Part shown: in pieces, positions 1-64,000 of the stretch
How the letters are laid out: every line of letters starts with the position of its first letter
Numbering within the stretch: position 1 is the first letter of the stretch
Notes under the pieces: model-generated
What the model was told of the DNA's origin: nothing
The model's database searches: none
What the model saw: the letters and a program-made list of their open reading frames with translations, nothing else
Made by a program: the position numbers and the translations under genes
From: Mucilaginibacter gossypii
Lineage (GTDB): Bacteria; Bacteroidota; Bacteroidia; Sphingobacteriales; Sphingobacteriaceae
NCBI RefSeq assembly: GCF_900100945.1
Contig: NZ_FNCG01000005.1
Coordinates: 186,001 to 250,000, forward strand
DNA: 64,000 nucleotides
Direction of reading: 5' to 3'

Positions 1-173
1 TCGATAAAAGGGATCTTGAAATTAAGCCCCGGGGTTAGGATGCGACGGTATTTGCCAAATACGGTGATGACTACTATAGTGCCCTGTTTTACAGACACAA
101 ACGAGGTGAAAATAGTAATAAGGATAACAGCAAAAATGATGATTGTTATCAATGATCCAAATGATTCGGGCAT
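1..173 (-). CDS. SPFH/Band 7 (stomatin-like) protein, N-terminal part
   Basis: The gene runs off the left edge; only the first 57 codons are present. They encode one hydrophobic N-terminal helix (about residues 7-25), then the start of an SPFH domain: VKQGTIVVITVFGKYRRIL followed by TPGLNFKIPF. This 'G-x-V-x-x-FGKY-x-R-x-L-x-PGL' layout is typical of stomatin, HflC and other Band 7 proteins, which anchor to the inner membrane by the N-terminal helix and form oligomeric membrane scaffolds. The start is the ATG read on the minus strand at 173. The partner gene, often NfeD-like, would lie outside the window. The family call is good; the subfamily cannot be decided from this fragment. Confidence 0.8.
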   Translation of the reverse strand, partial: MPESFGSLITIIIFAVILITIFTSFVSVKQGTIVVITVFGKYRRILTPGLNFKIPFI

Positions 174-267
174 GGTTTGGTTTATTATGTTTAAAATAAA
201 AGTAGCATTAATTATTGGTGTGTTATTTGTTTTTTAAAAAATGCTTATAAAAAACAACACACCTGTC

Positions 268-456
268 ATGAACTTAAAACGAACTTTTGGAGCTATATTG
301 AGCGTGCTTGGTATAGTTGGCCTTATTTATACCGGTGTAGCTATCATAAACCATAGCGCACAAATAACCACCATGGTGGTAATAGGTATTATCTCATTAA
401 TATTTTTTACAACGGGTATCAGCCTGGTGCGTAATACTAAGGATGAAGCAGCTTAA
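268..456 (+). CDS. Small two-helix membrane protein
   Basis: A 62-residue protein that begins MNLKRTFG and consists almost entirely of two transmembrane helices (about residues 6-27 and 35-55) joined by a short polar loop, ending in a charged tail NTKDEAA. It is divergent from the SPFH gene. An in-frame ATG at 241 would add nine residues; I prefer 268 because the positively charged MNLKR immediately precedes the first helix. I do not recognise a named family. The size and topology suggest a small integral inner-membrane protein of unknown role. Confidence 0.6.
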   Translation: MNLKRTFGAILSVLGIVGLIYTGVAIINHSAQITTMVVIGIISLIFFTTGISLVRNTKDEAA

Positions 457-489
457 ATGTGGACATTAGCTGCAAATTGCATAGTTTAC

Positions 490-613
490 TCACCCGGTCT
501 GCGCTTCGCTGGACCACCCTCTCTCCGGCTGTGCCGCAAAGAGGGTTGGAAAAAATTAAAATCCCCTCTTTGCGCAGCAGAGAGGGTGGTCCAGCGAAGC
601 GTAGACCGGGTGA
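490..613. repeat. Long imperfect inverted repeat (dispersed palindrome)
   Basis: Arms of 35 nt (490-524 and 579-613) are reverse complements with one mismatch. The inner flanks (about 532-545 and 562-576) also pair, so the whole 124 bp can fold into one long hairpin or cruciform. It lies between a plus-strand gene end and a minus-strand gene end. It is unlike a simple terminator because the stem is far longer and there is no clean T tract. It is probably a non-coding mobile repeat of the MITE/REP type; no second copy is seen in this window. Confidence 0.7.
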
Positions 614-663
614 GTCCACACGTTGGCTTAATTTATCCTATGTCTTTTTTATCTGCTGATATT

Positions 664-1791
664 TTAAATAGCCGGGTTAAGGCTAATCTCCCCGGTGTCG
701 GATATAAGTAATCCCGCATCGGGGAAATCAGCTTCTGTAAGTTCCCTGATCCGGATAGCAGCACGGTTAAGCGAATCAAGTTCGAGCCCTTTATCATGCG
801 CCTGCCTTAGGGATATGATGCGTCCGTTTAAAAACTCCCCCTTTTTGTTCAGCTTTACTTTTAATAATGGCGCCAGGCCGCAAACCCCTGCCACACTTAC
901 TGATTTATAAGTACAAAAGTTACCGAGACTGTAAGCGATCAGCCGGTTTTTATAAACCTCCATTGCCCGGCTCACGTGCGGGCCATTGCCCAATATAATA
1001 TCCGCACCGGCATCAATAGCATTATGGGCAAAGGCATTTACATCGCCACGTTTTTCACTGATGAAGGATTCCATTGCAAAAGGAATATGTTCATAAGCTA
1101 CGCCCTCGCCGCCACCATGAAACGATACAATGAGAATATCACATTGCTGTTTCAGTTGGCTTATGATACGGGTTGCGTTCTTTAGGTTGAGAATAGGCAG
1201 GGTATTGGCATTGGGGGCAAAAGCGCAAAAGCCATATTTAACACCGTTACGTTCGAACACTGTGGAGGGGTGGCTAAGCAATCCGCCATAATTAATCCCT
1301 ATGCTATCAAGCAGGTGAGTGGTACTCATCCGGCCCGTATCGCCAAAATCGCCTATATGATTATTGGCCAGGCTCAGCAAGTTAAAACCGGCGTTTTTAA
1401 AAACGCCGGCATAAGCCGTTGGCATCCTGAACAGGTAAGCCTTGCTTCTTTGATGTAATTTATAATGTGCCGGATTTCCTCCGTCAAGCAAACTGCCTTC
1501 AAGGTTGCCAAAGGTTACGTCGGCGTTTCTTAGTTCATCAGCAATAACAGCAAAACTATTTTTAGCACTGTCAGGCGGGAGGGTATAATTATTAGGGTAC
1601 GATGTTCCGAGCATCATATCACCAACAGCGGCAATAGATATGGATGAATCATGCTGAACAACGGCTGTAGTTGTTTTAGCGGCAGTATCGGGTTTAGGTG
1701 CAGGGGCCAGGATTTGTTTTTTATTTGGCGGATGGTTACACGCCTGTAAAAACAGCGCCAGGCAGGCTGCCGTAAGCAATAAAAATTTCAT
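664..1791 (-). CDS. CapA-family lipoprotein (PGA_cap metallophosphoesterase-like)
   Basis: A 375-residue exported lipoprotein: the signal peptide ends in lipobox LQAC (Cys18), followed by a Pro/Thr-rich linker to about residue 50. The remainder matches the PGA_cap domain named after CapA/PgsA of poly-gamma-glutamate capsule systems. Visible metal-binding-style motifs are AVGDMMLG (from about 55), GNLEGSL, LANNHIGDFG, SFHGGGEG and GNGPHVSR. No capB/capC-type ligase genes are nearby, so a capsule role is not supported. In Bacteroidota this family is usually a free-standing envelope enzyme of unknown substrate. It follows the NlpC/P60 gene by 62 nt on the same strand and may be co-transcribed with it. 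Confidence 0.85.
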   Translation of the reverse strand: MKFLLLTAACLALFLQACNHPPNKKQILAPAPKPDTAAKTTTAVVQHDSSISIAAVGDMMLGTSYPNNYTLPPDSAKNSFAVIADELRNADVTFGNLEGSLLDGGNPAHYKLHQRSKAYLFRMPTAYAGVFKNAGFNLLSLANNHIGDFGDTGRMSTTHLLDSIGINYGGLLSHPSTVFERNGVKYGFCAFAPNANTLPILNLKNATRIISQLKQQCDILIVSFHGGGEGVAYEHIPFAMESFISEKRGDVNAFAHNAIDAGADIILGNGPHVSRAMEVYKNRLIAYSLGNFCTYKSVSVAGVCGLAPLLKVKLNKKGEFLNGRIISLRQAHDKGLELDSLNRAAIRIRELTEADFPDAGLLISDTGEISLNPAI

Positions 1792-1853
1792 TATAAAAAA
1801 AATCCCCTCACCGGGATGAAGGGACCAAATTAGTTTATTTATTTCAAAATCGT

Positions 1854-2459
1854 TTAGTTCTTGCTTTCGTCTACGTCGTCGCCCATATCGTTGCTACCCG
1901 TCGATGCCGAACCTTTAAACTCATCCTTAAATGAAGCTAACAACCTGCCGCCTTTATAAAAGAAACGGCTGTAGTAAGCATCGTCAAGGCTACTGATGGC
2001 TACACCCCTTGACGAGGCATGAGCAAATTTATTATTACCTAAATAAATACCTACATGCGAAATGCTGCGGCTGTGGATCTTAAAGAAAACCAAATCGCCT
2101 TCTTTTAACTCATCCTTACCAACAGGGTTAACCATGCTGAAAATATCGCGTGAGTTACGTTTAATATCAAGGTTAAAAACTTCGCTGTACAATTCTTTGG
2201 TGAAGGCTGAGCAGTCAATGCCTCTTCTTGAGCTTCCGCCAAAATGGTAAGGGGTACCAATCCAATCGTAAACAAAGTGAAAAAGTTTCATGTTTGAGGT
2301 AGCAGATAAAGCAACTCCCATAATTTGGGAAAAGTATGCTTTACCTAAACTTTCCTGGTCGTCTTTGCTATCATCACTGGTGCTTTGGGCACTTTTGGTT
2401 TGAGCTTGTGAAGCTACGACGCTGAAAAGTAAGGCAATAGCCAGGGCAAATTTCTTCAT
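1854..2459 (-). CDS. NlpC/P60 (C40) cell-wall peptidase
   Basis: A 201-residue secreted protein with a signal peptide MKKFALAIALLFSVVASQAQ. The C40 peptidase domain spans about residues 58-175: the nucleophile is Cys83 in RRGIDCSAF, and His135 (SISHVGIYLG) and His147 (FAHASS) supply the other catalytic positions. The family cleaves D-Glu to diamino-acid bonds in peptidoglycan stem peptides. There is no SH3 or LysM targeting domain, so this is the short catalytic form. The C-terminal tail is acidic and low-complexity (NDMGDDVDESKN). It is upstream of the CapA-like gene on the same strand. Confidence 0.92.
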   Translation of the reverse strand: MKKFALAIALLFSVVASQAQTKSAQSTSDDSKDDQESLGKAYFSQIMGVALSATSNMKLFHFVYDWIGTPYHFGGSSRRGIDCSAFTKELYSEVFNLDIKRNSRDIFSMVNPVGKDELKEGDLVFFKIHSRSISHVGIYLGNNKFAHASSRGVAISSLDDAYYSRFFYKGGRLLASFKDEFKGSASTGSNDMGDDVDESKN

Positions 2460-2926
2460 TTAATCAGTTTGTTTGTTGAGTTAGGACAACAAATTGTTTA
2501 TTAAATCAGACACTATGTCTATCGTGCTCTACAAAACTATTTATATTTTTTAAAATTGCAAATAAATGCAGCTTATTTTTCAAAAAATATAAAAAAGTGC
2601 TTTTTATTACACACCCTTTTAATAAACAGGCTTTTGTACGTGTATTAATGTAATTTGGTTGTAATTATTTAAAGGCTTTTTTTAGTCTTTCGCGAAAAAC
2701 AAACCTTCTAAAACTTCGCAAAACGATAATTTATTGCCTCCTGGTGTGTTTTTTTAAGTTCTATTTTAACCCAATGGGACATGCCAAACTAATAAACAGC
2801 CGGTTTGTTGTGTTTAAATACACTTTAAGGCCACCAAATAAAATTTTGCAACAATTTGCTTGAGGTTTCGATATTTTGCAGGATATAATTAGATTTGCGC
2901 TTTACTCCAAAAAGGTTGTTTAATAC
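2460..2926. other. AT-rich divergent intergenic region with pdhA promoter candidate
   Basis: No gene is seen in these 467 bp between the divergent NlpC/P60 and pdhA genes. The sequence is strongly AT-rich with many A/T runs. A perfect Bacteroidota -7 box, TAGATTTG, lies at 2890-2897, 29 nt before the pdhA ATG; TTG triplets upstream (2856-2858, 2860-2862) are too far for ideal spacing, so the -33 element is uncertain. No strong hairpin is visible. Confidence 0.5.
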
Positions 2927-3922
2927 ATGAGTTCAATCGAAATAAACAAGGACACCTACCTGATGTGGTACGAACAGATGCTATTGATGCGCAGGTTCGA
3001 AGAAAAAACAGGACAGTTATACGGACAACAAAAGATCAGGGGCTTTTGCCACTTATATATTGGGCAGGAGGCTGTTTTGGCCGGAGCCATGTCTGTAATT
3101 AAACCTGAAGACAGTATGATCACCGCATATCGCGATCATGCTCATGCACTTGCTAAAGGTGTAACTCCAAACGCCATTATGGCCGAAATGTACGGTAAAG
3201 CTACCGGATGCTCAAAAGGCAAAGGTGGTTCTATGCACATGTTTGATAAAGAAAAACATTTTTATGGTGGTCACGGCATTGTGGGCGGCCAGGTACCACT
3301 GGGTGCCGGGATTGCTTTTGCCGAAAAATATAAAGGTACCGAGTTTGTGAACATTGCCTATATGGGCGATGGTGCCGTACGCCAGGGCGCGCTTACCGAA
3401 ACCTTTAATATGGCTGCGCTTTGGAAACTGCCTGTAATTTTTGTTTGCGAAAACAATGGTTACGCCATGGGTACTTCTGTTGAGCGTACAACCGCGCAGA
3501 CTGATATTTATAAATTAGGCCTGCCTTATGGAATCCCTTCATCGCCGGTTGATGGTATGGACCCTGCTGCGGTACACGTAGCAATGGACGAAGCTGTTCA
3601 GCGCGCACGTGCAGGCGAAGGCCCAACCTTCCTTGAAATGCGTACTTATCGCTATAAAGGTCACTCCATGTCCGATCCGCAAAAGTATCGTACTAAAGAG
3701 GAGTTGGAAAGCTATAAAGCGAAAGACCCTCTTGAGGCTACCAAACAAACTATCCTTGCCGAAAAATATGCTGATGAAGCATGGTTTGACGAAATGGACG
3801 CTAAGATCAAAGCTATTGTTGACGAAGCTGTGAAGTTTGCTGAAGAATCGCCATGGCCGGATGCATCTGAATTATATACAGATGTTTACGTTCAAGAAGA
3901 TTACCCTTATATAAGGGACTAA
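2927..3922 (+). CDS. pdhA: Pyruvate dehydrogenase E1 component, alpha subunit
   Basis: 331 residues, the usual length for the alpha subunit of a heterotetrameric E1. It binds thiamine diphosphate and starts pyruvate decarboxylation in the cytoplasmic pyruvate dehydrogenase complex. The ThDP/Mg motif runs from GDG (147-149) to NN (176-177). Also visible are GFCHLYIGQEAV near the N-terminus, GKGGSMHMFD and GGHGIVGGQVPLG, and the conserved loop RYKGHSMSDPQKYR. The beta subunit gene is not adjacent: the next gene is E2. Separation of pdhB from pdhA-pdhC would mean E1-beta is encoded elsewhere. Assignment to pyruvate rather than a branched-chain 2-oxoacid rests on the paired E2 and sequence style. 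Confidence 0.93.
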   Translation: MSSIEINKDTYLMWYEQMLLMRRFEEKTGQLYGQQKIRGFCHLYIGQEAVLAGAMSVIKPEDSMITAYRDHAHALAKGVTPNAIMAEMYGKATGCSKGKGGSMHMFDKEKHFYGGHGIVGGQVPLGAGIAFAEKYKGTEFVNIAYMGDGAVRQGALTETFNMAALWKLPVIFVCENNGYAMGTSVERTTAQTDIYKLGLPYGIPSSPVDGMDPAAVHVAMDEAVQRARAGEGPTFLEMRTYRYKGHSMSDPQKYRTKEELESYKAKDPLEATKQTILAEKYADEAWFDEMDAKIKAIVDEAVKFAEESPWPDASELYTDVYVQEDYPYIRD

Positions 3923-4060
3923 GTTTTAAGTCGAAAGTACTAAGTCGAGAGCCTATAGTCTTTGCGGTCAAAAAAAAGACTTCAGGCTAAAAACTTCAGA
4001 CTTTAAACTTCACGATAAGAACTAACTATATTTATACTGAATTTATAATACTATTAATAT
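3923..4060. repeat. Degenerate word-repeat spacer
   Basis: The spacer between pdhA and pdhC contains repeated near-copies of the words AAGTC/GAAAGT in its first half and their reverse complements (GACTTCAG, ACTTCAGACTT, AAACTTCAC) in its second half, so it can fold on itself. There is no clean stem with a T tract. Related vocabulary occurs at 39606-39730 and 45413-45480. The final 40 bp before the pdhC ATG are AT-rich and may hold a promoter. Confidence 0.55.
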
Positions 4061-5719
4061 ATGGCCGAAGTAGTAAAAATGCCTAAAATGAGCGATACCA
4101 TGACCGAAGGGGTATTAGCGAAATGGCATAAAAAAGTTGGCGACAAGGTTAAATCGGGCGATGTACTGGCCGAGATTGAAACTGATAAAGCTACCATGGA
4201 TTTTGAATCGTACCAGGATGGTACATTGCTGTATATAGGTATACAGGAAGGTGCTGCCGCCCCGGTTGATTCTGTAATTGCCATTTTAGGTAAAGAAGGT
4301 GAAGATTATAAGTCTTTACTTGACCAGGCTGGCAGTGGCGCTGCCGCAGAGCCTGCTAAGGAAGCGGCACCAGCTGCCGACAGAGCACCTGCCGCTACTC
4401 CGGCACCAGCCGCACCTAAGGTTGATTTATCGAGCATTCCGGCTACGGTTATCCGCATGCCATTATTGAGCGACACCATGACCGAAGGTACCATTGAAAA
4501 ATGGAACTTTAAAGTTGGCGATAAAGTAAAAGCAGATGATTCACTGGCTGATGTGGCAACCGATAAGGCTACCATGGAAGTTGTGGGTTACGAAGCCGGT
4601 ACCTTGTTATATATAGGTGTTAAAGAAGGTGAAGCCGCTAAAGTAAATGATATCATTGCCATAGTAGGTAAAGAAGGTACCGACATCACTCCGTTATTAC
4701 AGGATGGAGGTTCGGCCCCTGCCGCTGAGGCTGCACCTGGCGCCGAAGCAAAAACTGAAGCTTCTGCTTCTGCCACTGCTACTGCACCTGAAAGCTCATC
4801 TGATGATGATAGCCGCGTAAAAGCATCTCCGCTGGCGCGTAAAATAGCTAAAGATAAAGGTATCAACCTTAATGATGTAAAAGGCAGCGCTGAAGGTGGC
4901 CGTATCATCAAAAAGGATGTGGAAGAATATACACCGTCGGCTAAACCGGCTGCGGCTCCTGTTACTGAAGCTGCACCTGCTGCCGCTCCGGCTGCTGCTG
5001 CAAAAGCACCTATCGTATTGCCAACCTTTACAGGCGAAGAGAAATTCAGCGAAAGGCCGGTTACTCAAATGCGTAAAGCTATCAGCCGCCGCCTAAGCGA
5101 AAGCTTGTTTACTGCTCCGCATTTCTATGTAACCATGAGCATTGATATGGACCAGGCTATTGTGGCCCGTACCCGTATGAACGAGATCGCCCCGGTTAAA
5201 ATTTCATTTAATGATTTTGTTGTTAAAGCCTGCGCTGTTGCCTTAAGGCAGCATCCTGCTATCAACTCATCATTCCTGGGTGATAAGATCCGCACTAATG
5301 AGCACGTTCACGTTGGCGTTGCCGTTGCTGTTGACGAAGGTTTATTGGTACCGGTTATCAAATTTGCCGATGGTAAATCATTAAGTCACATTTCGGTTGA
5401 AGTGAAAGAGTTTGCAGGCAAAGCAAAATCTAAAAAACTACAGCCAAACGAAATGGAGGGTTCAACCTTCACCATTTCAAACCTTGGTATGTTTGGCGTT
5501 GACGAGTTTACGGCCATCATTAACACACCAAACGCATGTATCCTTGCTGTAAGCGGTATTCAGGCTGTTCCGGTTGTTAAAAATGGTGCGGTAGTACCTG
5601 GCAACATCATGAAGGTTACCCTGAGCGCCGACCACCGCGTGGTTGACGGTGCTACAGCCGCTGCCTTCCTGCAAACATTAAAGCAATTATTAGAAGAGCC
5701 GGTAAGGCTGCTGATATAA
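4061..5719 (+). CDS. pdhC: Dihydrolipoamide acetyltransferase (E2) of pyruvate dehydrogenase, two lipoyl domains
   Basis: 552 residues. Two lipoyl domains are present: about 1-77 with the lipoylated Lys43 in ETDKATM, and about 127-205 with Lys169 in ATDKATM. Ala/Pro/Glu-rich linkers follow, then the peripheral subunit-binding domain (about 252-290, KASPLARKIAKDKG) and the CoA-dependent acyltransferase domain (about 325-552) with the catalytic DHRVVDG (His525, Asp529). It transfers acetyl groups from E1 to CoA. It lies 138 bp after pdhA. The lipoyl groups would come from octanoyl transfer by LipB, whose gene is at about 38 kb. Confidence 0.95.
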   Translation: MAEVVKMPKMSDTMTEGVLAKWHKKVGDKVKSGDVLAEIETDKATMDFESYQDGTLLYIGIQEGAAAPVDSVIAILGKEGEDYKSLLDQAGSGAAAEPAKEAAPAADRAPAATPAPAAPKVDLSSIPATVIRMPLLSDTMTEGTIEKWNFKVGDKVKADDSLADVATDKATMEVVGYEAGTLLYIGVKEGEAAKVNDIIAIVGKEGTDITPLLQDGGSAPAAEAAPGAEAKTEASASATATAPESSSDDDSRVKASPLARKIAKDKGINLNDVKGSAEGGRIIKKDVEEYTPSAKPAAAPVTEAAPAAAPAAAAKAPIVLPTFTGEEKFSERPVTQMRKAISRRLSESLFTAPHFYVTMSIDMDQAIVARTRMNEIAPVKISFNDFVVKACAVALRQHPAINSSFLGDKIRTNEHVHVGVAVAVDEGLLVPVIKFADGKSLSHISVEVKEFAGKAKSKKLQPNEMEGSTFTISNLGMFGVDEFTAIINTPNACILAVSGIQAVPVVKNGAVVPGNIMKVTLSADHRVVDGATAAAFLQTLKQLLEEPVRLLI

Positions 5720-5753
5720 TTTCGGATATCGGATTTTCGATTTCGGATTTTGA

Positions 5754-5785
5754 AAAGCGATGGGTTTAGGCTCATCGCTTTTTTT
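5754..5785 (+). terminator. Intrinsic terminator after pdhC
   Basis: A 9-bp stem, AAAGCGATG (5754-5762) with CATCGCTTT (5773-5781), a 10-nt loop and a following T tract. It sits 34 nt after the pdhC stop. The short stretch in between repeats the word TTTCGGAT/TCGGATTT. Confidence 0.85.
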
Positions 5786-5803
5786 GTTTATGGGATAAAT
5801 TAT

Positions 5804-5928
5804 AAAAAATGTCATTGCAGCGCAGCGTGGCAATCTCGTAACCAATGCCAGTTCGATATGTATGGCTACGATTGCCACGTCGCCCCGGATGCTCTTTACC
5901 CATGCCGCTCTTCGCAATGACATTTTTT
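5804..5928. repeat. GTCATTGC-type palindromic element, copy 1
   Basis: A 125-bp element with perfect 15-bp terminal inverted repeats, AAAAAATGTCATTGC at 5804-5818 and its complement at 5914-5928. An inner inverted repeat, CGTGGCAATC with GATTGCCACG, lies within. It carries no gene. A diverged relative with the same GTCATT...AATGAC ends is at 9101-9235. This looks like a dispersed non-autonomous repeat; copy number in the genome is unknown to me. Confidence 0.75.
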
Positions 5929-6020
5929 TATTAACGGCAGTTTATGTCTGCAAAAAAATGACACAATGACCTAATGACTTCAATGACCTATATGTGTATA
6001 TTCACGGCAAATTTTGATGT

Positions 6021-6446
6021 ATGACACTTTATAGCTTTTTTAAGGAATTTCATTCCGGTTTCAGGTACATTGTTATTGTACTGGTATTGCTGGCCCTTGT
6101 ACGTGCCTTTATGGGCTGGCTGGGTAAAAGACCATATGGCGAGGGCAATCGCAAGCTTAACCTGTTTGCCATGATCTCGGTACATACACAATTTTTGCTG
6201 GGCATCATCCTGTTTTTTATCAGTCCGATGGTGCAGTTTAGCAAGGATACCATGAAAAACCCTGTTACCCGCTATTTCACGGTTGAGCATTGGGTAATTA
6301 TGCTTATTGCCATTGTTTTGATTACTATCGGGCACAGCAAATCGAAGAAAGCAGCACTGCCCGAAGGTAAGCATAAAGCCATCGCTATCTTCTATTTAAT
6401 AGGGATTGTACTTATTTCGGTAGGTATTATGCTTATTCCACAGTAA
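6021..6446 (+). CDS. Four-helix membrane protein (cytochrome b-like annotation in relatives)
   Basis: 141 residues with four predicted transmembrane helices (about 13-33, 49-69, 91-108, 121-139). Several histidines lie near helix ends (FHSGFR, SVHTQF, VEHWVI, TIGHSK), which is why similar Bacteroidota proteins are often labelled cytochrome b-like; the sequence alone does not prove haem binding. There is no signal peptide beyond the first helix. It stands alone upstream of the tryptophan leader, from which it is separated by its own promoter. Function unknown. Confidence 0.65.
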   Translation: MTLYSFFKEFHSGFRYIVIVLVLLALVRAFMGWLGKRPYGEGNRKLNLFAMISVHTQFLLGIILFFISPMVQFSKDTMKNPVTRYFTVEHWVIMLIAIVLITIGHSKSKKAALPEGKHKAIAIFYLIGIVLISVGIMLIPQ

Positions 6447-6493
6447 TTCTACGTAGCTAATAGGATTTAGCAAATAAATAATTTCACAAAAAA

Positions 6494-6523
6494 TTTGACA
6501 ATTCAAATTTCTTTATAAATTTG
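6494..6523 (+). promoter_or_regulatory. Promoter of the tryptophan operon
   Basis: TTTG at 6494-6497 (-33 element) and a perfect TAAATTTG at 6516-6523 (-7 element, TAnnTTTG), separated by 18 nt. This matches the Bacteroidota housekeeping promoter. The expected start of transcription is about 6527-6530, only a few nt before the leader-peptide ATG at 6532. Confidence 0.8.
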
Positions 6524-6531
6524 TGACCGCG

Positions 6532-6600
6532 ATGATTAAAAACACACATAAAAATAGCTGGTGGCACCAATTAAATTGGCAGCCGGCTTGCGCTTTTTGA
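6532..6600 (+). CDS. trpL: trp operon leader peptide
   Basis: A 22-codon reading frame starting ATG at 6532 and ending TGA at 6600. It begins MIKNTHKNSWWHQLNW and so has Trp at positions 10, 11 and 16, an extreme density for a rare amino acid. It lies directly behind a consensus promoter and ahead of an intrinsic terminator and trpE. By analogy with known trp attenuators, ribosome stalling at the Trp codons when charged tRNA-Trp is scarce would alter RNA folding and prevent termination. GCCGG near the end of the frame (6582-6586) is complementary to CCGGC in the left terminator arm (6641-6645), giving a possible antiterminator. The frame is seen directly; regulation is inferred. Confidence 0.85.
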   Translation: MIKNTHKNSWWHQLNWQPACAF

Positions 6601-6637
6601 TCAGAGACAACCTAATCAATTGTGAACCTAAATAGGA

Positions 6638-6669
6638 AACCCGGCGACCCCAATTCGCCGGGTTTTTTT
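6638..6669 (+). terminator. Attenuator terminator of the trp operon
   Basis: A perfect 10-bp stem, AACCCGGCGA (6638-6647) with TCGCCGGGTT (6655-6664), a 7-nt loop and seven consecutive T residues overlapping the stem end (6663-6669). It stands between the leader peptide and trpE, 25 nt before the trpE ATG, so it can only act as a premature (regulated) terminator for the operon. Confidence 0.88.
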
Positions 6670-6694
6670 GTTTTAAGATATTTGAAAAATAAAC

Positions 6695-8104
6695 ATGAGC
6701 ACATTTAAAATTACTACAACTTATAAAAAGCTGCTGGCCGATACCACCACACCAGTGAGCATTTACCTTCGCCTGCGCGATGTATTTCCTAACTCGCTGC
6801 TGCTGGAAAGCTCCGATTATCACAGCCGCGAAAACAGCACCAGCTACATTTGCTGCGAACCGCTCAGCGGCATTGTGCTCAATAACGGTATCCTTAAAAA
6901 ACAATACCCCGATGGTAGCCAGGAAGTACACGAGGCTGGTACGTTTGATTTGATTGAACAGCTTAACAATTTTACCGGTAGCTTTGAAACCGACTCGCTG
7001 CCGCTAAAAATGATCACCAATGGCTTGTTTGGTTACTTTACCCACGAGGCCGTTGAACATTATGAAACCATTAAACTAAAGCAAAGCGATGATGTTACAC
7101 GCCAGATCCCGGTGATGCAGTACCATATTTACAGGTACATCATCGCTATCGACCACTTTAAAAATGAACTTTACATATTTCATAATCAGCCCGAAGGTGC
7201 ACCAACCAATGGCGGTATCGAAAAACTGGAATACCTCATCAAAAACAAAAACTTCCCCGAGTATAGCTTTAAAAGCAATGGGGATGAAAAATCGAACCTT
7301 ACCGGCGATGAGTTCATTGCCATAGTGGAGAAAATGAAGCAACACATTTATCGGGGCGATGTTTTCCAGATAGTGCCTTCAAGGGCTTTCTCCCGTACTT
7401 TCCTGGGCGATGAGTTTAATGTTTATCGCGCCCTGCGTTCTATCAACCCATCACCATATCTCTTCTATTTTGATTTTGGCGATTTCAGGATCTTTGGCTC
7501 ATCGCCCGAGGCGCAGATCACCATAAAAAATAATGTGGCTAACATATTCCCGATAGCCGGAACATTTAAACGCAGCGGTGATGATGAGCGCGATGCCGAG
7601 CTGGCCCGCAACCTGGAAAATGACCCAAAAGAATCGGCAGAACACGTAATGCTGGTTGACCTGGCCCGTAACGACCTGAGCCGTCATTGTGAAAATGTAA
7701 CCGTGAAGGCATTTAAAGAGGTTCAGTATTACTCGCACCTGATCCATTTGGTATCACACGTAAGCGGAAAACTGAAGCCCGGCGTATCGGCCTTTAAAGT
7801 TGTAGCTGATACTTACCCGGCGGGCACGCTGAGCGGCGCTCCAAAATACCGTGCCATGGAGATCATCGATGAAAACGAAAATATAAAACGCAGCTTTTAC
7901 AGCGGTGCTATAGGTTTCCTGGGTTTTAACGGAGATTTTAACCATGCCATCATGATCCGCTCGTTTTTGAGCAAGAACAATACGTTGCATTACCAGGCAG
8001 GCGCCGGCATAGTCGCCGGTTCGATCCCCGAAAGTGAGCTAAGGGAGGTTGATACCAAGATCTCGGCTTTGAGAAGGGCTTTTGAACTGGCGGAGGAGCT
8101 ATAA
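6695..8104 (+). CDS. trpE: Anthranilate synthase component I
   Basis: 469 residues, normal for TrpE. It converts chorismate and ammonia to anthranilate, the first step of tryptophan synthesis. The feedback-inhibition motif LLES is at 36-39, so Trp inhibition is expected. The chorismate-binding domain (about 205-465) shows FGSSPEAQI, PIAGTFKRSG, DLARNDLSRHC and PAGTLSGAPKYRAME. It is the first structural gene after the attenuator. It pairs with the glutamine amidotransferase encoded 71 bp downstream. PabB is the main alternative, but the leader peptide and trpC favour TrpE. Confidence 0.95.
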   Translation: MSTFKITTTYKKLLADTTTPVSIYLRLRDVFPNSLLLESSDYHSRENSTSYICCEPLSGIVLNNGILKKQYPDGSQEVHEAGTFDLIEQLNNFTGSFETDSLPLKMITNGLFGYFTHEAVEHYETIKLKQSDDVTRQIPVMQYHIYRYIIAIDHFKNELYIFHNQPEGAPTNGGIEKLEYLIKNKNFPEYSFKSNGDEKSNLTGDEFIAIVEKMKQHIYRGDVFQIVPSRAFSRTFLGDEFNVYRALRSINPSPYLFYFDFGDFRIFGSSPEAQITIKNNVANIFPIAGTFKRSGDDERDAELARNLENDPKESAEHVMLVDLARNDLSRHCENVTVKAFKEVQYYSHLIHLVSHVSGKLKPGVSAFKVVADTYPAGTLSGAPKYRAMEIIDENENIKRSFYSGAIGFLGFNGDFNHAIMIRSFLSKNNTLHYQAGAGIVAGSIPESELREVDTKISALRRAFELAEEL

Positions 8105-8111
8105 CCCCTAT

Positions 8112-8125
8112 CCCCCTGAAGGGGG
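8112..8125. repeat. Short C5/G5 palindrome between trpE and trpG
   Basis: CCCCCTGAAGGGGG, a 6-bp-arm palindrome seven bases after the trpE stop. A sister palindrome, CCCCCTTTAGGGGG, occurs 81 bp further on inside the trpG coding region (8207-8220). Both look like copies of one short element. Confidence 0.6.
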
Positions 8126-8175
8126 AACAATAGTGAATAATAATTTTGACAAATATTGAAGATATATAAAACAAA

Positions 8176-8793
8176 ATGAAAGAAAATACAAATACCACGG
8201 AAAGCACCCCCTTTAGGGGGCGGGGGGGGATTCTGATCATAGATAATTACGATTCCTTTACCTATAACCTGGTGCATTTGGTTAATGAGCTCGGCCTGGA
8301 ATGTGAGGTTTGGAGAAATGATCAGTTTGCCATTGAGGATGTGGAAGCTTTTGATAAGATCATCCTATCGCCGGGGCCGGGCATTCCTTCAGAGGCTGGT
8401 TTGCTCCTGGATGTAATAGCAAAGTATGCACCCACCAAAAGCATATTTGGGGTATGCCTTGGTCAGCAGGCTATTGCCGAAGTATTTGGCGGGAGCCTGT
8501 ACAATCTTAACCAGCCTATGCACGGTATCGCGACGCCGATAAAAGTGACCGATGGCGATGAAGAACTATTTGCCGGTTTGCCCGAAAGCTTTAAAGTTGG
8601 GCGTTACCACTCATGGGTAGTAAGCGGCAATGACCTGCCCGATTCATTGCAGGTTACCGCTATTGATGAAGCCGATAATTCTATCATGGCGCTTAAGCAT
8701 AAACAATACGATGTAAGGGGCGTACAATTCCACCCCGAATCGATCCTGACCGATTATGGTAAGGAAATGATGCAAAACTGGCTTAAGGCTTAG
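8176..8793 (+). CDS. trpG: Anthranilate synthase component II (glutamine amidotransferase)
   Basis: 205 residues. A class I amidotransferase supplying ammonia to TrpE: nucleophile Cys94 in GVCLGQQA, and His186 and Glu188 in FHPESIL. The family normally begins directly at the beta strand ILIIDNYDSFTYN, but here that strand starts at residue 19 and has no ATG. Translation must begin upstream; ATG 8176 is the only in-frame ATG close by. The extra 18 residues (MKENTNTTESTPFRGRGG) are encoded partly by a C5/G5 palindrome and a run of eight G. The rest is intact, so the gene is probably functional, but the G8 tract could slip. Dual use for p-aminobenzoate synthesis (PabA) is possible. Confidence 0.92.
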   Translation: MKENTNTTESTPFRGRGGILIIDNYDSFTYNLVHLVNELGLECEVWRNDQFAIEDVEAFDKIILSPGPGIPSEAGLLLDVIAKYAPTKSIFGVCLGQQAIAEVFGGSLYNLNQPMHGIATPIKVTDGDEELFAGLPESFKVGRYHSWVVSGNDLPDSLQVTAIDEADNSIMALKHKQYDVRGVQFHPESILTDYGKEMMQNWLKA

Positions 8794-8834
8794 TTTTATG
8801 AAATAATGATAACTTTGAAAAATTGATATAACGT

Positions 8835-8922
8835 CCCCGCAGGGTCTCTCGTAGAGGACCCTGATATCTGCGGCCATGCATGTGACGAACCGCAGGGTCT
8901 CTCGCAGAGGACCCTCGCGGGG
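8835..8922. repeat. GC-rich element with duplicated hairpin
   Basis: Two 26-nt units (8837-8862 and 8890-8915) differ at one position and each folds on itself (AGGGTCTCT with AGAGGACCCT, one bulged base). They are enclosed by CCCCGC (8835-8840) and GCGGGG (8917-8922), and the sequence between them also has GCGG/CCGC pairing. The whole can form a multi-branched structure. Confidence 0.65.
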
Positions 8923-8936
8923 TGCAGGACACTTAG

Positions 8937-9050
8937 CGGTGCGCGGTGGCCGCGTTAGGGATTGCAGTGAAAAGCCCACAGCGCGGGTTGGGATTGGGGG
9001 CAGGAAAAGCGAGGACTTGCAACGAAAAGCCCGGGCCGCAGGCAACGCAC
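8937..9050. repeat. GC-rich spacer repeat with internal duplication
   Basis: Two related words, GGATTGCAGTGAAAAGCCC and GGACTTGCAACGAAAAGCCC, lie about 60 bp apart in a GC-rich block bounded by GTGCG and CGCAC. Reading frames crossing it look like chance products of the composition. Probably a dispersed repeat; no other copy is in the window. Confidence 0.45.
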
Positions 9051-9100
9051 ATGTTATAAAATTGATTGAAAAATACACTTATTAACCAATAGCTTACAAC

Positions 9101-9235
9101 TATGTCATTATAAGGAAGAGAGCAATTAGCCCCCTCTAAATCTTCTACGGAAAGGAAGATTTAAAAAGCATTTAAAATCCTCTCCTCTGGACGGGGTTGG
9201 GTAAGACTAATTGCTTCGCGCCTCACAATGACATA
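9101..9235. repeat. GTCATT-type palindromic element, copy 2, with nested insertion
   Basis: Outer arms of 29 nt (9101-9129 and 9207-9235) match as an imperfect inverted repeat (22 of 29 positions) and share the GTCATT...AATGAC ends of the element at 5804-5928. The 77-bp interior is a different palindromic unit: CCCC...GGGG ends and an AAATCTTC/GAAGATTT hairpin. This looks like one repeat inserted into another. Confidence 0.65.
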
Positions 9236-9255
9236 AATATTAGTGCTTCGATCCT

Positions 9256-10038
9256 ATGACGATACTTGATAAAATAGTTGCCAACAAAAAAAAAGAGGTT
9301 GCTTCGGCAAAAAAACGTACATCATATACCGTACTTGAAGAATCGGATCATTTTCACCGTGAAACCTATTCATTCAAAGAATTTCTGCTCGATCCCTCAC
9401 GTACCGGTATCATAGCCGAGTTTAAGCGTAAATCGCCTTCAAAAGGTATTATTAACGATAAGGTGCGGGTTAGCGCCGTTACAACAGATTATGCCGCTGC
9501 CGGCGCTTCGGCACTTTCAGTTTTAACTGACCGTAACTTCTTCATGGGCCGCAAAGCCGATCTGGTGAAAGCGCGTTCGGTAAACAGCATCCCTGTATTG
9601 CGCAAGGATTTTATGATAGATGAGTACCAGGTGATAGAAGCCAAGTCATTAGGCGCCGATATTATCCTGCTCATAGCCGCTATACTTACACCTGCCGAAA
9701 TTGATACCCTGGCCAAACTTGCCAAAAGTATAGGCCTTAACGTATTGCTTGAGGTACATAACCTCGAAGAACTGGAACGTAGCATTAACCCTAACCTGGA
9801 TGCCATTGGCGTAAATAACCGCAACCTGGCCGATTTTACCGTGTCGGTTGAAACCTCTTACAAATTGGCTAAACATATCCCCGCCGAGTTTATGAAGATT
9901 TCGGAAAGCGCCATCAGCGATCCCGAAACTATCAGGCACCTTAAATTGGAAGGTTTCAATGGTTTTCTTATTGGCGAAACTTTCATGAAGCAGCAGGATC
10001 CGGGACAGGCTATGCGTGATTTTGTGGCTTTGTTATAA
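9256..10038 (+). CDS. trpC: Indole-3-glycerol-phosphate synthase
   Basis: 260 residues, a single-domain TIM barrel not fused to TrpF. It closes the indole ring from carboxyphenylamino-deoxyribulose phosphate. Motifs: IIAEFKRKSPSKG (catalytic Glu and Lys of strand 1), LRKDFMIDEYQV, LLEVHNLEE, IGVNNRNL and ISESAIS. It is on the same strand as trpE and trpG, 462 bp behind trpG, and is followed by terminators rather than by trpF, trpB or trpA. The missing steps must be encoded elsewhere in the genome. Confidence 0.95.
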   Translation: MTILDKIVANKKKEVASAKKRTSYTVLEESDHFHRETYSFKEFLLDPSRTGIIAEFKRKSPSKGIINDKVRVSAVTTDYAAAGASALSVLTDRNFFMGRKADLVKARSVNSIPVLRKDFMIDEYQVIEAKSLGADIILLIAAILTPAEIDTLAKLAKSIGLNVLLEVHNLEELERSINPNLDAIGVNNRNLADFTVSVETSYKLAKHIPAEFMKISESAISDPETIRHLKLEGFNGFLIGETFMKQQDPGQAMRDFVALL

Positions 10039-10386
10039 GCCAATCCGGATCTTTAAAGTATTATTACATCGCTGCCGGGGGGGAAACGCTTACCGGCAGA
10101 TCCCGTAATTGTATGAGGTACACTATCGTGCCTCTTTTATACCTGGTTGTTTTCCTAACCGGGTATTTTTTTAACCTATAAAATAAATAATTTCACCTGG
10201 GTATCATTGTTCATTTTGTTGACGTTTTATCAAACCTATTTTTAGTATTTTACGTAAAAAGGCGCACATCATTGCCGGATTGGTATAACATAACAGTATT
10301 GTTTGCCAATCTTAAAACTGTGCTCAATAAGGGGAGTTGTTAAAATGAGCCGCTTGCAGCCACATTTATTGAGTATAAAGAGACTT
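10039..10386. other. Intergenic region between trpC and the adhesin gene
   Basis: 348 bp. It contains a CTGCCGG/CCGGCAG hairpin with a G7 run, a GAGGTAC/GTGCCTC hairpin followed by TTTT, the terminator listed separately, and then an AT-rich stretch that presumably holds the adhesin promoter. No perfect TAnnTTTG box is seen near the chosen adhesin start. Confidence 0.5.
10139..10172 (+). terminator. Intrinsic terminator after trpC
   Basis: Stem ATACCTGGTT (10139-10148) with AACCGGGTAT (10157-10166), one G-T wobble, an 8-nt loop and a T tract to 10172. It closes the trp transcription unit. Confidence 0.8.
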
Positions 10387-13300
10387 ATGAAGAACATTAA
10401 TAAGCCGTTGCTTGTACTATTCCTGTTGGTTATTTGTTCATTAGCAGGGTATAGTCAAGTTTGTACATTGAATGTAACCATATCCTCAACAGCTAATACG
10501 ATATGTTCGGGAAAGAATGTAACGTTAACTGCTAACCTATCGGGTGGTACAGGCCCATTTACCTATATCTGGAACACCGGTGAAAATACGCCATCTATTG
10601 ATGTAAACAAAGCCGGAACGTATACTGTAACGGTTAGTGATAAAACCCCGGGCTGCCAGCCAAAAGTTGCCAGTATTCCGATTACCGCTGTAGCTTCTCC
10701 AAATCCGCCTACGGTAGCCAATCAGGTTGTTTGCCCCAATACTTCGGCAACATTAACAGCAACGGCTCCCGGAGGAACTTACCAGTGGTATGATGCCGGT
10801 GGCAATTTCCTGTTTACAGGTAACCCATATGTAACAGGCCCAATTACTCAGGGCACCATTTTTTATGTGGAAACCACTATAGGAAGTTGTACCAGTACAC
10901 GAAGTTCGGTTGTTGTTAATGTAACAGGCCGGCCAGGCATTCAGGCAGATCCGGTGTGTTATGGTAGCCCCGCAACGTTAATAGCATCGGGTGCCGACAG
11001 TTATGCCTGGTATTCAAATTCCGCAGGAACAGGAACTCCATTGAGCAACGATGCAACCTATATAACGCCCCCATTATTTGCAAATACCACTTATTATCTT
11101 TTTACAGTAATTAAAGGTTGTACCAGCTCCGGTATACCTGTAGTTGCCCGAATCAATGCGCCACCTGCAGTTCCCGTACTTCCCGCCGGTGGCTACAGCA
11201 CTTGTTCCGGATCGGCTATTACGCTGCATGCTGATGCCTCGGGGGTAGCTGAGTGGTTTGATGTGCCTTCAGGAGGCACGCCGTTAATTTCAAGTCCGGA
11301 TTATACAACGCCGGTGCTTACCTCTGCGGTAACTTATTATGTGCAAACACGGGTAGGCGATTGCACAAGCGACCGTATTGCGGTGCCCGTATCTGTAACG
11401 CAAATACCGGCCGCGCCACCTTCGCAGTCACCGTCTGCCTGTTATGGCACCGGTATTACCTTAACTGCCGATCCATCGCCTACCGGCACATATAACTGGT
11501 ATACAGCAGCCACAGGTGGCAGTTCGGTTGGTACCGGCAATACTTTTCAAACCCCGGCTTTAACAAGTAATAAAACTTATTATGTTGAGCATACCACCGG
11601 CGGTTGCACAAGCGAACGTACCCCGATAACAATTACTGTTACCCCTGCCCCGGATGCACCGGTGGTGCCCGAAGGGCCGGTAATTTGTAATGGGGCAACA
11701 GCCTCTTTAACGGCAACATCGGCACAAGGCGGAAGTTTTCAATGGTTTACCGCGGCCACCGGCGGTAACTCTATATTTTCGGGCGATACGTTTACAACTC
11801 CCGCTTTAACAGCCACCACAACTTATTATGTTCAAACCACGGTAGGAACATGTATCAGCGAGAGGTCGGCAATTACTGTGACTGTTTTTGATCCGATCCC
11901 TGCCCCTGCTGTGCAACCGGTTCCGGCAATATGTGCCGGTACATCGGCCACACTTACAGCAACAGGCTCGCCCGATGACTATGAATGGTATGACCAGGCC
12001 ACCGGCGGTAACCTGTTGGTAACCGGCAACACCTATGTTACGCCGGAGCTAACTGCAAATACCTCTTATTATGTACAAAGTATAGCTAATGGCTGCAGCA
12101 GCCAGCGTACCCCGGTAACCGTACAGGTTACCCCACTGCCTACCGCCCCAACGGTTAACGGTACTGCAACGGTATGTCCCGGAGACCCTGCCAGCTTAAG
12201 CGTTCCGGCTTCGGGCGCAACCATTCAATGGTATACTGGTGCTACAGGCGGTACACCGGTGCATACCGGCAACACTTATACTACCGATCCTTTGTTTGCA
12301 CAAACAACTTTTTATGCCGAGGCCGTTAATGGCACATGTGTTAGTCCGCGTACCGCTTTCACGGTGTCAATAACATCTATTATTGACCCCCAGTTCCGGT
12401 ATCCTTCGGGCACGATATGTACATCGGGAAGTAATGTAAAGCCTGCTATTCTTAATCCGGCCGGTGGTACTTTTTCGTCATCACCCGGGCTGGTTTTTGT
12501 GAGTAACACCACCGGCGAAATCAATGTGGCGGCAAGTATTCCCGGAAAATATACCATTACCTTTACTTATGGAGGTTCATGCGCGGGAACGGCCAGCCAA
12601 AGCATCTCCATAGTAACAACACCGGATGCTACTTTTACATATAATACCCCTATCTGTAACGATGTAAAAAACCCGCTGCCGGTTTTCCAGCCGGGGGCAA
12701 GTGCCGGCGTTTTCAGCGAACCAACCGGTAATATCGTATTTAAGAATCCCGGCACCGGCGAGATTGACCTGGTGAGAAGCCGCGCCGGGGGGCCGTACAC
12801 CATAACCAATACCATAGCCGCAAGCAGCGGCTGTCCGCAAAGTATTGCTACCAACACTATAACCATTTACAATAGGGTTATCATTGATGCAGGTCCGGAT
12901 CAAACCGTGAAGCAGGGCGATCCTGTACAATTGGCCGGCAGTTTTGGAGGGGGGGCTACATCAGTAAAATGGAAAACAGATGGCGCGGGGACATTCTCCG
13001 ATGATACAAAGAAGGACGCTGTTTACACCCCTGCCGCAGGAGAAAAAGTTGCAACACTAACTTTAACATCTAATGATCCTGCGGGACCTTGCCTATTAAA
13101 GTCAAGTAGTGTTACCATAACTATAAACCCGGTGCCTGCCGCGCCAACGGCCCCTGGTAAATCTGTTTGTACAGGCAGTACAACCACCCTCGTAGCCACA
13201 GCGCCGGGCGGAACATACCGCTGGTATAGCGATGTTACCGGTGGAACACCTCTTAAGGTTGGCCCGATATTTACTACCCCGCCAATACTAAACGATATTA

Positions 13301-15771
13301 CTTATTATGTTGCGACAACGGTGGGCGGTATTACCAGTGCGCGTACCCCTGTTTTGGTTAAGGCTATACCCCCTCCGGCAGCACCTACGGTTGGCACCAA
13401 TAACACAGCGACGGTTTGTGAAGGCCAATCTGCTATACTCACCGCAAGCGGCTCAACGGGTACTTATACCTGGTACAATGTGCCCGTCGGAGGAACTCCT
13501 GTACACCAGGGAAACCCTTTTCCTACAGCTCCGTTAACTATCAACAGGACCTATTACGTAGAAACTAAGGTTAACGAATGTATCAGTGAGCGCACTAAAG
13601 TTGAGGTAACGGTTACGCCCGCCCCGCAGGTAATAAGCAGCGCCACAGGCGATCCGATATGCAGCGGTACCGCGCTAAATTACGCGATCACCGCCGACCA
13701 GCCCGACGCCACTTTTTCATGGGACCGCCCTGCTGTTGCCGGTATCAGTAACCCAGCGGTAACGGGGCAAACATCAAGCACAATTACCGAAACACTGTTA
13801 AATAACGATGCAAACGGTGCGGCTATTGACGTGGTATATAAAATAACACCATATTTAAACGGTTGCCCCGGGCCTGTGTTTACATACACAGTAAAGGTAA
13901 ATGCCACCCCTGTTGTTACAAGCGCTTCGCCAGGCCCGGTTTGTAATGGTACAAGCACCAATTATGAGGTTAAATTTAACACCCCGGCAACAAGCTTTAC
14001 ATGGGGCAGGGAGGCCGTTCCGGGTATCAGTAATGCCGCTGTAGCGGGCCAGGCGTCACCTACCATAAAAGAGGTGCTTTATAATACTACCAATGCGCCC
14101 GTTGAAGTTACCTATATGTTTAATTTTAAAACGGGCGACTGTGCGGGAGTTCCGTATCCGCTTAAGGTAACGGTTAACCCGGGGGCGTTAATTACCAATC
14201 CGCCGCCGCTGTCGTCTGTTATGTGTAACAACACCCCACTTGGGCTTACTTTAACATCCAATATATCTACGGCTACGTTTTTATGGAGCAGGCCGGCTGT
14301 CACCGGCATCAGCAATGCTGCTGTTACCGATCAAACTGCTAACCCTATTAATGAAGCCCTGGTTAATACCACAACAAACCCTATCCAGGTTTCTTATACC
14401 ATAACGCCTGTAGCATTTGGCTGTCCGGGCACTCCAGTTAAATATACAGTAACTGTAAGGCCCCAGACATTAAAAATAGATGGGCACAGCAACAGCCCCG
14501 TTTGCGAAGGCAATGATATTATACTGCAAACCCAGCCTATAGCTGGTGCAAAATATTTGTGGACCGGTCCCAATAATTTCAGACTGGAAACTCAAAGCCC
14601 AAGCACAACCATTCCAAACGCCACAGCTGCTAACGCGGGTCCTTATAATTTGTATTTGATAATTAATAACTGCCCGGGCGAGCCAAGTGATCCAATAGAC
14701 GTTAAAGTTAACCCGCTTCCAATTGTTGATGCCGGCCCCTCGCATAATGTATGTGTTAATGATCCATTTATACAACTTGCCGGCGATGTGATTAGCGTAT
14801 ATAAAACCGGCATTTGGAGTACTAATGGCAGCGGTACTTTCTCTAAACAGGATGAACTGAAAGGACAATATTTTCCATCAACTGCAGATAAGAATGCCGG
14901 TTCCGTTACTTTAACCCTTACATCAACAAGTCCTGATGGGTGTTCAGCCGTATCCAAAGATGTGATATTTAAGTTTGCGCCGGATCCTGGTGCCGATGCC
15001 GGGCCGCCAAGCATTGATAATGTTTGTAACCAAAACCCTATGGTAGCGTTAAGCGGCCAGCCGCTTTCGGGCACTACGGTTAAATGGACTTCAGCATCGG
15101 GCTTAGGTAAATTTATTCCTTCGGATGATGTATACGCTCCAACCTTTCAACCCGACCCGATTGATATTGCCAAAGGCTCGGTTAAATTAACACTTAGGGC
15201 AACCCAGGCAGATAATTGTCATACGCCTACTGATGATATCACCATCAATTTTGTTCCACCGCCAACAGTACAGGCAGATGCAGCCGGCGATACAAGATAT
15301 GTATTAAAAGGGCATACCATTACTTTAAACCCGGTAGTAGGCAGCGAAAACGTAACCTATGAATGGACACCGGCCACCGGTCTGGATAACCCTACAGCTA
15401 AAAACCCGGTAGTAACAGGTGATCAGGATATCATTTATCAACTGAAAATCACCGATAAGTCAAACGGCTGCGTTAACAAGAGCACTGTTGCGGTTAAGGT
15501 TTCGCCGGTAATAAACGTTAGTAACACCTTTACACCAAACGGTGATGGGGTAAATGACTTTTGGGAAATTAAAGGCTTAGTAGCATATGAAAATTCTACC
15601 GTTGATGTTTACAACCGCTACGGGCAACTTTTATTTCATTCTGTAGGCTATCCTAAACCCTGGGATGGCACTTACCAGGGAAAACCGCTACCGTCCGGTA
15701 CTTACTACTATATAGTAAATACAAAGATGAATAACATTGTTATTTCGGGCTATGTAGTGATTTTGAGGTGA
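10387..15771 (+). CDS. Giant Ig-like repeat adhesin with T9SS type B sorting domain
   Basis: 1,794 residues from the ATG at 10387, chosen because MKNINKPLLVLFLLVICSL is a good signal peptide; in-frame ATGs at 10303 and 10345 would put charged residues before it. Residues about 108-664 hold seven tandem repeats of about 80 residues with the pattern CxG..LTA..GTYxWY..ATGG..TPxLTxxTTYYV..C.S.RT. Two more of these lie at about 915-1080. Three different repeats sharing RPAVxGISNxAV occupy about 1081-1360. Other Ig/PKD-like modules follow. The end (about 1708-1794) is the gliding-motility-associated C-terminal domain: NTFTPNGDGVNDFW, VYNRYGQLLF and LPSGTYYY. It should be exported by Sec, then by T9SS, to the surface. 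The ligand is unknown. Confidence 0.92.
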   Translation: MKNINKPLLVLFLLVICSLAGYSQVCTLNVTISSTANTICSGKNVTLTANLSGGTGPFTYIWNTGENTPSIDVNKAGTYTVTVSDKTPGCQPKVASIPITAVASPNPPTVANQVVCPNTSATLTATAPGGTYQWYDAGGNFLFTGNPYVTGPITQGTIFYVETTIGSCTSTRSSVVVNVTGRPGIQADPVCYGSPATLIASGADSYAWYSNSAGTGTPLSNDATYITPPLFANTTYYLFTVIKGCTSSGIPVVARINAPPAVPVLPAGGYSTCSGSAITLHADASGVAEWFDVPSGGTPLISSPDYTTPVLTSAVTYYVQTRVGDCTSDRIAVPVSVTQIPAAPPSQSPSACYGTGITLTADPSPTGTYNWYTAATGGSSVGTGNTFQTPALTSNKTYYVEHTTGGCTSERTPITITVTPAPDAPVVPEGPVICNGATASLTATSAQGGSFQWFTAATGGNSIFSGDTFTTPALTATTTYYVQTTVGTCISERSAITVTVFDPIPAPAVQPVPAICAGTSATLTATGSPDDYEWYDQATGGNLLVTGNTYVTPELTANTSYYVQSIANGCSSQRTPVTVQVTPLPTAPTVNGTATVCPGDPASLSVPASGATIQWYTGATGGTPVHTGNTYTTDPLFAQTTFYAEAVNGTCVSPRTAFTVSITSIIDPQFRYPSGTICTSGSNVKPAILNPAGGTFSSSPGLVFVSNTTGEINVAASIPGKYTITFTYGGSCAGTASQSISIVTTPDATFTYNTPICNDVKNPLPVFQPGASAGVFSEPTGNIVFKNPGTGEIDLVRSRAGGPYTITNTIAASSGCPQSIATNTITIYNRVIIDAGPDQTVKQGDPVQLAGSFGGGATSVKWKTDGAGTFSDDTKKDAVYTPAAGEKVATLTLTSNDPAGPCLLKSSSVTITINPVPAAPTAPGKSVCTGSTTTLVATAPGGTYRWYSDVTGGTPLKVGPIFTTPPILNDITYYVATTVGGITSARTPVLVKAIPPPAAPTVGTNNTATVCEGQSAILTASGSTGTYTWYNVPVGGTPVHQGNPFPTAPLTINRTYYVETKVNECISERTKVEVTVTPAPQVISSATGDPICSGTALNYAITADQPDATFSWDRPAVAGISNPAVTGQTSSTITETLLNNDANGAAIDVVYKITPYLNGCPGPVFTYTVKVNATPVVTSASPGPVCNGTSTNYEVKFNTPATSFTWGREAVPGISNAAVAGQASPTIKEVLYNTTNAPVEVTYMFNFKTGDCAGVPYPLKVTVNPGALITNPPPLSSVMCNNTPLGLTLTSNISTATFLWSRPAVTGISNAAVTDQTANPINEALVNTTTNPIQVSYTITPVAFGCPGTPVKYTVTVRPQTLKIDGHSNSPVCEGNDIILQTQPIAGAKYLWTGPNNFRLETQSPSTTIPNATAANAGPYNLYLIINNCPGEPSDPIDVKVNPLPIVDAGPSHNVCVNDPFIQLAGDVISVYKTGIWSTNGSGTFSKQDELKGQYFPSTADKNAGSVTLTLTSTSPDGCSAVSKDVIFKFAPDPGADAGPPSIDNVCNQNPMVALSGQPLSGTTVKWTSASGLGKFIPSDDVYAPTFQPDPIDIAKGSVKLTLRATQADNCHTPTDDITINFVPPPTVQADAAGDTRYVLKGHTITLNPVVGSENVTYEWTPATGLDNPTAKNPVVTGDQDIIYQLKITDKSNGCVNKSTVAVKVSPVINVSNTFTPNGDGVNDFWEIKGLVAYENSTVDVYNRYGQLLFHSVGYPKPWDGTYQGKPLPSGTYYYIVNTKMNNIVISGYVVILR

Positions 15772-15811
15772 TGGAATGCAATTAGCAAACAATTTAATGA
15801 GTTACCGACGC

Positions 15812-16663
15812 TTAATTGTTAACCAATAAGTTTTCAGCCGCCCTGATACTGCATTTTTGATATTTTACATAAGCCGCAACTGCCCGCTTCCGAATGCTTG
15901 ATTGCGATTCGTTATTGACATAGCCTGTTATTGCATCATGGAGAGTGTAGGCCTCGGGGCACATGAGCCCGGTTGTTAAAAGCAGGGGATTAGCTTTGGC
16001 AGTACTAATAAAATCGCCAAAGTATTTTTTGCTGATACAGGCCAAAATGATGCAATCCCGGGTTTTGCTATCTGCATTTTTAAATTCGTTGGGTAGTTTG
16101 AAGTCCATCAGCCCATCATGACCAATATAAGCCAGCAATTGCGCATTGCCATTAATGCCTATAACCCGTCTGTTATAATGTATGGTATCCTTTAATTGGC
16201 CCGCGCAACTAAATAAAAAATCTTCGGTAGTTTTTTCAATAGCCTGGCCATCCCAGGCATCGGCTACTAAATAAACCTTTTTTGTGCGATGCCGAAAGAT
16301 GAGCCTTTCCAATATTATTGGGCCTCTTTTTTGTTTTTTAAGCAATTGCCAGTCTTTACTTTTTTTAAAATAGGTGCGCACACCGTTATCGCTGCCCCAA
16401 TATAAATTGGTTTCGGGATCCTGACCATTTCCAATTACGGGCGGCACAGGTACTATTCCCTGATATTTATTATCGCAAAGGGCAACAAAAACATGGATTA
16501 CTTTAAAAGCGGTATCAGTATACGCAATGGTTTTAAATTTGGGCACAGCCGCATGGCTGCTACCAGTTTGGGCAGGCTGTTTTACAGATGGTTTGCACGA
16601 GCAAATGAATAAACATATCGATACCGTAAAAATCCGGATCTTGATATGTGCTATGTAACCCAT
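15812..16663 (-). CDS. Uncharacterised conserved lipoprotein with His and Cys motifs
   Basis: 283 residues. A short hydrophobic segment ends in ICSC, a plausible lipobox. The mature part has conserved-looking blocks: HVFVALCDNKYQGIVPVP, IGNGQDPETNLYWGSDNGV, AYIGHDGLMDF and CIILACISKKYF. The HDG plus downstream Ala-Cys layout recalls the caspase-like peptidase fold (His then Cys), but that is only a resemblance. I know similar proteins only as an uncharacterised family. It lies 11 nt after the SGNH hydrolase gene and is probably co-transcribed with it and the prolyl oligopeptidase. Confidence 0.7.
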   Translation of the reverse strand: MGYIAHIKIRIFTVSICLFICSCKPSVKQPAQTGSSHAAVPKFKTIAYTDTAFKVIHVFVALCDNKYQGIVPVPPVIGNGQDPETNLYWGSDNGVRTYFKKSKDWQLLKKQKRGPIILERLIFRHRTKKVYLVADAWDGQAIEKTTEDFLFSCAGQLKDTIHYNRRVIGINGNAQLLAYIGHDGLMDFKLPNEFKNADSKTRDCIILACISKKYFGDFISTAKANPLLLTTGLMCPEAYTLHDAITGYVNNESQSSIRKRAVAAYVKYQKCSIRAAENLLVNN

Positions 16664-16674
16664 CGCCTGTTTAT

Positions 16675-17448
16675 TTAAAAATAACGCTTTATTATTTTAT
16701 TGATAGCCATCCCCCAAAACTGCCCTAAAGCCTCGGCCCCCTTTTTATTAGGGTGAAGATAAAAAGTACCTTGTTTTCCATTCTCCGGGATGAGGTCAGT
16801 TAAATGATTTTTTTCGAAGTAGGCGAACGCTTTGGTATCGCCCACAAAAACCTGTTTGGGATTTGTAACTGCATATGCTTTTATAAGCTCATCTATCATC
16901 GGCACATAACTCTGCAACCTGCTCAGGCCTTCCTGTAAATATTTGGAGCCATTATAGGTATTAGGACTGTACCATAACGGATGCTGGAAAATGATAACCG
17001 CTTTTGGAAAATCGGCTAAAAGTTTATCAGCTATGGTCTTTAAATTTTTTTGATAATCTTCGGGCGATACGGGAGCACCATGCGGCCCGTGTATAGCACT
17101 GTCATTTGTGCCAAGTTTTACCGAAAATATGAGTAATGCGTCCTTATTGGTAAAAGCGTTAGCCGCTTCTTCAACTTTGGCAAAAGTACCTGTGCCTGGC
17201 AAAAAATCGAGCGTGGTGTAGCCGCTATGGCCCTGGTTACTGAAACTTACTGTGTCCAGGTTCTTTTGTTTTTGCAGATAAGCTGCTGCCATGGCTGGCG
17301 GCGCTTCAGTTGCCGGATTGGCCAGCTGCACGCCCTGGGTTATGCTGTTGCCTATGAATACAATGTTTAAATTTGGCTTTTTATGCTGCGCGAATGTTAT
17401 TGCCGAGGCAACGAATAACAGAACAACAGCTAACAGGTATTTTTTCAT
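16675..17448 (-). CDS. Secreted SGNH/GDSL-type hydrolase
   Basis: 257 residues with a signal peptide (cleavage near AQ at 20-21). Block I is FIGNSITQG with nucleophile Ser35; block III is KLGTNDSAIHGPHG; block V supplies His232 in YLHPNKKGAEALG. In most relatives an Asp stands three residues before this His; here it is Phe229, so the acid may come from elsewhere or be missing. The family removes acyl groups from carbohydrates or lipids; the substrate here is not evident. It is 31 nt downstream of the prolyl oligopeptidase gene and 11 nt upstream of the lipoprotein gene. Confidence 0.85.
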   Translation of the reverse strand: MKKYLLAVVLLFVASAITFAQHKKPNLNIVFIGNSITQGVQLANPATEAPPAMAAAYLQKQKNLDTVSFSNQGHSGYTTLDFLPGTGTFAKVEEAANAFTNKDALLIFSVKLGTNDSAIHGPHGAPVSPEDYQKNLKTIADKLLADFPKAVIIFQHPLWYSPNTYNGSKYLQEGLSRLQSYVPMIDELIKAYAVTNPKQVFVGDTKAFAYFEKNHLTDLIPENGKQGTFYLHPNKKGAEALGQFWGMAINKIIKRYF

Positions 17449-17479
17449 TTATAAATTGAGTATTGAAATTAAAAAATCG

Positions 17480-19597
17480 TTACCATTTTATCCCCATATT
17501 CCAGAACATGAAAGCCCATTTATCAACCTGGCCATTGATGAGCTGGGCTGTACTTTGTCCTGCTCCGTGGCCGGCATTGGTTTCAATGCGGATAAGTGTT
17601 GGCGCAGTACCCTGCTGGTATTCCTGCAGGCGTGCCGCAAATTTAAAGGAATGGGCGGGTACTACACGGTCGTCATGATCGGCGGTAGTAACCATGGTAG
17701 CAGGGTAAATGCCCGGTTTAAGGGCATGGTACGGTGAGTAGTTATAAAGATATTTAAACATTTGTTCCGAATCTTCGGCGGTACCATAATCATAGCTCCA
17801 GCCGGCCCCGGCAGTAAATTTATTATACCTCAGCATATCCAGCACACCAACAGCAGGGAAAGCTACTTTGAACAAATCGGGGCGCTGGGTTAGCATTGCC
17901 CCAATCAGCAGGCCCCCGTTTGAGCCGCCCGAAACGGCAAGATAATCTTTGGAGGTATATTTGTTTTTGATAAGGTATTCGGCCGCGGCAATAAAATCAT
18001 CAAACACATTTTGTTTTTTTAGCTTGATGCCTTTGCGGTGCCAGGTTTCGCCGTACTCGCCGCCGCCCCGCAGGTTAGGCACAGCATAAATACCTCCATG
18101 CTCAAGCAATATGATGTTTGATGTACTGAAAGCAGGGGTTAAGCTAACGCCAAAACCACCGTAAGCATACAGCAAGGTTGGGTTTTGCCCGTTAAGTACC
18201 GTCCCTTTTTTATAGGTGATGATCATTGGGATCTTTGTTTTATCCTTCGAGGTATAAAACACCTGTTTTGATTCATACTGTTCAGGATCAAACTTTGCCC
18301 CCGATTTTTTATAGACAGCGGAGGTACCGGTTTCAATATCCAGCTTAAAAATAGTAGGCGGGTATATATAATTTGTAAAAGTGTAATAGGTAACCTTGTC
18401 TTCTTTTTTTGTGCCGAAACCCGATGCGGAGCCTATTGATGGCAACTGGATAGTACGTTCAAGTTTGCCATCCATATTATATTGCTGGATCAGCGAGGTG
18501 GCACCCTGCAGGTATTCGGCAAAAATTTTGCCTCCGCCGGTAGTGGCGCTTAACACGTTTTTAGTTTCGGGGATAAGGTTTTTCCAATGGGTGATACCCG
18601 GTTCGCCGGCATCAACAGTAACTATTTTAAAATTGGGCGAGTAGATATTGGTGAGGATATAAAGCTTGCTCCCCACATTATCCAAAACGCTGTGCTGGTT
18701 ATCAAAATTGTTCACAACGTTAATGATCTGGCTGCCGGGTTTACTCAGGTCCCGGATATAAAGCTCGTTGCCGGTTGTTGAAGTGGCGGCTGTGATCACC
18801 AAAAAGCGTTCATCCTCGGTAAGGTAAGCGCCTATGTAACGGCGAGGGGTTTTATCACCGCCGAAGATCAGCTTATCGGTACTTTGAGGTGTGCCCAGCT
18901 TATGGTAATAAAGTTTATGAAATTGTGTCATACCCGAAAGCTGGCTGCCTTCTGTCGGCTTATCATAGCTGCTGTAATAAAAGCCATCGGTACCATGCCA
19001 TGCCAGTCCGCTGAATTTTACATCTTTCAGGGTATCACCCACAACGCTTTTATCTTCGGTGTTAATAATGATAACCTTGCGCCAGTCCGAGCCTCCCTCA
19101 GAGATCTGGTAGGCTGCCAGCTCACCGTTTTTGCTAAACTCGATGCCTTGTAAAGAGGTAGTACCATCGGCAGAGAATTTATTCGGGTCGAGAAAAACTT
19201 CGGGGGCGCCGTTATCGCCTAATTGGCGATATAGCACATTCTGACTTTGTAAGCCGTCGTTTTTATAAAAGTAAATGTATTTACCTTCCTTAACAGGGGC
19301 GCTGTACTTTTCGTAGTTCCATAAAAACTCCAGGCGCTTATGAATGTCGGCGCGGTAAGGGATCTGATCGAGATAGTTGAACGTTACCTTATTTTCTTCC
19401 TGTACCCAGGCTTTGGTATCATCGGCATGGTCATTCTCCAGCCAGCGGTATGGATCGGGCACCTGTGTGCCAAAATAGGTATCAACAACATCAACTTTTT
19501 TTGTTTTAGGGTATGGAAGTGTTTTTATAGTCATTTGTGCATGTGTATAGCTGCAAAATAAAACAGCTAATGCTAATAAACAGAACGTTTTTGTCAT
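17480..19597 (-). CDS. Exported prolyl oligopeptidase (S9A family)
   Basis: 705 residues with a signal peptide MTKTFCLLALAVLFCSYTHAQ. An N-terminal segment (VVDTYFGTQVPDPYRWLEND) leads into a seven-bladed beta-propeller (about 95-430) and a C-terminal alpha/beta hydrolase domain. The catalytic Ser559 is in SGGSNGGLLIGA, the Asp lies in ADHDDRVVPAHS (about 640-643) and the His677 is in NAGHGAG. It cleaves short peptides after proline. The signal peptide places it in the periplasm or outside, unlike the cytosolic eukaryotic enzyme. It heads a run of three exported-protein genes on the minus strand. Confidence 0.95.
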   Translation of the reverse strand: MTKTFCLLALAVLFCSYTHAQMTIKTLPYPKTKKVDVVDTYFGTQVPDPYRWLENDHADDTKAWVQEENKVTFNYLDQIPYRADIHKRLEFLWNYEKYSAPVKEGKYIYFYKNDGLQSQNVLYRQLGDNGAPEVFLDPNKFSADGTTSLQGIEFSKNGELAAYQISEGGSDWRKVIIINTEDKSVVGDTLKDVKFSGLAWHGTDGFYYSSYDKPTEGSQLSGMTQFHKLYYHKLGTPQSTDKLIFGGDKTPRRYIGAYLTEDERFLVITAATSTTGNELYIRDLSKPGSQIINVVNNFDNQHSVLDNVGSKLYILTNIYSPNFKIVTVDAGEPGITHWKNLIPETKNVLSATTGGGKIFAEYLQGATSLIQQYNMDGKLERTIQLPSIGSASGFGTKKEDKVTYYTFTNYIYPPTIFKLDIETGTSAVYKKSGAKFDPEQYESKQVFYTSKDKTKIPMIITYKKGTVLNGQNPTLLYAYGGFGVSLTPAFSTSNIILLEHGGIYAVPNLRGGGEYGETWHRKGIKLKKQNVFDDFIAAAEYLIKNKYTSKDYLAVSGGSNGGLLIGAMLTQRPDLFKVAFPAVGVLDMLRYNKFTAGAGWSYDYGTAEDSEQMFKYLYNYSPYHALKPGIYPATMVTTADHDDRVVPAHSFKFAARLQEYQQGTAPTLIRIETNAGHGAGQSTAQLINGQVDKWAFMFWNMGIKW

Positions 19598-19939
19598 GGT
19601 TGTTTAAATTACAGGCAACTAAAGATAGCCATTCAGGTTACATTGCCGCAAGGCAATAACGGTTCAAAAGGTTAAAAGTTGTTAATTTTACACCCGGTTG
19701 CTGTTTAATTGCCCGTGGCAGGCTATATTAGCGGCGTGAAAAAACTGTTGTAAAATAAGGGCAAATTATTAAAAATTACCCCCTTTAACTTTTTGCAGTT
19801 GATAACCCGTGTGATTTTTAACCCGGAAGCGGAGCTTGTTATCACCGAAGTATCAATAATAATGCGTTTTTTTACACGTTTGCTTTGCGGTTAAGGATGC
19901 AGCGGCAACTAACGGTAATACAGTTACATAATAACAAAC
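19598..19939. other. Divergent intergenic region, nothing distinct
   Basis: 342 bp between the divergent prolyl oligopeptidase and outer-membrane protein genes. A near-consensus -7 box for the minus strand (TATCTTTA) lies about 30 nt before the peptidase start. I see no gene, long hairpin or repeat. Confidence 0.4.
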
Positions 19940-20695
19940 ATGAAACAAACCCTTACTTTTTTTACAGCAGGCCTTTTAATGCTGCTGGCATTTACTTCAA
20001 AAGCTCAGGATACCAACGATAAAGATGACGAAACCAAAGTAAAACTTAAACCTTATGTGGGCTTAGGTATGGGTATTTCTTATCCGTTAAGCGATTTCCA
20101 AAAGGTGGATTATAAAAATAATAAATCGGGCTTTGCAAATAAGGGCGTTACCTTCCAGCTTGACGGAGCATATTATATCTACAGAAATTTTGGTATCGGT
20201 TATACTTTTTCATACCAGGACCAAAGCAATTTTTCATATGATGACGACCTGATATTATCGCAAGGCTATACAACCGATTTTAAAGCCGACCAGGGAACCG
20301 TAACAGCCGATAAACGTTACCGTAGCTTTAACCTGTTAGTAGGCCCGCAATACACCTTTGTATGGCGAAGCCTGTCATTTGATTTAAGAGCATCGGCAGG
20401 TGCTATCAAAAGCCAAACATCACCGCAGTTAACCATTAGTGTTGCCGGTGTTGACGCGCAAACCGGCAGCATTACCCAGCAAAGTGCTAAAGGCTATGCT
20501 TTTGCTTACGGCGGCAGCGCGGCTATCAGGTTTGATATGGGTGCCGGCTGGGGTTTATCGCTTAAAGGTAATTATGTTAAATCGCAGGGATATGATGTAA
20601 CAACAACCGGGCGTACGCTTAATGTAGGCCGTTTAGTCACCAAACAGCCAATTACCGAAGGACAAATTGTATTTGGCTTGTACAAAGCTTTTTAA
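19940..20695 (+). CDS. Outer-membrane beta-barrel protein
   Basis: 251 residues with signal peptide MKQTLTFFTAGLLMLLAFTSKAQ. After an acidic linker the protein alternates short amphipathic strands and turns (KPYVGLGMGISYPL, FQLDGAYYIYRNFGIGYTFSY, SFNLLVGPQYTFVW, SFDLRASAGAI, WGLSLKGNYVK) and ends in an aromatic residue (LYKAF), as expected for an 8- to 10-strand OmpA/OmpW-like barrel. No enzymatic motif is seen. Monocistronic, closed by a strong bidirectional terminator. Confidence 0.82.
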   Translation: MKQTLTFFTAGLLMLLAFTSKAQDTNDKDDETKVKLKPYVGLGMGISYPLSDFQKVDYKNNKSGFANKGVTFQLDGAYYIYRNFGIGYTFSYQDQSNFSYDDDLILSQGYTTDFKADQGTVTADKRYRSFNLLVGPQYTFVWRSLSFDLRASAGAIKSQTSPQLTISVAGVDAQTGSITQQSAKGYAFAYGGSAAIRFDMGAGWGLSLKGNYVKSQGYDVTTTGRTLNVGRLVTKQPITEGQIVFGLYKAF

Positions 20696-20755
20696 TTGAA
20701 GCTAAAGGCGAAATGCATAAAGCTTAAGGCTAAAAAACCTTAATAAGATTATTCT

Positions 20756-20804
20756 CTTATAAACAAGAAAAGCAGATCATTGATCTGCTTTTCTTGTTTA
20801 TAAG
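20756..20804. terminator. Bidirectional terminator, 24-bp perfect stem
   Basis: Arms 20756-20779 and 20781-20804 are perfect reverse complements around a single T. A-rich on one side and T-rich on the other, it lies between two converging genes (ends at 20695 and 20819) and can serve both. Just before it (20696-20745) are degenerate words such as AAGCTTAAGGCTAAA that recur at 52590-52700. Confidence 0.88.
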
Positions 20805-20818
20805 GTGTTGATAGTTTG

Positions 20819-21166
20819 TTAGTTAACCGTGATCTGCTCTGGTTTGTCGGCTACGATTTCGGGCTGACCTTTAAAAAACTCAAATGTGCCGGTTGCGCAT
20901 ACGTGTTTTCCTTTTATCGTAGACAGGTCGAGCTTTATTTTATTGCCCTTTATCGCTATGGTGTATTTTTGCCTTGGGTAAGCCGCGCCTAAGTTTAATA
21001 GGGTAAGTGTGTCGCTCACCGCTTTGTACGAGTAAACAGTATCGCACAAAGTGCCTGTTTTGCCTATATTAGCCTTGAAATCAGCCATGGTAAAGCCTTT
21101 TGACTGTGCAGATGCCTTACTGGCAAAAACAATCATGATCAATGCCGGCAGTAATATTTTTTTCAT
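20819..21166 (-). CDS. Small exported OB-fold-like protein
   Basis: 115 residues with a signal peptide MKKILLPALIMIVFASKASAQ. The mature part (VGKTGTLCDTV-like start at IGKTGTLCDTVYSYK, strands LTLLNLGAAYPRQKYTIAIKG, and GKHVCATGTFEFFKGQPEI) has the spacing of a short OB-fold such as those in secreted nucleic-acid-binding-like proteins of Bacteroidota. Two cysteines could form a disulphide. No catalytic motif. It lies 11 nt after a small acidic-protein gene on the same strand and is probably co-transcribed. Confidence 0.65.
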   Translation of the reverse strand: MKKILLPALIMIVFASKASAQSKGFTMADFKANIGKTGTLCDTVYSYKAVSDTLTLLNLGAAYPRQKYTIAIKGNKIKLDLSTIKGKHVCATGTFEFFKGQPEIVADKPEQITVN

Positions 21167-21177
21167 TGCTTAATATA

Positions 21178-21420
21178 TCAGTGCTTTGGCGCTTGCTGGT
21201 CTTCGTCTTTTTTATCCGGAGCAGGGGCATAGCCATCTTCAAAATTTAAAGTAAACGCTGATTCTGATGCCCTGGAGGCCGCGTTCAGTCCGGCTACATC
21301 CGGTTCGCTTTTATCAATTATTTCGTTACCGGTATCCTGGCCTTCATTCTGCTCATATTCATTGCCGGGGTCTTTATCTTCCTGCGCATCGTCAAGATTT
21401 GGGTTTTCGGGGATTGCCAT
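21178..21420 (-). CDS. Small acidic hypothetical protein
   Basis: 80 residues from the ATG at 21420 (MAIPENPNLDDAQ). Very rich in Asp, Glu, Asn and Gln, with no hydrophobic core and probably disordered. An in-frame ATG at 21453 would add 11 residues but lies close to the divergent lpxH promoter. I do not recognise the family. Confidence 0.5.
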   Translation of the reverse strand: MAIPENPNLDDAQEDKDPGNEYEQNEGQDTGNEIIDKSEPDVAGLNAASRASESAFTLNFEDGYAPAPDKKDEDQQAPKH

Positions 21421-21521
21421 AATTTTAATGTTTAATGTATGCTGAATAACCACTAAGATACGGCGTTGTTTGCTGGTTATTGTGTAACAATCTTTATCTT
21501 TTCTGTTTGGCTGTTAAAACG

Positions 21522-21529
21522 TACTTTTG
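21522..21529 (+). promoter_or_regulatory. -7 promoter box of lpxH
   Basis: TACTTTTG, a perfect TAnnTTTG match, ends five bases before the lpxH ATG at 21535. A TTTG at 21506-21509 is too close for a standard -33 element. Transcription would begin at or next to the start codon. Confidence 0.55.
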
Positions 21530-21534
21530 CCGAT

Positions 21535-22281
21535 ATGCCGGTTCGCGACAAACTCTATTTTGCTTCTGATGTTCATTTAGGCACAGGCACATATGCCTCA
21601 AGCCGCCAACGCGAAGATAAGATAACGCGCTGGCTCGACAGTATTAAGCATGATGCCGCCGAACTATTCCTGGTGGGCGATGTTTTCGACTTCTGGTTTG
21701 AATACAAAACCGTAGTGCCCAAAGGCTACATCCGTTTCCTTGGCAAACTTGCCGAACTTGCCGATGCCGGTGTAAAGCTTTACCTGTTTAAAGGCAACCA
21801 CGATATGTGGATGTTTGATTATTTTGTAAATGAACTGGGCGCAACTATCATCAGCAACGAATTAAAAATTGAGCGCGGCGGAAAGAAATTTTTCATTCAT
21901 CATGGCGATGGGCTTGGTCCGGGGGATAACTTTTATAAGTTTTTGAAAGGTTTTTTCAGGAGCCGGTTTTGCCAGTGGCTGTTTGCCCGCATTCACCCAA
22001 ACCTTGGCGTGGGAATCGCCAATAAATGGAGCCGCCACAGCCGGGATACCAATGCAAAGAAAGAAAATCCAAAACCAGGCGAACAGGAATGGCTGGTAAA
22101 TTTTTGCCGTGAAGAATTAAAGACTAATTTTTACGATTACCTTGTTTTTGGCCATCGCCATATGCCGCTTGATATTCAAATGACCCCTCAAAGCCGTTAT
22201 ATTAACCTTGGCGAATGGATTTCATATTTTTCTTATGCGGTTTTTGATGGTAATGAATTGAGGCTGGAGTATTTTGTTTAG
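21535..22281 (+). CDS. lpxH: UDP-2,3-diacylglucosamine diphosphatase (LpxH-like)
   Basis: 248 residues from the ATG at 21535; the frame is open further upstream, but that part looks like promoter DNA and only here does the calcineurin-like domain begin (KLYFASDVHLG). The metal-ligand motifs are complete: DVHLG, GDVFDFW, GNHD, HHGDG and GHRHMP. The Bacteroidota enzymes of this type are assigned to lipid A synthesis, cleaving UDP-2,3-diacylglucosamine to lipid X and UMP. The protein has amphipathic helices (FYKFLKGFFRSRFCQWLF) suited to membrane-surface binding. Confidence 0.85.
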   Translation: MPVRDKLYFASDVHLGTGTYASSRQREDKITRWLDSIKHDAAELFLVGDVFDFWFEYKTVVPKGYIRFLGKLAELADAGVKLYLFKGNHDMWMFDYFVNELGATIISNELKIERGGKKFFIHHGDGLGPGDNFYKFLKGFFRSRFCQWLFARIHPNLGVGIANKWSRHSRDTNAKKENPKPGEQEWLVNFCREELKTNFYDYLVFGHRHMPLDIQMTPQSRYINLGEWISYFSYAVFDGNELRLEYFV

Positions 22282-22610
22282 TTCATGGTTAATAGATCAT
22301 GGTTCATGGTTTTTGATTGGACTAATTGATATTGATAGGGTGGCTTTGCTATGATCCATGAACTATGATCTATAAGCCGAGCTACCTATGGTCCATAAAC
22401 TATGAACCATTGGCGGGGTGCTCTATGATCTATGAACCATCATCTATAAACTAAGAAAAACAACTTACAATCCGCTGAATTAAAATATGCAGTAAAATGC
22501 GTACTTTTGTGCACTTTTTTGCAGTAAGCCTGTAAGCCGCCCGAAACGTTAAATCTTTCATAAGCCGGTTCAATATCAAACAGTTTTAGCTGCATTATTA
22601 TTTATAAAAT
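22282..22610. other. Word-repeat spacer and prfA promoter region
   Basis: 329 bp without a gene. From 22281 to about 22455 it consists of degenerate copies of GTTCATGG, ATGATCTAT and CCATGAACTATGATC in both orientations, so the two halves are partly complementary. A perfect -7 box, TACTTTTG, is at 22502-22509, about 100 nt before the prfA ATG, and is its likely promoter; no TTG stands at the ideal -33 spacing. Confidence 0.55.
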
Positions 22611-23684
22611 ATGTTAGATAAATTAGAGCTGATATACGAGCGCTGGAAAAATGTTGAAGGTGAGCTAAGCAATCCTGAGGTAATGCAGGATATGAAGCGT
22701 TTTGCCCAGTTGAATAAAGAATATAAAGATCTTGCCAAAATTGTTGATGAGTATCATATATACCGCAACATTATGAGCAATATCGAAACCAATAAAGAGA
22801 TCCTGGCTACCGAAAAAGATGAAGAGTTTCGTGAGATGGCCAAAATGGAACTTGACGAACTGCTTGCTCAACAGGAAGTAAAGGAGGAAGAAATTCGCCT
22901 GATGCTGATTCCTAAAGATCCTGAAGATTCTAAAAATGCTATTGTGGAGATCCGTGGTGGTACCGGTGGTGATGAGGCAGCCCTTTTTGCCGGCGATCTT
23001 TACCGCATGTATATGCGCTATTGCGAAAAACGCGGCTGGCGTACCGAGCTGGTGGATTATACCGAAGGCACCAGCGGCGGTTATAAAGAGATTGTATTTA
23101 ACGTAAACGCCGAAGACGCTTACGGAACCCTTAAATATGAATCGGGCGTACACCGTGTACAACGTGTGCCTGATACAGAAACACAAGGCAGGGTGCACAC
23201 ATCAGCAGCTTCGGTGGTTGTATTGCCCGAAGTTGATGAGTTTGATATCGACCTGCAGGTTAGTGATATCCGTAAAGATTTGTTCTGTGCTTCAGGGCCT
23301 GGTGGTCAGTCGGTAAATACTACCTATTCGGCTGTGAGGTTAACCCACATCCCTACAGGTATTGTTGCCCAGTGCCAGGATCAGAAATCACAATTAAAAA
23401 ACTACGATAAGGCTTTACAGGTACTACGTTCAAGGGTGTACGAAATGGAGCTGCAAAAGCACCTGGAAGAAACATCAAAAAAACGTAAAACCATGGTGTC
23501 AACCGGCGACAGGTCGGCCAAGGTACGTACCTATAACTATCCTCAGGGTCGTTTAACTGAACACCGGATCGGTCTAACTATTTACAACCTGCCTGGCGTA
23601 TTGAACGGCGACCTGCAGGAAATCCTTGAATCGCTTCAGTTTGCAGAGAATGCTGAGAAGCTGAAAGAAGGTACAGTAGCGTAA
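22611..23684 (+). CDS. prfA: Peptide chain release factor 1
   Basis: 357 residues, the usual RF1 length. It recognises UAA and UAG stop codons and triggers peptidyl-tRNA hydrolysis. The GGQ loop is in [18 protein letters not shown]. The tripeptide region reads [15 protein letters not shown], so the PxT anticodon-mimic that marks RF1 (rather than the SPF of RF2) is present as PDT. There is no programmed frameshift. It is monocistronic and ends in two consecutive hairpins. Confidence 0.95.
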
Positions 23685-23708
23685 GTTATAATCAGATATT
23701 AAATAGAA

Positions 23709-23737
23709 ATCCCCAGCCGTAAGGTTGGGGATTTTTT
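23709..23737 (+). terminator. Intrinsic terminator after prfA
   Basis: Stem ATCCCCAGCC (23709-23718) with GGTTGGGGAT (23723-23732), one wobble pair, a GTAA tetraloop and a T tract to 23737. Confidence 0.88.
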
Positions 23738-23774
23738 GTTTAGGAGAAATCTTTAAGAGCGAATCACTTTAAAG

Positions 23775-23831
23775 AGAGGGCCTGTCAGTCTGCGCGCGAG
23801 TCTTCGACAGGCTCAGACTGACAGGCCCTCT
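23775..23831. repeat. 18-bp inverted repeat, possible second terminator
   Basis: Perfect 18-bp arms (23775-23792 and 23814-23831) around a 21-nt GC-rich loop, followed on the right by TTTT. It lies between the converging prfA and tex genes and contains the word CTTCGACAGGCTCAGACTG. It may be both a dispersed palindrome and a terminator. Confidence 0.7.
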
Positions 23832-23915
23832 TTTGTTATTTTACCTTCAGAGTCCACGGATTTAAACACTCAGCATGACACCCATTTGAATTGTTGTTGC
23901 TGGCACGAACGCATA

Positions 23916-26189
23916 TTACAACTTAAACTTACCCTTCAAAGCCGCCAGCTTCAAAGCCATATCTGTCTCCGGTTCTTTTTCAACCCTTTTATTAAAGTTG
24001 GGCTTGTTGTTATTGCCTTGCGGACGGCGGTCATCGCTCCGACGCTGGTTCGGTTCGCTTTTGTCGTTCTCTTTCATGGATAGGGCAATACGCTTGCGGT
24101 TCACATCAACCTCGGTAACAGTTACCTCAACCTTTTGATGTACTTTCAATACTTCGTTAGGGTCTTTAATGTAGCGGTTGGTGATCTGGCTCAGGTGAAC
24201 AAGGCCATCCTGGTGAACGCCGATATCAACAAAAGCACCAAAGGCTGTAATATTGGTGACGATGCCCGGCAGCTTCATGCCAACTTTCAGATCGCCGATA
24301 GCATTTACACCTTCTGTAAAGCTGAAAGCTTCAAACTGCTCGCGCGGGTCGCGGCCCGGTTTGGCAAGTTCGGCCATGATATCATTCAGGGTTGGCAGGC
24401 CAACTGTTTCGGAAACATATTTTTGCAACGGAATGCTTTTGCGCAGGGTTGGATTGCTCATCAGGTCTTTCACCGTACACTTCATATCAGTAGCCATTTG
24501 TTCAAGCAAGCCATAACGCTCCGGGTGAACTGCACTGGTATCCAACGGGTTTTCGGCATTGTGGATCCGGAGAAACCCTGCTGCCTGTTCAAAAGCCTTA
24601 TCGCCCAAACGCGGAACTTTTTTCAGTTGCTCGCGGCGTTTAAAAGCGCCGTTCTGGTTGCGGTATTCTACAATGTTCTGTGCCAATTGCGGACCAAGGC
24701 CTGATACATAAGCCAGGATCTGTTTTGAGGCAGTGTTTAACTCAACCCCCACCGCGTTCACGGCGCTGATCACTGTGTCATCTAATGAGGTTTGCAGCTT
24801 GTTCTGGTCAACATCATGCTGATACTGGCCTACACCAATTGATTTTGGGTCGATCTTTACCAGCTCGGCCAATGGGTCCATCAAACGGCGACCAATAGAT
24901 ACGGCCCCTCTTACGGTTACATCATAATCCGGAAATTCTTCCCTCGCCACTTCAGATGCCGAATAGATAGAAGCACCGCTTTCATTAACCATTACAATAG
25001 TCACGCCCGGTAAATTCAGGTTGCGAACAAATACTTCTGTTTCGCGGCCAGCGGTGCCGTTACCTATAGCAATAGCCTCGATATTGTATTTCTGGAACAG
25101 GTGCTGTACCGTTTTTTCGGCTTCACGCGCCTGGCCTGCACCGGTGTGTGGGTAAACGGTGGTATTTTCAAGCAGTTTGCCCTGCTCATCCAAACAAACC
25201 AGTTTACAACCGGTACGGAAACCTGGGTCAAGCGCCATTACGCGTTTTTGACCAAGCGGTGCGCTCAGCAATAGCTGGCGGGCATTTTCTGCAAATACGC
25301 GGATCGCTTCCTCATCGGCTTTCTTTTTGGTAAGCAGGCGCACCTCTGTTTCCATCGATGGTTTTAACAGGCGTTTGTAGCCATCGGTAATAGCCAGGCG
25401 GATTTGTCCGGCAGCTGGGTTGTTTGCTTTGATAACTGAATTTTCCAATATCTCCAGTGCATCATCTTCTTCAGGTTTCAGGTCGAGCCATAGTATCTCT
25501 TCCTTTTCGCCGCGGCGCATGGCTAATACGCGGTGCGATGGCGCTGTTTTAACAGGCTCAGTCCATTCAAAATAGTCTTTGTACTTAATGCCTGCCTCTT
25601 CTTTGCCTTCAACCACTCTTGATGCAAAAGTGCCTTTTTCAACAAACAGCTCTCGGATTTTGGTACGTATTTCAGCATTTTCGGCTATGGTTTCGGCAAT
25701 GATATCCCTTGCGCCGGCTAAAGCTTCTTCAACGCTGGCTACGCCTTTTTCATCGCTGATATATTCGGCAGCTATCAGTTCGGGGTCGATATTTTTTTGT
25801 TCCAATAAAACATCGGCCAATGGCTGCAGGCCTTTTTCGCGGGCTGTAGTAGCACGGGTTTTGCGTTTTGGGCGATAAGGAAGATAAAGGTCCTCCAAAG
25901 TAACCATCGTTTCTGCTTCGTTGATCTGTTTTTCAAGCTCGGGCGTTAGTTTGCCCATGTCTGTAAGCGATTTCAGGATAGCCTCACGGCGTTTATCCAG
26001 TTCCCGCAATTGCTGTACACGATCACGAATAGTGGCAACCTGTACCTCGTCCAAACTGCCGGTAAGTTCTTTACGGTAACGGGAAATAAACGGAACGGTA
26101 GCTCCTTCATCAAGCAAGCCTACCGTAGCGGTAACCTGTTTCTCAGCTACAGAAAGCTCTGTAGCTATTATTTTATAATGAATACTCAT
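23916..26189 (-). CDS. tex: RNA-binding transcriptional accessory protein Tex
   Basis: 757 residues from the ATG at 26189 (MSIHYKIIATEL). Domain order: Tex N-terminal helical region, YqgF/RNase H-like domain (about 320-445; RVMALDPGFRTGCKLVCLD), helix-hairpin-helix region (about 490-570; VGVELNTASKQILAYVSGLG) and an S1 RNA-binding domain (about 640-710; GIVTNITAFGAFVDIGVHQD). A basic, Gln/Asn-rich tail follows. Tex is a conserved nucleic-acid-binding protein implicated in transcription and stress responses; no enzymatic activity is established. Confidence 0.95.
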   Translation of the reverse strand: MSIHYKIIATELSVAEKQVTATVGLLDEGATVPFISRYRKELTGSLDEVQVATIRDRVQQLRELDKRREAILKSLTDMGKLTPELEKQINEAETMVTLEDLYLPYRPKRKTRATTAREKGLQPLADVLLEQKNIDPELIAAEYISDEKGVASVEEALAGARDIIAETIAENAEIRTKIRELFVEKGTFASRVVEGKEEAGIKYKDYFEWTEPVKTAPSHRVLAMRRGEKEEILWLDLKPEEDDALEILENSVIKANNPAAGQIRLAITDGYKRLLKPSMETEVRLLTKKKADEEAIRVFAENARQLLLSAPLGQKRVMALDPGFRTGCKLVCLDEQGKLLENTTVYPHTGAGQAREAEKTVQHLFQKYNIEAIAIGNGTAGRETEVFVRNLNLPGVTIVMVNESGASIYSASEVAREEFPDYDVTVRGAVSIGRRLMDPLAELVKIDPKSIGVGQYQHDVDQNKLQTSLDDTVISAVNAVGVELNTASKQILAYVSGLGPQLAQNIVEYRNQNGAFKRREQLKKVPRLGDKAFEQAAGFLRIHNAENPLDTSAVHPERYGLLEQMATDMKCTVKDLMSNPTLRKSIPLQKYVSETVGLPTLNDIMAELAKPGRDPREQFEAFSFTEGVNAIGDLKVGMKLPGIVTNITAFGAFVDIGVHQDGLVHLSQITNRYIKDPNEVLKVHQKVEVTVTEVDVNRKRIALSMKENDKSEPNQRRSDDRRPQGNNNKPNFNKRVEKEPETDMALKLAALKGKFKL

Positions 26190-26476
26190 AATCAAAATTC
26201 GGACTGCGAAGTTGAGGGAATAGGCTTACAATTCAAAAAAAGATTGCTAACAAAAAGTTGAAAGTTTTTGATTGGGCTATTGTTGGTAATGTAAATATAG
26301 GGTACATTTTGTTATCCGGCAGTTTTAAAATTGTCTCTGCGGCGCGCTAAACCGCCCGATGTTAAAAATGCTGATCTTTTCTTTAAGTTTCAAAATGCAA
26401 AGAATGCATGATCACGATAAGTAACATTAGCGCAATGGGTAATTACGTAATGACAATTCGGGAAATGTATGGTCAT

Positions 26477-27823
26477 TTATATCTTTTGCTTCGCCTTTAT
26501 TTCCAGGTAGCGGTTTACTGTGTTTATGGTAAGGTTTTGGGGGGATGTCAGTATCGACTGGATGCCGTGGCTGGCCAGCTCTTTTACCATCAATTTTTTA
26601 TCGTAAGCAAACTTTTCGGCAATGGTTTTTATGTAGATGCCTTCAACATCTTTGGCAGGCTGTTCGCTCAGGGTTTTTAATTCCGTATTTTCAAAGAAGA
26701 CTACCAACAGCAGGTGAAACTTGGCTATCCGTCGTAAAAAAGGCAACTGCCTTTGTAATGCAGGTAAGCTTTCATAATTAGCGAAGAAAACAACGAGACT
26801 TCTTTGTTTTATTACCCTGCGTACAGTAGTATAAAGCGCCTCCATGTTGGTTTCAAGGTAACGGGTTTTTTCCTTGTATAAAACCTCCATTATCTTATTA
26901 AGCTGTGCGTAATTCTTATCGGCAGGCACTATAGAACCTATTTTTTCGCCTACAGTTATTAAACCCGCTTTATCTTCTTTAAGCAGGGCTACGTTTGATA
27001 GCACAAGGCTTGCGTTAATGGCATAGTCCAATAAACTTAACCCTTCAAAAGGCATCCGCATAGCCCGCGATTTATCAATGATGCAATAAACGTGCTGCGA
27101 TTTTTCGTCGGTATAGGAGTTTACCATCAGGTCGCCCCGCCGGGCTGTGGCCTTCCAGTTTATGGTGCGATAGTCATCGCCCGGAACATAGGATTTTACC
27201 TGTTCAAACTCCATACTGTGGCCAATCCTCCTGATTTTCTTAATGCCTATCTCGGTGAGCCGGTTTGATATAGCCATCAGTTCATACTTACGCATTTGTA
27301 AAAACGAAGGATAAACGGGCAAAGTCTCAGCCTGCTCAAAATTGTAACGTTTAGATACCAGACCAATAGCCGATCGCACAAAAACCCGGATAAAGCCAAA
27401 CTCATATTCGCCCCGGCGGGTTGGCCTCAGTATGTAATTAATCTGCTTACGTTCGCCGGGGGCAAGGGTTGTAGCAAACCAAATATCACGTTTCTGAAAC
27501 TGTGCGGGGATCTCATCTATAATTCCGGTGTTAATCCTGAAACTATACCGGTTTTCGATATAAATACTAAGTTCGTTTTCGTCGCTGTTGCTCAAGCGCT
27601 CGGGGGCAAGGCGTTTGGCAGACATGCCATCTGCAACACGGTAAAGTATAAACAGATCGGCAATTAATAATGCCAATAAGGCGTAAAACGCGATGTCGGG
27701 CATAATGCCCAGCCAGGGGAAGAAAAACGAAAGTAAATACAATACCACACAGGCAGCAACCGCGCCGAATAAACGGTTAGTTAAAAACAAGTTGGTATAA
27801 AATAGTCGGAATAGTTTTTTCAC
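26477..27823 (-). CDS. DUF58 domain protein
   Basis: 448 residues starting with GTG at 27823. Two N-terminal transmembrane helices (about 16-60) precede a beta-rich section and the DUF58 signature, SYVPGDDYRTINWKATARRG (about 210-229), followed by YCIIDKSRAMRM, which resembles a von Willebrand A MIDAS-like strand. DUF58 proteins are almost always encoded beside MoxR ATPases and are thought to be their membrane partners. It is the last gene of a six-gene operon, 8 nt after moxR. No BatA/B/D von Willebrand genes follow. Confidence 0.9.
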   Translation of the reverse strand: MKKLFRLFYTNLFLTNRLFGAVAACVVLYLLSFFFPWLGIMPDIAFYALLALLIADLFILYRVADGMSAKRLAPERLSNSDENELSIYIENRYSFRINTGIIDEIPAQFQKRDIWFATTLAPGERKQINYILRPTRRGEYEFGFIRVFVRSAIGLVSKRYNFEQAETLPVYPSFLQMRKYELMAISNRLTEIGIKKIRRIGHSMEFEQVKSYVPGDDYRTINWKATARRGDLMVNSYTDEKSQHVYCIIDKSRAMRMPFEGLSLLDYAINASLVLSNVALLKEDKAGLITVGEKIGSIVPADKNYAQLNKIMEVLYKEKTRYLETNMEALYTTVRRVIKQRSLVVFFANYESLPALQRQLPFLRRIAKFHLLLVVFFENTELKTLSEQPAKDVEGIYIKTIAEKFAYDKKLMVKELASHGIQSILTSPQNLTINTVNRYLEIKAKQKI

Positions 27824-27831
27824 GCGCTTTA

Positions 27832-28809
27832 CTATCGTGGCACTTCAATTTTTTGTATTACCTGGGTTATCACCTCGTCGGGCGTTACGCCTTCCATCTC
27901 CTTATCAGGCGTTAACATAATACGATGGCGGAGCACAGGGGCGGCAACATAAATAATATCATCGGGCGTAACAAAATCACGCCCCCTGGTAGCAGCAAGC
28001 GCTTTGGCTCCATTAACAATAGCCAGCGACGCACGCGGCGAGCCGCCCAACTGCAGGTATTTGCTGTTACGTGTTTCGTGGATAATTTTAGCTGTAAACT
28101 CCAGGATCTTATCTTCTACATGCAGGGCCCTCACCTGGTTGCGCAACTGGTTGATATCCGCAGCGGCGAGTAAAGGTTGTACCTGGCTTAGCTGATCGGT
28201 TGTTTTTTGCTGATGCTGACGACTAAGGATAGTTATTTCCTCTTCAAGCGTTGGATATTTCACTTCTATCTTAAACAAAAACCTATCCAGCTGGGCTTCA
28301 GGCAGGCGGTAGGTACCTTCCTGCTCAACCGGGTTCTGTGTTGCAAAAACGGTAAAAGGCTCTTCCATTTTGTAACGGTGCCCATCAATAGTAAGCTGTC
28401 GCTCCTCCATTACCTCAAACAAGGCCGACTGTGTTTTTGCCGGTGCACGGTTGATCTCATCTATCAGGATGATATTACCGAAAATAGGCCCTTGTTTAAA
28501 TTCAAACTCGGTTGTTTTAGGGTTAAAAACAGAGGTTCCCAGGATATCCGATGGCATCAGATCGGGTGTGAACTGAATACGGGAGTACCGGGCATCTATA
28601 GTTTTGGCAATAAGCTTTGCGGTAAGTGTTTTGGCAACGCCCGGCACACCTTCAATCAGGATATGCCCATCGGCCAGGATCCCCGCAATAAGCAAATCGA
28701 TTGAATCATGCTGACCTACGATGATGGTTGCCAGCGTGGCTTTTATTTGCTCAACAGCAGTGCTTAATTTAGATAGATCGGTACGTTGTTCAAAAAATTC
28801 GTTTTCCAT
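27832..28809 (-). CDS. MoxR-family AAA+ ATPase
   Basis: 325 residues. Walker A GVPGVAKT (54-61), Walker B IILIDEINRAPAKTQSALFE, sensor 1 FTVFATQNPVEQEG, and the C-terminal lid with GGSPRASLAIVNGAKALA. MoxR ATPases act as chaperone-like maturation factors for protein complexes, usually together with a von Willebrand A or DUF58 partner. It overlaps no neighbour but is only 2 nt after the DUF4350 gene and 8 nt before DUF58, so it is co-transcribed. Confidence 0.94.
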   Translation of the reverse strand: MENEFFEQRTDLSKLSTAVEQIKATLATIIVGQHDSIDLLIAGILADGHILIEGVPGVAKTLTAKLIAKTIDARYSRIQFTPDLMPSDILGTSVFNPKTTEFEFKQGPIFGNIILIDEINRAPAKTQSALFEVMEERQLTIDGHRYKMEEPFTVFATQNPVEQEGTYRLPEAQLDRFLFKIEVKYPTLEEEITILSRQHQQKTTDQLSQVQPLLAAADINQLRNQVRALHVEDKILEFTAKIIHETRNSKYLQLGGSPRASLAIVNGAKALAATRGRDFVTPDDIIYVAAPVLRHRIMLTPDKEMEGVTPDEVITQVIQKIEVPR

Positions 28810-28811
28810 AT

Positions 28812-29993
28812 TTATCTGGATTGGATATAAAATTGTTCAATAAGTTGGTTAAGCCTGATGAGCTCTTGATCTGTTACAATGTCATGAGTACTGATGAAGA
28901 TAAATGCACCGGACAATTCACGGGCAAGGTCTTCGGTTGCACCGGTACGGTTAACCAGTTCTTCTACAAATTCGGGACCTGGCCGGTTTGCTTTTATCCG
29001 GTAGGTTTCGCGTATAAAAGCCCAGAAATACTGCATTTTTTTCCGGGCGATGTTAATGTTGTCCCTTCGTTCATAGTATACCTGCCCCACTACGTTCACG
29101 AAATCAACAGTTGAGTTTTCGAGCGGATTAATAATTGGGATAATGCGCTGACGTCTTTTCGTCTCATATAGCACAAATATCAGCAAGCTAAACAACGTCA
29201 GATAGTAAGCCGCTTTCAACTGCGCATTCCCAAGGAATACCCTCATCGGCGAGTCATTCTCACCGGTACCCTGGGTATAATATTCATCCCAAACTATCTC
29301 TGGCGTTTTCTTTACCATGGATAAAGCAGTAGAAGCCCATTCGGCCCCCTGAGGCTTTAACAAGCTGTAGTTAGTGAACATACCCGGATTGGGCGTTAAA
29401 TACAGGTTGCCTTTCCCCATCGGATACTTCAGTAAGTTGGCCTTATGGTCGTCCGTTTCACCTATAACTACTGCATGTGCGGTATCAAATTTATCGTAAT
29501 AGCCTGCCGTTAAACCTTTATCAACAAAATAATTCACCTCGGGCGACAGGGCCGGGTTTACAAAATGCATTAACGTATGAGCATTTCCATTAACCGCAAA
29601 TTTATTAGTGATGCTTATTTTAAGTTCCTTTTCAAAATCGGCCCCTAAAAATCCGGCGGCAATAAAAACATCGTTACCGGCAGTTATATATTGCTTAAGC
29701 TGTTTAAAATCGGGCTTGGTAATATTGAGCCCTCCTGCTATGATAATATAGGATGAACCCTTAATGGAATCTTCGGCAATAGTATTGTAAATGGCCTGGC
29801 GTTTAGGTTTGATCACAGCACCGGGAAAAATATCCCGGGCACGCTCATAAAGCATCCGCGTGCCATAGGGGATTTTATCAGTATTGCTGAACGTAGGCGT
29901 CCAGTTAATATCCCTGGGCTTATTCATGTTTGCCACTATGTAAACGGCAAACAATACTGTGGCTATTATAAAGTAAATCTTAAGGTCCTTCAT
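28812..29993 (-). CDS. DUF4350 membrane-anchored protein
   Basis: 393 residues. An N-terminal transmembrane helix (about 5-22), an extracytoplasmic domain with a glutamine-amidotransferase-like look (SSYIIIAGGLNITKPDFKQL, GNDVFIAAGF, GKGNLYLTPNPGMFTNY), a second helix at about 264-282, and a cytoplasmic helical tail. DUF4350 is typically found in operons with MoxR, DUF58 and DUF4129, as here. It overlaps the DUF4129 gene by 4 nt (ATGA), which suggests translational coupling. The biochemical role is unknown. Confidence 0.85.
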   Translation of the reverse strand: MKDLKIYFIIATVLFAVYIVANMNKPRDINWTPTFSNTDKIPYGTRMLYERARDIFPGAVIKPKRQAIYNTIAEDSIKGSSYIIIAGGLNITKPDFKQLKQYITAGNDVFIAAGFLGADFEKELKISITNKFAVNGNAHTLMHFVNPALSPEVNYFVDKGLTAGYYDKFDTAHAVVIGETDDHKANLLKYPMGKGNLYLTPNPGMFTNYSLLKPQGAEWASTALSMVKKTPEIVWDEYYTQGTGENDSPMRVFLGNAQLKAAYYLTLFSLLIFVLYETKRRQRIIPIINPLENSTVDFVNVVGQVYYERRDNINIARKKMQYFWAFIRETYRIKANRPGPEFVEELVNRTGATEDLARELSGAFIFISTHDIVTDQELIRLNQLIEQFYIQSR

Positions 29994-30754
29994 AACAGCT
30001 GTTTTTTAAAGTTTTGAAACAACTGGTTTATATTGCCAAAAGCAGCGCCATCAATATTGAAACCGCCATACCATACATATTCAAACTGCCGGGTCAACGA
30101 CACAAAAGACTGCCGTACGGATGGATTATTTAATTCGTACACATATGCTGAATTGGTTTTTTCGGGCAGCCATTGGATAAGGCCGTTATCACTGAGCTGT
30201 TTTAAACTCCGCAGATAAAGCAGGCGAACAGCCAGCCGGTAGTTATGATTTGAAATTGCCTTTTCAATCTCCTCATCAAAATTAATTTCGTGGATATTCT
30301 CTGCCGATTCGGTATAGGCCAGCGGTGTTTTACGGGACTTGCCCAGTAACAGGTTGCCCATATCCATACCCAAAAGTTTCATGATGAAGAAAATGATCGC
30401 ACCTACAGCCAGTATCAAAAAGAAGTACTTTAAAAAAGATCCAAAGCCGGGGCTTATGCTTAAGCTGCCAAACAACGTACGCCAAAACCACATCCAAAAC
30501 CTATCCCAGAACGACAGCTCATTGCCTATACTTTTATCGTTATACTGATATTCCTTGTCGGCCCGGTATTTATCAAGCGCGTCTTCGTTAAAACGGCGTA
30601 CGTTAACCTTCGAGCTATCCATACGCAAAACCAGGGGCTTTTTTTTGGCAACGGTATCTGTTTTTAAGGAGATAGCATGTCCACCAACTTTAGCAGCCGC
30701 CGGCTTGAGGGCAAAGCACAACAGTATGAAAAGGATTAGTATCGGTTTGGGCAT
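29990..30754 (-). CDS. DUF4129 membrane protein
   Basis: 254 residues. Signal peptide or N-terminal helix (1-21), a periplasmic stretch, two closely spaced hydrophobic segments (about 83-128) and a C-terminal cytoplasmic DUF4129-like domain (EIEKAISNHNYRLAVRLLYL, LKQLSDNGLIQWLPEKTN, LTRQFEYVWYGGF). That C-terminal pattern is the same as seen in transglutaminase-associated DUF4129 proteins. Coupled to the DUF4350 gene by a 4-nt overlap and 7 nt after the preceding gene. Confidence 0.82.
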   Translation of the reverse strand: MPKPILILFILLCFALKPAAAKVGGHAISLKTDTVAKKKPLVLRMDSSKVNVRRFNEDALDKYRADKEYQYNDKSIGNELSFWDRFWMWFWRTLFGSLSISPGFGSFLKYFFLILAVGAIIFFIMKLLGMDMGNLLLGKSRKTPLAYTESAENIHEINFDEEIEKAISNHNYRLAVRLLYLRSLKQLSDNGLIQWLPEKTNSAYVYELNNPSVRQSFVSLTRQFEYVWYGGFNIDGAAFGNINQLFQNFKKQLL

Positions 30755-30761
30755 AGCTCAA

Positions 30762-31634
30762 TTAGTATTGTTCGGCAGGCAGATCGTCGGCCTTATCGGC
30801 ATGTGTGCCAAATGCTTCTATACGCTCTAATATCCCGGTTCCGTCTTTTCTTTCCTGGAGGCTAAAATAACACAAGGCAATGGCTATGGTTGGAATAGCA
30901 TAAGTAAGTAGTAAAATATTTTGAAGCATACTGAAAAATATCACTGCTGCTATTGAAAGATATTTAAAAGAAACGAGGATCCGTAATGAGGCAACAAGCA
31001 TTAAAGGTATACTGGCAATTGAATTACTTACGCTAACTATCAGCGAACAAACAAATATGATCCCAAAAACCATCCACCAGTTATCTTTTATAAGCCGGAA
31101 GCCTTTATTGAATGAGTATCCAAATGAGGCATTCTCCATGATCATGGTAGGCAAAATAAGGTAAAATATCGGCGTAAGATATATGCCTGGTATTATACAA
31201 AATAAAAAACCGAAAATGAGCAGGATGAATAATAAAAGACCACTCCCTAACGAACGGAAAAAGTAATATTTAAAATAACCCCAAACGTCTTGCGCCGTTG
31301 GTTTATCTCCTTTTTTTTCAAGATAAACCGCGACAAAACACAGGGTAGTAAGGTATATAAAAAATTGCGCCAGCATCATCACGAAACCGTTTGCAGCAGC
31401 ACTTATACCCACTTTGAGGGTGCTGTTATAGTCGCCTTTAGCGCCTGGATCAAGACTGTCATAAACAGATAATTGTGAAAATGCAGTGGCAACAGTACCA
31501 ACCAGCACAAAAAAGCCGCAGATAACGAGTAATGACGAAAAAAGCGGTTTGAAATTCTGTTTCAGGAAGGTGAAGGTGTCATTTATTATTTCGCCAAAAT
31601 CACGGATCCTCCTCAGTTCAATAATATATTTCAT
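30762..31634 (-). CDS. Multi-pass membrane protein of the MoxR/DUF58 operon
   Basis: 290 residues with about six transmembrane helices (roughly 33-53, 80-105, 125-155, 160-180, 190-215, 235-260). The N-terminus (IIELRRIRDFGEIINDTFTFLKQNF) is the cytoplasmic amphipathic segment typical of glycerophosphodiester-phosphodiesterase-type or YciC-like membrane domains. No catalytic motif is visible. Its ATG follows the stop of the SpoIIM-like gene with no gap. Function unknown. Confidence 0.7.
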   Translation of the reverse strand: MKYIIELRRIRDFGEIINDTFTFLKQNFKPLFSSLLVICGFFVLVGTVATAFSQLSVYDSLDPGAKGDYNSTLKVGISAAANGFVMMLAQFFIYLTTLCFVAVYLEKKGDKPTAQDVWGYFKYYFFRSLGSGLLLFILLIFGFLFCIIPGIYLTPIFYLILPTMIMENASFGYSFNKGFRLIKDNWWMVFGIIFVCSLIVSVSNSIASIPLMLVASLRILVSFKYLSIAAVIFFSMLQNILLLTYAIPTIAIALCYFSLQERKDGTGILERIEAFGTHADKADDLPAEQY

Positions 31635-32597
31635 TTAATGATCGGTATTAATATAGTTTAGGTTTTTATTCAATTTTGCGGGGTAAAGGATCACATACCA
31701 TATCATGAACAGTAATGATGAAGCTAATATAATAATACTTAGCCAAACAGGCATTTCGGTATGCCGTGTTACAAAACTTTCAAAAAAGGCAGCTAATAAT
31801 ATAATGGGAATGAGGCCTACCGTAATTTTTAATCCCTCGAGTGCTCCTTTTTTTAAGGATTGCAGCCGGGTATACGTTTTGGGAAACAACAAACTGTTAC
31901 CAAGTACTAAACCGGCACCACCGGCCACAATAAACGACGACATTTCAAGCGTACCATGGATCCAGATCACCAGTATGGATTGGATTCCCAGTCCCTTGCT
32001 GAAAAAATAATACTGAAATGAGCCAAGCATAACGCCGTTCATTAAACTGGCGTATAATGAACCAACAGAAAAAAATAAGCCCATCACAAAAAAGCGCAGT
32101 TCGACATAAACATTATTGATGGCTATCTGTAAAAACATCAGCCCCGAAGAACTGCTTTTATATACACCGAAAGGGTCACCTTTCGCAATGTTATCATTGG
32201 TCATGTTCACATAATCATCGCCAAGGATAAGCCGTACAAAATGATTATCGTATTTGGCCGAAAGCACTCCCATACAGGTAAAAACAGCAAAGAAGATAAG
32301 CGAATACAATAACTGCCTGCGATGCTGAAAAAAAAGCAGGGGCAGTTCGTATCGCCAGAAAGCTGCAAACCTGTTACTTTTTTCCTTTTGATTTTTGTAG
32401 ATATCCTGGTGAAACGTTGATGCAAGCCCGTTAAGGTACTTTGTTGTATTTGACTGCGGAAAGAAAGTTTTGGCGTATGCCAAATCATCAGTAATGGCTA
32501 TAAATGCGGCAGCAAGCTCATCCGGATCGGTTGGCTTATTGGTTTCATAGGCCTTCCATTTTTCGGTATTTTGTTTGATAAACAGCGCCTCACGCAT
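31635..32597 (-). CDS. SpoIIM-like (stage II sporulation protein M family) membrane protein
   Basis: 320 residues. A cytoplasmic N-terminal domain (MREALFIKQNTEKWKAYE) is followed by five or so transmembrane helices and the family's GTLEMSSFIVAGGAGLVLG motif near residue 215. The organism is not a sporeformer; this family is widespread in non-sporulating bacteria next to RDD and MoxR genes. It heads the operon and diverges from the RDD gene 90 bp away. Confidence 0.88.
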   Translation of the reverse strand: MREALFIKQNTEKWKAYETNKPTDPDELAAAFIAITDDLAYAKTFFPQSNTTKYLNGLASTFHQDIYKNQKEKSNRFAAFWRYELPLLFFQHRRQLLYSLIFFAVFTCMGVLSAKYDNHFVRLILGDDYVNMTNDNIAKGDPFGVYKSSSSGLMFLQIAINNVYVELRFFVMGLFFSVGSLYASLMNGVMLGSFQYYFFSKGLGIQSILVIWIHGTLEMSSFIVAGGAGLVLGNSLLFPKTYTRLQSLKKGALEGLKITVGLIPIILLAAFFESFVTRHTEMPVWLSIIILASSLLFMIWYVILYPAKLNKNLNYINTDH

Positions 32598-32674
32598 TTT
32601 AAAAAGCAGGTTTTATTTTTTGTTAAAATACTCACAAATCTTTAATATGCAATCATATTTTACACTAACAAATT

Positions 32675-32682
32675 TATCTTTG
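32675..32682 (+). promoter_or_regulatory. -7 promoter box of the RDD gene
   Basis: TATCTTTG, a perfect TAnnTTTG, ends five bases before the RDD ATG at 32688. No good TTG is seen at -33. Confidence 0.6.
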
Positions 32683-32687
32683 TTAAG

Positions 32688-33422
32688 ATGCAAACCATAA
32701 CCGTACACACAACACAAAATATTGATATAGACTATGAAATAGCCGGTATTGGCGAACGGATAGTTGCCCGCATAATTGATTACGCCATTTTCATTGCTTT
32801 CTATTTCATCCTTATTTTTCTCATCATCGGAAAAATGCCCGAAAGTGTGCTGGTAACGTGCGCAATAATCATGGCGGCGATATTTGTATTTTACGATTTG
32901 ATTTGCGAAACGCTGCTCAACGGCCAAAGCGTTGGCAAGCGGATAATGAAAATACGGGTGATCAGCCTCAATGGCAACCGCCCCCGCTTTGGGCAGTACT
33001 TGTTAAGATGGCTGATGCGCATGGTTGATTTTGGCATTACCCTTAACCTTGGCGCGTTACTTTGCGCCCTGGTGACTGAAAACGGCCAGCGTATAGGTGA
33101 TGTGGTTGCCGGGACAGCCATGGTAAAAACACATCCGCGTACCAAAATAGACAGCTTAACATTCAGGCCATCGGGCGACGATTATGAACCTACTTTTAAA
33201 GAAGTAGCTGAGCTAAACGATAACGATGTAAGGCTGATAGCCGACGTGATACATAATTACATGAAAACGCATAATGCCGTTGTGGTTTACAATATGGCGC
33301 TCAAATTAAAAGAACATCTGAAAATATCCGCCCAGCCCCCCGATATGAACGACCTGCAGTTTTTACAGGCTATTATCAAAGATTACAGCCATGTAAGCGC
33401 CATGTCTGAACCTTATCAATAA
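32688..33422 (+). CDS. RDD-family membrane protein
   Basis: 244 residues. The RDD signature is GERIVARIIDYAIF (Arg and Asp of RDD) with transmembrane helices at about 28-47, 53-73 and 110-130, plus GQSVGKRIMKIRV. A soluble C-terminal extension of about 90 residues follows (DSLTFRPSGDDYEPTFKE onward). RDD proteins are proposed transporters or membrane adaptors, and often sit next to SpoIIM/MoxR/DUF58 clusters, as here. Its 3' end overlaps the convergent DUF2752 gene by 7 nt. Confidence 0.9.
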   Translation: MQTITVHTTQNIDIDYEIAGIGERIVARIIDYAIFIAFYFILIFLIIGKMPESVLVTCAIIMAAIFVFYDLICETLLNGQSVGKRIMKIRVISLNGNRPRFGQYLLRWLMRMVDFGITLNLGALLCALVTENGQRIGDVVAGTAMVKTHPRTKIDSLTFRPSGDDYEPTFKEVAELNDNDVRLIADVIHNYMKTHNAVVVYNMALKLKEHLKISAQPPDMNDLQFLQAIIKDYSHVSAMSEPYQ

Positions 33423-33775
33423 GCAACATGATTATAAAGATGACACATCTTTATAACATAGCTGATAAGCACGATACTACCATTGATCATAAAAACGGTT
33501 TTCTTTACAACCGCTTTGTCAGTATCAAGTTTAAAAATAACATCGGCTACGCCGTAGAGAAAAAAAAGGATCAGCGGAATAGCCGCGGGATATAAGAGCA
33601 AGCTTTTTTGAAAATCGCCCTGAATGAGCGCCATCACTGATCGCTGAAAGCCGCAGCCGGGACAATCTATACCCGTAAGGTATTTAAAAGGACAAGGTAA
33701 CAAATGTCCCTGTAGCCAGTGGATAAATCCCAACCGGCTGTAGGAAGCATATATCATGATATTATTTAACCACAT
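33416..33775 (-). CDS. DUF2752 membrane protein
   Basis: 119 residues. The family signature TGIDCPGCGFQRSVMALIQG (CPxCGxxR) is followed by two transmembrane helices. The two cysteines resemble a metal or redox site, but the function is unknown. It is coupled to the upstream DUF5684-like gene by a TAATG stop-start overlap. The 3' end overlaps the RDD gene on the other strand. Confidence 0.88.
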   Translation of the reverse strand: MWLNNIMIYASYSRLGFIHWLQGHLLPCPFKYLTGIDCPGCGFQRSVMALIQGDFQKSLLLYPAAIPLILFFLYGVADVIFKLDTDKAVVKKTVFMINGSIVLISYVIKMCHLYNHVAY

Positions 33776-34248
33776 TAATAGTTTTGTGGAGGAGGGTTTT
33801 GATTATTGAACGGATCACGATAATCATTTGGATTGAATGGTGTAGCACCTTGTGCCTCTTTGGCAGATGGCCCCAAATAGGTTGCGCTTCCAAATCCCAG
33901 AATCGGATAAAAAATAAATGGGAAGATAATCAGACCAATTGTAAAACCTTCACTTTTACCAAAGCTTTTACTTAACAGGTTAATCATCCAAATACCAAAA
34001 ATTATATTAGCACAGGGGATCAAGAGCATGATAATCCACCAAATCGGTTTTCCGATTATCTCAAGCAGTACAATGATGTTATAAATTGGAATGATTGACG
34101 CCCAACCAGGTTTTCCTGCTTTGGTGTACACTTTCCAACTACCAATCACCACAATAACCCAGATTATAAGGCACGGGATGAAAAATGCACCAAAAATAGC
34201 ACCAGCCATGCCCGCAGACATGTCGGAAGAAGAAGTGTAAGAATCCAT
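33775..34248 (-). CDS. DUF5684-like membrane protein
   Basis: 157 residues with about four transmembrane helices; the conserved core reads VYTKAGKPGWASIIPIYN, followed by GKPIWWIIMLLIP, which is typical of DUF5684. The C-terminal tail is polar and rich in Asn, Pro and Gln. It is translationally coupled to the DUF2752 gene. No function is established for either. Confidence 0.8.
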   Translation of the reverse strand: MDSYTSSSDMSAGMAGAIFGAFFIPCLIIWVIVVIGSWKVYTKAGKPGWASIIPIYNIIVLLEIIGKPIWWIIMLLIPCANIIFGIWMINLLSKSFGKSEGFTIGLIIFPFIFYPILGFGSATYLGPSAKEAQGATPFNPNDYRDPFNNQNPPPQNY

Positions 34249-34374
34249 AATTTTGTTTAGTGTTTAAGTTTAAGTGTTATTATTTGTTTAAGTTCAATGC
34301 AAATTATAAATTATTTTTATCAAAAGCACCAGCATAACGTATTTATTATAGAACCTGTAATTATAATTTATCCT

Positions 34375-34382
34375 TAATTTTG
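34375..34382 (+). promoter_or_regulatory. -7 promoter box of the serine dehydratase gene
   Basis: TAATTTTG, a perfect TAnnTTTG, ends five bases before ATG 34388. The upstream stretch is AT-rich with no clear TTG at -33. Confidence 0.55.
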
Positions 34383-34387
34383 ACTTG

Positions 34388-35815
34388 ATGCAAAGAGAAC
34401 AGATTTCGGTTTTTGATATGTTTAAGATAGGCATAGGCCCGTCGAGCTCACATACGCTTGGCCCCTGGCGTGCAGCCCAGCAGTTTGTGCAGTCGCTTGA
34501 GCAACAGGGGGTACTGCCGATGGTGCAGCAGGTTAAGATATTATTATATGGCTCATTAGCCAAAACAGGTCATGGGCACGGTACGGATATAGCTATATTA
34601 TTAGGTTTAAGCGGCGATGACCCGGTTACTTTCGAGGTGGACCAGGTAACACCTAAAATTGAGCAGATCAAAAGTTCGCATCAACTGATCATCGGTGGTA
34701 TTTTACCATTAAGTTTTTATGCTGAGGATGACCTGCTGTTCCTTTTTAACGAAAGCTTACCTTATCATCCAAACGCGGTAACTTTCCAGGCATTTTTAAG
34801 TACCGGAAAGGCAATTTCTGAAACATACTACTCGATAGGAGGTGGTTTTGTGGTGAAGGAAGGTGCTTCAGGGCAATCAAAAGCAGAGGTTGACCTTCCC
34901 TTCCCTATTGATACCGCAGCCGATCTGCTGCACTGGTGTATCAAAACAGGTCTTCGGATTTCGGAAGTGGTAGCCGAAAACGAGCTGGCCTGGCGCAGTG
35001 AACAGGAAACCCGTACCGGGGCGTTGAATATCTTCAAGGCATTAAAAGAGTGTATTTACCGGGGATGTCACACTACCGGCCAATTGCCTGGCGGGTTAAA
35101 TGTGGCAAGGCGCGCCGCAAAATTAAACGCAAGGCTCATCGGGAATAATAAATACAGCAATTATGATGAATGGGTTGCGGCCATCAGAAATACCGGCGAC
35201 AGCTTTAAAAATACTTTAGATTGGGTAAGCTGTTTTGCATTAGCCGTTAATGAGGAGAACGCTTCATTTGGCCGTGTGGTAACCGCGCCAACAAACGGCG
35301 CCGCAGGCGTTATTCCTGCAGTGCTCCAATATTACATTGCTTTTTGCGATGGCAATACCGAGCAAAAGATCATCAACTTTTTATTTACCGCCAGCGAGAT
35401 CGGAAGTATCTTTAAAAAAGGAGCTACCATATCGGCAGCTATGGGGGGCTGCCAGGCCGAAATAGGCGTATCATCGGCTATGGCCGCGGCTGCTTTGACC
35501 GAATGTATGGGCGGTACCCAACGCCAGGTACTCATGGCTGCCGAAATAGCTATGGAACATCACCTCGGCCTCACCTGCGATCCTATCGGCGGACTGGTAC
35601 AGGTCCCTTGCATTGAACGTAATACCATGGGGGCCATTAAGGCAATAACAGCATCACAATTAGCGCTGCAAAGCAATCCTGAAAAAGCGAAGGTAAGCCT
35701 TGATGCCGTGGTAAAAACGATGTGGCAAACCGCGCTCGACATGAACTCGAAATACAAAGAAACAAGTGATGGCGGATTGGCAATTAATATCCCTATCAGT
35801 TTGCCGGAGTGTTAA
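34388..35815 (+). CDS. sdaA: L-serine ammonia-lyase, iron-sulphur type, single chain
   Basis: 475 residues from the ATG at 34388. It deaminates L-serine to pyruvate. The beta-type domain leads ([28 protein letters not shown]) and the alpha-type catalytic domain follows ([54 protein letters not shown]). Cysteines in these motifs are positioned to hold the oxygen-sensitive 4Fe-4S cluster. This fused form is the usual one in Bacteroidota and Proteobacteria. Convergent with the RES-Xre pair, 4 nt from its stop. Confidence 0.94.
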
Positions 35816-35819
35816 TTAC

Positions 35820-36281
35820 TTACTTCTTAAACAGCCTTGAATCAAATTCAAAAAATTCGGTATTAATAATTTTTACGGCTTTAAAATCGGGGTGTAAAGG
35901 GTTGATCAGGTAGTTAAAATCGCCCGTAACAGTGGCGGATGGTACCTGGAGCGCTAAATATTTGTTGACTTTTACAAAGCCGTCACCAATTTGCTGTGTT
36001 GCTTTGATCAAGGGGTTGCTATTCCACTTTTCGGGTAACTGATCAACGCCGGGCTTAAAAACATCTGCATTATCAGGCAGCTCAATCGTCGCCATAAAAT
36101 AATCAGAAGGCATAAATCCAAGCGGTGTATGTACGGCGACTTCGAGTACAGCCAATGCGCGTGACGAAGAGGTATAAACCACGGCGGTTCCTTTACTGTT
36201 CCAGCGCCCGCCGTTTAGTTCAGCTCCCCTGCCGCTTAAGTCATGAATGTAAGCCTGCTTACTTAAGCGATAAACGATCAC
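35820..36281 (-). CDS. RES-domain toxin
   Basis: 153 residues starting with GTG at 36281. The RES fold signature is visible: an Arg near the start (IVYRLSKQAY), GGRWNSKGTAVVYTSSS with the second Arg, and the Glu in LAVLEVAVHTPLG. Characterised RES toxins break down NAD+ and stop growth. The gene overlaps the upstream antitoxin gene by 4 nt (GTGA), the standard order for RES-Xre type II systems, antitoxin first. Length is normal and all key positions are present, so it is probably active. Confidence 0.92.
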   Translation of the reverse strand: MIVYRLSKQAYIHDLSGRGAELNGGRWNSKGTAVVYTSSSRALAVLEVAVHTPLGFMPSDYFMATIELPDNADVFKPGVDQLPEKWNSNPLIKATQQIGDGFVKVNKYLALQVPSATVTGDFNYLINPLHPDFKAVKIINTEFFEFDSRLFKK

Positions 36282-36685
36282 GCAAGTATGCCATGTTCAA
36301 TACGGCCCAACTCATCGCGGATCATATTGATCCCAAAGGCTGTATCCAAAAGTTCTTTAGGCTTTACTCCGCCCAGGGGAATGCTTTTATAATCCATCCA
36401 GGCGTAAAACTTATTTTCATCGCCAAAAACCTCAATACCCTTTTTATAGAGTAATTCGATCATGATTATCTTTTCAGAATATATGGGATCAAAGGTTTTG
36501 TTTTCCTTTTTATAACGTTGAATTGTACGCTCGGAAAGATGAAGGTACGAAGCCCAGTCATCTATATTAAAATGAATATGTTTTGATAATTTGGTAAGAT
36601 AGGGGAATGAGATTCCTTCCCTCACCATAAAGGTTAAATTAACCTCGTCATCATCAATAAATTTATAGGGTTTTGGAGCACTCAT
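36278..36685 (-). CDS. Xre/MbcA/ParS-type antitoxin (DUF2384)
   Basis: 135 residues. An N-terminal helix-turn-helix region (LHLSERTIQRYKKENKTFD, about 47-65) precedes the toxin-binding MbcA/ParS/Xre domain (EVFGDENKFYAWMDYKSI, LGGVKPKELLDTAFG). It neutralises the RES toxin and should repress its own operon. The upstream DNA carries a nested palindrome suited to that (36698-36726). Confidence 0.92.
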   Translation of the reverse strand: MSAPKPYKFIDDDEVNLTFMVREGISFPYLTKLSKHIHFNIDDWASYLHLSERTIQRYKKENKTFDPIYSEKIIMIELLYKKGIEVFGDENKFYAWMDYKSIPLGGVKPKELLDTAFGINMIRDELGRIEHGILA

Positions 36686-36697
36686 GGCGTTTGCTGT

Positions 36698-36726
36698 AAA
36701 TTGTCAATAAATTTACGACAATTGTC
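36698..36726. promoter_or_regulatory. Palindromic operator candidate of the RES-Xre operon
   Basis: AATTGTC at about 36699-36705 and GACAATT 12 bases later form an inverted pair, and GACAATTGTC (36717-36726) is itself a perfect 10-bp palindrome. An overlapping GTAAATT/AATTTAC pair is also present. The site lies 13-41 nt upstream of the antitoxin ATG, where an autorepressing Xre protein would bind. Confidence 0.5.
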
Positions 36727-36741
36727 GCCGAAAAGCAAATC

Positions 36742-37461
36742 TTATTTTTTAGCAAAAATAACCCCTACTGCCGCCTTCAGTTTATCAACCCACATTCCAT
36801 ACATTTTACCGGATGGATGCAAACCATCGGTCGCCAGTAAGGTAAGATCATTCGCCGCCAACTTAGAAATGCCGGTAATTTCAACATAATTAACCTTTGC
36901 ATTAGCACTTATTTTACGGTTAATATCATTGAACTGATCTATCTCAGGGCCGATAACGGCATCCTGCCCTTGAGCAAAAGGAGTAACGCCATAATCGGGG
37001 ATAGACAGCACAAACACATGCTCGCTGATACCGTCAGCAAATTTAACGGCCGTATTTAAAACCTGCTCAAACTTAACGCGGTAATTTTCCTGGCTTAAGC
37101 CATCGTATTGATCATTTACACCTATCAGCAGCGTGACTACATCATAAGTATTGCTTTTGATGCTGCTTTGATCAATAGCTTCAATGAGTTGATCGGTTGT
37201 CCAGCCGGTACGGGCTATGATAGTCGGCGTATTTACTTTGAGGCCTTGTAACTGGTTAGCCAGTTGATTAGGAAATGCCTGTTCAGGGGGCACAGACTGG
37301 CCTATGGTATATGAATCGCCGAGGGCAAGGTATGTTAGGGTATCCTTTATCACGGTAACTGGTTTTGACGGGGGATTATAACTAACCGGCGCCGGCGTGT
37401 TTTTGCCTGCACAGGCCGATAATGTAATTGCTGTGAGTAAACTGAAAATTATTCCCTTCAT
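36742..37461 (-). CDS. SGNH/GDSL hydrolase lipoprotein
   Basis: 239 residues with a lipobox LSAC (Cys17). Block I is YLALGDSYTIGQ, block III LLIGVNDQYDGL, and block V DGLHPSGKMYG, which supplies the Asp and His. All SGNH elements are present, so it should be an active esterase or acylhydrolase at a membrane surface. The substrate cannot be inferred. Its start overlaps the lipB stop (TAATG), so it is the third gene of a coupled PPTase-lipB-hydrolase operon. Confidence 0.88.
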   Translation of the reverse strand: MKGIIFSLLTAITLSACAGKNTPAPVSYNPPSKPVTVIKDTLTYLALGDSYTIGQSVPPEQAFPNQLANQLQGLKVNTPTIIARTGWTTDQLIEAIDQSSIKSNTYDVVTLLIGVNDQYDGLSQENYRVKFEQVLNTAVKFADGISEHVFVLSIPDYGVTPFAQGQDAVIGPEIDQFNDINRKISANAKVNYVEITGISKLAANDLTLLATDGLHPSGKMYGMWVDKLKAAVGVIFAKK

Positions 37462-38219
37462 TATAATATCTCCATACCAAAAAGTACGGAAATATGATGT
37501 ATAAGGATTTTTTTTACTTCATTAATATCAACCTCATGCCCAAGTTCCTGCTGCATGGAGGTAACAGCCTTATCGTCAATACCGCAGGGCACTATGTTTT
37601 TAAAATAGCTCAGATCGGTATTTACATTAAGCGCGAGGCCGTGCATAGTAACCCAGCGACTGCAGCGTACGCCCATGGCGCATATTTTACGGGCTTTGTC
37701 ATTATCGGCATCAAACCATACGCCGGTATAACCTTCATAACGACCGGCCTGCAAGCCAAAATCGGCGAGGGTAAGGATCACTGCTTCTTCCAGCGTACGC
37801 AGGTACAGGTGTATATCAGTAAAAAAATTATCAAGGTCGAGTATCGGGTATGATACAATTTGCCCCGGCCCATGATAGGTAATATCACCGCCCCTGTTTA
37901 TCGGATAATAAACAGCCTGTTTTTCTTTCAAGCCTGCCTCATCTAACAATAGATGCTCGGGCTTGCCGCTTTTACCAAGGGTATACACGTGCGAGTGCTC
38001 GCAAAAAACCAGGTAATTAAAAGTTTCGTCGGCTTCGATAGTATCGTAGGCTACAGCAGTCCCTGCGTTTTTAGCAGCTGCTTCGTAAGCCGTTTCACGA
38101 TTACGGTTGTCTATTTTAGTTTTAACCGTTTCACTAAAAAGGGTTTCCTGTTTATCCCAGGCCTGCTGGTAATCAACCAGGCCCCAATCCTGAAAAAATA
38201 CTTTCTTGTTTTTCATCAT
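37461..38219 (-). CDS. lipB: Octanoyl-[ACP]:protein N-octanoyltransferase
   Basis: 252 residues. It moves octanoate from acyl carrier protein onto lipoyl domains. Motifs: EHSHVYTLGKSG, NRGGDITYHGPGQIVSYPI (the conserved RGG..T.HGPGQ), KICAMGVRCSRWVTMHGLALNVN with the catalytic Cys/Lys region, and IVPCGI. An insertion of about 25 residues after KTKIDNRNRE sits before the family core. Two adjacent ATGs (38219 and 38216) overlap the stop of the PPTase gene. Its likely targets include the E2 encoded at 4061-5719. Confidence 0.93.
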   Translation of the reverse strand: MMKNKKVFFQDWGLVDYQQAWDKQETLFSETVKTKIDNRNRETAYEAAAKNAGTAVAYDTIEADETFNYLVFCEHSHVYTLGKSGKPEHLLLDEAGLKEKQAVYYPINRGGDITYHGPGQIVSYPILDLDNFFTDIHLYLRTLEEAVILTLADFGLQAGRYEGYTGVWFDADNDKARKICAMGVRCSRWVTMHGLALNVNTDLSYFKNIVPCGIDDKAVTSMQQELGHEVDINEVKKILIHHISVLFGMEIL

Positions 38220-38857
38220 TCGCCCTTTACGTAGCCTATCATATAATCTTCATATTGCAGATAGCCTACTGTATAATCAATGGTGGTATCTTTTTTATTT
38301 AATTGCGCATTTACCACGCCATGATGCTCAAACTGGAAAGGCTCCAAAAAAATGTTATCGGCAAATGAAACCTCTTTTTGCCCGTTACATTTATAAACAG
38401 CCTCCTTGGCGCACCAGCAAACATATAGTTGTTCAATTTTTTGCGGGCCATTTATAAATTTCAACTCTTCCTTACGCATAAACTTGTTGGCAATGCGCTC
38501 AACTTTTTGCTTAATCTGCTCAATATCAATCCCAACCTTATATGTTTTGCTGATCATCACAGCGGCATAATCAAACGAATGACTTAAGGAGATATGGTAA
38601 GGGAGGTTTACCAGGTAAGGCTTGCCATGCTCATCAACTTTACAGTCAATATACTCATCGGTACGGAGCATTTTACGCAGCAGCACGCGGGTACCCAGCC
38701 AGTGCAGGTGGCGCTTGCCATTGCTCAGGCTTTCTACAAAATCCTTTTCCTGCTGATCAAGCTGTAACTGGCTGTACAGGTCTGTAGCCTCCTCCTCGAT
38801 ACGCCAGAGTGCAAACTCGGTGTCATCATCAATACGCTGCCTGTATGCTATCGCCAT
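38216..38857 (-). CDS. 4'-phosphopantetheinyl transferase superfamily protein
   Basis: 213 residues from the ATG at 38857 (MAIAYRQRIDDD); an upstream ATG at 38896 would add 13 unconserved residues. The Sfp-type motifs are KVGIDIEQI (Mg-binding Asp and Glu), and WCAKEAVYKCNG (the WxxKEAxxK signature). It attaches the phosphopantetheine arm to acyl carrier proteins. No acpS or secondary-metabolite cluster is nearby, so it may serve fatty-acid ACP. Coupled to lipB by stop-start overlap. Confidence 0.9.
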   Translation of the reverse strand: MAIAYRQRIDDDTEFALWRIEEEATDLYSQLQLDQQEKDFVESLSNGKRHLHWLGTRVLLRKMLRTDEYIDCKVDEHGKPYLVNLPYHISLSHSFDYAAVMISKTYKVGIDIEQIKQKVERIANKFMRKEELKFINGPQKIEQLYVCWCAKEAVYKCNGQKEVSFADNIFLEPFQFEHHGVVNAQLNKKDTTIDYTVGYLQYEDYMIGYVKGE

Positions 38858-39068
38858 AAAAGTAAAATTGCAAAATAGGTTGCAAACATATGTCAAAAAA
38901 AATTAAATAATATCAGCGCAGCTACATATTCGTAATCGGCTGAACCATATCAGGTTTAGGAGTTGTTTCTGCGCTATCTGAACGCATTTTGCCGGCCAAT
39001 ATTGTTTATAAAAGCCGGCGCCGATTAGGCTAATTTTCATAATTTAGCGCCAGCAATAACCTGCCTGT

Positions 39069-39605
39069 ATGATACTATCTGATAAGCGCATCCTCGAAGA
39101 AATTGAACAAGGCCATATTATTATTGAACCATTTAACCGCGAATACCTGGGCACTAACTCGTACGACGTTCATTTGGGCAAATATTTAGCTACTTACCGT
39201 AGCCGGGTGCTTGATGCCAAAGTTCATAATGAGATAGATGGCTTTGAAATTCCGAAGGATGGCTTTGTGCTTCAGCCCAATACCCTTTACCTGGGCGTAA
39301 CAATGGAGTACACCGAAACACACCGGCATGTTCCGTTTTTAGAGGGCAAATCAAGCACAGGGCGTTTAGGTATCGATATTCACGCAACAGCGGGTAAAGG
39401 TGATGTTGGTTTCTGCAATACCTGGACACTTGAAATTTCATGTGCCCAGCCTGTGCGCATTTACGCCGGCATGCCCATTGGTCAGCTTATTTATTTTGTA
39501 GTTGAGGGCGAGATTGAAACACTGTACAACAGTAAAGCCAACGCCAAATACAACAACCCTACTACACGCCCTGTTGAAAGCATGATGTGGAAGAATAAGT
39601 GGTAG
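39069..39605 (+). CDS. dcd: dCTP deaminase
   Basis: 178 residues, normal for Dcd. It deaminates dCTP to dUTP as a source of dTTP. Motifs: FLEGKSSTGRLGI (substrate-binding Ser and Arg, catalytic Glu region), HATAGKGDVGFCNTWTLE and GMPIGQLIYF. A bifunctional Dcd/Dut is the alternative; the motif pattern does not settle this. Divergent from the PPTase gene, with 211 bp between starts. Confidence 0.93.
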   Translation: MILSDKRILEEIEQGHIIIEPFNREYLGTNSYDVHLGKYLATYRSRVLDAKVHNEIDGFEIPKDGFVLQPNTLYLGVTMEYTETHRHVPFLEGKSSTGRLGIDIHATAGKGDVGFCNTWTLEISCAQPVRIYAGMPIGQLIYFVVEGEIETLYNSKANAKYNNPTTRPVESMMWKNKW

Positions 39606-39765
39606 GCTTAAGCAACAAGTATTAAGTTGAGTGTCTCAAGTTGGTAGTCTTAAGTATTCAGTATAGAAAATAAAGTCAGATTTTCGACTAAAGACTTCGA
39701 ACTTCAGACTTAATACGACTTGGTACTTTTTTTGCGTATCTTGGTAGTTCAAGATTTATCTTTCT
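39606..39765. repeat. Degenerate word-repeat spacer
   Basis: The spacer after dcd shows many near-copies of AAGT(A/C)TTAAGT and AAGTTG in its first half and ACTTCGAACTTCAGACTTAA in its second half, so the halves are partly complementary, as at 3923-4020. No gene is seen. The promoter of the following gene is probably in the last 40 bp. Confidence 0.5.
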
Positions 39766-42483
39766 ATGAACCTAAAACGCCTATCAGTTGGAATCCTGAT
39801 CACCTTAATTGCCGGTGCTACCTTAGCTTTTATAAAACCCGATGATGAACTGGTAACAAAAATCATTGCCCAGCTTGATAAATGGCGTACCGATCATCCG
39901 CAGGAAAAAGTTTACCTGCACTTTGATAAGCCCTATTATGCAATTGGCGAGGATATCTGGTTTAAAGCCTATGTTACTATAGGCAGTGAGCATAAGCTTT
40001 CGGCTTATAGCGAAACCCTGAATGTTGACCTTATTGATGATAACGATTCGGTAAAACGCAGCCTTAAACTGCCGTTAACAGCTGGCCTGGCCGCGGGCGA
40101 TTTTGCTTTGGCCGATAGTATGACTGAAGGAAATTACCGCATTCGCGCTTATACCAACTGGATGCGAAACGAAGGAGAGGCCTATTTCTTCAATAAAACC
40201 ATCACTGTGGTAAACGGAATCAGTAACAAGGTTTTCACCAAAACCGCCTATGCCTACAGCACCTTAAACGACAAACAAAAAGTAACTGCTATTACTACAT
40301 ACACAGACCTCAACGGTATAGCCTATGTTAATAAACCAGTAAGCTATGAAGTTGAAATAAACGGGAAATCAATCGCCCGGGGGAAAGGTGTAACTGATGA
40401 TAAAGGGAACCTCACAGTCAGCTTCACAACGGGTCAGGCAGTTTCAATAACATCCGGCCATATCAATACCGAGGTTAAATTGGATGAAAAGCATACTATA
40501 GCCAAAGCCGTACTTATAAAAACGCTATCAAACAAGGTCGATGTTCAGTTTTTTCCGGAGAGCGGAAATTTAATTAATGGTGTTTTTGAAAAAGTAGCTT
40601 TTAAAGCTGTTGGTGCCGACGGGTTAGGGGTTGATATTAAAGGCTTTATTGCCGACGATCAAAACAACCAGGTTGCGCCATTGGGCGAGAGTCATTTTGG
40701 CATGGGTACTATTACCTTTGAGCCTGAAAGTGGTAAAAACTATAAAGCGCACATCACTTATGCTGATGGCTCTGAAGGTGTTTTCGATTTGCCCAAAGCA
40801 GTTGATAATGGCTATGTATTAAGTGTCAACAGCATGCGCGACGATAAGGTGTTTGTATCCATCGTTCCCGGTAAAAGCACCGGTAACGGCACAGCTTCAT
40901 TATCGGGTTTAACGCTGATAGCGCAATCTGGCGGCGAGCTTTGTTATGCGGGCAAAAGTAAGGATGGGGCAACATCCTTTTCGGCTGCCATCCCTAAAAA
41001 TAAATTCCCATCGGGCATTATACAGTTCACGCTGTTTTCGGCAACCGGTGAGCCTTTGAACGAGCGCCTCATCTTTGTTCAAAACTCAGATCAGCTTAAG
41101 CTTGCCGTTAGTTCCGAAAAACAGAACTATAAACCCCGCGAAAAAGTTACTATTAATCTCAACGCTAAAAACAGTGAGGATAAACCCGTTGTGGGTAGTT
41201 TTTCGGCATCGGTTATTGATGAATCAAAAGTTACTACTGATGAAACAAATGAAAGTTCTATATTTTCAACACTGCTGCTCACCTCCGATCTGAAAGGGTA
41301 TATTGAAAAACCGAACTATTACTTTACTAATGTAAGTAACGAAACCAAGGACAACCTTGATGCACTGATGCTTACCCAGGGCTACCATCGCTTTGAATGG
41401 AAACAACTGCTTGCTGATAAATTTACCCCAATAGTCTTCAAGCCCGAAAAATCTCTGGAAGTAACCGGGCACCTCAAAACTTTTGGTGGCAAGCCTGTAC
41501 CTAATGGCAAGGTTACCCTTTTTTCAACATCGGGAGGAACTTTTATTATTGATACCGTGGCTGATGCCGAAGGTAAGTTTACTTTTAAAGACCTTGTTTT
41601 TAGGGATAGTATCAAGTTTGTGATCCAGGCGCGCACTGCTAAAGACCGCAAAAATCTCGACATCACGCTTGACAATGTCACCCCGCAACCCGTTGGGCCA
41701 AATAAAAACGCACCCGATATCCAGGTCAACATCAACGATGGCGCATCGGCCTATCTGTTGAACAGTAAAAAGCTTTATGACGAGCAGGTAAAATACGGTA
41801 TTGGGAACCACACTATCGTATTAAAGGAAGTAGTGATCCGCGAAAAGCGGGAAAACCCATTTAAAAACTCTTCTAACCTTAATGGACCCGGCAATGCAGA
41901 TCAAACACTTACCAGCAAAAATCTGATGTACGGGGGTGGAATGCTATCCCAGATTTTACAAGGCAGATTAACCGGTGTGATTTTTCGTAACGGCACGCCT
42001 TATTCAACCCGCAGCCCGGGAACTCCCATGCAAATTGTACTTGATGGAACCTATGTAGGAAGCGATTTCCTGGATAACTTAAATGTAAATGATATTGCCA
42101 CTATTGAAGTTTTACGCAGCATTGGCAACACTGCAATTTATGGCTCAAGGGGAGCTGGCGGCCTTTTGGTTATTACAACCAAGCGCGGCGGTGAAAGTGT
42201 TTACAATAAATACGCGCCGGGTATTGTCACCTATGCTCCTAAGGGATATTATAAAGCGCGCGAATTTTATTCGCCTAAATATGATGATCCTAAAACCAAT
42301 GCCCAAATGCAGGACCTTCGCAGCACCATTTACTGGGCACCAGGCTTATTAACTGATAAGAATGGCAATACATCTATGAGCTTTTTTAACGCCGATGCTA
42401 AAGGTACATATCGTGTAATAATTGAAGGTATTGATGCCGATGGCAATTTAGGAAGGCAGGTTTATAGATATAAGGTGGAATAA
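39766..42483 (+). CDS. MG2-domain protein with C-terminal TonB-receptor-type plug, paralogue 1
   Basis: 905 residues with a signal peptide (about 1-22). The N-terminal block (EKVYLHFDKPYYAIGEDIWF) is the macroglobulin MG2-type start; further Ig-like MG modules follow, one of them (about 145-245) absent from the next gene's product. A conserved linker LNGPGNADQTL precedes a plug-like module, LSQILQGRLTGVIFRNGTP ... IATIEVLRSIGNTAIYGSRG, resembling SusC-type plugs. There is no beta-barrel. It ends GIDADGNLGRQVYRYKVE. It is probably periplasmic or outer-membrane-associated; the role is unknown. Tandem with its paralogue, 88 bp upstream. Confidence 0.85.
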   Translation: MNLKRLSVGILITLIAGATLAFIKPDDELVTKIIAQLDKWRTDHPQEKVYLHFDKPYYAIGEDIWFKAYVTIGSEHKLSAYSETLNVDLIDDNDSVKRSLKLPLTAGLAAGDFALADSMTEGNYRIRAYTNWMRNEGEAYFFNKTITVVNGISNKVFTKTAYAYSTLNDKQKVTAITTYTDLNGIAYVNKPVSYEVEINGKSIARGKGVTDDKGNLTVSFTTGQAVSITSGHINTEVKLDEKHTIAKAVLIKTLSNKVDVQFFPESGNLINGVFEKVAFKAVGADGLGVDIKGFIADDQNNQVAPLGESHFGMGTITFEPESGKNYKAHITYADGSEGVFDLPKAVDNGYVLSVNSMRDDKVFVSIVPGKSTGNGTASLSGLTLIAQSGGELCYAGKSKDGATSFSAAIPKNKFPSGIIQFTLFSATGEPLNERLIFVQNSDQLKLAVSSEKQNYKPREKVTINLNAKNSEDKPVVGSFSASVIDESKVTTDETNESSIFSTLLLTSDLKGYIEKPNYYFTNVSNETKDNLDALMLTQGYHRFEWKQLLADKFTPIVFKPEKSLEVTGHLKTFGGKPVPNGKVTLFSTSGGTFIIDTVADAEGKFTFKDLVFRDSIKFVIQARTAKDRKNLDITLDNVTPQPVGPNKNAPDIQVNINDGASAYLLNSKKLYDEQVKYGIGNHTIVLKEVVIREKRENPFKNSSNLNGPGNADQTLTSKNLMYGGGMLSQILQGRLTGVIFRNGTPYSTRSPGTPMQIVLDGTYVGSDFLDNLNVNDIATIEVLRSIGNTAIYGSRGAGGLLVITTKRGGESVYNKYAPGIVTYAPKGYYKAREFYSPKYDDPKTNAQMQDLRSTIYWAPGLLTDKNGNTSMSFFNADAKGTYRVIIEGIDADGNLGRQVYRYKVE

Positions 42484-42571
42484 TAAAAATAGAATGAGGG
42501 TGTAATTAATCTATTTATATTGTGTAAGTCTAATATTAACTAATATATTAGAATAATAACACTTAAACCTT

Positions 42572-45412
42572 ATGAAACCTTTTCGCATAACCCTTTTTGC
42601 TATTTTTTTATTATACAGACTTGCATGTACAGCACAAACTAATACTCTGCTTTTAAACAAGGCTGTTAATTCGCTTAATAAGTGGTCGTCAGCCTATCCA
42701 ACTGAAAAAGTTTATTTACACTTGAATAAACCTAATTATTTGCCGGGTGATACTATTTGGTTTAAAGCCTATACAGTTATCGGCCCGCAACATCAACTAT
42801 CTGCATTAAGTAGTGTTTTGTATGTGGAACTTATAAACCCCAAAGATTCTGTAATAAATCGTAAAATATTCAAACTGGCTTCGGGCACAACACGGGGCGA
42901 ATTCGCATTAGGCAATTCAATCATTGACGGAACTTACCATGTTAGGGCGTATACAAACTGGATGCGAAACGCAGGTACGGACTATTTTTATGATCAATCT
43001 TTGCAAATTGGAGGGATCGAAATTTTGACCGGGCAAGCCGCACAGCAGCATTTAATATCGCAACCCGACGTTCAATTCTTTCCGGAAGGCGGATTTCTCA
43101 TTAATGGCCTTCGTTCAAAAGTAGCCATAAAGGTGTTAAATGCCGCTGGCCTTGGCGAAGATGTAAGTGGTATCATAACAGATAATACGGGAACCGTTGT
43201 AACTGAATTTAGCACACAGCATTTAGGGATGGGGGTGTTTGCACTTACACCGCAAAAAGGTAAAAACTATAAAGTACAGATTACTGATAAAAGCGGCACC
43301 AAATTTAGTACTGACCTCCCCTTGGCCAAAGATGATGGACTTGTTTTAACTGTCAATAACAGCATGGCCGACTCACTCAGGATAAAGATCACCCCGGGAG
43401 CGCCAACATTTGCACAACAACGTGATTCGACGTTTTATTTGATTGGCCAGGTAGCGGGCAAGGTTTATTATACTACTGCCTTTAAATTATCAGAGCAATC
43501 GTTTTTAATTAAAGTAGAGAAGAATAGGTTTCCATCCGGCATATTGCAACTTACTTTATTAGGGCCGGATCATAGTCCAATAAATGAACGTGTAGTTTTT
43601 ATCCGCGGTAATGACAACCTCAAACTGGCTATAAGTGGTGCCGGCGACAAAGCCCGGGGCCGACAAAAAATGTCTATTGATATTAAAGCTGTAGATATCG
43701 ATAACAAGGCTGTTGTAGGCTCATTTTCGGTAGCGGTAATTAATGAAAGCAGGGTTAGCTTTAATGAAGACGCAGAACCGACAATAATTAATAATCTGTT
43801 ATTTACTTCAGATATAAAGGGATTTATTGAAAAGCCTAATTATTATTTCACAAACATCGACGATAAAAAAAATGCCGATCTTGATATACTAATGCTTACC
43901 CAGGGGTACCGGAGGTTTGATTGGGCAAATATTTTAGATGAGAAACTGCCTGCTGTTATTTACAAGCCCGAAGATGCACTTACATTAACCGGAACATTGA
44001 AATCATCATCAGGAGGGCTTTTATCTAATGGAAAAATAAGCCTCACATCAACTGCTGATAATTTATTTATTGATACCGTAACCGATGCCAACGGTGATTT
44101 TAAATTCAGCAACCTTGATCTTTCCGACACTTCAAAAATAGTGCTCAGGGCACGCAAGCAAAACAACGGGAAAAACGTATCCATTTATGTAAAACAGCCT
44201 GACTATCCTGTAATAAATAAGTCTAAGCACGCGGGTGATAATAACGATTTATTTGATCTATCACCGGAGCAAATCGTAATTCTGCGAATGAATGCTACCG
44301 AAATCAGGAAAAAACGACAGATAGATTCTCTTAAAAACGGGGTGCAGCTTAAGGAGGTAAAAATAAAAGGTGAAAAAAATAAAAGCTTGGCGGAATTAAA
44401 CAGATATGGCACAATACAGGACAGAAAACTTGACATGAGTAAGTTAAGAAATAAAAACTTCAGTTCGTTAGGAGACGCATTGTTTTGGACTGAACCACTT
44501 TACTTTGGCCAAAAATCAGCTTATATCCGCAAACCGGCAGCGTCTCCTGTTCAAGCTATTCAAGATACCACCAAGGGGATATTAGTGGATGGTATAAGTT
44601 ACACACCTGATATCTTAAGCAGCCTATTAGCCAGTGAGATTGAAAGCATTCATATAATCGCACCCATTGACCCCAGAGCATCCGCCCCCATCATTGTAAT
44701 AACTACCAAACGCAAAGCAGGCACAGATACCACCGTACTTAAACAGGTAAATATCACGGCTAAAAGAATTAACAAAAAACCGGACATGAGCTATTCCAAG
44801 AACCTGAACGGACCTGGCAATGCTGACCAGGTAATTATGGGTGATAAAATTGGTAGTGGATGCATTCGTTTGTCTGACTGCCTCATTGGGCGCGTTTTTG
44901 GTGTTTATTATGATAAAGATGGTAGTCCACGAAATACGAGGGGCGGCGGAAAGATGTCTGTTATTGTTGATGGGAATATCTTAAACGGCTATGCCCTAAA
45001 TAACGTTAACGCCAATGATATTTATAGTATTGAAGTATTGCGTAGTGGCGCAAGCATAGCGATTTACGGCTCAAGCGTGGGGGCTGGTGCCCTGGTGATC
45101 ACCACCAAACGCGGGAATAACAATTTTGTAACCAGCGAATCTCCCTCCGGCCTCATAACTTATCCATTTAAAGGATTTTCAAAATCCCGCGTATTTTATT
45201 CGCCCAAATACCGGCACACAGCTAATGAAACAGAAGGCACAGATCTGAGAAACGCTATATATTGGCAACCTGGTCTTTTTACAGATAAGGACGGCAAAGC
45301 AACGTTTGAATATTTTAATGCAGATACAAAGGGCACTTACCGTATTGTTATTGAAGGCATTGATGCCGATGGTAATTTAGGAAGGCAGGTTTATAGGTAT
45401 AAGGTGGAATGA
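42572..45412 (+). CDS. MG2-domain protein with two plug-like modules, paralogue 2
   Basis: 946 residues with a signal peptide MKPFRITLFAIFLLYRLACTAQ. It shares the MG2-type start (EKVYLHLNKPNYLPGDTIWF), VQFFPEGGFLINGL, the ITDxTLTQGYRRFDW-like block and the exact C-terminus of paralogue 1, but lacks the extra MG module at 145-245. Instead it has two consecutive plug-like modules: a degenerate one (GILVDGISYTPDILSSLL) and a canonical one (VIVDGNILNGYALNNVNAND ... AIYGSSVGAGALVITTKRG). No barrel is present. Probably co-transcribed with paralogue 1. Confidence 0.85.
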   Translation: MKPFRITLFAIFLLYRLACTAQTNTLLLNKAVNSLNKWSSAYPTEKVYLHLNKPNYLPGDTIWFKAYTVIGPQHQLSALSSVLYVELINPKDSVINRKIFKLASGTTRGEFALGNSIIDGTYHVRAYTNWMRNAGTDYFYDQSLQIGGIEILTGQAAQQHLISQPDVQFFPEGGFLINGLRSKVAIKVLNAAGLGEDVSGIITDNTGTVVTEFSTQHLGMGVFALTPQKGKNYKVQITDKSGTKFSTDLPLAKDDGLVLTVNNSMADSLRIKITPGAPTFAQQRDSTFYLIGQVAGKVYYTTAFKLSEQSFLIKVEKNRFPSGILQLTLLGPDHSPINERVVFIRGNDNLKLAISGAGDKARGRQKMSIDIKAVDIDNKAVVGSFSVAVINESRVSFNEDAEPTIINNLLFTSDIKGFIEKPNYYFTNIDDKKNADLDILMLTQGYRRFDWANILDEKLPAVIYKPEDALTLTGTLKSSSGGLLSNGKISLTSTADNLFIDTVTDANGDFKFSNLDLSDTSKIVLRARKQNNGKNVSIYVKQPDYPVINKSKHAGDNNDLFDLSPEQIVILRMNATEIRKKRQIDSLKNGVQLKEVKIKGEKNKSLAELNRYGTIQDRKLDMSKLRNKNFSSLGDALFWTEPLYFGQKSAYIRKPAASPVQAIQDTTKGILVDGISYTPDILSSLLASEIESIHIIAPIDPRASAPIIVITTKRKAGTDTTVLKQVNITAKRINKKPDMSYSKNLNGPGNADQVIMGDKIGSGCIRLSDCLIGRVFGVYYDKDGSPRNTRGGGKMSVIVDGNILNGYALNNVNANDIYSIEVLRSGASIAIYGSSVGAGALVITTKRGNNNFVTSESPSGLITYPFKGFSKSRVFYSPKYRHTANETEGTDLRNAIYWQPGLFTDKDGKATFEYFNADTKGTYRIVIEGIDADGNLGRQVYRYKVE

Positions 45413-45430
45413 TATTAAGTCCGCAGTCAG

Positions 45431-45485
45431 AAAGTCCGAAAGATTTAAGCAATGCTAATGTTTATCTCTTTCGGACTTTATTTTT
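45431..45485. terminator. Terminator between convergent genes
   Basis: Stem AAAGTCCGAAAGA (45431-45443) with TCTTTCGGACTTT (45467-45479), 13 bp, then a short T run. The preceding bases repeat the word AAGTCCG. It can act for both the MG2 genes and the convergent gene at 45497. Confidence 0.75.
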
Positions 45486-45496
45486 GGCGAGCAAAC

Positions 45497-46366
45497 TTAT
45501 TTACTGCTCAAATAATACTTCTCCCAAAAATCAATAGATTTTGACATTTCGCCTGCGCCGCCCGCTGCACCACGGCCCATACCGCCGCCCATGCCACCGC
45601 GACCTCCTCTTCCGCCACGGCTGCCACCCATGCCGCCTCCGCCCATTGCTCCTCGTCCGCCGCGACCACCGCCGCCGCCAAAGCTGCCACCGTCTTGCTC
45701 GCCCCCACCTGTGCCTGCCGGGCGCTGGAAACCGTTGATCTTAAAATTAAAAGCCCACTCATTTTTAAAAGCATCGTTACCGGCGTGGAAAAAGCTTAAG
45801 GGTATGGCCACTTCATAAACCAAATCGCCATTGGCATCGTAATTTATGGCTGTTTTAATGCCGTAGGTATTTGATGTGGTGATCATATCGCCATCAATAT
45901 CCTTAAACCCAATAACTTTAATATATCGCAGCTTAGTTATCCGCTCGCGCATCAGCTCGTCACGGTCGGCTTGGGTAATTTCGCCGTTATCATCTTTTGG
46001 CCTGGCAAACTCGGGCTTTTCATCCGGGGCTGCCAGTGGAAAAGTAAGCATAAAACTATCTTTCTTTTTTCCTTTAGGATCAATGCTCAGTGTAATCCCT
46101 GCATTTAATACTTTGATTTTATCAAGCCTGTCGCTAATGCGGATAGCTGCATACAGGTAATCCTTATCATTGGCCAGCGCGTAGTTCAGCTTCTTCTCTT
46201 CATTATAGTAACGAAGGCTGTCGCCCCAGTCTTTCAGGCTGCCATCAATGTTGATATTAGCGGGCGGGCCCTGTAAGCTGTTTTTAGTACTTTGGGCCGA
46301 TGAATGATGAGCTACCAAAAGTTGTGCAGTTAATGCTAAAACAAAAGCCGGGGATGCTTTTTTCAT
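45497..46366 (-). CDS. Exported protein with carbohydrate-binding-like domain and Gly/Arg-rich tail
   Basis: 289 residues from the ATG at 46366 (MKKASPAFVLALTAQ); upstream codons are ignored because this gives a proper signal peptide. Residues about 30-215 look like a CBM9/DOMON-type beta-sandwich: NINIDGSLKDWGDSLRYYN and KDYLYAAIRISDRLDKIKV are typical of domains binding sugars or cofactors. The segment at about 218-270 is almost entirely Gly, Arg and Met (repeats of GGMGG and RGGRGG), and is followed by a conserved helix SIDFWEKYYLS. The tail is probably flexible. Function unknown. Confidence 0.7.
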   Translation of the reverse strand: MKKASPAFVLALTAQLLVAHHSSAQSTKNSLQGPPANINIDGSLKDWGDSLRYYNEEKKLNYALANDKDYLYAAIRISDRLDKIKVLNAGITLSIDPKGKKKDSFMLTFPLAAPDEKPEFARPKDDNGEITQADRDELMRERITKLRYIKVIGFKDIDGDMITTSNTYGIKTAINYDANGDLVYEVAIPLSFFHAGNDAFKNEWAFNFKINGFQRPAGTGGGEQDGGSFGGGGGRGGRGAMGGGGMGGSRGGRGGRGGMGGGMGRGAAGGAGEMSKSIDFWEKYYLSSK

Positions 46367-46448
46367 GTGAAATTTTTTAGGGGTTTTGTGTAACATGATT
46401 TTTAAGACCATGGAACACGATTTTAACTTTTTTATTATTGTTTTTGAG

Positions 46449-46456
46449 TAAATTTG
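46449..46456 (+). promoter_or_regulatory. -7 promoter box of clpS
   Basis: TAAATTTG, a perfect TAnnTTTG, ends nine bases before the clpS ATG at 46466. No TTG at the ideal -33 spacing. Confidence 0.55.
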
Positions 46457-46465
46457 TAGTTACGT

Positions 46466-46747
46466 ATGCCAACTGAAGTACAGGAAGAAACATTTACCCT
46501 CGAAGAGTTACTTGCAGGACTTAAAGAGATGCATCGTTTAATACTCTGGAACGATGATTTTAACACTTTTGACCACGTGATCCACTGCATGATGAAATAC
46601 CTGGATTACTCCGAACCCCAAGCCGAAAAGATAGCATGGAAAGTGCATAACGAAGGCAAATGCGCCGTACTGGAAGGCTCCTTTACCGAAATGGAGATCT
46701 ACCGGAAGATCCTCCAGCAGGAGGGCTTAACAGTTTCAGTAGAATAA
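46466..46747 (+). CDS. clpS: ATP-dependent Clp protease adaptor ClpS
   Basis: 93 residues. The ClpS core is clear: LILWNDDFNTFDHVIHCMMK (the N-degron-binding NDD and D/V/H region) and AWKVHNEGKCAVLEGSFTEME. It delivers N-end-rule substrates to ClpAP/ClpCP by binding the Clp ATPase N-domain. No clpA or clpC gene is adjacent. It is 20 nt ahead of a histidine-phosphatase gene and could be co-transcribed with it. Confidence 0.93.
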   Translation: MPTEVQEETFTLEELLAGLKEMHRLILWNDDFNTFDHVIHCMMKYLDYSEPQAEKIAWKVHNEGKCAVLEGSFTEMEIYRKILQQEGLTVSVE

Positions 46748-46767
46748 CACGCTAAAAAATAACCGAC

Positions 46768-47316
46768 ATGCTAAAAAGATCATTTTTATTTTTTTTATTA
46801 GTCGGTTGGGCAAGCCTGACCGCCTGCGGCCAGGGCAAAAACCTGAAACTGGTAATTATCCGTCATGCCGAAAAGCCCGATGTTGGGGATAACCTTTCGT
46901 GCGCCGGGTTTAACCGTTCGCTCAAACTGCCCGAAGTTTTAAAAGCCAAATTCGGTTTGCCCGATCATATTTATGTGCCGGCAATGCACCAGGGTAAATC
47001 AACCGCGAGGGTACGCATGTTCCAAACCATCTCGCCGTTTGCTGCAAAATATAATCTCTCCGTCAACAGTAATTTTGAAGAAGAGGATGATAACGGCGTC
47101 GCTAAAGAGCTTACCTCAAAAAAAGGCACCATCCTTATTGTATGGGAACATAATCAAATTAAACCTTTACTGAAAGCTTTAGGCATGAAAGTTAAAGACC
47201 TGGAATGGCCCGATAGTGATTTCGACAGTATCTGGATAGTGACTTTCAAAAAAGGCAAACCGTCGTTAACGATGGATAGAGAAGGGATTACACCGGCTGT
47301 GGGGTGTAGTTTTTAA
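46768..47316 (+). CDS. Histidine phosphatase-family lipoprotein
   Basis: 182 residues with a lipobox LTAC (Cys20). The phosphohistidine motif RHAEKPD is near residue 33, and the second His is in VWEHNQI. SixA-like in length. The substrate is not evident; an extracytoplasmic phosphatase of the histidine-phosphatase superfamily is the safest description. 20 nt after clpS. Confidence 0.82.
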   Translation: MLKRSFLFFLLVGWASLTACGQGKNLKLVIIRHAEKPDVGDNLSCAGFNRSLKLPEVLKAKFGLPDHIYVPAMHQGKSTARVRMFQTISPFAAKYNLSVNSNFEEEDDNGVAKELTSKKGTILIVWEHNQIKPLLKALGMKVKDLEWPDSDFDSIWIVTFKKGKPSLTMDREGITPAVGCSF

Positions 47317-47338
47317 ATTAATCCACCTCATCGTTTAC

Positions 47339-47450
47339 GCCGCCGCTCGGCTCCAGCCGAGTGGCAACTATTAAGCGGCCTCCCGGCCGCCGGATAACGC
47401 AGGCTGGAGGCCTTGGAATAATAACCACTCGGCTTGGGCCGAGCGGCGGC
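47339..47450. repeat. GC-rich palindromic element, copy A
   Basis: 112 bp with perfect 13-bp terminal inverted repeats (GCCGCCGCTCGGC and its complement) and an adjacent inner pair GCCGAGTG/CACTCGGC; further hairpins (GCGGCC...GGCCGC) lie in the middle. A second copy (copy B) is at 58978-59100. Both lie directly in front of a terminator hairpin. No gene. Confidence 0.8.
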
Positions 47451-47456
47451 AAAGTA

Positions 47457-47511
47457 TAACATAAAACACAAAACGCCCCGGATTTTCCGGGGCGTTTTGT
47501 GTTTTATGTTA
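47457..47511. terminator. Bidirectional terminator, 26-bp perfect stem
   Basis: Arms 47457-47482 and 47486-47511 are perfect reverse complements around TTT. The core is CGCCCCGGA/TCCGGGGCG flanked by A- and T-rich arms. It separates the histidine phosphatase and the convergent ilvE. Confidence 0.9.
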
Positions 47512-47519
47512 ACTGATAA

Positions 47520-48590
47520 TTATTCGCTAACCAGGTAATTCCAGTTATGCGTATCCGGAACATTACCATATTTAATGGCATCCAGTGTATCAAATACTTT
47601 GTTCGAAAACTCACGTGTTTTCGGATCGCTCAGGAAATACTCCTGGCCTTCGTAGCTGATTGAAGCTACAGGAGCTATAGTTGCGGCAGTACCGGCACCA
47701 AAGGCATCGGTAAGTTTGCCATTTTTAGCACCTTCAACAATCTCGGCTACAGAAACTTTGCGTTCTTCAACAGTGATACCCCACTCTTTGGCTAAAGCTA
47801 TAACGGTATCGCGGGTTACACCATCTAATATCGTATCTTTTGCTTCGGCTGTGATCAGTTTACCATCCAGCAGGAACATCGCGTTAGCAGCGCCCATTTC
47901 TTCAATAAACTTATGCTCTTTGGCATCAGTCCAAATCAGTTGATCAAAACCTTCTTCAGTTGCTTTGCGGGCCGGCAGCATGGAGCTTCCGTAGTTACCG
48001 GCAGCTTTGGCATAACCCATACCGCCTTCGGCAGCGCGGGTATAGTGTGTTTCAATTTTAACACGCAATGGTTTTGAAAAGTACGGGCCAACGGGGCCAA
48101 TCAATACCATGTATTTATAAGTTGAAGACGGTGTTACCCCCAGGTACGGATCAGTAGCGAACATGAACGGACGGATATACAAAGCATGGTTTGGCTTTGA
48201 AGGTACCCAGTCGCGGTCAAGGTCAACCAGAGTAGCTATACTTTGCAAAAAGATTTCTTCGGGCAGGGTTGGCATGCAAAGGCGCTCGGCCGATTTGTTG
48301 AAACGGATAGCATTTTTATCCGGGCGGAAAACGGTAATTTTTCCATCAGCATGTTTATAGGCTTTCAGTCCTTCAAAAAACGCTTGTCCGTAATGAAGTG
48401 CTGAAATTGCAGGGCTTAGACCAATTTCGCCGTAGGGAATGACCGAGAGATTTTTCCATTCACCGTCCGCGTAATCGGCCACAAACATGTGGTCAGAAAA
48501 AGTTTTTCCAAAAGGTAAGTTGTCAAAGTCCGTTTGCTGCAAACGGGAAGCAGTTGTCCTGCTGATCTTGATGTCCAATGTCTCGGTCAT
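47520..48590 (-). CDS. ilvE: Branched-chain amino acid aminotransferase
   Basis: 356 residues, a fold-type IV PLP enzyme of the longer (about 350-residue) bacterial/eukaryotic type. It interconverts leucine, isoleucine and valine with their 2-oxoacids. Motifs: ALHYGQAFFEGLKAYKHADG, and the PLP Lys in GMGYAKAAGNYGSSMLPA; EMGAANAMFLLDG and GVTRDTVIALAKEWG follow. No leader peptide or ilv neighbours are seen, so it is an isolated gene here. Confidence 0.94.
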   Translation of the reverse strand: MTETLDIKISRTTASRLQQTDFDNLPFGKTFSDHMFVADYADGEWKNLSVIPYGEIGLSPAISALHYGQAFFEGLKAYKHADGKITVFRPDKNAIRFNKSAERLCMPTLPEEIFLQSIATLVDLDRDWVPSKPNHALYIRPFMFATDPYLGVTPSSTYKYMVLIGPVGPYFSKPLRVKIETHYTRAAEGGMGYAKAAGNYGSSMLPARKATEEGFDQLIWTDAKEHKFIEEMGAANAMFLLDGKLITAEAKDTILDGVTRDTVIALAKEWGITVEERKVSVAEIVEGAKNGKLTDAFGAGTAATIAPVASISYEGQEYFLSDPKTREFSNKVFDTLDAIKYGNVPDTHNWNYLVSE

Positions 48591-48719
48591 GGCATTAAAA
48601 ATTAATAAATTATAGAAAATGGCAAGTTAGGCATTTTTATGGCCTGCGCCAAAAATTTGCATAGTTAAATGGTGATTATCACACATAAAAATATCATTTT
48701 GACAATATGATTGCCAGGT

Positions 48720-49673
48720 TCAATTACTACTCAGCACGTCATCAACCCAGGCCTTACCCCAGTTTTCTTTTTCCTCTTCGCTCCATACCCAGGGATAAAA
48801 GATTCGCTTTTGAAAACGTGGCGGCAGGTACTTTTGCCAGTTAGTGCCGCCTGTTGCCTTAATATCCTCAGGCTCGCGGTTCAGATAACGCACCGCCGAT
48901 TTATAATGTGAAAGCGGCCAGTTTACATTGACATTGATATCCAGCTGGCGCAATTCGTTACGCAATTCAGGAGTCAGTTCTGATGACGAATCAAATTGTT
49001 TAGCCAGCGTATTAAAGTTGTGCTTAACAGCGGCCTTGCCCAGTTCAATAAATGTTTTTGAATATTTTTTTTCGAACTGTTTCAGCGTCAAAGTCTTTTT
49101 ACCGGTGGAAAGTTCGGTAGCGCCAAACTTCCAGTACAGGTATTCAAATTGCGCTTCAATAGTTGCATGCTGCAGTTCCTCACGTTTATCTTTAGCAACC
49201 AGGTTTATAAAATCCGTAGCGTAGATCTCGATCATCCGGTACTGGCCCGACTGAAAACCGCTTGCCGGCAGCAACGACATCCTGAATTTCAGGAACTGCT
49301 CTTTTTCCATGCCGTCAACCATGATTTCGAACGAGTGGGTTAAGGCACCAAAATACCTGTTGATCCTTTTTAACCGCGCTGTAAAAAACTCGGCTGTCAG
49401 CGGCGTTGCTTCGGCAATTTGTTTGCACTCATGCAGGGCCAGCTTAAAATACAATTCAGTTATCTGGTGATAAATGATAAAGATCTCCTCGTCGGGAAAA
49501 GGGGTTTTAGGGTTTTGTAAGCTCAACAGGGTATCCAGGTGGATATAATCCCAGTAGGTTAAAAAATCGGCATAAAGCAGGCCATCAAGGTATGAGTTCA
49601 TATCCTGGCCCATAGCTTCGTACTTTTCCTGCAGTTGATTTAGCCGGTCTTCAATTTCGGTAGAGAAATGCAT
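48720..49673 (-). CDS. kynA: Tryptophan 2,3-dioxygenase-family protein
   Basis: 317 residues. It opens the indole ring of tryptophan in the first step of the kynurenine route. Family motifs: YLDGLLYADFLTYWDYIHLD, IFIIYHQITELYFKLALHE (haem and substrate side), LPASGFQSGQYRMIE and NWPLSHYKSAVRYL with KATGGTNW near the C-terminus. The haem-ligand His is expected in the SHYKSAV segment, which is present. It is monocistronic, far from the trp genes in this window. Confidence 0.9.
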   Translation of the reverse strand: MHFSTEIEDRLNQLQEKYEAMGQDMNSYLDGLLYADFLTYWDYIHLDTLLSLQNPKTPFPDEEIFIIYHQITELYFKLALHECKQIAEATPLTAEFFTARLKRINRYFGALTHSFEIMVDGMEKEQFLKFRMSLLPASGFQSGQYRMIEIYATDFINLVAKDKREELQHATIEAQFEYLYWKFGATELSTGKKTLTLKQFEKKYSKTFIELGKAAVKHNFNTLAKQFDSSSELTPELRNELRQLDINVNVNWPLSHYKSAVRYLNREPEDIKATGGTNWQKYLPPRFQKRIFYPWVWSEEEKENWGKAWVDDVLSSN

Positions 49674-49677
49674 ACTT

Positions 49678-49685
49678 CAAAGGTA
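49678..49685 (-). promoter_or_regulatory. -7 promoter box of kynA
   Basis: On the minus strand TACCTTTG, a perfect TAnnTTTG, ends four bases before the kynA ATG at 49673. Consistent with a leaderless mRNA. Confidence 0.55.
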
Positions 49686-49757
49686 ATAAAATAGTATACT
49701 GCTAAAACATATCTGTATTAGGTTGTTATAATGGATACAAGCCTTATAAATATTATT

Positions 49758-50240
49758 ATGAAGATCAGGAAGATACTCATCGGTATTGATGAAAGCGAAT
49801 TTTCACGTTATGCAGCGGCCTACGCTTTTGATATAGCCCATACCTATAGTGCCGAAGTTGGTTTGGTACACATCGTTGAACCCATCATTGTTCCCACCGA
49901 TACCCAGGACGGTTTATTAGGAGGGATGCCATTTGATCCTAATATAAATTTGCCAGGCACAGAATTAGAAACATTGCAGACCGAGCGCTCTGCCGCATTG
50001 CTGGATCAGACGGCAAAAGAATGGGGTGAAGGACTGGAAATAGCTCATTTCACCCAATACGGTTCAACAGCCGAGGGTATTATTGAATGCGGTAAAGAAT
50101 TTAATGCCGACCTGATAGTTTTAGGCACTCACCGCCGTACCGGTATCGATAAATTCTTTTTAGGCAACGTTGCCGAGCAGGTGGTCAACAAATCATTGAT
50201 CCCTGTATTGGTTGTGCCTTATATTGAAGCGAAAAATTAA
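49758..50240 (+). CDS. Universal stress protein (UspA family)
   Basis: 160 residues from the ATG at 49758 (MKIRKILIGIDESEFS); an upstream ATG at 49731 would add nine unconserved residues. Single USP domain with GIDES at the start and the nucleotide-binding signature LIVLGTHRRTGIDKFFLGN with VNKSLIPVLVV. A single-domain form, probably binding ATP or AMP. Its stop overlaps by 4 nt the stop of the convergent SerB-like gene. Confidence 0.88.
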   Translation: MKIRKILIGIDESEFSRYAAAYAFDIAHTYSAEVGLVHIVEPIIVPTDTQDGLLGGMPFDPNINLPGTELETLQTERSAALLDQTAKEWGEGLEIAHFTQYGSTAEGIIECGKEFNADLIVLGTHRRTGIDKFFLGNVAEQVVNKSLIPVLVVPYIEAKN

Positions 50241-51526
50241 TATAAAAGCCTGAACTTAATGGTATGCTCAATCGCTTTTAACTCGTTCAACACTTCAGTA
50301 TCATAGCCTGTATTAACGTCGGTAATTACATACCCTATTTGCGGGTTGGTAACCAGGAATTCACCCACAATGTTAATATTATGGCGGGCAAATACATCGT
50401 TAATTTTAGCCAGTATCCCCGGTACGTTTTTATGGATATGAATTAAACGGTGGGCATTGTTAACACGCGGCGGCTGCAGATCGGGGAAATTGCAACTGGT
50501 ATGTGTTTTACCTTCATTCATGAAAGCCATCACCCTTTTGGGTAAAAAGTCAGTACTGTGCGGGTTATGCCTTGGGTCGTCAAAAATGATGATCCCGTTT
50601 TCGGCAGCAGCATCGGCCAGCTTGCGGTTACATTTGCCAAAAATACCAATCACCTTTAACCTGCCTGCATTTTGAACTTGTTCGGCACTTGGCTGATGTT
50701 CTTCGTCGCAAAATAACACACCGGCTTCTTCAAGATATTTTTCTTCAACATCGTCGCGGTGGCGCATGTTGTAACCCTCTTTTTTAAGCTGGTCTAAGGC
50801 ATCCTCATCCACATTACCCACAACCAAACATTTAATACGGTTTTTAGGGTAGGAGATGGCACGCGGCAGTTTATTCAGATAGAGGAACTCGTCAAAGCTT
50901 GGGGTAATATGGTCGGCCTTTTCGGCTACTGATTTACGTTCGATGTTTTCGGTAAAAGCGAAAAACTTTTTGATCATGCCCGATTCCTTTAACTGGAAAT
51001 CAGAATAACCATCACCGATACCATAAATATCACCCGGTAACTGAAGCTCTTTCAGCAGCTTTACTTTACCGCCCTCCTGCGAAAGCGGGTTTTCGCGGTC
51101 GTAACCTATAATATTGCCTTCCTCGTCAAACACGAAAGTGTTGGCGTAGATATTTTCTTTTTTAATGTGGTACTCGGTTACTACCGGTGTAATGAACTCT
51201 TTGAACCCACCGGATACGATCAAAACCTCGTCCTGGTGATTTTTAAAGAAGATAGTATTCCGCGAAAAAGAAGTAGAAACTTTCTTTTTAAGATGGCTGA
51301 TCAGTTGCTTTAAATGATCGCGGTTAGCATTTAGCAATTTTACCCTGAGCTCTAAACTTTCGGTAAACGATAGTTTACCTTCCATCGATGCATTGGTCAA
51401 ATCTTCTATCTGTTTGTAGATATCTTCGCGGTCGGGGCGATTTTTTAGAGAGATCCGGGCCAGTTCATCAAGGGCCTCAACCTGTGTAAAGGTGCTATCG
51501 AAATCAATAATAAAGTACTGTTCCAT
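50237..51526 (-). CDS. Phosphoserine phosphatase-like HAD domain fused to a truncated phosphoglycerate dehydrogenase with ACT domain
   Basis: 429 residues. The N-terminal HAD-IB phosphatase domain (about 1-215) has all motifs: DFDST (Asp8, Asp10), IVSGGFKEF, the Lys in GGKVKLL, and GDGYSDF. Residues about 225-345 resemble the N-terminal part of SerA (RIKCLVVGNVDEDALDQLKK, LKVIGIFGKCNRKLADAAA), and the C-terminus is SerA-like: NNAHRLIHIHKNVPGILAKI with an ACT regulatory domain. The NAD-binding Rossmann half expected between them is missing, so dehydrogenase activity is unlikely. A serine-binding, feedback-controlled phosphatase is my inference. Confidence 0.85.
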   Translation of the reverse strand: MEQYFIIDFDSTFTQVEALDELARISLKNRPDREDIYKQIEDLTNASMEGKLSFTESLELRVKLLNANRDHLKQLISHLKKKVSTSFSRNTIFFKNHQDEVLIVSGGFKEFITPVVTEYHIKKENIYANTFVFDEEGNIIGYDRENPLSQEGGKVKLLKELQLPGDIYGIGDGYSDFQLKESGMIKKFFAFTENIERKSVAEKADHITPSFDEFLYLNKLPRAISYPKNRIKCLVVGNVDEDALDQLKKEGYNMRHRDDVEEKYLEEAGVLFCDEEHQPSAEQVQNAGRLKVIGIFGKCNRKLADAAAENGIIIFDDPRHNPHSTDFLPKRVMAFMNEGKTHTSCNFPDLQPPRVNNAHRLIHIHKNVPGILAKINDVFARHNINIVGEFLVTNPQIGYVITDVNTGYDTEVLNELKAIEHTIKFRLLY

Positions 51527-51596
51527 CTTGGCTGCAAAGGTGCGAAAAAATTTGCTGATAGAACAGGTAGAATTTATAGGTAATTGAAAGCTCTTA

Positions 51597-52565
51597 TTAT
51601 TTTAACGCCTCACAAATTTCCCCTATCGTCTTACTGATTGGCTTAAACTCAAAGCCTATCGCTTTTTTTATTTTTGAATTATCAAACTCGCGGGTTAATG
51701 AAGCCGCTTGTGCCGATGTTTTATCTATAGCCGGAACACCACCGGTTATAGCCGAAACAAAAGCGGCCCCGCGCCAGGCCAGTTCCATCATCCAGGGTTT
51801 AGCAAAAATAGCGGGTGGCTTGATGCCGAAACCTTTTGCTATCTCGGTAACCATACCTTTGTAGTCCCGGTTTTCAGCGCTGATGATATAACGCTCGGCC
51901 GTAATATCACTGTTCATTAAACCTACCATGCATTTGGCAACATCTTCTACATCAACAAAACCTATGGTGCCCGAGGTATAAAATTTAAGCCCCTTACGTA
52001 CCGTGTTGAATAAAGCGCCGCTGCCCTGGGTGCCGGCACTCGCGCCAATTATCAACGAGGGATTAACAATAACAGCGTCCAAACCTTCGGCAATACCCCG
52101 CCAAACTTCCATTTCGCTTTCCAATTTAGATATGGCATAACCATCATTTTCTGTTGATTGCTCCAGGTGGTGGTTTTCGGTAATTAACTCTCCGGGTTTG
52201 GCGGCGCCAATAGCAGCAATTGAGCTTACATGCACCATCCTTATGCCACGTTCATTACAAAGATTAACCAGGTTGGCAGTCCCCGTAACATTGGTATTGA
52301 TCATCGGCTTTTTATCCGCCTGCTTTAATGATACCCAGGCGGCACAATGGTAAACTTGGGTAACGCCATCAAGAGCATCGGCTAATGCAAAAATATCCAT
52401 TATATCGGCGTCAACCCAGTCGATGTTTTCCTGGTATGGTAACAGTAACCTTGGGATAACTGAACTTGCCCTTTTGGTGCAGCGGATTCGCTGCCCGGTA
52501 GTGGTAACCAATAGTTTTGCCAGTTCGGCCCCGAGAAAACCAGTTGCGCCTGTTATTAAGATCAT
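51597..52565 (-). CDS. NAD-dependent epimerase/dehydratase (extended SDR)
   Basis: 322 residues. Rossmann motif ITGATGFLGAELA at the start, VSSIAAIGA, and the catalytic YAISKLESE (YxxxK). Extended short-chain dehydrogenase/reductase of the dihydroflavonol-reductase-like group. The substrate cannot be assigned. Alone on its strand, 31 nt after the stretch upstream of the SerB-like gene's start. Confidence 0.85.
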   Translation of the reverse strand: MILITGATGFLGAELAKLLVTTTGQRIRCTKRASSVIPRLLLPYQENIDWVDADIMDIFALADALDGVTQVYHCAAWVSLKQADKKPMINTNVTGTANLVNLCNERGIRMVHVSSIAAIGAAKPGELITENHHLEQSTENDGYAISKLESEMEVWRGIAEGLDAVIVNPSLIIGASAGTQGSGALFNTVRKGLKFYTSGTIGFVDVEDVAKCMVGLMNSDITAERYIISAENRDYKGMVTEIAKGFGIKPPAIFAKPWMMELAWRGAAFVSAITGGVPAIDKTSAQAASLTREFDNSKIKKAIGFEFKPISKTIGEICEALK

Positions 52566-52589
52566 GATGCAAATGTGAATATTTTTTAG

Positions 52590-52700
52590 CTCAAAGCAGA
52601 AGCCTAAGGCCTAAAGCTTTCTTTTTTAAACTTAAGCAACATGGTAACAAAAGCTTTCTGCTTTTAGCCTTAAGCTTTAGGCTAAAAAATCTGCACATTT
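52590..52700. repeat. Degenerate word-repeat spacer
   Basis: Words such as AAGCCTAAGGCCTAAAGCTTT in shortened variants, TTAGCCTTAAGCTTTAGGCTAAA and ATCTGCACAT repeat within about 110 bp, with the two halves partly complementary. The same AAGCTTAAGGCTAAA vocabulary is at 20700-20745. Confidence 0.55.
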
Positions 52701-52730
52701 GCACATCTGAAATCTGCACATTAAACACTT

Positions 52731-53912
52731 ATGTCATTAGCTGATTTTTTTACGCCGATTGATCTTAAAAAGATAGCTCCTAAAAAAGGCTATTATACCA
52801 GCCAGCTTGGCGATAAAATTGTGCATTATTCTGTCGATTTTCCTGATCTGGAGGAGAAAACTGATATCGCTATTATTGGTGTTATGGATGATCGTAATGC
52901 AATTGGCAACCCCGGTTGTTCACTTGGCCCTGATTACATCCGCGAAAAATTATACCAGTTAAACGAAGGCGGCTATTCTGTAAAAATTGCCGACCTGGGC
53001 AATATCCGTGCCGGCGAAAAGGTAACAGACACCTACTTCGCTGTTAAAACGGTAGTGAGCGAACTGATCAAAAAAGACATCATCCCCGTTATTTTAGGCG
53101 GGGGACAGGATCTTACTTACGCCCAGTACCTGGGTTATGAGGAGCTTGAACAGAAAGTTGACCTGGTGGTAATCGATTCGCATTTTGATTTGGATGAAGA
53201 TAATCACGGCGAAAGTATTGAAACTACTTCTGCTTCCTATCTCAACAAAATATTCCTGCATGATCCCAATTACCTGTTCAACTTCAGCAACCTTGGCTAC
53301 CAAACCTATTTTGTAAGCCAGGACAGCCTGCGGGTAATGGACAAACTTTATTTTGATGTACACCGTTTAGGCGAACTGAGCGGCAATATTGCTGTTACTG
53401 AACCTGCCATTCGTAATGCCAGCATGGTGAGCTTCGATATCGGTGCTATCCGGGCTGCCGATGCCATGGGGAATGCCAATGCCACGCCAAATGGTTTTTA
53501 TGGCGAAGAAGCCTGCCAGCTCTGCCGTTACGCGGGTTTTAATGATAAACTTACTTCGATAGGTTTTTATGAATTTAACCCGGCTTATGATAGTAACGGG
53601 CAAACCGCCTGGCAGCTGGCGCAAATGATCTGGTATTTTATTGACGGTTTTTACAATCGCAAGCGCGATTTTCCGCTTAACCCTAAATCCCAATACCTTA
53701 TTTATAAAACCAGCTTAACCCACGACGACCAGGAAGTAATATTTGTAAAAAGTAAAAAATCCGACCGCTGGTGGATGCAGGTGCCCTACCCGTCGGCAGG
53801 TTCTCCAAACGAACGTTTTCATTTGGTACCCTGCAGCTATGCCGATTACAAAACAGCAACATCCGGCGAATTACCGGACCTTTGGTGGCGCACATATCAA
53901 AAATTAAACTGA
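52731..53912 (+). CDS. Arginase/formiminoglutamase-fold protein with altered metal ligands
   Basis: 393 residues, the ureohydrolase fold with a C-terminal extension of about 80 residues. The three metal-site motifs are recognisable but changed: VILGGGQDLTY replaces GGDH (His to Gln), DSHFDLD is intact, and SFDIGAIRAAD replaces SFDxD (second Asp to Gly). In rat arginase these positions are His101 and Asp234, one ligand of each manganese. Relatives are often labelled formimidoylglutamase; no hut genes lie nearby, so hydrolase activity is doubtful. Confidence 0.8.
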   Translation: MSLADFFTPIDLKKIAPKKGYYTSQLGDKIVHYSVDFPDLEEKTDIAIIGVMDDRNAIGNPGCSLGPDYIREKLYQLNEGGYSVKIADLGNIRAGEKVTDTYFAVKTVVSELIKKDIIPVILGGGQDLTYAQYLGYEELEQKVDLVVIDSHFDLDEDNHGESIETTSASYLNKIFLHDPNYLFNFSNLGYQTYFVSQDSLRVMDKLYFDVHRLGELSGNIAVTEPAIRNASMVSFDIGAIRAADAMGNANATPNGFYGEEACQLCRYAGFNDKLTSIGFYEFNPAYDSNGQTAWQLAQMIWYFIDGFYNRKRDFPLNPKSQYLIYKTSLTHDDQEVIFVKSKKSDRWWMQVPYPSAGSPNERFHLVPCSYADYKTATSGELPDLWWRTYQKLN

Positions 53913-53970
53913 TATTCACAATTTTAACCCTTGCTCAGACGTTAGCAGCGTAGAGTTTTTATATAATTTA

Positions 53971-55158
53971 ATGAAGAAATTATTTTTTTACATAGCCGCC
54001 ATGCTGCCGGTAACTGCGCTTGCACAGGCTACAGACACCTTTGTTATTAATGGTAAATTAGGCAATGTCACCACACCCGCCAAAGTATATTTATCGTACC
54101 AACTGGGTGCTAATAATGTTACCGATTCGGCCAATGTGGTTAATGGTGCATTTTCATTTACCGGCACGATATTTAACCCCGTTAATGCCACATTAGCTGT
54201 TAATTATAAGGGTTTACCCCTCGAAAAATTTATCGATGGTAACTATAAATATGCCGATAACGGCAGCCTGATTTCAAAGACGGCCGACGACATAGATTTT
54301 TTCCTGGAAAAAGCTACCATTACCATCACCAGTAAAGATTCGATAGATAAAGCGCAGATCGCAGGTTCGCAACTTAATACAGATAATGTAAAACTCCAGG
54401 CTCAGTTGAAAGCCATCAATCAAAAAGGAGAAAAACTGATGGCTGAGGCCAAGGCAGCTACGCCGGAGCAGCAAAAATCGGCAGCTTTCAGGAGTGCCAT
54501 GCAGGCAAGATATAAAGCCCTGCAAACAGAGCAAAAAACAACCTTGAAAAGCTTTATTGCAGCTAACCCCGATAGTTATTTGAGCTTACTTGCACTAACC
54601 TCGGTAAGTGGTCCTGCTCCCGACCTTAGCGAAGTTGAGCCATTATACAATTCGTTATCTCAAAAAATCAAAGATACCGAAGCCGGTAAAATGATGAAGG
54701 TGCAGCTCGACGCCCTAAAAGTTACGGCTATTGGCTCCGAAGCTCCTGATTTTATACAAAACGACGTTAACGGAACACCTGTAAAGCTATCGTCGTTCAG
54801 GGGCAAGTATGTGTTACTTGATTTTTGGGCATCATGGTGCGGTCCCTGCCGCCAGGAAAACCCGAACGTGGTACGTAACTATGCAAGGTTCAAAAACAAA
54901 AACTTTACGGTAGTTGGGGTTTCGTTGGATAGGCCCGACGGCAAATCGGCCTGGCTTGCTGCCATTAAAAGCGACGGATTGGAATGGACGCAATTATCTG
55001 ATCTTAAATTCTGGAACAACCAGGCTGCGGCTTTGTACTCGGTAACATCTATCCCTCAAAACTTCCTGATCGATCCGCAGGGAAAAATCATTGCAAAAAA
55101 TCTGCGCGGCGAAGATCTTGATGCCAAACTGGAACAGCTATTTGGAAAATACAATTAA
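53971..55158 (+). CDS. TlpA-like disulphide reductase with DUF4369 domain, paralogue 1
   Basis: 395 residues, signal peptide (cleavage near ALAQA). Order: DUF4369 beta domain (about 22-110), a helical linker rich in Lys, Gln and Ala, then a thioredoxin domain (about 255-395) with the active site FWASWCGPCRQENP and cis-Pro TSIPQNF. It is periplasmic or lipid-associated; TlpA-like proteins reduce disulphides, for instance in cytochrome c maturation or surface complexes. 102 bp upstream of its paralogue, with a hairpin in between. Confidence 0.9.
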   Translation: MKKLFFYIAAMLPVTALAQATDTFVINGKLGNVTTPAKVYLSYQLGANNVTDSANVVNGAFSFTGTIFNPVNATLAVNYKGLPLEKFIDGNYKYADNGSLISKTADDIDFFLEKATITITSKDSIDKAQIAGSQLNTDNVKLQAQLKAINQKGEKLMAEAKAATPEQQKSAAFRSAMQARYKALQTEQKTTLKSFIAANPDSYLSLLALTSVSGPAPDLSEVEPLYNSLSQKIKDTEAGKMMKVQLDALKVTAIGSEAPDFIQNDVNGTPVKLSSFRGKYVLLDFWASWCGPCRQENPNVVRNYARFKNKNFTVVGVSLDRPDGKSAWLAAIKSDGLEWTQLSDLKFWNNQAAALYSVTSIPQNFLIDPQGKIIAKNLRGEDLDAKLEQLFGKYN

Positions 55159-55214
55159 TTGATAATATGGCCCCTGTCAGGGCAATATTAATTAATATGT
55201 CATATTCACCGTTG

Positions 55215-55245
55215 AATTAGCCGAATATTTAATACCCGGCTAATT
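55215..55245 (+). terminator. Hairpin between the TlpA paralogues
   Basis: AATTAGCCG (55215-55223) with CGGCTAATT (55237-55245), 9 bp, loop of 13 nt, followed by TTATTATA. It may be a weak terminator or attenuator between the tandem genes. Confidence 0.5.
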
Positions 55246-55260
55246 TTATTATATTGCGAT

Positions 55261-56391
55261 ATGAACTTGACCTCAATTAAAAAAATAGCTTTAACAGCAA
55301 TTGCAAGCGCCCCTGCTTTAGCTTTTGCCCAGGATGCCCAATATACTGTGCAAGGTAAAATTGGCGACTATAACGCACCGGCGAAAGTGTATGTGCAATA
55401 TCGTAAAGATGGAAAAACGGTTGTCGATTCGGCAGTATTGAACGGAGGGGCCTTTAAATTTACCGGTAAAACAAGCACAACAACACCTGTAAGCGGTTAT
55501 ATTTTGTTTAACCCCAAAGGTACCGGTCTGCATAGCTCAGAAGATTATCGTTCCATTTACCTTGAACCGGGTACCATCAACGTAAGTGCAACTGATAAAA
55601 TTGCTGATGCCAAAATAGAAGGTACCAAAACCAATAACGATAACGAAAAATATAACCTGGCCGAAAAACCGATTAATGATGCCTATGAGACGCTTTCGGC
55701 AAAACGTAAAACCGCCACGCCGGAGCAAATGGCCGAACTAAATGCTGAAGAAAAAAAGATCGACGACCAGGACGCGCAGGTAAATAAAAAGTTTATCCAG
55801 GAAAACCCCGATTCATACGTAAGCCTTAACGCGCTTGAATCATATGCCTACAGTGCCGATTACGTAGATATTGCCCCATTGTTTAACAGCTTCAGTCCTG
55901 CTATTAAAGCAACCGAAGCAGGCAAGAAATTTGCCGAACGCCTGCCAAAATTAAAAGCCGTAGCTTTAGGTGCAGCCGCACCCGAATTTGCCGAAGCTGA
56001 TACTGCGGGTAAAATGGTTAGCCTGTCATCATTTCGTGGTAAATATGTACTGATAGATTTTTGGGCATCATGGTGCGGCCCTTGCCGTCGCGAAAACCCT
56101 AATGTGGTAAAGGCTTACAACGCTTATAAAGGCAAAAACTTTACCATACTTGGCGTGTCGCTCGACAGGCCGAATGCGAAAGATAAATGGCTGGCAGCTA
56201 TTCACAAAGATGGCCTCACCTGGAACCATGTATCCGACCTTAAGTTTTGGGACAGTAAAGCAGCCGATCTGTATGCAGTACGCGGAATTCCTCAAAACTT
56301 TTTGTTAGATCCTAACGGAAAGATCATAGGAAAAAACCTGCGGGGTGAAGATCTGGAGAATAAGCTCGCGGAGATTTTTGGAAAGATCTAA
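55261..56391 (+). CDS. TlpA-like disulphide reductase with DUF4369 domain, paralogue 2
   Basis: 376 residues with the same architecture as its neighbour: signal peptide (cleavage near ALAFAQ), DUF4369 domain, a shorter charged linker (KRKTATPEQMAELNAEEKKI) and a thioredoxin domain with FWASWCGPCRRENP and RGIPQNF. The thioredoxin parts of the two proteins are almost identical in key blocks (DLKFWxxxAAxLY, KNLRGEDLxxKLxxxFGK); the DUF4369 halves are more diverged. Tandem duplication. Confidence 0.9.
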   Translation: MNLTSIKKIALTAIASAPALAFAQDAQYTVQGKIGDYNAPAKVYVQYRKDGKTVVDSAVLNGGAFKFTGKTSTTTPVSGYILFNPKGTGLHSSEDYRSIYLEPGTINVSATDKIADAKIEGTKTNNDNEKYNLAEKPINDAYETLSAKRKTATPEQMAELNAEEKKIDDQDAQVNKKFIQENPDSYVSLNALESYAYSADYVDIAPLFNSFSPAIKATEAGKKFAERLPKLKAVALGAAAPEFAEADTAGKMVSLSSFRGKYVLIDFWASWCGPCRRENPNVVKAYNAYKGKNFTILGVSLDRPNAKDKWLAAIHKDGLTWNHVSDLKFWDSKAADLYAVRGIPQNFLLDPNGKIIGKNLRGEDLENKLAEIFGKI

Positions 56392-56419
56392 TTATATTAT
56401 TGAAGTCATTGACTGTAAG

Positions 56420-56450
56420 GCCTTAGCAAAATCAATTTGTTAAGGCTTTT
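56420..56450 (+). terminator. Intrinsic terminator after the second TlpA gene
   Basis: GCCTTAGCAAA (56420-56430) with TTTGTTAAGGC (56436-56446), one wobble, a 5-nt loop, then TTTT. Confidence 0.8.
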
Positions 56451-56517
56451 ATGTTTGTTTCTCACCCCTAAGAAGCTGTTTAAATTTGATTCGAATTATT
56501 TATGTATCATATTGGAA

Positions 56518-56651
56518 TCATAGCCGTTGGTTTTAACCAACGGAATAATGAGTAATAATAAGGGGGCTTCAGCCAAAATTCTTTTGCACAATTGGGCTAA
56601 AGCCAAGACTTTTCAGCTTTTTTTTCCGTTGGTTAAAACCAACGGCTATGA
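56518..56651. repeat. CCGTTGG-type nested palindrome
   Basis: Perfect 28-bp terminal inverted arms (56518-56545 and 56624-56651), each of which contains the self-complementary core CCGTTGGTTTTAACCAACGG. Between them lie GGCT-TCAGCC and TTGGGCTAAAGCCAA, a second pair. The 134 bp can fold as a cruciform with hairpin arms. Probably a dispersed repeat. Confidence 0.75.
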
Positions 56652-56700
56652 ATATTTCCCGTTTTTAAACAGTCCCTGAGATTAGGGGACAAAAGTAAAA

Positions 56701-56765
56701 GGGCGGCATTGACCCAAGCCCAAACTCACGAAGTTTTCAAAACTTCGTAAGTTTCAGCGCCGCCC
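56701..56765. repeat. ACGAAGTTTT palindrome inside a GGGCGGC frame
   Basis: A perfect inner palindrome, ACGAAGTTTT-C-AAAACTTCGT (56728-56748), is framed by GGGCGGC (56701-56707) and GCCGCCC (56759-56765). Looks like one palindrome nested in another. No T tract, so not a standard terminator. Confidence 0.6.
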
Positions 56766-56854
56766 ACTCACAACATCAAGATATTTACAAATCTGCAATA
56801 TCCTTTTACAAGTATAAACAACTATTTTTGAGGGTCATCCCTGATTGTCAATCT

Positions 56855-58933
56855 ATGCTAAAACGCTTTACTCTTATAACTCTTATACTTGCAGCTTTTA
56901 CTGTAACCCACGCACAAAATAAGATCAAGCCTAACAGAGATACCACCGAGCTTAAACCGGTGATCATCAAAGGTTACCTGAGCGATCAGCCTGTGATAAG
57001 CGTACCGGCGTCGGTAAGTGTGCTTAATGCAGCCCAGCTCAGGATCCAGCCTGATAATTCATTTGTAAACGCCTTAAATACGGTTCCGGGGGTACGTACC
57101 GAGGAGCGTTCGCCAGGCAGTTATCGTTTATCCATCAGGGGCAGTTTATTACGTTCGCCTTTTGGCGTGAGGGACGTAAAGATCTATTTTGACGATATCC
57201 CGCTTACCGACGCTGGCGGCAACAGTTATTTAAATGCCATTGATATAGCGGCCATACAAAAGGTTGAAATATTAAAGGGCCCGGATGGCAGCTTATTTGG
57301 GGCAAACTCAGGCGGGGTAGTCATTCTTAGTCCGCTTAACCGGTATAACGACAGTACCTATATTTCGGCCGGGATAAATGGCGGTTCATACGGGTTGTTT
57401 CATGAAAAAGCAGCAGTACAATTAAAAACTACCAATTACCTGCTCAACATTAACCAAAGCTTTCAAACCTATCATGGCTACAGGCAAAACAGCGATACCC
57501 ACCGCAACTACCTGCAACTGGCCGATAGCTGGAACTACAGCGGCAAAAACACCTTAAAAGCATTGGGCATTTATTCCGATTTGGCCTATCAAACACCGGG
57601 TGGCTTAAACCTGGCCCAGTATACCGTCAATCCGAGATTAGCCCGCCAGCCTACGGCAACTTTGCCAGGGGCTATTCAGCAACGCATAGGTATTACTACC
57701 AAAATGTATTTAGGCGGCTTAACCAACGAATATCATTTTAACGACCACATCCGCAACGTGCTGGCTGTGTTTGGCAATCACGTTGATTTTGCCAATCCGT
57801 TTATCACCAACTATGAACAACGCAGTGAAAATACCTATGGCTTCCGCACCTATTTTGAACTAACCGGCGATAAGAAACCCAATTTAAACTGGAAAGTTGA
57901 CCTCGGTTTTGAATGGCAGCAAACCAACTCGCACATTGCCAATTATGGTAATAAAAAGGGGGTAAAAGATACCACCCAAACCGTTGATTATATCCACACC
58001 AACCAGCATTTTGTATTTGCCCGTTATGCTGCCGATGTGTATAAACGCCTGCATATTGAAGCCGCGGTAAGCTTAAACGATTATGGTTATGATTTTAAAA
58101 ACCTGTATCCGCTTAATCAAAACAACTTTACTAACCGAAACTTTAGCGCGCAATTGATGCCGAGGCTGGCTTTATCATACCAGTTCATTAACGCATTGGC
58201 GTGGCGGGCAAGTGTAAGTCGCGGTTATTCAAGTCCTACAACTGCCGAGGTACGGCCAACTGACAATATTGTAAACACCAGCCTGCAGGCCCAATACGGC
58301 TGGAACTACGAAACTGGCTTCCGCCTGCGCAACAGCGACGAAACTTTTATGCTTGATGCATCTGTTTACTACTATCGCTTAAACAATGCCATAGTACGCC
58401 GCCTAAATGCTAATGAAACCGAGCATTACATCAACGCCGGTGGTACCAACCAGTTAGGCACCGAAGCGTCATTATACTATTGGATTATTCGCCCAAACAG
58501 GTATAACTTCATTCGCGGGCTACAACTCAACGAATCTTTTACGTACAGTCATTTCCGGTTTAGGGATTATATGGTTACCAATGCCAATTATTCGGGTAAC
58601 AGGCTAACCGGCGTACCTAAAAACGTATTTGTAAGCAGCCTGCAGATCAGGTTCCCTGAAAGTATTGCATTATTTGTTCAGCATACCTTTACTTCAAAAA
58701 TTCCGCTGAACGATGCAAGCACCATATATGCGCCAAAATATAACCTGTTGCAGTCCCGCGTTAGCTATCAGCCAACCATTGGCCGTAAAATCCGTTTTGA
58801 AATATTTGCTGCCGCGGATAATTTACTGAATCAGAAATATAGCCTTGGTAATGATTTGAATGCTGTAGGTAACCGATATTATAATGCGGCTCCGCTGAGG
58901 AATTACTCGGTTGGGATGAATTTTATGTATTAG
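56855..58933 (+). CDS. TonB-dependent receptor
   Basis: 692 residues from the ATG at 56855 (MLKRFTLITLILAAFTVTHAQ, a signal peptide). No N-terminal carboxypeptidase-like domain. Plug domain about 35-150: PASVSVLNAAQLRIQP, NALNTVPGVRTEERS, SIRGSLLRSPFG, VEILKGPDGSLFG. A 22-strand barrel follows, ending with aromatic residues (NYSVGMNFMY). The FecA/siderophore-receptor type is a guess; the substrate cannot be read from the sequence. A cobalamin-binding protein gene 3 kb away is on the other strand and not clearly linked. Confidence 0.92.
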   Translation: MLKRFTLITLILAAFTVTHAQNKIKPNRDTTELKPVIIKGYLSDQPVISVPASVSVLNAAQLRIQPDNSFVNALNTVPGVRTEERSPGSYRLSIRGSLLRSPFGVRDVKIYFDDIPLTDAGGNSYLNAIDIAAIQKVEILKGPDGSLFGANSGGVVILSPLNRYNDSTYISAGINGGSYGLFHEKAAVQLKTTNYLLNINQSFQTYHGYRQNSDTHRNYLQLADSWNYSGKNTLKALGIYSDLAYQTPGGLNLAQYTVNPRLARQPTATLPGAIQQRIGITTKMYLGGLTNEYHFNDHIRNVLAVFGNHVDFANPFITNYEQRSENTYGFRTYFELTGDKKPNLNWKVDLGFEWQQTNSHIANYGNKKGVKDTTQTVDYIHTNQHFVFARYAADVYKRLHIEAAVSLNDYGYDFKNLYPLNQNNFTNRNFSAQLMPRLALSYQFINALAWRASVSRGYSSPTTAEVRPTDNIVNTSLQAQYGWNYETGFRLRNSDETFMLDASVYYYRLNNAIVRRLNANETEHYINAGGTNQLGTEASLYYWIIRPNRYNFIRGLQLNESFTYSHFRFRDYMVTNANYSGNRLTGVPKNVFVSSLQIRFPESIALFVQHTFTSKIPLNDASTIYAPKYNLLQSRVSYQPTIGRKIRFEIFAAADNLLNQKYSLGNDLNAVGNRYYNAAPLRNYSVGMNFMY

Positions 58934-58977
58934 ATGGTTAATAGTTGATGGTTCATAGTAAGTAAAGGCCAAAATAC

Positions 58978-59100
58978 GCCGACGCTCGGCTCCAGCCGAG
59001 TGTCGATTATTTCCAGGCCTCTGGCCTGTGTTCGCCATGCTTGTTTACGGCGGCCAGAGGCCGTAGAATAGTTGCCACACGGCAGGAGCCGAGCGGCGGC
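58978..59100. repeat. GC-rich palindromic element, copy B
   Basis: 123 bp with terminal inverted repeats GCCGACGCTCGGC and GCCGAGCGGCGGC (one mismatch), and the same start (CGCTCGGCTCCAGCCGAGTG) and end as copy A at 47339-47450; the middle parts differ. It follows the receptor gene and precedes a terminator. Just before it (58934-58965) are words like GATGGTTAATAGTTGATGGTTC also seen at 22281. Confidence 0.8.
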
Positions 59101-59110
59101 ATTTGTAAAT

Positions 59111-59154
59111 AAAAAAAGTCCGGTGTTTTACGAAGTAAACACCGGACTTTTTTT
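59111..59154. terminator. Bidirectional terminator, 18-bp stem
   Basis: AAAAAAAGTCCGGTGTTT (59111-59128) with AAACACCGGACTTTTTTT (59137-59154), an 8-nt loop. Between the convergent receptor and hexosaminidase genes. Confidence 0.88.
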
Positions 59155-59177
59155 AGCTTGCGACCTGCAAACTGAAA

Positions 59178-61733
59178 CTACGGATTCAAATTGTTATTAC
59201 CTCCTTCAGCTATATTGCTTCCCTTGCCTTTCGGATCAAAAGCGCGGAATTTGATAACGCCGCCATTGTAGTTAACAGGGCCAGTGTAAACCTTACTGCC
59301 AGCGTCAGGATCTTTACCATTGGTTGTATACCGGATAGTTAAACCCGGGAACTCCACATTGCTCAAGTATTTACCATCCTGCAGGCTGATCCCTGGCTTA
59401 GGCACACGATAATCGTAGCCACCGTTGTAATAGGATAAACGTGGCAGTTCTCGTTTGCCCAACACATTCAAAAAGTTTGACCAGGCTACCTGGTATGCCT
59501 CTTTGCTTTTTACAGGGTCTTTTTCGGTGGCCCATGCCGGGTCTTGCGCCCAGGCACGTTCAGCCAGGCCAAGCAGCCTCGGGAAAATCATGTAATCCAT
59601 TCTTTCGGGGCCTTTCACTGTTTCGGCCCATAAGGCACCTTGCAAGCCTACTATATTGCTTTTACCATAATCGGTAAGGCGTTGCTTGCCGATGAAGATA
59701 TTCCTGTTTATCGGGTTGCCTTGCTTATCAACGTCGGCATTTTTAAAATAATCGTAGGGAATAAATGAGAAGAATTTATCAATGCCTAAAAACGCGCCCC
59801 AGTAATAGCCCGGCTCATCAAATGATTTGTAATTGGCCATATCAAAATACAGGTTGGTAACGCAGGTTAGCACTACTTTGTAACCACCATTAGCCAAACG
59901 GTAAGCCAAATCTTCCTGCCCTCCGCCTAATACGTTGTTCCAAACATCAACCTGTAGGTGTTCTTTTGTAAAATCCGGATTTGGTACGTAAGCCGGCTGA
60001 CCGTCGAGGGTTGTTTTACGCAGCGCCATTTCTTCCCAACCCGACAGGCGGATACCTTTCGCTTTCAGGATTTCATTAATCCTTCCGTAGAAATAATACC
60101 AAAGATCATTAGTGCTCTGTATTTCGGGATGGGTAGACTTAAGCGCTGCATAAGCAGGTGATTTTTCCCACACATTGGCAGGGACCTCATCGCCACCGAA
60201 GTGGATGGTGGGCAGTGGCGCTTCGGCTTCTTTATAAGTGCTGATGAGGTCATTTACAACAGTCTCCACAAAGTTATAGGTTGAAGGGAGCGATACATCA
60301 ATCACGTTATCGTTCCAGTATTGTACCGAGCGATACTCAGATTTATCATTGGGATCATACAGTAAATATTTTTCAGCTTCAGCCTTTTTGCCTTCGGCCA
60401 TTAATCGGTCATAGCGAGCGTTCATTGCTTTAATAGCTCCGCGGGCGTGCCCCGGTGTTTCAATTTCAGGTACTACAGTGATATGACGGTCATTGGCGTA
60501 TTTCAGGATCTCGATATAATCTGCTTTCGTATAATAGCCGGTGCCAAAAGGGTTATTAACCTCCGGGCCAGAGCCGTGCGACGGTGGCAGGTGGCGTTTG
60601 CTATCAAGGGTATGCCCGCGTTTCGAGCTGACAGCAGTAAGCTCAGGCAGCGCAGGAATCTCTATTCTCCATCCCTCATCATCCGTTAAATGCAGGTGCA
60701 ACACATTAAGCTTGTACAGGCTCATCGCTTCCAGTAATTTCAACACCTGCTGTTTTGACTGAAAGTTACGGGCTACATCAAGCATTACGGCACGATACGC
60801 AAAACGAGGGGCATCGGTAACTTCAACGCATGGAATTTGTACCAATGATGGCGTTTTAGCTAAAGCGCTCGCCGGGATCAGGCTTTTGAATGATTGAATA
60901 CCATAATAGATGCCGGTATTTGCAGATGCGCGGATAACCACAGTGGTTGGTTTTACACTTAGCTCGTAAGCTTCATTGCCCAAACCGGCTTTGTATTCAA
61001 ATGAAATAACTTTACCCGGTTTTCCTGTTTCCTTTTTTCCGAAGATGCCGCCAATGTAATTACGTAAAACAGCTGCTTCTTTGCTGAACCGCGCATCGGC
61101 AGATGAAACCTGAACACCTGCAGTGAACGAAAAACTGCCGCTGCTTAGGCTATAACTTACCGGTGTAGGGAAAACTTTCAGTAACTGATCGGCAGGAATA
61201 TCGGCAACCGTTTTATTCCTGTCATAAACAATTTCGGGGGTTATTAAGCCCTGGTAAGTTGGTTTGTACGGCGTAATATCATATGAGCCGAAAGAATAGC
61301 CTTTTTCAGGGGCATTATCCCAAACAAGGTATGGCCCTTCAGGTGCATCGGTAATGTTTACCACAGGGTCATCGCACACAAATTCAATGCGGGAGGTTTC
61401 GCCGGGTTTCAGGTCTTTGAAGCCTGATGTTGGGGTTATGCTGTATAAGTCGCCGTTGACCTGTTCAATCAGGGCGTTATTGCTAACGGCCGTTTTGGTA
61501 AAACCGCGCCCGGAATTAAAGTAGATCTTCCATCCCCCTGCAGGCAAAACCTCACGACTTTTATTGGTAATCACCAGTGCGGTGAGGGCTTGGTTTTTAT
61601 TTTGATAGTTATTATCCATTACCTGCCAGGTGAGGTGCAGGTTGGTTACGTTCGGTTTTTTATCATCATTAATTTTAAAACCGCTGCATACAAAAACCGC
61701 GGCGATAACCACCAGCGTAAAAATTTTGTTCAT
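59178..61733 (-). CDS. Beta-N-acetylhexosaminidase (GH20)
   Basis: 851 residues with an N-terminal signal segment ending near VCSG (possible lipobox-like VFVCSG). Domain order: CHB_HEX-type cellulose-binding-like sandwich (about 30-165; NVTNLHLTWQVMDNNYQN), GH20b (about 185-310), GH20 catalytic barrel (about 325-735) with the catalytic pair in IHFGGDEVP, and a C-terminal chitobiase-like beta domain (about 790-845). It releases terminal GlcNAc or GalNAc from chitin-type or host glycans, presumably in the periplasm or at the surface. It is not in a polysaccharide utilisation locus here (no susC/susD). Confidence 0.95.
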   Translation of the reverse strand: MNKIFTLVVIAAVFVCSGFKINDDKKPNVTNLHLTWQVMDNNYQNKNQALTALVITNKSREVLPAGGWKIYFNSGRGFTKTAVSNNALIEQVNGDLYSITPTSGFKDLKPGETSRIEFVCDDPVVNITDAPEGPYLVWDNAPEKGYSFGSYDITPYKPTYQGLITPEIVYDRNKTVADIPADQLLKVFPTPVSYSLSSGSFSFTAGVQVSSADARFSKEAAVLRNYIGGIFGKKETGKPGKVISFEYKAGLGNEAYELSVKPTTVVIRASANTGIYYGIQSFKSLIPASALAKTPSLVQIPCVEVTDAPRFAYRAVMLDVARNFQSKQQVLKLLEAMSLYKLNVLHLHLTDDEGWRIEIPALPELTAVSSKRGHTLDSKRHLPPSHGSGPEVNNPFGTGYYTKADYIEILKYANDRHITVVPEIETPGHARGAIKAMNARYDRLMAEGKKAEAEKYLLYDPNDKSEYRSVQYWNDNVIDVSLPSTYNFVETVVNDLISTYKEAEAPLPTIHFGGDEVPANVWEKSPAYAALKSTHPEIQSTNDLWYYFYGRINEILKAKGIRLSGWEEMALRKTTLDGQPAYVPNPDFTKEHLQVDVWNNVLGGGQEDLAYRLANGGYKVVLTCVTNLYFDMANYKSFDEPGYYWGAFLGIDKFFSFIPYDYFKNADVDKQGNPINRNIFIGKQRLTDYGKSNIVGLQGALWAETVKGPERMDYMIFPRLLGLAERAWAQDPAWATEKDPVKSKEAYQVAWSNFLNVLGKRELPRLSYYNGGYDYRVPKPGISLQDGKYLSNVEFPGLTIRYTTNGKDPDAGSKVYTGPVNYNGGVIKFRAFDPKGKGSNIAEGGNNNLNP

Positions 61734-61865
61734 AATTGATCCTGTGCCTGGGAGAAAACAGACAGGTAAATATATTACTTTTTAAATTATTTTAATAAGT
61801 GTTTTTTATAGAGACAGACCACAGGTTACGCTATCGCTAAACCTGCGGCAGTAGTGACTCAAGAC

Positions 61866-62792
61866 TTAAAGGGAAAACTTAATCCACCCTTCCCCTTCAT
61901 AACCAAATATGAACTGCTTAGGGCGGATGATTTCGGCCAGGATCTCTATTGAGTCGACAATCCTTGGGCCGGGACGATTGAAATACTGGTTGCCATCGAC
62001 AATATAAAACCTGTCGCTTTTTACTGCTTTGAGTGATGCAAAACCCGGGCGGTCCAAAAGGAGGTTTATCTCACGCATGGTGCGTTCAATACTGAAGCCG
62101 CAAGGCATCACCACAATAATTTCCGGGTCCTGCTGCAGGATCTCATCCCACTCAATATAAGGTGAGTGCTTGCCGTCCTGTGCCAAAACAGGCGTTCCGC
62201 CGGCTATGTTTACCAGGCCTGGTACCCAGTTGCCGGATATCATTACTGGCTCCAGCCATTCAATACACGCAACGGTGGGTTTGCTGTCTATAAATTTCAG
62301 TTTATGCTTAATAATGTCAACCCGTTCCTGCAGGCTTTCAAGCAGTTCGGCACCGGCCGCGGGCACGTTCAGTGCATTGGCAACGGTAACAATGTCCTCA
62401 AAAATATCATCGAGACTGTTAGGCTGCAGGGATATAATTTGTGCCTGTTTATCCAGGTAGTTTTCAAGCGCTTCTTCAACATCTTTTAACGATACGGCGC
62501 AAACCTCGCACTGGGCTTGTGTTATCACTACATCAGGTGAAAGTGCTTTAATTTGTTCCCGTTTTACGGTATAAACCGAGAGCGCATCGGCCAGGATCTC
62601 TTTCACTTTTATATCAATATCGGCGCTGCTCAAACCATCCGGAAAATTAGCTTCAGTACATATGGGTAATTCTTTAACAGATGCCGGAAAATCGCATTCG
62701 TGCGAACGCCCCACCAGGTTTTTCTCTAATCCTAAAGCACAAATTATTTCGGTAGCGGCCGGTAGTAACGAAACTATTTTTTTTGTTGGCAT
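61866..62792 (-). CDS. Cobalamin-binding (BtuF-like) protein without a signal peptide
   Basis: 308 residues. A periplasmic-binding-protein fold of the BtuF/FecB type: IVSLLPAATEIICALGL, VGRSHECDFP, VITQAQCEVCAVSLKDV, ACIEWLEPVMISGNWVPG and GGTPVLAQDGKHS. The N-terminus MPTKKIVSLL begins directly in strand 1 and has no signal peptide, so the protein is probably cytoplasmic, like the 'cobalamin-binding protein' homologues of many bacteria. No btuCD genes adjoin it, and no cobalamin riboswitch is seen in its 5' region. A perfect -7 box (TACATTTG, minus strand, 62812-62819) lies 20 nt before the ATG. Confidence 0.85.
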   Translation of the reverse strand: MPTKKIVSLLPAATEIICALGLEKNLVGRSHECDFPASVKELPICTEANFPDGLSSADIDIKVKEILADALSVYTVKREQIKALSPDVVITQAQCEVCAVSLKDVEEALENYLDKQAQIISLQPNSLDDIFEDIVTVANALNVPAAGAELLESLQERVDIIKHKLKFIDSKPTVACIEWLEPVMISGNWVPGLVNIAGGTPVLAQDGKHSPYIEWDEILQQDPEIIVVMPCGFSIERTMREINLLLDRPGFASLKAVKSDRFYIVDGNQYFNRPGPRIVDSIEILAEIIRPKQFIFGYEGEGWIKFSL

Positions 62793-62922
62793 GTTAACAA
62801 GTTAAAGTTTGCAAATGTAAGGAAGATTCTGAACCGGGATTAAACGGATTTGTCAGATTATTGGATTCTAATGCCGACATCGGACAATACTCAAATCCTA
62901 TAAATCGTGGCTCAGACAATAA

Positions 62923-62953
62923 TTTGCCAACTCCAATTAACAACCTATCTTTG
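62923..62953 (+). promoter_or_regulatory. Promoter of the LysE-type gene
   Basis: TTTG at 62923-62926, 19 nt spacer, perfect TATCTTTG at 62946-62953. The ATG follows five bases later at 62959. The best complete Bacteroidota promoter in the window. Confidence 0.8.
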
Positions 62954-62958
62954 CTGCA

Positions 62959-63582
62959 ATGATATTTTTGACTTTTTTCATCGGGCTTATAGCTAATTTC
63001 ATAGGCTATATACCACCCGGCAATATAAACCTAACTTTAGTACAGATCACTATAAACCGTGGCATAAAAGAGGCTGTACGTTTTATTACAGCTTTTTCGG
63101 CAGTTGAATTTTTCTTTACCTATTTTATTATGCATGCTGCCCGCTGGCTTTCGGGACAATTGAAACTGGGCACCATCATCGACTGGATCATGGTGGTTTT
63201 GTTTGGTGTAATGGGTTATATCACTTGGATTCATCGCAATGCCCCACCTAAAGCCAATTACTCTGAACACGCCAGTATTAAATACGGTATTTTATTAGGC
63301 TTTCTAAACCCCATGCAGGTACCCTTCTGGATGGTTACAGGCACATACCTCATTACGCATGAATGGATCCTTGATGGCCGCGTAGCTCTTGTTATTTTTA
63401 GTCTGGGTTCGGCAGCAGGTGCTTTTTTATGCCTGTTTATCTATGCCAAATTCGCTAAATACATACAGGAAAGATTTGCGTTAAGCACCAGGCTTATCAA
63501 TACCAGCATAGCTATATTATTTTTCGCATTTGCAGTGTATCACGTTGTAAAGCAGATTTATCTGTCGTTTTTCAAACACTAA
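62959..63582 (+). CDS. LysE/RhtB-family exporter
   Basis: 207 residues with about six transmembrane helices. The N-terminal FIGYIPPGNINLTLVQI, with PPGN and following polar residues, is the family's signature, and a Gly- and Pro-rich helix follows (GFLNPMQVPFWMV). Family members export amino acids such as lysine, arginine, threonine or homoserine; the substrate is unknown. The mRNA is probably leaderless. Convergent with ribF. Confidence 0.87.
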   Translation: MIFLTFFIGLIANFIGYIPPGNINLTLVQITINRGIKEAVRFITAFSAVEFFFTYFIMHAARWLSGQLKLGTIIDWIMVVLFGVMGYITWIHRNAPPKANYSEHASIKYGILLGFLNPMQVPFWMVTGTYLITHEWILDGRVALVIFSLGSAAGAFLCLFIYAKFAKYIQERFALSTRLINTSIAILFFAFAVYHVVKQIYLSFFKH

Positions 63583-63588
63583 AAATCT

Positions 63589-63662
63589 TGATTTTCTTGA
63601 CTTAAGGATTGCCTGATACGATTAATGCCAAATTCAAGGTAATCCTTAAATCAAGCAAATCA
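63589..63662. repeat. Inverted repeat between convergent genes
   Basis: Arms of 25 nt (63589-63613 and 63638-63662) pair with about three mismatches around a 24-nt loop. It separates the LysE and ribF genes and starts 7 nt after the LysE stop. Probably a terminator or a dispersed palindrome. Confidence 0.65.
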
Positions 63663-63666
63663 TGGT

Positions 63667-64000
63667 TCAATTCATGACTTTCAACACATCAACCTTATCC
63701 TGGGCCAGCTGAACTTTCAACTCGTCGAGCGATGAAAACTTAACATCGCTCCGGATGTAGTGGTGAAATTCCATACGGATAGTCTGATTATAGATCTCTT
63801 CGTTAAAGTCAAAGATGTTTACTTCGATATTGCGGCTAAGGCCATTGACCGTTGGGCGACTGCCGATGTAGGCCATCCCTTTATATTTCTGATCAGCTAT
63901 AATTACTGTTACCGCAAAAATACCATCGCATGGAATAAGCTTATATTTTTCTTCAACCACGATATTGGCTGTCGGATAACCAAGCTGACGGCCGATCTGA
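63667..64000 (-). CDS. ribF: Riboflavin kinase/FAD synthetase, C-terminal part
   Basis: The gene runs off the right edge; its last 110 residues are present. They form the flavokinase beta-barrel: GRQLGYPTANIV at the edge of the window (the conserved GxxLGxPTAN), CDGIFAVTV, YKGMAYIGSRPTVNG, and IEVNIFDFNEEIYNQ with the catalytic Glu/Asp region. RibF phosphorylates riboflavin and adenylates FMN. The stop is TGA at 63667. Confidence 0.93.
   Translation of the reverse strand, partial: QIGRQLGYPTANIVVEEKYKLIPCDGIFAVTVIIADQKYKGMAYIGSRPTVNGLSRNIEVNIFDFNEEIYNQTIRMEFHHYIRSDVKFSSLDELKVQLAQDKVDVLKVMN

Follow-up and report, generated by a model that had tools for sequence, protein, structure and literature searches.

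Tandem Tryptophan Codons and Alternative RNA Pairings Point to a Ribosome-Mediated Attenuator of the trpEGC Operon in Mucilaginibacter gossypii

Organization of the Locus

The window, that is, the whole stretch of 64,000 nucleotides analyzed here, comes from Mucilaginibacter gossypii, which we take to belong to the family Sphingobacteriaceae of the class Bacteroidia. The region under study, positions 6494–6694 of the forward strand, leads directly to trpE (6695–8104), encoding component I of anthranilate synthase and presumed to be the regulated gene; its start at 6695 agrees with the initial annotation, which had placed trpE right after a terminator. The best NCBIfam match of trpE is TIGR00564, with a score (416.6 bits) under the cut-off of the model (517.7), and the encoded protein is up to 97% identical to TrpE of named Mucilaginibacter species. 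On the same strand follow trpG, the glutamine amidotransferase component (8176–8793; TIGR00566, 190.9 bits, cut-off 121), the true start of which is probably slightly downstream of 8176, and trpC, indole-3-glycerol phosphate synthase (9256–10038; NF001377, 301.7 bits, cut-off 260). The gap between trpG and trpC (8794–9255) comprises 462 nt without a likely gene and holds two copies of CCGCAGGGTCTCTCG...GAGGACCCT, at 8837 and 8890. Among 80 loci of close relatives, 74 of them titled Mucilaginibacter and 6 titled 'Bacteroidetes bacterium', the length of this gap varies from 0 to 594 nt.

The region starts with a putative promoter (6494–6523, forward strand), assigned from its sequence and from the position of the motif in relatives. 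As the initial annotation had claimed, it consists of TTTG (6494–6497) and TAAATTTG (6516–6523), both read at these positions and separated by an 18-nt spacer. The transcript is expected to start near 6528. The leader ORF that follows, MIKNTHKNSWWHQLNWQPACAF (6532–6600, forward strand), is recognized by its sequence and by its conservation in relatives; it comprises 22 codons, and its translation carries Trp at positions 10, 11, and 16, exactly as annotated. Codons 10 and 11 (UGG UGG, 6559–6564) are the predicted regulatory codons, on the basis of the conservation of the Trp pair.

The description of this leader as nearly leaderless is supported by the position of the promoter, since the distance from the end of TAnnTTTG to the leader ATG is 7–10 nt in 79 of 81 Mucilaginibacter regions. 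In the contrast with Escherichia coli drawn at the same time, the "long 5′ UTR" ascribed to E. coli was overstated, as the 5′ UTR of the E. coli trp leader is about 26 nt. A promoter-to-ATG distance of 5–9 nt is seen in 34 of 44 further leaders from the same family, compared with 1.5% of shuffled sequences that have the motif within 12 nt; in other families the motif is found no more than 30 nt before the leader in 32 of 48 cases, at 4 to 23 nt. In F. psychrophilum, TAnnTTTG has been mapped at positions −12 to −5 (PMC9723704), and this rule yields the predicted 5′ UTR of ~4 nt; leaderless transcripts make up only 5.5% of the mRNAs mapped in that organism (PMC9723704). The short distance between promoter and start codon is not limited to the trp leader gene: among the 36 other ORFs of the window, 10 have TAnnTTTG within 200 nt, three of them with gaps of 4–5 nt. 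Of 166 leaders, 2 have a Shine-Dalgarno-like 4-mer in front of them, compared with 3.2 expected, a result that fits the occlusion of the anti-Shine-Dalgarno sequence described for Bacteroidia (PMC8710568).

Conservation of the Leader in Mucilaginibacter and in the Class

The main set used for comparison comprises 187 regions: the window, the 80 close-relative loci, and 106 others taken from 105 genomes (G266 has two trpE genes). The latter comprise 47 regions of the same family, drawn from 18 other genera, and 59 regions from elsewhere in the class, drawn from 26 further families. Loci of genomes already represented were left out of the set, as were two with almost no upstream DNA (L199 and L216) and 23 further same-genus loci. 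Another 29 loci (L003–L031) and six genomes (G260, G521, G525, G531, G538, G542) were initially omitted and checked later. Only genomes with a full-length match to TrpE entered the counts, and sampling was even by group rather than exhaustive.

Adjacent Trp codons are present in all 80 close-relative loci, and in 79 of them the leader lies within 260 nt of trpE; in the 80th (L090) a comparable leader, again accompanied by a promoter and a terminator, is located farther upstream. Among 80 scored Mucilaginibacter regions with a strong terminator, the window included, the pair is found in all and starts at codon 10 in 76. Same-genus loci outside the main set follow the same pattern, with a WW leader in 29/29 (L003–L031) and 23/23.

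Comparison with relatives, which the initial annotation had put forward as a check on the Trp codons, thus upholds the adjacent pair (80/80 loci) but not codon 16. Any Trp after the pair is present in only 25 of the 80 scored regions, whereas the exact GCCGG of the underlying RNA is kept in 75. Codon 16 (6577–6579) lies inside RNA segment 2 described below, while codons 10–11 lie inside segment 1, and the third Trp is not conserved because the reading frame shifts over the conserved RNA segment: in many species the same letters are read as NLAAG instead of NWQPA. Since GCCGG is kept where Trp16 is lost, the conserved object is the RNA segment, and Trp16 is a by-product in this species. Codon 16 was therefore rejected as a regulatory codon.

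In the class as a whole, a WW, WWW, or WxW leader was detected in 173 of the 187 regions, one of which (L257) is spurious. With L257 discarded, a leader precedes trpE in 91 of the 106 regions outside Mucilaginibacter. In the four operons that were checked because the DNA upstream of trpE showed them to begin with trpB (G383 in L222, G407, G352, G323), the leader stands before trpB, so that 95 of the 106 trp operons carry a Trp-block leader at their start. The remaining 11 comprise one truncated contig (L191), four upstream regions in which no leader was found (L203, L226, L254, L257), and six leader-like ORFs with a single Trp at or near the position of the block (L128–L130, L184, L186, L207), of which the last three were read by eye. 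The leader starts with GTG in three cases (L149, L167, L217). In the genus g3 (L128, L129, L130), Trp is kept at codon 10 and replaced by Gln or Arg at codon 11 (MIDQKHNNNWRSLPKRKAG and two similar leaders); a weakened or re-tuned attenuator is possible there. In another genus, g8, the trpE match (G106:C1:1530090–1531232) contains one TGA and one TAG and ends at residue 379, and the gene appears broken.

A leader within 300 nt of trpE that has a Trp block starting at codons 8–13 is found in 168 of 186 regions (one region with less than 150 nt upstream was dropped), as against 1/186 on the reverse strand, 24/3720 dinucleotide shuffles, and 4/426 tiles of the window. In the 86 regions outside Mucilaginibacter that have a strong terminator, the block starts at codons 8–12 in 85 and takes the form of WWW in 57, WW in 17, and WxW in 12; its placement at codons 8–12 recurs over some 20 families. 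A held-out set fetched after the analysis, with 14 regions of the same family and 6 of other families, has the Trp-block leader at codons 8–13 in 20/20.

Among loci from the phylum's other classes, 27 of 30 lacked a leader; the 30 were the best-scoring of 102 genomes with a match, and 25 of these 102 belong to the window's own class, so that the 30 loci cover a minority of the genomes from other classes. The three loci with a WWW leader (L282, L284, L286) all belong to one family, f67. The leaders of this family read MRHVAYHSAHYFGWWWF..., with one variant, and are followed by a GC-rich hairpin and a T run before trpE. A genome-wide search for near-leaderless TGGTGG leaders was uninformative, with 57+48 matches as compared with 53+51 in the reversed control.

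Terminator and Alternative Pairings of the Leader RNA

Between the leader ORF and trpE lies an intrinsic terminator (segments 3:4; 6637–6669, forward strand), with arms at 6637–6647 (AAACCCGGCGA) and 6655–6665 (TCGCCGGGTTT) enclosing the loop CCCCAAT (6648–6654). Its stem is perfect and the T run counts seven residues (6663–6669), in agreement with the initial annotation; the length of the stem given there as 10 bp is in fact 11 bp, and three of the Ts can pair with AAA. In a scan of the surrounding 5.3 kb this terminator ranks first among 10 candidates by the number of G-C pairs. The leader RNA as a whole (6529–6694) folds with z = −4.3, none of 200 shuffled sequences being equally good. On a purpose-made score, a terminator scoring at least 14 follows 166 of 172 leaders of the set, compared with 7 of 860 shuffles, and the tests of structure were run on these 166 regions with both leader and terminator.

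Two other pairings, both predicted, involve the region of the Trp codons. Segment 1 (6556–6571), composed of AGCUGGU (6556–6562) and CCAAU (6567–6571) around the Trp codons, can pair with segment 2 as a protector hairpin. Segment 2, AUUGGcaGCCGG (6575–6586), comprises AUUGG (6575–6579) and GCCGG (6582–6586) and is common to the protector hairpin and to the antiterminator. Its partner in the latter is segment 3 (6641–6654), made up of CCGGC (6641–6645) in the left terminator arm and CCAAU (6650–6654) in the loop. The pairing of GCCGG with CCGGC had been noted in the initial annotation and is confirmed, with a greater extent than stated there, as AUUGG also pairs with CCAAU of the loop. Taken singly, the antiterminator of the window is only moderately above chance, with 26 of 1000 shuffles as good.

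At equilibrium, the full RNA favors the terminator with a probability of 0.92–0.93 whichever of three ribosome states is assumed, and the switch would therefore have to be kinetic, decided during transcription, as is usual for attenuators.

Co-Variation and Ribosome Position

Compensatory changes in the stems of relatives, another check put forward with the initial annotation, are present for both alternative pairings. For the antiterminator, the stretch after the Trp codons of each leader was paired with the left terminator arm and loop of the same or of another genus. With one leader per genus (46), true partners have a mean energy of −13.9 kcal/mol and those swapped between genera one of −9.9 kcal/mol. 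The double-centered difference is −3.9 by genus (permutation sd 0.42) and −3.1 by family (20 families, sd 0.60), values that none of 20,000 permutations reached in either case. The same test applied to the protector hairpin gives 0/20,000 by genus and 8/20,000 by family.

Relative to shuffles of their own sequences, the antiterminator is significant (p < 0.05) in 47% and the protector hairpin in 60% of 45 genera; within Mucilaginibacter the corresponding values are 70% and only 15%. In several genera (for example, L171, L172, L173, L187, L220, and L223) the antiterminator is no better than its own shuffles.

The effect of the ribosome was modeled as the probability that the left terminator arm is sequestered by upstream RNA while the right arm has not yet emerged. 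In the window this probability amounts to 0.60 for a ribosome placed at the Trp codons, 0.21 for one at the stop codon, and 0.34 without a ribosome. Over 45 genera the mean is 0.70 at the Trp codons and 0.19 at the stop codon; the model by its nature leaves more RNA free when the ribosome is stalled, and the control with a shuffled middle part, which gauges this bias, gives 0.46 and 0.36. The difference is in the predicted direction by more than 0.1 in 43 of the 45 genera and in the opposite direction by more than 0.1 in none.

A Second Trp Leader Upstream of trpD

The trpD gene is unlinked to trpEGC and is found on another contig of the same genome (G000:C39, the window being on G000:C36). 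Some 190 nt upstream of it lies a second predicted Trp attenuator, with the leader MTKLNNNWWWLNE (minus strand; reverse complement of L336, 1281–1391), located before trpD-trpF-trpB. The leader is followed by the terminator AAAAGGGTTGCC-ATAC-GGCAACCCTTTT. The antiterminator begins 12 nt past the last Trp codon and has an energy of −14.8 kcal/mol, with 3 of 1000 shuffles as good; in the ribosome model, the probability of sequestration is 0.80 in the stalled state and 0.14 at the stop codon. The sequences of both terminator and antiterminator differ from those of trpE, and thus the two attenuators share their design and not their letters. The frames after trpD read as trpF and trpB, names given by inspection. 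They run on with no stop between them (...KNKIQQ-MKYGVNEQGYYG..., reverse complement of L336 from 2476), up to the end of the locus inside trpB; a trpF-trpB fusion is possible.

Proposed Mechanism of Attenuation and Alternative Explanations

All structural features of a ribosome-mediated trp attenuator that can be read from sequence are present at the locus. Tandem Trp codons lie in a short leader ORF and a terminator separates this ORF from trpE, while structure and co-variation indicate an antiterminator (2:3) that excludes the terminator and a protector hairpin (1:2) over the Trp codons. We therefore read 6494–6694 as the site at which transcription of trpEGC is attenuated by a ribosome-mediated mechanism, a reading to which we assign a probability of about 0.94; leader and hairpin would very probably turn on the trp operon of this soil bacterium when tryptophan is short. 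The initial annotation had proposed the same logic as in enterobacterial trp operons. This proposal is now backed by what was observed, namely the anatomy of the region, its persistence in relatives, and the fact that both alternative pairings co-vary, whereas the start of the transcript, translation of the ORF, ribosome stalling, and the response to tryptophan are inferred.

In the mechanism envisaged, RNA polymerase would start near 6528 and a ribosome would enter the leader ORF, presumably translated, nearly at the 5′ end of the transcript and with no Shine-Dalgarno sequence. With ample Trp-tRNA, the ribosome would reach the stop codon at 6600 and mask segment 2 (6575–6586), which would leave segment 3 free to form the terminator with segment 4 and so end transcription near 6669. 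With scarce Trp-tRNA, the ribosome would stall at codons 10–11 and mask segment 1, leaving segment 2 to pair with the left arm and loop of the terminator, so that no terminator would form and trpE would be transcribed. If the leader were not translated, segments 1 and 2 would pair with each other and the terminator would form by default.

One alternative is a constitutive intergenic terminator that follows an accidental ORF and sets a fixed level of expression or ends an upstream transcript. Short ORFs are common, and the full RNA is most stable when folded into the terminator; an accidental ORF, however, would hardly carry its Trp block at codons 8–12 over some 20 families at the frequency seen against the shuffled controls, nor does such an explanation agree with a promoter placed directly before the leader ORF, with the co-variation of the alternative pairings, with a leader that moves with the first gene of the operon, as it does in those beginning with trpB, or with a second copy before trpD, and we regard it as very improbable. 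Equally improbable is the control of the terminator by another sensor of tryptophan, be it a T-box responding to uncharged tRNA-Trp, the TRAP protein, or a Trp riboswitch. T-box and TRAP control trp genes in Firmicutes, but none of the three would account for the conservation of tandem Trp codons within a reading frame, and all Rfam families, the T-box among them, stay under their gathering scores when matched to the window. The leader RNA (6528–6694) contains only three GAG/UAG triplets, compared with the 11 repeats bound by TRAP (PMC4027176).

It can also be envisaged that the leader peptide itself acts, either in trans, as described for peTrpL of Sinorhizobium meliloti (PMC7298713), or as a TnaC-like arrest peptide that senses free tryptophan. 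In 76 of 80 Mucilaginibacter leaders His follows directly on the Trp pair, but outside the genus this position is variable (Q in 22, H in 18, P in 11, and L in 10 of 86 leaders, with others in the rest). In an alignment of eight sample leaders the two Trp columns alone are invariant, and the C terminus changes frame within Mucilaginibacter, so that a peptide acting on its own merits very little credence next to ribosome-mediated attenuation.

Relation to Known Systems

One of the closest likenesses is to trpL of E. coli and other enterobacteria (RF00513, Trp_leader), which shares with the region described here the tandem Trp codons, the protector, the antiterminator, a terminator with a U run, and trpE as the first gene; the tandem codons of E. 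coli trpL are codons 10 and 11, the same positions as in MIKNTHKNSWWHQLNWQPACAF. Compared to the Rfam model, the window scores 17.1 bits and does not reach the gathering score of 41. Unlike the enterobacterial leader, the present one has a predicted near-leaderless start with no Shine-Dalgarno sequence and a Bacteroidota promoter, and the trp genes are split over at least two attenuated operons. Relaxed Rfam matches in the window (STnc180, Qrr, Leu_leader, and others) all fall short of the respective gathering scores and resemble nonspecific matches to a terminator.

The trpLE(G) region of S. meliloti also has consecutive Trp codons and attenuation of trpE(G) (PMC7298713). Its trpL transcript starts at the leader ATG and is strictly leaderless, whereas ~4 nt are expected here, and it offers a precedent that removes any claim of uniqueness for the near-leaderless start (PMC7298713). 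This organism belongs to a different phylum, and the roles in trans are those of its own peptide and sRNA (PMC7298713). The trp attenuators of Corynebacterium and Streptomyces have leaders with double or triple UGG and a terminator/antiterminator pair (PMC1262725); they are likewise from a different phylum and are likened here by description only. In F. psychrophilum, structured elements were reported at hisG and pheA, and leader-peptide attenuation of amino-acid operons was suggested in 2021 (PMC9723704). The main text of that report does not contain 'trp', and its section on leaders includes neither a co-variation test nor a phylum-wide survey (PMC9723704). We recognized no description of a trp leader attenuator of Bacteroidota in the literature searched, that report being the closest; the broad attenuation survey of Lopatovskaya et al. 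2010 (Mol Biol 44:128), as cited in PMC4833913, may list cases from Bacteroidetes.

The mechanism itself is already known. The present analysis adds a class-wide survey of trp leaders, evidence that both alternative pairings co-vary, a distinction between conservation of codons and conservation of RNA, and paired attenuators in one genome. The device, first discovered in enterobacteria, is widespread in a class only distantly related to them. A regulon survey of 2013 suggested that amino-acid attenuators may originate in gamma-proteobacteria (PMC3766115), and the class-wide presence of trp leaders argues against a narrow origin of this kind.

Taken as a whole, a broader reading appears fairly probable. 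Leader-peptide attenuation would be the standard, and probably ancestral, control of trp operons throughout Bacteroidia, and would extend to his operons at least in Sphingobacteriaceae; it would proceed with no Shine-Dalgarno sequence, on nearly leaderless trp transcripts in the latter family; and in the present genome one tryptophan signal would co-ordinate two unlinked trp operons by means of two attenuators alike in design only. Classical attenuation requires the first ribosome to keep pace with RNA polymerase. If the broader reading is true, the leaders would entail close timing of ribosome and RNA polymerase in a phylum in which their coupling has hardly been studied. The conservation of attenuation over many families of the class is itself comparative evidence that bacteria which rarely use Shine-Dalgarno sequences keep the two in step. 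Tryptophan-dependent readthrough at the predicted terminator would provide a ready reporter. The leaders also point to regulatory RNAs that escape every Rfam model here, and to very small genes likely to be missed by standard annotation.

Leaders of Other Amino-Acid Operons

The region upstream of ilvD contains no clear Ile/Val/Leu attenuator. In the same genome, a His-rich leader ORF, MNGIALHHLHLHHHHVVIS, is located before hisG (loci L288 and L307–L335). Of 30 hisG loci in the family, 29 carry at least four His within nine residues, compared with 0/30 on the reverse strands and 5/1500 shuffles. No strong GC-rich terminator is obvious after the His leader in the seven hisG loci displayed; in several hisG loci, the leader is followed by a stretch like ATGTATGTTTCTACGYGAA.
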